This document shows positions 1-20,060 of a stretch of 20,060 bases of DNA, in pieces (within the stretch, counting starts at the first letter, position 1; each line of letters opens with the position of its first letter). The notes under the pieces are model-generated. The model was given only the letters and a program-made list of their open reading frames with translations. It was not told the DNA's origin and did not search any database. The translations under genes were made by a program, and so were the position numbers. Source of the stretch: a virus; the IMG/VR virus record IMGVR_UViG_3300029319_009117, positions 1-20,060 of that record; one strand, given 5' to 3'.

Positions 1-1549
1 ACTCTCTCATTCTTGTTTTTATTCTATCAAATACTATTGTTTTGTTTTCGTTATTTGTTGTTATTGCAGAAAAACGAACACCAAGATTGACAACTTTGGC
101 ATCAAGGATATCCACCGAGTCATTAATCATACGTTTTGTATTAAGCCAAGTTTTAATATTTTCTTTTAGTACCAAATTGGTTTGTTGTAAAGTACCATTA
201 TTTGACTGGTTTACAACATAAATATTTATATTTCGTAAGTTAGAATCAACATCTTGCACAATCGAACACCTTTTAACTCCACCAAATTTTGGTGGCATTG
301 ACAGCACTAATGTTTTATAGTCTTCGGCTGTTACAGCACGATTTTGTGCAGAGTGTGCGCCTGAAATTAATTCTCTAAGTTCTTCTATCGTGGGGGGTGC
401 CATATCACCTTGAATCGGTTCTTCGTTTATAACTTCTAATGAACTCATAACTGTTGACATTTTTGTGCTGCTTAAGTTGGCTCTATTTTTAAATTCCATA
501 CTTGTATCAGAAATTTGTGTAACACTTCCAGCGCCAGCGTTTGAGTTTTGCGCTGTGTTTGTCCTATAAGCCACAGTTAATGTGGTATTTGCAGGGGCAA
601 TACCAAATTTATCTCCTTTTATTAAGATTGTTGGATCCATTGCTTTATCTGTTACATATGTTTTTGAATGAAGGTCCAAGACTACATCACGAGCCTCTAC
701 CAAACTTGGAGAATTAAGTTGTGAGTCAGAGCCATATCCAAAGATAATATTTGTTTGATTGCTGTCTTTTCTTACAACAAATCTCCGTGGAACAATAAAA
801 GGTTTTACAATAGTTGGAGCCTGAGTATTTGTGGCTGTGTCTGTATTTGAAATTGGTATGTAAATAGTGTTTTGAGAAAGGTGATCAACTTGATAATATT
901 CTCGCCCTTCGCTGTCTATGACAGACACGATCTCTGTGACATCTGGCGAGTTAATCGATAATGTTCTAAATTTTATAAAATTACCTAATTCAAACGTTTC
1001 TGTTTCCAGTTGTCCAGAAACAACTTGTCCAAAGGTTTTTACAGCATATTGTGTCGGCACTCCAGTTGTTGCATTTGTGGTGGCAACAATAATCTCATTA
1101 TTAGGGTCTGAAAAATCAACATCTTGTAATAGTGAAAACGCAGAAGCGCCATTTGAAAACGAAGAGCCAGCCCGCAATATTGGAGCGTATGAGGTGTCAG
1201 GTCCAACACCACTTGTATTTACAGGCAACAAAATGTAAAGTGTTAACTGACCAAAACTAGATCGAGTTTCTTCGAAACGATAGCCAACAGTTTGTCCGTG
1301 CTTAAGAACATTATCATATTCTATAGCCGTGGAAAGAAAACTTTCGTTTGCTTGATAATCTAAATAAAATGAAAGAACATCACCAATATAAGAAACGGCA
1401 TCAACCATAAGTGCGCCGAAACCAGCATCGGAAAAGTCCCTAAAAGTATCTGGATAATATCTTTTTGCATGCTCAACTAAATCATTTTTAATTGAACTAA
1501 AATCTCTGCTAAGATAATTAATTTTTATATTTTCTCTTTTGTCAGCCAC
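1..1549 (-). CDS. Baseplate wedge protein, T4 gp6-like (3' end outside window)
   Basis: Structural protein of the contractile-tail baseplate wedge. About 516 codons are visible and the frame runs off the left edge without a stop. The start is GTG at 1549, preceded by an AGGAGA ribosome site nine bases upstream and by in-frame stops further up; no better ATG exists nearby. The N-terminus (NYLSRDFSSIKNDL, then a FGALMVDAVSYIGDVLSFYLDYQANESFL-type stretch at about residues 45-75) is the typical gp6/gpJ opening: an 'all-helical' region where the protein is told to fill a tail-disc, followed by beta-rich domains. A later segment (PTIEELRELISGAHSAQNRAVTAEDY, about residues 385-410) matches the conserved gp6/gpJ core ending in a TxxDY motif. 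It lies 36 bp downstream of the gp25-like gene, its usual wedge partner. Assignment is by recalled family pattern, not by alignment. Confidence 0.85.
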   Translation of the reverse strand, partial: MADKRENIKINYLSRDFSSIKNDLVEHAKRYYPDTFRDFSDAGFGALMVDAVSYIGDVLSFYLDYQANESFLSTAIEYDNVLKHGQTVGYRFEETRSSFGQLTLYILLPVNTSGVGPDTSYAPILRAGSSFSNGASAFSLLQDVDFSDPNNEIIVATTNATTGVPTQYAVKTFGQVVSGQLETETFELGNFIKFRTLSINSPDVTEIVSVIDSEGREYYQVDHLSQNTIYIPISNTDTATNTQAPTIVKPFIVPRRFVVRKDSNQTNIIFGYGSDSQLNSPSLVEARDVVLDLHSKTYVTDKAMDPTILIKGDKFGIAPANTTLTVAYRTNTAQNSNAGAGSVTQISDTSMEFKNRANLSSTKMSTVMSSLEVINEEPIQGDMAPPTIEELRELISGAHSAQNRAVTAEDYKTLVLSMPPKFGGVKRCSIVQDVDSNLRNINIYVVNQSNNGTLQQTNLVLKENIKTWLNTKRMINDSVDILDAKVVNLGVRFSAITTNNENKTIVFDRIKTRMRE

Positions 1550-1558
1550 TAAAGCGTG

Positions 1559-1564
1559 TCTCCT
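1559..1564 (-). promoter_or_regulatory. Ribosome binding site fixing the GTG start of the gp6-like gene
   Basis: Read on the minus strand this is AGGAGA, nine bases before GTG at 1549. In-frame stop codons lie just upstream, so it selects GTG as the start. Confidence 0.75.
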
Positions 1565-1585
1565 ATTGTTTAATTATTAAAATAA

Positions 1586-1984
1586 CTAAATTTGTAATAT
1601 TAAAGTATCAGAAATAAACATTGAAGGAACACTATATCTAATCTGTATGTTAACATAATTAGAGTTAGAAGATGGCTCAACACCGGAGATGCCATCATTT
1701 CGCTCAGATGTAAATTCAATATTTCTAATTGTAATATAAGGCAAATAACTTGCAACTTGATTAATTATTCTTTGTCTAATTGTGTTAAATGTAGAAGTAT
1801 TAACATTTTCAAACAAATAATTTCTTATACCAACTCCAAACTCAGGTATCATAATTCTCTCACCTGGGCTGGTTAATATTACCATTTTAAGATTTTGTCT
1901 TGCAACTTCTTTGAAATTTTGATTTAAAGCATATCCATTGATCTCATCAATGTTCAATGGTAATTTCGGTGATAATCCAGACAC
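1586..1984 (-). CDS. Baseplate wedge protein, gp25-like (GPW/gp25 family)
   Basis: Small (132 aa) conserved wedge component of contractile injection systems; in T4 it joins the gp6 dimer to gp53 and helps trigger sheath polymerisation. The family signature TSPGERIMIPEFGVGIRNYL lies at residues 39-58, followed by a FENVN motif, and the length is normal for gp25. The N-terminus (about residues 12-35) is the expected helical lead-in. Translation begins at GTG 1984, directly after an in-frame TGA and with an AAAGGAG site nine bases upstream. The gene sits between the 1711-aa gene (30 bp gap) and the gp6-like gene (36 bp gap). The gp25-gp6 pairing supports both calls. Confidence 0.92.
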   Translation of the reverse strand: MSGLSPKLPLNIDEINGYALNQNFKEVARQNLKMVILTSPGERIMIPEFGVGIRNYLFENVNTSTFNTIRQRIINQVASYLPYITIRNIEFTSERNDGISGVEPSSNSNYVNIQIRYSVPSMFISDTLILQI

Positions 1985-1993
1985 TCAATATTG

Positions 1994-2000
1994 CTCCTTT
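1994..2000 (-). promoter_or_regulatory. Ribosome binding site of the gp25-like gene
   Basis: AAAGGAG on the minus strand, nine bases upstream of the GTG at 1984. An in-frame TGA immediately precedes that GTG, so the unusual start codon is well determined. Confidence 0.75.
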
Positions 2001-2014
2001 AATAAATAGTCTTA

Positions 2015-5000
2015 TTATACCTGATCCGTTCCTGCTTTTTGCAAGAATGGATCCTCATAAGATATTTTTCCTCCACCATAAATAGAAGCGGCAAATATTT
2101 GTAATGTTGAAAGTTTAGTATTTGTAAGCAAGTCAAACAAATTTACACCATCATCAAGTTTATCAAAGATAGCCGAGTCTGATAATGCAGCGTATTCATA
2201 GGTTGATAGTGATGCAATCATTGTTCTTATCGGCATTAAATTATTAAAGATAAATTTAAAGTCATCAGTTTCAAGAAGTTGATTTTTAAGGTTGGACCAT
2301 ATTTTTTCTTCTCGTAAAGAAATAATACTTTGTTCATTGCTCTCCAAAGCACCTCTATCAAAAATTGTTAACACTAAAGAAATTTCAGCCTCTTCAATGG
2401 TTACTTCATAGGTGTATCCGGGTGAGGAGGATCCGCCTGGTCCTTGTGTTCTGTATTCGCGCTCTTCCGTTCGTCTGCTCCAAGAAAAATTTCCTGTTGC
2501 AGTTACTTCTACATCAAGACCATTACGCTCAAAGTTAAATTGTTTTGTATACGAATTTCCATTTTGTTTATCAATCCACTTCAAATCTTCTTCTTCTTCC
2601 GCTTTCTCTCTAAGCCACTGTGCAATTTCGGGAACATCGGTGGAATAATCCAGACCTGTTTCATAAGCAATATCAATTACTAAATCATGATCATTATCTT
2701 TTCTGTGACTCCAAGAGTCTTTATAATTTACTTTTTGACCAAAATCGTAAGGTCCATGCGTAACAGTGTAGTCAGCGGGGTCTGATTCAATTCCCTCCGC
2801 AATATTTGGTTGAATGCATTGTTTTGTAATTAAAGCAGGATTTTCCCAATCGCTTGGTCTATTGCCCTCCTGGTTTGTCGGCTTACCTACATATATCAAT
2901 TCATAAGAATAAATATCTCCTCTTACACTTTTAAGAAAAACATAAGGACCGGGTGTAACCGGCGAGACAGGCATTAGATCATTTGTGGTTGGTTGAATTT
3001 GTTGTAAAGACTTTATGATCACGGTTTCAGCCTGTTCACGAGTAGCACCAGTATATTCTTCGATTGCCGCGAGGTAGTCATCATAATGTATAGTAACCTC
3101 GGGCACTATTTTACCAGCGATATATTCATTCCAATGTTCATAATTTTGACTTTGCAAATTTAAGGCTGTCTCTATTGAACTCATAATTGTTTTTACTTCA
3201 TCAAGAATTAGGGCTTTAAATTTTTCTGATTCAGTGTAATCTGCTGTTGAAAGATCTGAAATTTCCCAGTATTTTGAAACTGTGTTCTGTATTTCATCAA
3301 ATAAATCACCTTCAAGAGTATCAACAAAAGCATTGGTATATGCATCCATATCTCTCCATATTCTATTATAAATGGCAGCGGTAAAAAAGTCACTTTCCAT
3401 AAACCTTCTATCAAAAACATCAAAAACTTGAATTGATACAAGTGCTAACTCTGTGATATATAAACGAATAAGCATTTTTACACATGAAATTGAGTTTACT
3501 CTTCTTGTTGCACCGATTGTATCACAATATTCCCCGCTTAAAGTTTTTCCAAGTATTTCGTTAACTAAAGATTTGGCAGTATCTCTTAGTTCATTAAATT
3601 GTAAAATGTCAGTGTTTGGGTATTGTAAATCAATATTATCGAAATTTTGCTGTTGGTTAGTATTGCGGTAATTGGAGTTACCATTAACATAAGAAGCAAA
3701 GTTATACATATATCCTCTTATTGCGGCATCACGTTCATCGCCAATAAGAGATTCTGTTTTTTCATTAAGATCAGCGTATATTTGTGCAAGTGTTCTTGTA
3801 CCAAAAGTCTGGCTTGAGAAATCCGATATTGTTGGAGGTGTAAAAACTGATGAGACCATAACAGGGTCGTATTTGTATCGTTCTTCTCTAAGTCTTCCAG
3901 TTGCAATTTTTCTTCCAAAAAATCCTCTTTCGTTTCCAATTCTATTTTCTTCAACATCTTGCTCAACGTATAATGATGTGGTTGCTAATAATGCAGGATT
4001 ACCAACGTCAACTTCAACTAAATTAAGTGTATTTCTTTCCTCAGTCACAACTGGCTCAGTGTATTCTTTTATTTTAATTGTCACCTCATTTGTATTTTCT
4101 TTGTCATCTCTATTGTCTAAGACAACTTTTAATTGAAACCTTTGTGGATCCTGACCTTCGAAAGCGTCATCCCAAAAAGGGTTTTTCCAAGATTCTTTGC
4201 CTTTATCACGGTTGCTTTCATGCCATTGGTCTGCTTGCAATATTAAAAGAAAAGCATAGGCGCGAGCACCCGATATTTTAGTTTCACTTGATTTACCTAC
4301 GCCATTGGGATATGCTTTGTTGTCATTTTTCCAATCTCCAAACCAATCGTTATCGAATGTATGTGTTGAATTTGAAACATATGGTTCTAAATCCCTTACA
4401 AGATCTTCAAATAGATCATCATCATTAGATTCGCCTTTGTTTTTTCTCGTATTGCCCTGAGCCGCCCTGGTCGAGGGACCGTTACCTGTTATTGCTCTGC
4501 CATCGATTCCTGTAACATCTATGTCGCCTCCAAACGTATACGGTCCAAGTTCAACTGTATTTGAAACTTCTCGTACTTCTTCTTTAATCTCTTCGCTTGG
4601 AGTATATCCTAAAACATATGGGCGCTTGCTTTTGTTGCTTTTAGTAGAAACTACATATCCACCACCAGGGGCGTCAAATATATTCCACTCAGGTAGAATG
4701 TCTTCATAAATTCTAGCATATTTACTTTGTTCGTTACTAAGGTCTGAACCCCGGAATTCTATATTAAAGTTTGTAATTACTGACCCCAATGAACCGGCTA
4801 CAACCAATTGGCTTATTTCATCAATTACAGGCGGTGTTTCTGGTATTAAGCCACCCTGACCAAAAATGTTTGGAAAAGCAGGCGCTAAAAGACCATTTTG
4901 AAACATCTCAAACATTTCTAGCGTGTTTAATAATTTCTTTTTTCTTCTTTCTTTTTCTTTATTAAAAATCTCTTCGATCTCTTCAGAGGGAAGAGTGCTA

Positions 5001-7150
5001 TCTTTTTCAGATAACAATGTAGCGCGAATAATGTTTTGTGAATTAAGAGTATCTGCTAGTTCACAGTAGTCGTTGGCAACTGTTTTTAAATCTTCTAAAT
5101 CAGATGTCAGAAACTGAGGATTTATTAAATTTCCAATTTCAGTCATGGTGTCTTCAAAATCTTGTTGTGATGGAAATACTTCATTGCCGTTTCTTGTGAC
5201 ACACTTATATGCAAGTTGATAAGTTTCATTTGAAGCGTTACCTTTCAAAACACTTTGATATTCTGTTGGAGTTAAAACAGTTGCTGCATCTTCGGCTGCT
5301 TTAGTAAGATTAAAAAGAAACTCTGTTGAAACAAGAACCTCTTCAACTTGACCAGTTTCTTTATTTGGTAAGTTTAACTTTATACCTGTCTCTGAATAAG
5401 TATCAAGTATGGCTCCTTCTACGCGAGAAGCCGCTTTACCTATAATACCAACAAACCCTGAACCCGAACCATCCAAAAGTGCCCGACCAAGTGCTTCTGG
5501 ATCTGTTAATGTTTCCAGATCTACTCCGAGTGATTCAGAAAGCCAATCTTTAAGTTGATCCCCTATTCCCGCTAATCCATCCGGTGCTGTAAGTATAAGT
5601 TCACACAATCCTTCCAATATGCCCAATATTGTTGTTGCAAGAACGTTGACCAATCGATTATATAGATTTTTAAGTGCCAAGTCCATAGTGTCGGCGAGAA
5701 AGTCAAAAGTTGGAAGTGTCTCTGGTATTTGAATCCCTTGAAAAATTGGTAATCCTATTCTAAATCCAAAATCAACGCCATCACATTCCTTTTCAACGGT
5801 TGATCCACAATTCAAACCAAAACGACCGTTAAAGTTAACATCTTGGATTCTAAAAACTTTTTCTAAATCTGGATCATCAAAAACCTCTTGACCGAAACGA
5901 GTAATCATGTTTTCTAACATACATTGCATAGTCTCTTCAAGTACACATGCAAAATCTATTTTACCAAGAACGTCATTATAAAGTTTGTTTAAGTTTTCTT
6001 TACCAGATTGGGCAAAGCCCTCACCGGATGACATGGACTCAATTGTTTCTCTTAATCTATCTACACCTCCTGTAGATAGATTGTCATTAGCAACTGGCTC
6101 TTTTATTTGCTTTCTTGCTTCATCAATATCTTTAGTTGTCTCGGCATTAAAAAGTGCTGCAATATCTCTGTCTTCGTTTGCTTTGTCCTCTGCTGTTTTA
6201 CAAAGATTGATATCAAAATCAAGTGTAATTAATTTTGCAATATTTGCAAATGAACTTAAATTTCCATCATTGTATTTTTCAAGACCATCAAGTGCATTTT
6301 GTTTGGGCTCTATGATTGGTGTAGGAATAGTATATTTGGTTAAAAATCCGATAACGTCAAACTCTGAAGTATTGCGAAATTGTAAATCGGCGTACATCGA
6401 CTGTAAGTTTATTAAATAATGCACTGTGGTATCGTAGTTTAAATTTTCATTTTCTAATAAGCAATCATACCCAATTGTGTGCTGCTCTTTTGCACCAGTG
6501 GGGTCTACAAGAGCAAAAAGGGCGTTGTAACTAAAATCAAAACCTATTTCTATTATCCTGTCCACTTCATTAGGTTGTACACATTCTGGATCTTCAATTG
6601 AAACAGGGCTAATATTATTTAAATCAATATATCTTTGTATTGCTCTTCCTGCCTCTGATAATCTTTTTATCTCGCGAGGTATAACAACATTTGAAATAAA
6701 TTTGTCAGATTTATAAAGATATGGAATAAACGATCTCATATCTTTGGTAACGGTTTCAATTAAATCACTTACATTGCCTATGGGCAACATAGCAGACAGA
6801 TTTCCCTCTGGAGGTCTAACAATAGTACAAGCCTCTGGGTCATCGTCGATTTGATCAAATTCTCTCCTTGGCACCGAAACAAGAACTTTCATTCTCACAC
6901 AAGGGCGATAAGATACTAAATAATCTTCAACTACTGCCAGTCTATCAATTCCGTCCATTGTCGAGGCTTTTGTGTCTTTACCAAAAAACTTTAATAATTT
7001 AAACACGCCATAAGTTCGTGCCTCTGCAAGTCTTGCTTCTTTATCAATACCAGGGGTTTCATAGGCACTTTCCACAACGATGCATCGCTTTTCACCACTG
7101 ATAAATGGAAAGCATTCGTTTTTAAATCTCCAATCTTCTGGTATCGACAT
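2015..7150 (-). CDS. Giant 1711-aa protein of the baseplate/tail module, function unknown
   Basis: I do not recognise a family. The gene lies between the 305-aa spike-like gene and gp25, so a virion structural (baseplate or tail) role is the reasonable inference. No signal peptide is visible. The composition is mixed alpha/beta and acidic. A hydrophobic or amphipathic stretch with small residues lies around residues 485-515 (NVLATTILGILEGLCELIL). A charged Glu/Lys helix (EEIFNKEKERRKKK) falls near residue 730, and Asp/Asn-rich linkers near 880-950 (NDDDLFEDL; DNDWFGDWKNDNK) suggest separate domains. A Gly/Ser/Pro linker (GPGGSSSPG) falls near residue 1577. Cysteines are scattered without a metal-site pattern. 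The ATG at 7150 overlaps the preceding stop by one base (TAATG), implying translational coupling. No frame break occurs over 5.1 kb. Alternatives include a tail-tip scaffold or an internal virion protein; nothing in the sequence decides. Confidence 0.6.
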   Translation of the reverse strand: MSIPEDWRFKNECFPFISGEKRCIVVESAYETPGIDKEARLAEARTYGVFKLLKFFGKDTKASTMDGIDRLAVVEDYLVSYRPCVRMKVLVSVPRREFDQIDDDPEACTIVRPPEGNLSAMLPIGNVSDLIETVTKDMRSFIPYLYKSDKFISNVVIPREIKRLSEAGRAIQRYIDLNNISPVSIEDPECVQPNEVDRIIEIGFDFSYNALFALVDPTGAKEQHTIGYDCLLENENLNYDTTVHYLINLQSMYADLQFRNTSEFDVIGFLTKYTIPTPIIEPKQNALDGLEKYNDGNLSSFANIAKLITLDFDINLCKTAEDKANEDRDIAALFNAETTKDIDEARKQIKEPVANDNLSTGGVDRLRETIESMSSGEGFAQSGKENLNKLYNDVLGKIDFACVLEETMQCMLENMITRFGQEVFDDPDLEKVFRIQDVNFNGRFGLNCGSTVEKECDGVDFGFRIGLPIFQGIQIPETLPTFDFLADTMDLALKNLYNRLVNVLATTILGILEGLCELILTAPDGLAGIGDQLKDWLSESLGVDLETLTDPEALGRALLDGSGSGFVGIIGKAASRVEGAILDTYSETGIKLNLPNKETGQVEEVLVSTEFLFNLTKAAEDAATVLTPTEYQSVLKGNASNETYQLAYKCVTRNGNEVFPSQQDFEDTMTEIGNLINPQFLTSDLEDLKTVANDYCELADTLNSQNIIRATLLSEKDSTLPSEEIEEIFNKEKERRKKKLLNTLEMFEMFQNGLLAPAFPNIFGQGGLIPETPPVIDEISQLVVAGSLGSVITNFNIEFRGSDLSNEQSKYARIYEDILPEWNIFDAPGGGYVVSTKSNKSKRPYVLGYTPSEEIKEEVREVSNTVELGPYTFGGDIDVTGIDGRAITGNGPSTRAAQGNTRKNKGESNDDDLFEDLVRDLEPYVSNSTHTFDNDWFGDWKNDNKAYPNGVGKSSETKISGARAYAFLLILQADQWHESNRDKGKESWKNPFWDDAFEGQDPQRFQLKVVLDNRDDKENTNEVTIKIKEYTEPVVTEERNTLNLVEVDVGNPALLATTSLYVEQDVEENRIGNERGFFGRKIATGRLREERYKYDPVMVSSVFTPPTISDFSSQTFGTRTLAQIYADLNEKTESLIGDERDAAIRGYMYNFASYVNGNSNYRNTNQQQNFDNIDLQYPNTDILQFNELRDTAKSLVNEILGKTLSGEYCDTIGATRRVNSISCVKMLIRLYITELALVSIQVFDVFDRRFMESDFFTAAIYNRIWRDMDAYTNAFVDTLEGDLFDEIQNTVSKYWEISDLSTADYTESEKFKALILDEVKTIMSSIETALNLQSQNYEHWNEYIAGKIVPEVTIHYDDYLAAIEEYTGATREQAETVIIKSLQQIQPTTNDLMPVSPVTPGPYVFLKSVRGDIYSYELIYVGKPTNQEGNRPSDWENPALITKQCIQPNIAEGIESDPADYTVTHGPYDFGQKVNYKDSWSHRKDNDHDLVIDIAYETGLDYSTDVPEIAQWLREKAEEEEDLKWIDKQNGNSYTKQFNFERNGLDVEVTATGNFSWSRRTEEREYRTQGPGGSSSPGYTYEVTIEEAEISLVLTIFDRGALESNEQSIISLREEKIWSNLKNQLLETDDFKFIFNNLMPIRTMIASLSTYEYAALSDSAIFDKLDDGVNLFDLLTNTKLSTLQIFAASIYGGGKISYEDPFLQKAGTDQV

Positions 7151-8067
7151 TAATTAACCTTATTAAGTTTGCTACAAATATATTTGTTTGAGGCAGAATT
7201 TAGATATTTATTATTCCATAGTATATTTGTATTAATTCTATTTTTATAATTATCCATCATTCCGCTAGCATTATCCATGGAGGCTTCAACACCAGCAACG
7301 CCGAGGGAAATGGATGGAAATGTTTGGATCGGACCTGTAGGACCGGCACCTGTATGTGTGTGTGAAGCAATTTTTAAATTAAACTGCAACTGATTCTTTA
7401 AATTATTTAAAACAATTGCAGACAACTCAGAGATTCTTTTTTCCAGTTCCTGTAGAGCCTCCACTAAATTTTCACCTTTAACCATTGACTGCAAATCAGA
7501 ATCATCGTTACCCGCAATTAATTCAATACCATTAATTGACGCAGATGCGCCTTTAGAGTTTTGTGGTTCTGTTCTTGTAACTAATTTTATACCCTCACGA
7601 CCAATTAATCGAGTGGTATCGGATTTTAGAACAAGAGCAGAGCGTCCTGGTAGGCTACCTTGGCTGCCCTCTGGTAATCCAAAATAATCATCAACGTTTG
7701 TTGACTTTTGGCTCATATAAATTCTTGTTGCATCAGTTCGAAAGTTTGGATCAAGATAATCAGTTGAGCGCGGGGAGGCACCGCCTCTTCCAATAACTAT
7801 ATCAATAGAACTTGCTTGTGTAGACCCCTGCCCTCCTTCGCCGGAAGTTCGGGAAGCGTTACGATCACGACCCCAAACCATCCACGCATTTCCATGTTGA
7901 TCTACCTTTTCACCTTGTGCTCGAATATATTGTGGAATTGGCTCCATGATTGAGGTATTAAAAATACCTTGAAGAGCACCATTTGCCTGGAATGGACTGC
8001 GGGCTCCAAAATTAATTACAGTTTCTGGAAGTCCGCTAATATCATATTGTGGATTATCTTCTGCCAT
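7150..8067 (-). CDS. Putative baseplate spike/fibre-like structural protein with HxH motif
   Basis: 305 aa, no confident family. The middle part (about residues 85-190) is rich in short Gly-containing strands (DIVIGRGG, ALVLKSDTTRLIGREGIKLVTRT, NGIELIAGND), which suggests a beta-helical or beta-prism fold. A helix with heptad-like spacing follows (residues 199-228, ENLVEALQELEKRISELSAI), then SHTHTGAGPTGP at residues 235-246. An HxH in a Gly/Pro-rich context near the end of a trimeric beta-helix is known as the iron-binding tip of membrane-piercing spikes such as phage P2 gpV; whether H236/H238 do this here is inference. The C-terminal tail is Asn/Lys-rich. The gene follows the peptidase gene by 36 bp and overlaps the 1711-aa gene by one base. 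It could instead be a tail fibre or a baseplate connector. Confidence 0.45.
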   Translation of the reverse strand: MAEDNPQYDISGLPETVINFGARSPFQANGALQGIFNTSIMEPIPQYIRAQGEKVDQHGNAWMVWGRDRNASRTSGEGGQGSTQASSIDIVIGRGGASPRSTDYLDPNFRTDATRIYMSQKSTNVDDYFGLPEGSQGSLPGRSALVLKSDTTRLIGREGIKLVTRTEPQNSKGASASINGIELIAGNDDSDLQSMVKGENLVEALQELEKRISELSAIVLNNLKNQLQFNLKIASHTHTGAGPTGPIQTFPSISLGVAGVEASMDNASGMMDNYKNRINTNILWNNKYLNSASNKYICSKLNKVN

Positions 8068-8103
8068 ATTAATAATTAGTTCAATACCAAACTCTGTACA
8101 AAA

Positions 8104-9192
8104 CTATTCAAATGCGACGTTTGGATCGTCGTCCTCCTCGTTAATATATACATAATTATCAACGTCAAACTCTTCAGATCCTATTTGAAATTCAGTGGTT
8201 TTGGTATAATCATACGGCCGTATTACAGTATCTGGTATGCGCTCTGGGTTTAGCCAGCCAGGATCTTCTGCGTCAAATGTACTCGGTAAATGATCACCAT
8301 CAGGACCAATCCAGGTATTTGTTTTAGAGCCACCATATTCAGTTGTAGTTGCACCTTCCTCACTTGTTTTTGTAGCAGGCTTTACTTCTTGACCTTGTTG
8401 ATCTGGGTGGCTACGACCGGGAAGTTTAAACACAGAGTATGCCGGTACCAAACTTCGGCTATCTACTCCGGTAATATGTTGCTCGGGCACAAATTGAAAC
8501 ATTCCTGTGCCCGGTGGCACTGCCCAGGCTGGCGGTGTTGTGCCAGGATAAGTTCCACGGTACTCCCAGTGCCAACGTTCGTGCATTACTGTTCTTACAA
8601 AACCATATTTCCAAGCGTTTTTACAAAGCCAAGCGTATTGTCCTCTTCCTTTGGTTGTGACATCAACGGCAATACCAATTTGATGGTTGGACGTACCAGG
8701 GGGGGCAGCAACACCAGGCCCCTTCCGATCATAGAGATATTTTTGATATTCTGGAGTTCTAAAGCCAGAATTTAGGCCAATGTTCACGCCATCTTTTTTT
8801 GCTCCATGCACCATGGCATCAAAATAATATGCTATTATGCTCGGAAGAATAATATCGAAACCTGATCGACCGACTCCATATTTTTTCCAACTGGTGCCAA
8901 CGCCAAGGGGCTGCCCTTTTCTGCCATCTTTTTTGCCGTAGATGGTATATACAGTTGTTATTTCTCCAAACGAACCATACTCATTAAAATCCACTGTACC
9001 CGGTGGTAGAATTCTGATGTCTTCCGTAAGATATGGAACCTGCGCGGTGGATATTGAAAATTGAACACCTATGGGTTTGCCTTCGCCTCCGCGACCCTCA
9101 TCACTTACACTACAGTTGGTCGGCTCGGGCGTATCCCCGGTGGCACCATTTTCTGCTTCCGGTGGTGTATTTAAACTTGGTAATTGTGACAT
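8104..9192 (-). CDS. VanY-type M15 peptidoglycan peptidase, probable tail-associated lysin
   Basis: Zinc D-Ala-D-Ala carboxypeptidase / L,D-endopeptidase fold of the M15 (VanY) family, which cuts the peptide stems of peptidoglycan. The catalytic domain covers about residues 110-215. SGFRTPEYQ (142-150) is the usual entry motif. SNHQIGIAVD (168-177) is the SxHxxGxAxD site with zinc ligands H170 and D177. ERWHWE (205-210) supplies the catalytic E205 and third ligand H208. All key residues are present. It has a Pro/Thr/Gly-rich N-terminus (1-40) and an acidic C-terminal extension of about 140 residues, unlike a free endolysin. No signal peptide. Its position among baseplate genes suggests it replaces the gp5 lysozyme at the tail tip. 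A GGAGGAGGAGG site precedes the ATG. The stretch near 8521-8580 is strikingly GC-rich (36 of 60 bases) against its surroundings. Confidence 0.88.
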   Translation of the reverse strand: MSQLPSLNTPPEAENGATGDTPEPTNCSVSDEGRGGEGKPIGVQFSISTAQVPYLTEDIRILPPGTVDFNEYGSFGEITTVYTIYGKKDGRKGQPLGVGTSWKKYGVGRSGFDIILPSIIAYYFDAMVHGAKKDGVNIGLNSGFRTPEYQKYLYDRKGPGVAAPPGTSNHQIGIAVDVTTKGRGQYAWLCKNAWKYGFVRTVMHERWHWEYRGTYPGTTPPAWAVPPGTGMFQFVPEQHITGVDSRSLVPAYSVFKLPGRSHPDQQGQEVKPATKTSEEGATTTEYGGSKTNTWIGPDGDHLPSTFDAEDPGWLNPERIPDTVIRPYDYTKTTEFQIGSEEFDVDNYVYINEEDDDPNVAFE

Positions 9193-9193
9193 G

Positions 9194-9964
9194 TTATGTG
9201 CCCTCCTCCTCCGGTAGTTCCGACTCTAAACCAATGGGGTCGCCCATTGCATGTTGTCCAGTGTATTCAGAATCCATAGAACAAGAATTATCAGCAGAAG
9301 ATGCAGAATCTGTTAAAAAAGCCCCCATTACCATTTGAGTAAAAATTGTATCATCTTCAACAACATCAATTAAATTTAACATTTCTTTGTTTTGAGCATT
9401 TTCGTATTGCACCCTAACTAAAGTGCCGGGATTCAAAACAATTTTTTTTAAAAATTTTGATGTTACTCTGGCTAAAGGGTAAGTGTACAAATGAGCAAAA
9501 GTATAATTATCTCCCAATTTTGTCACTATAGGTTTTGGATCTGCTTTTTGATCTTTTGATAAAATAAAAACCCTATATTCGGGCACAGACAATATATTTG
9601 ATAAATTTAAACTTTCTTCGTCTACATTACGTTGAGCGGTTGTCGTATCATCGGTGGGGGGAAGCATCCTATCGATGCAATAAGTCCAAAATGTTGATGC
9701 TGCATAACTCGGTTCATATAAATTTTCTAATTCAGTCTTATTTGCTAAAACAAGAGCATAAAGACCACTTTCGCCACCGTTTAAAGAGGTTTGTATACTG
9801 TTCCTAAATGTTCCCATCATTTTCATTCTTGAAAAAATATCAGAATATAAATAACTGTCATTTCTTATATCCCTATTGGCTGACACATCCTGAGATGTAC
9901 CGAACATATCAATCAAGGCATCAATCACACCATTTAAATTTGGTTTTTGAAATTCAGAAGACAT
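9194..9964 (-). CDS. Uncharacterised baseplate-module protein, 256 aa
   Basis: No family recognised. Residues 1-100 look helical (PNLNGVIDALIDMFGTS; RMKMMGTFRNSIQTSL). The later part (about 140-210) is beta-rich, including YRVFILSKD and the segment NPGTLVRVQYENAQNKEM, which resembles the OB-fold opening of tail hub/spike proteins where a PGxLVxVxY strand recurs. This resemblance is by eye only. The C-terminus is acidic and ends in ELPEEEGT; the three GAG codons also form the ribosome site of the downstream peptidase gene. It begins at ATG 9964 in a one-base TAATG overlap with the 94-aa gene. Position suggests a hub or wedge protein made with the peptidase, and a gp53- or gp5-N-terminal-like role is possible but unproven. 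Confidence 0.5.
   Translation of the reverse strand: MSSEFQKPNLNGVIDALIDMFGTSQDVSANRDIRNDSYLYSDIFSRMKMMGTFRNSIQTSLNGGESGLYALVLANKTELENLYEPSYAASTFWTYCIDRMLPPTDDTTTAQRNVDEESLNLSNILSVPEYRVFILSKDQKADPKPIVTKLGDNYTFAHLYTYPLARVTSKFLKKIVLNPGTLVRVQYENAQNKEMLNLIDVVEDDTIFTQMVMGAFLTDSASSADNSCSMDSEYTGQHAMGDPIGLESELPEEEGT
9202..9212 (-). promoter_or_regulatory. Strong ribosome binding site of the VanY-type gene, inside the preceding gene
   Basis: Read on the minus strand the site is GGAGGAGGAGG, nine bases before the ATG at 9192. The same bases encode the Glu-Glu-Glu-Gly end of the 256-aa protein, so coding and initiation signals overlap. This suggests high, coupled translation of the peptidase. Confidence 0.75.
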
Positions 9965-10248
9965 TAGTTTTCTCCGTTTAGAAGATCAAATATTTCTGAT
10001 TTATCATCGTCAGACAAGCCAACAGATGCGTCTTTCTTTTTCTCCAACAAAGTAACCAGTTTTACAAGTTGTTCGTTTGATCGCTGTAATGTCTCAACAT
10101 ACTTGGCTGCGACGGTGCCGACTTCCGTGTGGCGTGCTTCGTCTTTGCTTAAATATACGATTAAATCGCTTAACAGATCTTTTGTAATTTCTCGATCTTT
10201 GCGAATGTTTTCAATCGCCTCGTCAAGATAATTTTCTGTTTTTTTCAT
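9964..10248 (-). CDS. Small helical protein, unknown function (94 aa)
   Basis: Not recognised. It is almost wholly predicted helical by residue pattern, with charged residues in heptad-like order (residues 35-72, ending LVTLLEKKKD) that suggest a coiled coil, then a short acidic C-terminal helix (DDDKSEIFDLLNGEN). No Cys, no membrane segment. It lies directly downstream of the gp55-like sigma gene (37 bp gap, ribosome site GGAG about 10 bases before ATG 10248) and overlaps the 256-aa gene by one base. In T4 the sigma factor works with a small co-activator, gp33, of similar size, so a gp33-like role is conceivable. That rests on position and size only. Confidence 0.55.
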   Translation of the reverse strand: MKKTENYLDEAIENIRKDREITKDLLSDLIVYLSKDEARHTEVGTVAAKYVETLQRSNEQLVKLVTLLEKKKDASVGLSDDDKSEIFDLLNGEN

Positions 10249-10285
10249 GATATTCGTGCTCCATAATAATTAGAAGCAACGAAGT

Positions 10286-10975
10286 TTATATTTTACCGTT
10301 AACCCAATTTTTCTTAAAAATACGATATTTTATGCGTAATTTATTTAAGTTATTTACAATTTGTTTTGTATTAAGTCCGGTAAGTTCTCGCAGATAAAGA
10401 TAGATCGCTTTCTTGTTATATATCATCGTATCTTCATCAATTGAATCAAGTAAAACTTTAATGGCTTCTAAAACTTTTTTTTCGTTTTCTTTTAAGTTGC
10501 CAGTATCCCATGATTCTATTTCGCCCCACAAGGATTGCCAAAATTCATATTCTTCTCTTTCTTCATGATATTTATTTGTGGTGATAATAAGTTCATTGTC
10601 AACCTCTTTTGGCATCTCATCATAAAGAACCTCGGTTCTGGCTCTCTTTGCATTCTTTTTTACTTTGTGGATAAACCAGTTTTTCGTTATTACACTAAAA
10701 TATGAAAATGCTTTAGAGCCCTTGCTTGGATCATACTTGTCGAGGATTGTTGTCAGCCAAACTTTGCACTCGTCTTTGAGAGCATCAATATTTGGTAGGG
10801 TGGTAAATTTATAAGTATATACAATTTTATCCACCATTTCATCAAAGGCTGGACCTATCCAATCTATGTATAATTGAGTTCTTATTTTTTGATCATCGGT
10901 TGCAACATAATCAATAATTGCATTCTCGTGATCCTTGGTAAAGTAGTGTTTACCTGCTTTCCGCTTTCTCGGCAT
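10286..10975 (-). CDS. Late-transcription sigma factor, T4 gp55-like
   Basis: Sigma-like subunit that binds host RNA polymerase core and directs it to late promoters. The region-2-like core is visible at about residues 45-107: a helical segment (DEMVDKIVYTYKF), DECKVWLTTILDKYDPSKG and then KAFSYFSVITKNWFIHKVKK (residues 88-107), the sigma-70 region 2 pattern in which a Phe/Tyr-rich helix is followed by basic residues. The long C-terminal helical part (130-225) has no canonical region 4 that I can identify, as expected of gp55. At 229 aa it is slightly longer than T4 gp55 (about 185). The N-terminus is basic (PRKRKAGKH). ATG 10975 follows the upstream stop by two bases. Its presence implies that structural genes here are late genes. 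Confidence 0.8.
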   Translation of the reverse strand: MPRKRKAGKHYFTKDHENAIIDYVATDDQKIRTQLYIDWIGPAFDEMVDKIVYTYKFTTLPNIDALKDECKVWLTTILDKYDPSKGSKAFSYFSVITKNWFIHKVKKNAKRARTEVLYDEMPKEVDNELIITTNKYHEEREEYEFWQSLWGEIESWDTGNLKENEKKVLEAIKVLLDSIDEDTMIYNKKAIYLYLRELTGLNTKQIVNNLNKLRIKYRIFKKNWVNGKI

Positions 10976-10977
10976 AA

Positions 10978-11277
10978 TTATTCTTCTTCATCTTCTTCAA
11001 AATCTAACCCTCGTAAAACATCTAAATATTGCTGCGTTTGTTCGCTTACAAACTTTGAGTGCTCTAATAATTTAGATAAAGATTGATCACCATAATACAT
11101 TTCCATATTATATACTTCCTCAATGTGTTCATTAAATTGAGCGTGCATGTATGCAAACTCCTCTAAATTATCTCTTAGGTATAAAATATAATCAACTTGA
11201 ACCTTTCGGATATACCAAATTAACAACACATTAAGTGCTAATGATAATATGAATGTTATTATTAAAAATATTGACAT
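10978..11277 (-). CDS. Small single-TM membrane protein (99 aa), unknown function
   Basis: One hydrophobic segment at residues 2-23 (IFLIITFILSLALNVLLIWY), followed by an Arg-Lys pair that suggests a signal anchor with the rest in the cytoplasm. The remainder is helical and mostly charged, ending in an acidic tail (DFEEDEEE). No motif is recognised. The ATG at 11277 abuts the stop of the FmdB-like gene (TAAATG), and the stop lies two bases before the sigma gene start, so the three are co-translated. A membrane or envelope role during infection is possible; no function can be assigned. Confidence 0.65.
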   Translation of the reverse strand: MSIFLIITFILSLALNVLLIWYIRKVQVDYILYLRDNLEEFAYMHAQFNEHIEEVYNMEMYYGDQSLSKLLEHSKFVSEQTQQYLDVLRGLDFEEDEEE

Positions 11278-11553
11278 TTATTTTGGTTTCCAATTAATCA
11301 TTTGTTCTTTATATTCTTTAACTTCTTTTTTTGTGTCTTTAATAAATTCATCTACAATTTGACCCGTCTGTGTTTTTTTATCTTTTTCTTTTTTAAGATA
11401 GTTTATTTCTTGTGGGACTCTTTGTAAGTTTTCTGCTTCACTACATTTGCTATCTTTATTAATCTGGGCACAGCATGTTCTTTTCTCACTAAAAGAGTGT
11501 ACAACCTCATATGTCTGATTACATTCATAACAATTGTAGACGTATTTTGGCAT
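11278..11553 (-). CDS. FmdB-type zinc-ribbon protein
   Basis: 91 aa. The N-terminal 45 residues follow the FmdB/CxxC zinc-ribbon pattern: MPKYVYNCYECNQTYE with C8-x2-C11, then His19 and a second knuckle of C27/C28 and C37, ending LQRVP (43-47). Known members are small proteins, some linked to transcription control. The rest is a Lys/Glu-rich helical tail (residues 50-91). Genes of this family often sit beside gp55 in T4-like phages, so a role in transcription or in host takeover is plausible but unproven. I see no clear ribosome site; the ATG at 11553 is five bases after the preceding stop. Confidence 0.75.
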   Translation of the reverse strand: MPKYVYNCYECNQTYEVVHSFSEKRTCCAQINKDSKCSEAENLQRVPQEINYLKKEKDKKTQTGQIVDEFIKDTKKEVKEYKEQMINWKPK

Positions 11554-11558
11554 TATGT

Positions 11559-11786
11559 TTATACTATGGCATCAAGTATCGCATCAAATACAACACTATC
11601 GTCACCCTCTACAGTATCTTGCTGTTCTTCACCCATATTAACAATAGGTGGGTTTTCTACGACAAGCGTACCATCTGTTTCTGTAAAATTAAACTCTTTC
11701 AATACCGGAACTATATCCGTTTGATTCATAAGAGAGTTTTGTAGTGCGAGCATAACTGCTCCAAGTGCTTGGTCTGAAAGTTGCAT
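11559..11786 (-). CDS. Small conserved-looking phage protein, 75 aa, unknown function
   Basis: The start chosen is ATG 11786, with AAAGGAGA five bases upstream; a longer frame reading back to 11870 lies inside the cupin gene and has no site of its own. The protein begins MQLSDQALGAVMLALQNSLM (amphipathic helix), then has a VPVLKEFNF and a short beta-like segment, and ends acidic (EGDDSVVFDAILDAIV). No recognised motif, Cys or membrane segment. It separates the sugar island from the transcription/tail genes; only one base lies between it and the cupin stop at 11788. Confidence 0.6.
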   Translation of the reverse strand: MQLSDQALGAVMLALQNSLMNQTDIVPVLKEFNFTETDGTLVVENPPIVNMGEEQQDTVEGDDSVVFDAILDAIV

Positions 11787-11787
11787 G

Positions 11788-12147
11788 TTAATCTCCTTTT
11801 TGTATTCTATAACTGTCACTATCAAAGTGTTGAGTTGAAAACTCAAATAATTCTGTGTCTTGTAGGGCAATCATTTGATGTCGTAATCCACGATATACAT
11901 GAAAGTTATCACCCTTTTCTAATATTAATTCTTTTGCGTTGTTAATATCATCCTCATCGGAATATTTCACTAACATCTTGCCTGATTGAATATAAAAGAC
12001 CTCATCTTTTAATTTGTGATAATGCCATGAACATCTCTTACCCTTAACAAAGTAAAGTAACTTGCCACAGTATTCATCACAGTTTACAATCCATTTTTCA
12101 AATCCCCATCCTTTAGGGACATAGTTCATTGTTAAAGAATTCTTCAT
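11788..12147 (-). CDS. Cupin-fold protein, sugar-phosphate isomerase/epimerase-like
   Basis: 119 aa, a single cupin domain. Motif 1 is GKRCSWHYHKLKDEVFYIQSG (residues 36-56), fitting G(X)5HXH(X)4E(X)6G with H42, H44, E49. Motif 2 is GDNFHVYRGLRH (79-90), with H90 the fourth metal ligand. Small cupins of this type occur with sugar genes and resemble the mannose-6-phosphate isomerase cupin domain of ManC-like proteins. The substrate is unknown. ATG 12147 is preceded by AAGGAG at spacing six and lies inside the HAD gene (35 bp overlap); a downstream Met7 lacks such a site. It could act as an isomerase or epimerase in the sugar pathway, or be a carbohydrate-binding regulator. Confidence 0.72.
   Translation of the reverse strand: MKNSLTMNYVPKGWGFEKWIVNCDEYCGKLLYFVKGKRCSWHYHKLKDEVFYIQSGKMLVKYSDEDDINNAKELILEKGDNFHVYRGLRHQMIALQDTELFEFSTQHFDSDSYRIQKGD
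11792..11799 (-). promoter_or_regulatory. Ribosome binding site selecting the 75-aa start
   Basis: AAAGGAGA on the minus strand, five bases before ATG 11786. It argues against the longer reading frame that starts at 11870. Confidence 0.75.
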
Positions 12148-12442
12148 CCCTAACTCCTTTATCGTCTATATAATAATCACCTGCTGGTTTTCCTAGAAAC
12201 AATTGGTGATACTCAACTCCCCAATCTGCAAGTTGTTGCTTTGTTAATTCATAAAATTCTTCAATTGCTTTTTGTGCATTATTTTCATGTCTTCCCATAC
12301 CTCTTGCAGTATGTAAAACAATTTTATTGTTTTTTGCTAAGATATTAACTAGTTCTATTCTATCATATAAAGGCTGCGCTTTCAAATAATCGCCGTTTGT
12401 ATTTGTACAAAGTGTACCATCGATGTCAAAAACATAAGTCAT
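12113..12442 (-). CDS. Small HAD phosphatase of sugar loci
   Basis: 109 aa, no cap domain. All four HAD motifs are visible: FDIDGTL with nucleophile D6 and acid/base D8 (motif I), HTARG with T45 (II), K85 (III) and YIDDKG with D93/D94 (IV). These short HADs are common in capsule and LPS loci. Next to heptose-kinase and adenylyltransferase homologues it could supply the phosphatase step (1,7-bisphosphate to 1-phosphate, GmhB role), but it does not look like GmhB itself, so this is inference. It starts four bases inside the adenylyltransferase gene (ATGA overlap at 12442). Substrate undetermined. Confidence 0.75.
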   Translation of the reverse strand: MTYVFDIDGTLCTNTNGDYLKAQPLYDRIELVNILAKNNKIVLHTARGMGRHENNAQKAIEEFYELTKQQLADWGVEYHQLFLGKPAGDYYIDDKGVRDEEFFNNELCP

Positions 12443-12834
12443 TTCATTTTATCCAAAATATTAGTGGTGGAGTAGCCGTTAATAAAATTAAAAATTCTAA
12501 CCTCACAGATATCACTACCCACTACCTTAGATGGCATATAATCTCCCCCTTTAACAATAATATCTGGTTTCAGTTTAGAAATAAGATCATATGGTGTCTC
12601 CTCGTTAAAAATATGTACTTCATCAACACAACTTAAGTTTTCCAATAGAATTTTTCTATCTTGCTGATTAAAATATGGTCTTTGATCGCCCTTAAGTTTT
12701 TTAACACTATCATCGCTATTTAAGCCAACAATAACACGACTACCAATTTCTCTGCAATATCTCAACAATTCAACATGACCTCTGTGAACAATATCAAAAC
12801 AGCCATTAGTAAACACTATCTTGCCCAACGACAC
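12439..12834 (-). CDS. Heptose-1-phosphate adenylyltransferase-like (HldE C-terminal domain)
   Basis: 131 aa cytidylyltransferase-fold protein matching the nucleotidylyltransferase domain of bacterial HldE. GKIVFTNGCFDIVHRGHVEL (residues 4-23) holds the HxGH site at H17-R-G-H20; KLKGDQRP at 46-53, VKGGDY at 94-99 and the C-terminal GYSTTNI at 120-126 are HldE-type motifs. The expected reaction is ADP transfer from ATP to heptose 1-phosphate, giving ADP-heptose, but another 1-phosphate is possible. Translation begins at GTG 12834, with AGAGGAG three to four bases upstream inside the kinase gene, so the 29-bp overlap is intentional rather than a frameshift. The natural HldE is a fusion; here the two halves are separate. 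Confidence 0.85.
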   Translation of the reverse strand: MSLGKIVFTNGCFDIVHRGHVELLRYCREIGSRVIVGLNSDDSVKKLKGDQRPYFNQQDRKILLENLSCVDEVHIFNEETPYDLISKLKPDIIVKGGDYMPSKVVGSDICEVRIFNFINGYSTTNILDKMK

Positions 12835-13564
12835 TTACTCCTCTTTTTTGCACTACAATAGTAGCACACTCATTTGCAAATTGAATTGACTGAACGATGT
12901 CTTTTGTTTGTAAATATTTAACAGTAAATCCTGCTATAAATGTATCGCCAGCACCTGCAACATCTTTTACTTCAGTCTTTACAACTGGGAAGACATGCTC
13001 TTTATACATACATCCTTTTGAGCCTAATGTAACAATTAATTTATCTCTAATATTTTTATTAGCAAACGCATAATTTTCACTTTTTAAATATTCAGAATTG
13101 TTAATTTTAATAAACTCAACGTTGTTGCAATAATCACCTAATACTTTTTTAGTATCTAAAAATACTAAATCATGATTTTCAGATATGTAATAGATGTCTT
13201 CTTCAGTTAAAAAACCTTTATTGTAATCAGATATTACAACACCATCATATTGATCAAATTTAATTTTTCTCAAATTAGTAGTGTGTGATATTTTATGGTC
13301 ATTTTGATCAACTCTTAAAAACATATGATTTGTCCTATGATCAATAAATCTAGTTTTTTCTACAATTCTCCAATTAGGGTTTGTATGAATACCAACTTCA
13401 ACACCTAAAGATTTAATATTGTTTCTAACATTCATAGCCATTCCTTCAACAATAATGTTTTCAAAACTATTAAATACAGGGACTGGTGCTTCGGGCGTTA
13501 ATCGATTTGCTTCACCATAGGTAAAATTATCAATACAACTTTCTCCGATAACTAGAACCTTCAT
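12806..13564 (-). CDS. Heptose-7-phosphate kinase-like (HldE N-terminal, PfkB family)
   Basis: 252 aa ribokinase-fold protein. RLTPEAPVPVF (21-31) is the hallmark of the HldE/RfaE kinase domain, VISDYNKG (110-117) is its ATP-side motif, and GAGDTFIAGF (204-213) gives the PfkB anion hole with catalytic D207. It is shorter than the usual ~310-residue domain; comparison by eye shows the loss between about residues 60 and 70, where the segment carrying a GLTG-type motif is missing. The glycine-rich GGAANV motif reads EGMAMNV (40-46). The expected role is phosphorylation of D-glycero-D-manno-heptose 7-phosphate at C1. Overlaps ColD-like by four bases (ATGA) and the adenylyltransferase by 29 bp, in another frame. 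Confidence 0.82.
   Translation of the reverse strand: MKVLVIGESCIDNFTYGEANRLTPEAPVPVFNSFENIIVEGMAMNVRNNIKSLGVEVGIHTNPNWRIVEKTRFIDHRTNHMFLRVDQNDHKISHTTNLRKIKFDQYDGVVISDYNKGFLTEEDIYYISENHDLVFLDTKKVLGDYCNNVEFIKINNSEYLKSENYAFANKNIRDKLIVTLGSKGCMYKEHVFPVVKTEVKDVAGAGDTFIAGFTVKYLQTKDIVQSIQFANECATIVVQKRGVSVVGQDSVY
12838..12844 (-). promoter_or_regulatory. Ribosome binding site of the adenylyltransferase within the kinase gene
   Basis: AGAGGAG on the minus strand, three bases before GTG 12834. Its presence inside the end of the kinase gene shows independent initiation of the second domain, rather than a sequencing frameshift of a fused HldE. Confidence 0.7.
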
Positions 13565-14727
13565 ACTTCGTCCTTGATCACCTTACAGATAAAATCAATT
13601 TCTTCTTCAGTTAATTCGGGATAGTTTGGAACAAAAAAGCCTCGGGAATGAATTTTATCGCTTTGTTCGTCTTCAAATTCATCATATAGATCAATCCAGA
13701 AAGGATGTCTACCCAAATTTCCTGCACTATAAATTCTTGTCTCAATTCCATTGTTAACCAATCGGGTAACAATTTCTTTTCTATGTTCAGTGCTTTCGGC
13801 TAATGCGCCAAAGGATATTGAAACTGGAAAATCATCGCCCCAATCTTGAAATTCAACATACCCTGTTAACTTTTCTGCGTATAGTTGATGATTTTTATTT
13901 CGATTGTTTGAAGCCCAAGCGGCTTTTTTAACTTGTCTAATTCCTAAAAATGCTTGCAAATCAGTGGATCTAAGATTATAGCCTGGGATAAAAAAAGTGA
14001 AAGGACTGTGAAAATCTTCAATTCCATAATCTTGCATCATTTGATTATATGTTTCTTTATCTAAATCTTTTGCCCACCCATGACTACGCAACATAAGAAG
14101 CATATCATATAACTTCTTATCATTTACATTAACCATGCCACCCTCAATTGTAGAGAGTTGGTGTCCAAAATAGAAAGAAAACGAGGACATGTCTCCAACT
14201 GTGCCAACCATGGTGCCATCGCTATATCTTGCGCCAAGCGCAGCACAGGCATCTTCAAGTAAGACAAAACCATACTTTTCTTTTAGTTTTAAAAGCCTGT
14301 CTTTATGATGAGGTACGCCCAAAACTTGTACAAAGATTACTGCATCAGGTCTTTCTTTTTCACAAATCTCTTCAAGTTGATCCAAATCCATACCAAAAGT
14401 GTCAGGTGCTGCACCGCACATTATGGGTTCGAGCCCTAATTGAATTGCGGGCGAAATTGTCGTAACCCAGCCAACTGACGGTACAACTATTTTTTTGTTT
14501 GGAATTAGACCACATTGGACGGCTGCTGCAACCATTAGTAAGTTTGCAGATGAACCTGAGTTATTAAAAACAGCATATTCGGTTCCAATATATTCTGACC
14601 AATCCTTTTCTACTTGCAGAGTAAGTTCACCTTTTGTGAGTCTGGGGTAACTCTTTAACCAATCACACAAAGCATTAACATCTTCATCATTAATTGTTTC
14701 TTTTGCTAATGGGTATTTTATTTCCAT
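13561..14727 (-). CDS. ColD-like PLP sugar 3-dehydratase (DegT/DnrJ/EryC1 family, Lys replaced by His)
   Basis: 388 aa, full-length aspartate aminotransferase-fold protein of the DegT sugar family. D159 (LLEDACAALGA, 157-167) is the usual PLP-ring aspartate. Where sugar aminotransferases carry the PLP-binding Lys, SFSFYFGHQLSTIEGG (182-197) has His at 189. That swap is the hallmark of 3-dehydratases such as ColD (GDP-4-keto-6-deoxymannose 3-dehydratase) and E1, which use PLP as a cofactor and release the 3-hydroxyl instead of transferring an amino group. RSHGWAKD also matches. Start ATG 14727 has GGAGAA upstream; the stop overlaps the kinase start (ATGA). Likely product: a 4-keto-3,6-dideoxy or related 3-deoxy nucleotide sugar; which one is unknown, and the 4-keto precursor enzyme is not visible here. 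Confidence 0.85.
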   Translation of the reverse strand: MEIKYPLAKETINDEDVNALCDWLKSYPRLTKGELTLQVEKDWSEYIGTEYAVFNNSGSSANLLMVAAAVQCGLIPNKKIVVPSVGWVTTISPAIQLGLEPIMCGAAPDTFGMDLDQLEEICEKERPDAVIFVQVLGVPHHKDRLLKLKEKYGFVLLEDACAALGARYSDGTMVGTVGDMSSFSFYFGHQLSTIEGGMVNVNDKKLYDMLLMLRSHGWAKDLDKETYNQMMQDYGIEDFHSPFTFFIPGYNLRSTDLQAFLGIRQVKKAAWASNNRNKNHQLYAEKLTGYVEFQDWGDDFPVSISFGALAESTEHRKEIVTRLVNNGIETRIYSAGNLGRHPFWIDLYDEFEDEQSDKIHSRGFFVPNYPELTEEEIDFICKVIKDEV

Positions 14728-14728
14728 T

Positions 14729-15421
14729 TTATTCTCCTATTTTAACATTTAAATTGTAATTAAGTTTTTCTCTAACTGAATCACATAATAGTTCATAAAC
14801 TTTCTTATCATGATCGTCGTGTTTTGTGATACTGTTATGGGGAAGCGCTGTAATTCTAACGTCTATATCTTCTTTTAAGGGTTTGCCAATAACATAGCAA
14901 AATGTTCCAAGCCAATTATCAACCCAGTGATGTTTAAACGATTGATTAAAAATTACCCCACCTAAATATTTTTCAACAGTTTGTCTATAAAAACATGGCC
15001 ATCGTATTATTCTAGGTCTGTCATCATAGTGACTTAAATTAATTTTTTTTGCAACCCATTCTGGTACCTCACAGTATGCCAATGGTGCGCTTCTATCAAC
15101 AGGGGAGGTTATAATAAAGTCATTCCCCTTTTTTAGACTTGATTTCATTTTATTTACAAGAGTGCCAATATTATTTGGTGGTAATATAACATTATTTAAG
15201 CAAATTATAAACTTACCTTTTGATTTTTTATATAAATAATTAAAACTAGAGACACTCGTACCTTGGTCTTCAAAAAAACGAAAATTAGACAAATTTTCAA
15301 AATTTATTAATTTATCAGAACACACCAAAATTTCATATGAAAAATCTAAATTTTGATTAATAATATTGTTTACTTGTCTATCGTAGTCTCCAAGAGCAAC
15401 TATTAAAAAAGATACATCCAT
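14729..15421 (-). CDS. GT-A-like glycosyltransferase family protein
   Basis: 230 aa. Residues 3-35 (VSFLIVALGDYDRQVNNII then EILVCSD) resemble the opening beta-strand/helix of family-2 glycosyltransferases. KKSKGKFIICLNNVILPP (65-82) matches the end of the GT2 nucleotide-binding half, but the expected DxD metal motif reads NNV, so metal dependence or activity is uncertain. The C-terminal half (HHWVDNWLGTFCYVIG, 164-179) may be the acceptor side. It may transfer the island's sugar. It lies two bases from the ColD-like start and two bases after the oxygenase stop at 15424. Function by fold only. Confidence 0.55.
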   Translation of the reverse strand: MDVSFLIVALGDYDRQVNNIINQNLDFSYEILVCSDKLINFENLSNFRFFEDQGTSVSSFNYLYKKSKGKFIICLNNVILPPNNIGTLVNKMKSSLKKGNDFIITSPVDRSAPLAYCEVPEWVAKKINLSHYDDRPRIIRWPCFYRQTVEKYLGGVIFNQSFKHHWVDNWLGTFCYVIGKPLKEDIDVRITALPHNSITKHDDHDKKVYELLCDSVREKLNYNLNVKIGE

Positions 15422-15423
15422 AA

Positions 15424-16374
15424 TTATATTTTTTCAACTATTTTTATTGGCGCTCTCTGATAATTATCAGAGTTGGCTTGTGAGTATTGATGTTTTGCTT
15501 GTTCAAGTGTTTCTTCAACGGACACAAATAGATCATCTCCAAGTCTTGAGTACATTTCTGTATCAAAATATTCATATCGATAATCCTCTAAATTAACTTT
15601 TTTTCTTTTATGCGACTCATAATACAGGGAGTTTTTATTGTTCATAATAATTCCAAAATCAAAAGACACTCTAATGTTTCCATTTTTCAAACTGGTTCTA
15701 TGAAGACAGGCATGATCAAAAATACTAATATATCCCATTCTTGCATATCCGAGAAACTTTTTATCTTTAAATTTTTTCAGCCCTTCATCATAATTTAATA
15801 ATGGAGAGAAAAAGTCATCAGTGACATTTTGCGGCTCGTAAAACTCAAGAGTTGTGGCTGGATCTCCGAGGAGAGGCACACCCAATATTGCATCGCCTAT
15901 ATGTGATGCCCAGGAATCAGAATGTAGTTTTGTTGTTGCCAAAGGGCGTGTGTGATCCAATTCGGTGTTTTTACCACACATAATTCTAACGGTACATGGC
16001 TGTACAGCAAGGCAGTGTTTTAATATACCAAGTTCCTTAAGAGTGTTAACAATGTTTTTTTGAAGTTTATTATATTCTGTAATGTTTTCCTTTTTAGGGT
16101 GAAACGCTCCGTTTGGTGTCCTGTTGGGTAAACTTAATATCTTCTTTTCGTAATTTAGTAAAAAGTGTTTATCAATTACAAATTGATCATTTTTATATGT
16201 TTCTTGCAATGTTTTTGCAATATAATTAATAACACAATGCTCTAATTTAGTTAAAAGGTTATCATATATTTTAAAATCAAGATAGATTCCGTGATCACGT
16301 TCAACGTTTGGATTATTTCTTATTATATCATAAAGTTCCGCTCTTTTTTGTATAATTGGCTCTTTTATTGACAT
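15424..16374 (-). CDS. Fe(II)/2-oxoglutarate-dependent oxygenase-like protein
   Basis: 316 aa. The metal facial triad is readable: H151-S-D153 (TKLHSDSW, 148-155) and H225 (HACLHRT, 221-227), followed exactly ten residues later by R235 (RVSF), the canonical oxoglutarate-binding Arg. The spacing and the beta-strand pattern after it (RVSFDFGIIM) fit the double-stranded beta-helix oxygenases. The likely chemistry is hydroxylation or desaturation with oxoglutarate and O2; the substrate is unknown. Its location between an epimerase and glycosyltransferases suggests a sugar or sugar nucleotide, though a virion protein or a nucleic acid is possible. The ATG at 16374 overlaps the epimerase end by 10 bp, with GGAGG at spacing seven. 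Confidence 0.7.
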   Translation of the reverse strand: MSIKEPIIQKRAELYDIIRNNPNVERDHGIYLDFKIYDNLLTKLEHCVINYIAKTLQETYKNDQFVIDKHFLLNYEKKILSLPNRTPNGAFHPKKENITEYNKLQKNIVNTLKELGILKHCLAVQPCTVRIMCGKNTELDHTRPLATTKLHSDSWASHIGDAILGVPLLGDPATTLEFYEPQNVTDDFFSPLLNYDEGLKKFKDKKFLGYARMGYISIFDHACLHRTSLKNGNIRVSFDFGIIMNNKNSLYYESHKRKKVNLEDYRYEYFDTEMYSRLGDDLFVSVEETLEQAKHQYSQANSDNYQRAPIKIVEKI

Positions 16375-16898
16375 TTTAATGCCTCCACTAAGTTTTTTGC
16401 TTTAGCATCTCTATCAGATAAGATCGGCTCTTGAATTGGCCAATTAATCTTTAAGTCATCATCATTCCATTTAACTGTAATTTGATCTTCAGGGTTACTA
16501 TATTTTTTAGACCATTTATAAAAAAATATACATTTTTCACTAATACATAAATGACCATTAAGGCACCCAGCAGGAACTAAAATCATTTTAGGTTGTTCTT
16601 GAGATAACTTAAACGTAACACTTTTTTTATATTGAGGTGAATCTTTTCTCATATCCGCGACTGCTAAAAATAGTTCCCCATGTAAGCATGTGATCAACTT
16701 GTCTGTTTTAAAATCACCGTGTAATCCACGCAACACCCCTTTATTAGAGATAGTGACTTTATCTTCAACAAAATTAGGAAACAAATCACATTCTTCATAT
16801 ATGGACCATATCTCTCCCCTTGTGTCATAAAAAGGATCAAGATGAATTTCCAACAATCCATCAATTGAGTGTTTAACTATGTTTTTTATGTATTTCAT
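16365..16898 (-). CDS. RmlC-like sugar-nucleotide 3,5-epimerase family protein
   Basis: 177 aa, normal length for RmlC. Signatures in order: DTRGEIWSIYEE (25-36), VTISNKGVLRGLH (48-60, with catalytic His60 of the RGLH motif), LHGELFLAVADMRKDSP (72-88), the YKW....Y pair (Y127, Y133), and NWPIQEPILSDRD (152-164), which is the family's IxWP...lSxkD tail. The usual AHGF is LNGH (113-116). The family epimerises C3 and/or C5 of 4-keto-6-deoxy nucleotide sugars, which fits upstream dehydratase chemistry. Its start overlaps the preceding glycosyltransferase stop by four bases (ATGA). Substrate not determinable. Confidence 0.85.
   Translation of the reverse strand: MKYIKNIVKHSIDGLLEIHLDPFYDTRGEIWSIYEECDLFPNFVEDKVTISNKGVLRGLHGDFKTDKLITCLHGELFLAVADMRKDSPQYKKSVTFKLSQEQPKMILVPAGCLNGHLCISEKCIFFYKWSKKYSNPEDQITVKWNDDDLKINWPIQEPILSDRDAKAKNLVEALKCQ
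16382..16386 (-). promoter_or_regulatory. Ribosome binding site of the oxygenase gene, inside the epimerase gene
   Basis: GGAGG on the minus strand, seven bases before ATG 16374, within the last codons of the epimerase. Supports the 10-bp overlap. Confidence 0.6.
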
Positions 16899-17842
16899 GG
16901 TAGGAATTTATATTTTATCTTATCATAATCTAGTTCATCGTCAGTAAGAAAAAAGTATTGGTTTACTTTTTCAAGCAACTTATCAGGATTTTTAACAAAT
17001 CCTTCTTCATCATATGCATCTGGATTGTGATTCATAATATTATTACATTCCTCATATCCAACTCCCACTTCGTATGCTTCTTTGTCGTTTATAAATTCAG
17101 ATGCATCTCTGCCATAAAGTAAATTATTCCATGAATTACCATGATTGCGGGATGTGGCAGAAAATCCAGATGAGGCACCATCAATACTTCGATGGTGATT
17201 TACTTGTTTGTCAGCCATTATAACCCACCTCTGGCTAGAAGCCGCTGCAATATAATTAAAAACAGATTCTGAACAATAGGCGGCAAAAACGTCTGGTTCT
17301 ATTTTATCATTACAGTTCTTATATATTTTATGGCTAAAAAGATGAACATGTTGATTAATTGATTTACCAATTGGGATAACATAATGATCACCTTTAATTT
17401 GTATTTCATCTGTACTGTGTTTAAACTTTGGATCTAAAACATCTAATGCCTCGTCATTATCGACTTGAACTGCTACAATACCGTGTTGTCCAGACTTAAG
17501 GCAATCGTATGTCTTTTGAATAATATCCTTGTCTTCAAACCAGCAGCCTGAATCAACATACATATATGATTCAAAATCTCCAAATTCTTCTACACTCTTT
17601 CTTACAGCATTATTAAAAGTTATGTTTACTGTGTGTAATTCTGGGGTTAAACAATATGAAATTCTATTACCAAATGTTGAAATAAGTTTTTTGATACACT
17701 CTGGACTGTTTTTACAGGAGGATAATACTATTTTAAAGCCTTCAAAATCTTGTTCTAAAAAACTGTTAATACACTTAACATAGTGCTCAGTATTGTCTCC
17801 TCTAATACCACAGGTATTATAAACTAATAAAACTTTATTCAT
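16895..17842 (-). CDS. Glycosyltransferase-like protein, copy 1 of a tandem pair
   Basis: 315 aa. N-terminus NKVLLVYNTCGIRGDNTEHY is a GT-A-like beginning (strand, then a nucleotide-contact loop), with YMYVDSGC (93-100) in place of the DxD and an HHRSIDGASSGF stretch (about 216-227) later. DVFAAYCSESVFNYIAA is shared with its neighbour. It is a paralogue of the gene at 17852-18829: residues 41-78 differ at only three of 38 positions. The start ATG 17842 lies nine bases after that gene's stop. The acceptor and donor are unknown; the pair could give two linkages of the island's sugar. No signal peptide or membrane segment. Confidence 0.6.
   Translation of the reverse strand: MNKVLLVYNTCGIRGDNTEHYVKCINSFLEQDFEGFKIVLSSCKNSPECIKKLISTFGNRISYCLTPELHTVNITFNNAVRKSVEEFGDFESYMYVDSGCWFEDKDIIQKTYDCLKSGQHGIVAVQVDNDEALDVLDPKFKHSTDEIQIKGDHYVIPIGKSINQHVHLFSHKIYKNCNDKIEPDVFAAYCSESVFNYIAAASSQRWVIMADKQVNHHRSIDGASSGFSATSRNHGNSWNNLLYGRDASEFINDKEAYEVGVGYEECNNIMNHNPDAYDEEGFVKNPDKLLEKVNQYFFLTDDELDYDKIKYKFLP
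17609..17722 (-). repeat. Highly conserved block shared by the two tandem glycosyltransferases (copy 1)
   Basis: This 114-bp segment pairs with 18590-18703 without gaps; by hand count about 97 of 114 bases match, and 35 of 38 encoded residues. Conservation well above the rest of the pair suggests recent duplication, gene conversion or strong constraint on one active-site region. Confidence 0.75.
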
Positions 17843-17851
17843 TTTAACTTC

Positions 17852-18829
17852 TCACGGGATAAATTTGCATTTAATATTTTTATAATCCAACTCTTCTTCA
17901 GAAAGAAACAGATATTTATCAATAACACTTTTTAATCTACTTGGGTCTTTGCATTTTCCTGATTTATCGTATGCATCAGGGTTATGCATCATGATATTAC
18001 TACACTCTTCATATCCAAGTCCTGAAGCCACTGCTTCTTTGTCATTCATAAAATCCAAAGCATTGCGATCAAAAAGAAAATTGTTCCAATGATTGTCATG
18101 TACAATATTTCCATTTTGATCTTCAGAACTTACTCTATGACGAAAACCGCTAGATGGTCCGTCAACGGCTTTAAGGTGACGAATTTGTCTATCAGCCATT
18201 ATAGCCCATCTAAGACCAACAGAGGCAGCAATATAATTTAAAACAGATTCTGAGCAGAATGCTGCAAATACGTCAGGGTATAACTTCTTATACGCCTTAA
18301 AAATTTTGTTGCTAAACATTGCAGTATGCTGATTTACTGAAACACCAATGGGTATCACTAGATTATCCCCCGTTACTTGAATGTTGTTTGTTTCGTATAC
18401 ATACGGTGGTCCCAAGTTTTCTAAACACTCGTCAGTATCAGTTTGTACAACAACAATCCCATAATCACTGTCAGTCATAGTTTTATGTGCTAAACTAAAA
18501 ATATCAGTTTGTTCATCCATTGTACACCCAGAATCAATATACATATATGTTTCAAACTCCCCATAGTGGTCAACACATCTCTGAACTGTGTTATTGAAAG
18601 TTATATTTACTGTGTGTAATTCTGGTGTAAGACAATAGGAAATTTTGTTTCCAAATGTAGAGAAAAGTTTTTTAATACACTCTGGGCTGTTTCTACATGA
18701 GGATAGTGCAACACGAAGCCCCTGTATATCTTGTTTTAGCAGTGAATCAATGCTTTCTATATACCAATCAGTGTTGTTAGATTGAATACCACATGTGTTA
18801 TAGACAGCCAAAAGTTTTCTATCATTCAT
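17852..18829 (-). CDS. Glycosyltransferase-like protein, copy 2 of a tandem pair
   Basis: 325 aa from ATG 18829; a longer frame has a TTG four codons upstream, but ATG aligns with the start of its paralogue (NxxxLL.VYNTCGI) and lies in an eight-base overlap with the SDR-type gene, so ATG is preferred. GT-A-like N-terminal strand, YMYIDSGC metal-site-like motif near residue 98, and DVFAAFCSESVLNYIAA. It has an insertion compared with its paralogue around DQNGNIVHDNHWNN. No obvious ribosome site (only GGAAAAAATT). The two copies match closely in one block and diverge elsewhere. Substrate unknown. Confidence 0.6.
   Translation of the reverse strand: MNDRKLLAVYNTCGIQSNNTDWYIESIDSLLKQDIQGLRVALSSCRNSPECIKKLFSTFGNKISYCLTPELHTVNITFNNTVQRCVDHYGEFETYMYIDSGCTMDEQTDIFSLAHKTMTDSDYGIVVVQTDTDECLENLGPPYVYETNNIQVTGDNLVIPIGVSVNQHTAMFSNKIFKAYKKLYPDVFAAFCSESVLNYIAASVGLRWAIMADRQIRHLKAVDGPSSGFRHRVSSEDQNGNIVHDNHWNNFLFDRNALDFMNDKEAVASGLGYEECSNIMMHNPDAYDKSGKCKDPSRLKSVIDKYLFLSEEELDYKNIKCKFIP
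18590..18703 (-). repeat. Highly conserved block shared by the two tandem glycosyltransferases (copy 2)
   Basis: Partner of 17609-17722. Encodes residues 43-80 of this copy, including SPECIKKL and CLTPELHTVNITFNN, with K/R, F/I and K/R as the only residue changes. Confidence 0.75.
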
Positions 18830-19334
18830 AATTTTTTCCAAATAATATTAATTGTTGTACATTTTTTGCAGAAATTTTTTCTCCATTAATATGGTAATTT
18901 TTTATTGTTTCATTTGCCATCGCTTTTTGTAATATTATATCTGTTGCATCATCAACAGACATCAATTCCATAATACCATAGGGCTGCATGTTTTCATTTC
19001 TAAAAGACGCGCAAACGCCTTTGCCAATTAAAGATGGCAATCTTATTACAACATTACTTTTATTTTCTAATAACAAATGTGATTCCGCAAGATGTTTATA
19101 ATATGTATACCAATTGTCTCTTTGAGAGGAGGTTGAAATAAATACAATTTTTTTATCTTTGTTTTGGTTAACAAAATAGATAAACCTTTTATATTCTTTT
19201 TTTTGTGCCTCCTTGGATTTATCATCAATGTTCCAAGTATGATAGATATATATGTCATCATCAATGTTAATATTACAAATCTTTTTCTTTAAAACGTTCC
19301 CTATTTGACCTCTTCCGTTAATTAATTTTATCAT
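18822..19334 (-). CDS. Short SDR-type sugar-nucleotide reductase/epimerase-like protein
   Basis: 170 aa. NGRGQIG (6-12) fits the GxGxxG dinucleotide loop (G7, G9, G12). STSS at 67-70 provides the catalytic Ser/Thr and YTYYK gives Y76-xxx-K80, the SDR YxxxK. VIRLPSLIGKG (96-106) is the usual extended-SDR follow-on (RLPxxyGp). The length is only a little more than half that of typical RmlD/WcaG enzymes (about 300), with an early N-terminal segment and much of the substrate domain missing or reduced. A role as 4-keto reductase in the pathway is likely but not proven. Its start overlaps the radical SAM stop by four bases (ATGA) and its stop overlaps the next gene. Confidence 0.68.
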   Translation of the reverse strand: MIKLINGRGQIGNVLKKKICNINIDDDIYIYHTWNIDDKSKEAQKKEYKRFIYFVNQNKDKKIVFISTSSQRDNWYTYYKHLAESHLLLENKSNVVIRLPSLIGKGVCASFRNENMQPYGIMELMSVDDATDIILQKAMANETIKNYHINGEKISAKNVQQLILFGKNYE

Positions 19335-20060
19335 ATAAAGTCCGGGTGTTTAATAACTTTTCTAATTTTTTCTTGTTCTTTATATAGTTCTTCTTTTGTT
19401 ATTTTTTTCTCTTTGATATCTTGATGGATTTTCCACATTGCTTTGTTACTTTCATGAGGTTTACACAGTTTGGTGCAATTCTTAAAACATTCTTTGTTTT
19501 CAATTTGATCCATAACTTGTTGCCTTTTATTAAGATCTTTCCAGATATCTGCAAAACTTTGTTCGTATAAATTGCCGTAACTATATTGTTTCCAGCCTCT
19601 GTGATTTGTACAAACATACACATGTCCATCTGCGCCAATACAAGGGGAAAGTTGGGATCCTAAACACATTTTATAATTTCTACCGAATTTGTCACGATCC
19701 ATAGCAAGATCTTCAAATTTATACCCGTTAACTTGAAATTTATGTCCCAATATTTGTTCTGCTTCCTCTAAAAGTGGATTGACCTTTTGTGTCCAAAACT
19801 CTAAATCTCTCTGTTCACCGCCAACCTCTCTAATAACTATTTCGGGTTTGTATTGGCAATATGCGACATCATAATCTTTAAAAAAATTAGCAAAATTAAC
19901 AATCTCCTGATACGTGTCTGGAGATATAACGTAGCCAACACCAATATCGATTTTGTTACCGTGTTGTTTATTAGTGTCTATCAATCTTGATAGATTGGAA
20001 ACCATTTTATCCCAATCTTGTCTACCACGGGCTTTACGAATGTCATTATAACTTTCTTTA
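19331..20060 (-). CDS. Radical SAM protein with SPASM-like C-terminus (5' end outside window)
   Basis: Only the C-terminal ~242 codons are seen; the frame is open to the right edge, so the CxxxCxxC radical SAM cluster lies outside. Numbering from the Met at 20005: C114, then SPCIGADGHVYVC (120-132) with C122 and C132, and CFKNCTKLC (173-181) with C173, C177, C181. This is a SPASM-type auxiliary-cluster arrangement (GADGxVxxC then spaced Cys); GNLYEQSFADIWKDL (144-158) is also typical. The family includes peptide-modifying enzymes and sugar-acting dehydrogenases; co-location favours sugar chemistry by inference. Its stop overlaps the SDR-type start. Confidence 0.78.
   Translation of the reverse strand, partial: KESYNDIRKARGRQDWDKMVSNLSRLIDTNKQHGNKIDIGVGYVISPDTYQEIVNFANFFKDYDVAYCQYKPEIVIREVGGEQRDLEFWTQKVNPLLEEAEQILGHKFQVNGYKFEDLAMDRDKFGRNYKMCLGSQLSPCIGADGHVYVCTNHRGWKQYSYGNLYEQSFADIWKDLNKRQQVMDQIENKECFKNCTKLCKPHESNKAMWKIHQDIKEKKITKEELYKEQEKIRKVIKHPDFI

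Follow-up and report, generated by a model that had tools for sequence, protein, structure and literature searches.

The breakdown of methylphosphonate releases methane, and this compound is a main suspect for the methane found in oxygenated seawater; to our knowledge, the makers of methylphosphonate known so far are cells (archaea, SAR11 and others). Sugar islands in the vicinity of phage tail genes are already known. In T4-like pelagimyophages and cyanomyophages, genes for LPS synthesis are located in host-recognition clusters (PMC7029224); in cells, methylphosphonate loci adjoin genes for LicD-type proteins and glycosyltransferases (PMC9381506), and phosphonoglycans have been proposed to protect cells against phage (PMC8931226). 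The viral island analyzed here resembles the clusters of PMC7029224 in being a large, variable sugar-gene region near the tail genes of a marine T4-like phage, with rfaE-type genes and glycosyltransferases, but differs from them in the presence of phosphonate genes, none of which are mentioned there, and in its assignment, by the gp23 of a sister virus, to a different, distant T4 group. The heptose cassette of Prochlorococcus phage P-TIM68 likewise combines a kinase, an HldC-like nucleotidylyltransferase and a cupin ('cysteine dioxygenase') in one run, which additionally includes a gene annotated as phosphoheptose isomerase; no ColD-like or phosphonate gene is annotated in the region compared. 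The ColD-type dehydratase of the island shares a full-length match and the catalytic histidine with the O-antigen dehydratases ColD and RfbH, but its gene is linked to HldE-like heptose genes rather than to GDP-mannose genes.

The phosphonate genes of the island, which encode a methylphosphonate synthase (MPnS), a cytidylyltransferase fused to PEP mutase (cytidylyltransferase::PepM), Ppd and an Fe-ADH, have counterparts in the cellular loci of Nitrosopumilus maritimus and Pelagibacterales and in two alphaproteobacterial genomes, G326 and G769, from which the alphaproteobacterial MPnS sequences used for comparison were taken; the order MPnS-cytidylyltransferase::PepM-Ppd-Fe-ADH is the same in G326 and G769. 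In contrast to the cellular versions, two short genes encode the phage Ppd, the ADH consists of 260 rather than 365-371 amino acids, and PepM clusters with the PepM of other viruses and not with those of G326 and G769. The annotated phosphoenolpyruvate mutase of Vibrio phage Va2 belongs to the same PEP mutase superfamily and contains the same EDK...KxNS motif, but is only 26% identical, lacks the cytidylyltransferase domain, and neither ADH nor MPnS is annotated among its neighbors. A search of 50,697 GenBank phage records retrieved no MPnS, the single scan of genome contigs with MPnS recovered only one HEPD-like Rhizobium gene, and the open-access literature searched, outside which most subscription journals lie, contained no precedent for phosphonate biosynthesis encoded by phages or other viruses. 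Phage-encoded methylphosphonate synthesis appears to be new: the biochemistry is that of a known pathway, but its carrier is of a new kind.

The window, that is, the whole stretch of 20,060 nucleotides analyzed, comprises bases 1-20060 of the 36,726-base IMG/VR virus record IMGVR_UViG_3300029319_009117, a metagenomic scaffold fragment with two 12-base (12-N) gaps; record coordinates extend the window numbering. Twelve mostly overlapping ORFs occupy the minus strand between 11788 and 20060, and the island goes past the window edge, up to record position 36484. Throughout the run (11788-36484), neighboring genes overlap or are separated by no more than 4 bases at 22 of the 27 junctions, and the widest gap is 55 bases. 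The window edge falls at a 12-base scaffold gap within a radical SAM gene, and this gene is collinear with its relatives across the gap. The first-pass annotation, made from the sequence of the window, had described a packed one-strand run of twelve genes reading into sigma and tail genes, and this layout was confirmed: the minus-strand ORFs are followed, directly downstream of the island, by the gene for a gp55-like late sigma factor (10286..10975, minus strand; phrog_234, E 5e-6), and T4-type baseplate genes are present farther along the same strand. The latter encode a gp25-like baseplate wedge protein/tail lysozyme homologue (1586..1984; identified by tblastn to annotated gp25 of T4-like phages) and, on the island flank, a gp6-like baseplate wedge protein that runs off the record (2..1549; 43% identical to the island-side homologue in the relative G1). 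A tail-region protein with a VanY/M15 peptidase domain (8104..9192, also on the minus strand; PF02557, E 4e-15) belongs to a PHROG tail family.

Membership in the T4-like group is indicated by the gp25 and gp6 homologues on the record and by gp23, which is absent from this fragment but present, together with the core island, on sister contigs of 147-186 kb. For one of these sister viruses, G789 (186 kb), the nearest gp23 sequences are those of an uncultured phage, Flavobacterium phage immuto, Microcystis phage Mel-JY01 and RM378. By this sister gp23, the marine myovirus studied here is assigned to a distant T4-type ('far T4') group.

The core of the island is a module of five genes, all on the minus strand. 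The ColD-type PLP 3-dehydratase (13561..14727) matches ColD over its full length (PDB 2gms, E 3e-54), and its His189, which aligns with the ColD histidine and replaces the PLP lysine of transaminases, is invariant in three viruses, in agreement with the initial ColD-like call. The short HldE N-domain-like PfkB kinase (12806..13564) matches phrog_8133 along nearly its whole length and TIGR02198 with 133.2 bits (E 1e-38; curated cut-off 345), and the HldE C-domain-like nucleotidylyltransferase (12439..12834) matches TIGR02199 with 163.8 bits (cut-off 181.5). These families are the best matches for what had been called an HldE pair, but both scores fall below the curated cut-offs, and the two proteins are best described as HldE-like. 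The predicted phosphatase (12113..12442) is of the HAD type and EcbF/BcbF-like (phrog_1238), but scores 43 bits with TIGR01689, below the cut-off; it is a candidate heptose bisphosphate phosphatase. The fifth gene encodes a cupin, as originally called (11788..12147; PF07883, E 1e-8; phrog_7851, E 9e-60), which is 76-81% identical in the relatives G2 and G1. Most likely, the module makes an activated 3-deoxy heptose-type sugar. The first-pass annotation had recommended a search of the neighboring sequence for two missing enzymes. An SDR (record 25788-26711; top NCBIfam match dTDP-glucose 4,6-dehydratase, far below cut-off) is a candidate for the 4,6-dehydratase, but a sedoheptulose-7-phosphate isomerase was not found; this step might be provided by the host.

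An IMG/VR search with the ColD-like protein identified 31 viral loci. When G1 and G2 are left out, ColD, the kinase, the nucleotidylyltransferase, the HAD protein and the cupin are encoded together with the sigma factor in 25 of the 29 further viral contigs, and in 19 of these 25 the five core enzymes follow the same unbroken order. The proposal of a viral island for sugar modification near tail genes, with HldE-like and ColD-like enzymes, is supported; as a block, it is conserved in no fewer than 25 other viral contigs. Upstream of ColD, the gene content varies widely among the 29 contigs, and therefore the sugar set originally recognized corresponds to a conserved core, and the rest to exchangeable cargo.

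Within the window, the cargo (all on the minus strand) starts with a 230-aa protein (14729..15421), possibly glycosyltransferase-like, that has homologues in the viral loci L040 (49%) and L026 (27%) and no match in Pfam or PHROG. Next to it is a 316-aa protein (15424..16374) that had been called a 2OG oxygenase. It contains an HxD...H...RxS pattern that is kept in five viral homologues, which is consistent with a possible Fe(II)/2OG oxygenase, but no Pfam, PHROG or PDB match was detected, and the AlphaFold model (pLDDT 35) is unusable. The epimerase call holds for the RmlC-type sugar 3,5-epimerase (16365..16898; PF00908, E 2e-40; TIGR01221, 117.9 bits, cut-off 155.75), as does the radical SAM call for the radical SAM/SPASM protein (19331..20060, continuing to record 20530; full protein, PF04055, E 2e-19, and PF13186). 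Among the three proteins that had been considered glycosyltransferase-like, two paralogues with 56% identity (16895..17842 and 17852..18841) have a predicted GT-A fold, the model of the second (pLDDT 69) retrieving TarP, PcManGT and SpsA in a Foldseek search (E about 2e-7 to 7e-7), whereas the third is the matchless 230-aa protein. For the 170-aa protein at 18822..19334 (51-61% identical in G1 and G2), designated reductase-like (RmlD-like), family searches yielded no match.

Beyond the window, the record encodes a GT47-like protein (20517-21434), an acetolactate-synthase-like TPP enzyme (21431-23284), PanB (23318-24256), a B12 radical SAM protein (24258-25781) and the SDR. These are followed by a predicted methylphosphonate cassette (26767-31629) that consists of Fe-ADH (26767-27549), the C-terminal (27503-27979) and N-terminal (27960-28349) halves of Ppd, cytidylyltransferase::PepM (28349-29653), MPnS (29643-31034) and LicD (30985-31629; PF04991, 33 bits, gathering cut-off 22.6). 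An Mpo1-like protein (31631-31933), a protein without assignment, a GT2 protein and two GT4 proteins complete the island up to 36484.

The identities of PepM and MPnS are well supported by sequence comparison. PepM scores 385.9 bits with TIGR02320, above the curated equivalog cut-off of 319.55, and its catalytic residues, including the EDK...KxNS motif, are invariant. Residues 10-462 of the MPnS protein match the solved Nitrosopumilus methylphosphonate synthase (PDB 6b9s) with an E-value of 7e-76, compared to 3.5e-52 for HEPD (6b9r). His161, Gln165 and His203, together with the HFMHQ and YITP segments, are identical to those of the Nitrosopumilus MPnS in the three phage proteins, and HEPD has HLLYQ and WGLP at the matching positions; a two-His-one-Gln iron triad and its neighbors are the residues that reportedly mark MPnS (Born et al. 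2017). In a small tree with HEPD as the outgroup, the phage MPnS falls among cellular MPnS. The Ppd halves align with positions 2-123 and 170-288 of the TIGR03297 model (117.8 and 99 bits, respectively; the cut-off of 312.5 applies to the whole protein). The ADH scores best with the phosphonate Fe-ADH family TIGR03405 (56.7 bits, cut-off 423.7), and all four metal ligands (D-H-H-H) are kept in the compact viral copies aligned. In the predicted pathway, PepM would convert PEP to phosphonopyruvate, the split Ppd would yield phosphonoacetaldehyde, Fe-ADH would reduce the latter to 2-hydroxyethylphosphonate, and MPnS would produce methylphosphonate. Given that genes for LicD-type transferases and glycosyltransferases accompany the phosphonate genes in cellular loci (PMC9381506, PMC8931226), it is plausible that the cytidylyltransferase domain fused to PepM activates methylphosphonate to CMP-methylphosphonate and that LicD, encoded next to MPnS, transfers the methylphosphonate to a glycan built by several glycosyltransferases. 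A complete route from PEP to CMP-activated methylphosphonate, along with a candidate transferase, is predicted for this virus.

The cassette is also present in the IMG/VR contig G1 (IMGVR_UViG_3300009593_004315) and, in part, in G2 (IMGVR_UViG_3300030107_006534), at three different places within a gene order common to the three viruses, and the gp55-like sigma gene occupies the same place in all of them (61-63% identical proteins). The island enzymes are 42 to 87% identical among the three viruses; synonymous differences are near saturation throughout and nonsynonymous differences much lower, as expected of genes under selection. Ppd is absent from G2, although almost the whole G2 island is on the contig, and the ADH of G1 carries an in-frame stop; therefore every step is intact only in the virus studied here. 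The large TPP enzyme is an unlikely substitute for Ppd in G2 because it is also found in L040/G789, where the search detected no full PepM and only short nucleotidylyltransferase matches. The island of the sister virus G789 is nearly the same, except that a gene for a 194-aa methyltransferase takes the place of the methylphosphonate genes between SDR and LicD; this arrangement implies that LicD may transfer something else. A DNA-pattern match that suggested a fourth viral MPnS, in IMGVR_UViG_3300021197_001403, is attributable to chance, as this contig has no island genes.

A search with the PepM profile detected 32 further viral contigs, some of them near-copies of one another, and in 25 of these the genes form a PepM-PpdN-PpdC-compact ADH operon, with no MPnS found within 10 kb of PepM. 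Two of the further contigs carry gp23, and the viral identity of the others rests mainly on the IMG/VR classification. The Pfam search for a transferase near these PepM genes gave one sub-threshold sulfatase match, in a single contig. In the PepM tree, the sequences of the three MPnS-bearing viruses make up a single clade (100/100) that lies among viral PepM, apart from the MPnS-bearing alphaproteobacteria, which fits a scenario whereby MPnS may have joined an older viral 2-hydroxyethylphosphonate operon.

We propose, with a probability of about 0.6, that the island directs the synthesis of a host-surface glycan, with the core providing a deoxy-heptose sugar and the cargo providing methylphosphonate, and that it rewrites the envelope of the infected cell against superinfection or receptor re-binding. 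A heptose-derived, probably 3-deoxy sugar and methylphosphonate from the CMP-activated donor would both be added to this glycan. The host envelope is favored as the acceptor site by analogy with the LPS-gene clusters of T4-like marine phages (PMC7029224). The same glycan could instead decorate tail or capsid proteins of the virion, aiding adsorption or shielding the particle, and the way in which the run leads straight into the sigma and baseplate genes is compatible with late co-expression; nevertheless, we consider a virion glycan unlikely, given that no virion-specific feature was found and that cellular methylphosphonate loci and the LPS genes of T4-like phages are both discussed as envelope-glycan systems (PMC8931226, PMC9381506, PMC7029224). 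Still less probable is an auxiliary metabolic role in which 2-hydroxyethylphosphonate or methylphosphonate would be a sink for phosphorus or carbon that serves metabolism rather than glycan synthesis. Such a role would accommodate PanB and the acetolactate-synthase-like TPP enzyme within the same run, but in all three viruses the cassette lies amid glycosyltransferases, LicD and sugar enzymes, and the cytidylyltransferase domain of PepM points to transfer.

The nature of the phosphonate itself allows another interpretation, namely that the MPnS-like enzyme is an HEPD-type dioxygenase or that the pathway ends at 2-hydroxyethylphosphonate, so that no methylphosphonate is made. HEPD is a homologue of MPnS that uses the same substrate, and the 25 contigs with the four-gene operon and no adjacent MPnS are compatible with a pathway that stops one step earlier; for the virus described here, however, the E-value, the triad and the adjoining residues all favor MPnS, and we regard this interpretation as improbable. 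That the island is an artifact of chimeric assembly or bacterial contamination is hardly credible: although the 36.7-kb record, a metagenomic scaffold, is interrupted by two 12-N gaps, three separate contigs share the island, the sigma gene and much of the gene order, G1 also encodes baseplate proteins and PhoH, and both the core island and gp23 occur on the sister contigs of 147-186 kb.

An extension of the envelope-glycan hypothesis, which we put forward more tentatively and at somewhat less than even odds, is that marine T4-type viruses themselves produce surface glycans bearing methylphosphonate or, more widely, 2-hydroxyethylphosphonate, the phosphonate serving as a superinfection barrier. 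Infection would then convert cells into producers of phosphonoglycans, a viral source of the polymer that yields methane when it is later broken down in oxygenated seawater. If so, viruses would join the sources of marine phosphonate, with one whole-pathway virus and about two dozen contigs with the four-gene operon, and the idea that phosphonoglycans shield cells from phage (PMC8931226) would be turned around, in that phages may install them. The enzymes of the island are small and amenable to testing.

A scan for late promoters with TATAAATA produced matches not above chance. The nucleotide composition had been taken as a hint of different ancestry of the island. The count of 10 G+C among the 60 bases at 19141-19200 was reproduced, and the island is indeed more AT-rich than the tail region (32.2% versus 36.7% G+C), but the adjoining sigma region is at 31.9% and third-position GC is similar in the island and tail genes, so that composition gives no sign of separate ancestry and does not support a foreign origin.

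Many viral operons (among them those of L098, L101, L116 and L117, viral stretches that carry PEP mutase, PepM) encode, next to PepM, a protein of 270-410 aa for which the family match is unclear, and one of these proteins shows a sub-threshold match to sulfatases. This neighbor is a candidate phosphonate transferase. Cytidylyltransferase::PEP mutase proteins with about 51-53% identity to the copy from the window's virus (record 28349-29653) were detected also in two scaffolds of human faecal origin (L134 and L135), both labelled 'Bacteriophage sp.' and unverified. In G1 (IMGVR_UViG_3300009593_004315), a relative sharing the methylphosphonate cassette, the Fe-alcohol dehydrogenase gene (G1 record 15119-15898) is broken by an in-frame TAA stop, which is either genuine or a sequencing error.

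PanB (record 23318-24256) and an acetolactate-synthase-like enzyme (record 21431-23284) co-occur in the window's virus, its relative G2 and four other viruses, and this pair possibly serves to make a branched-chain sugar. Although phrog_1238 bears the PHROG label phosphoheptose isomerase, its member at window 12113-12442 (-) resembles a HAD phosphatase, and that label is possibly incorrect.

A tail-region protein containing a VanY/M15 D,D-carboxypeptidase domain (window 8104-9192) is possibly a virion-associated wall-degrading enzyme. The 186-kb sister virus G789 apparently encodes a GroEL-like chaperonin (L094:6445-8010) and, nearby, a long DnaE-like polymerase, both recognized by eye.
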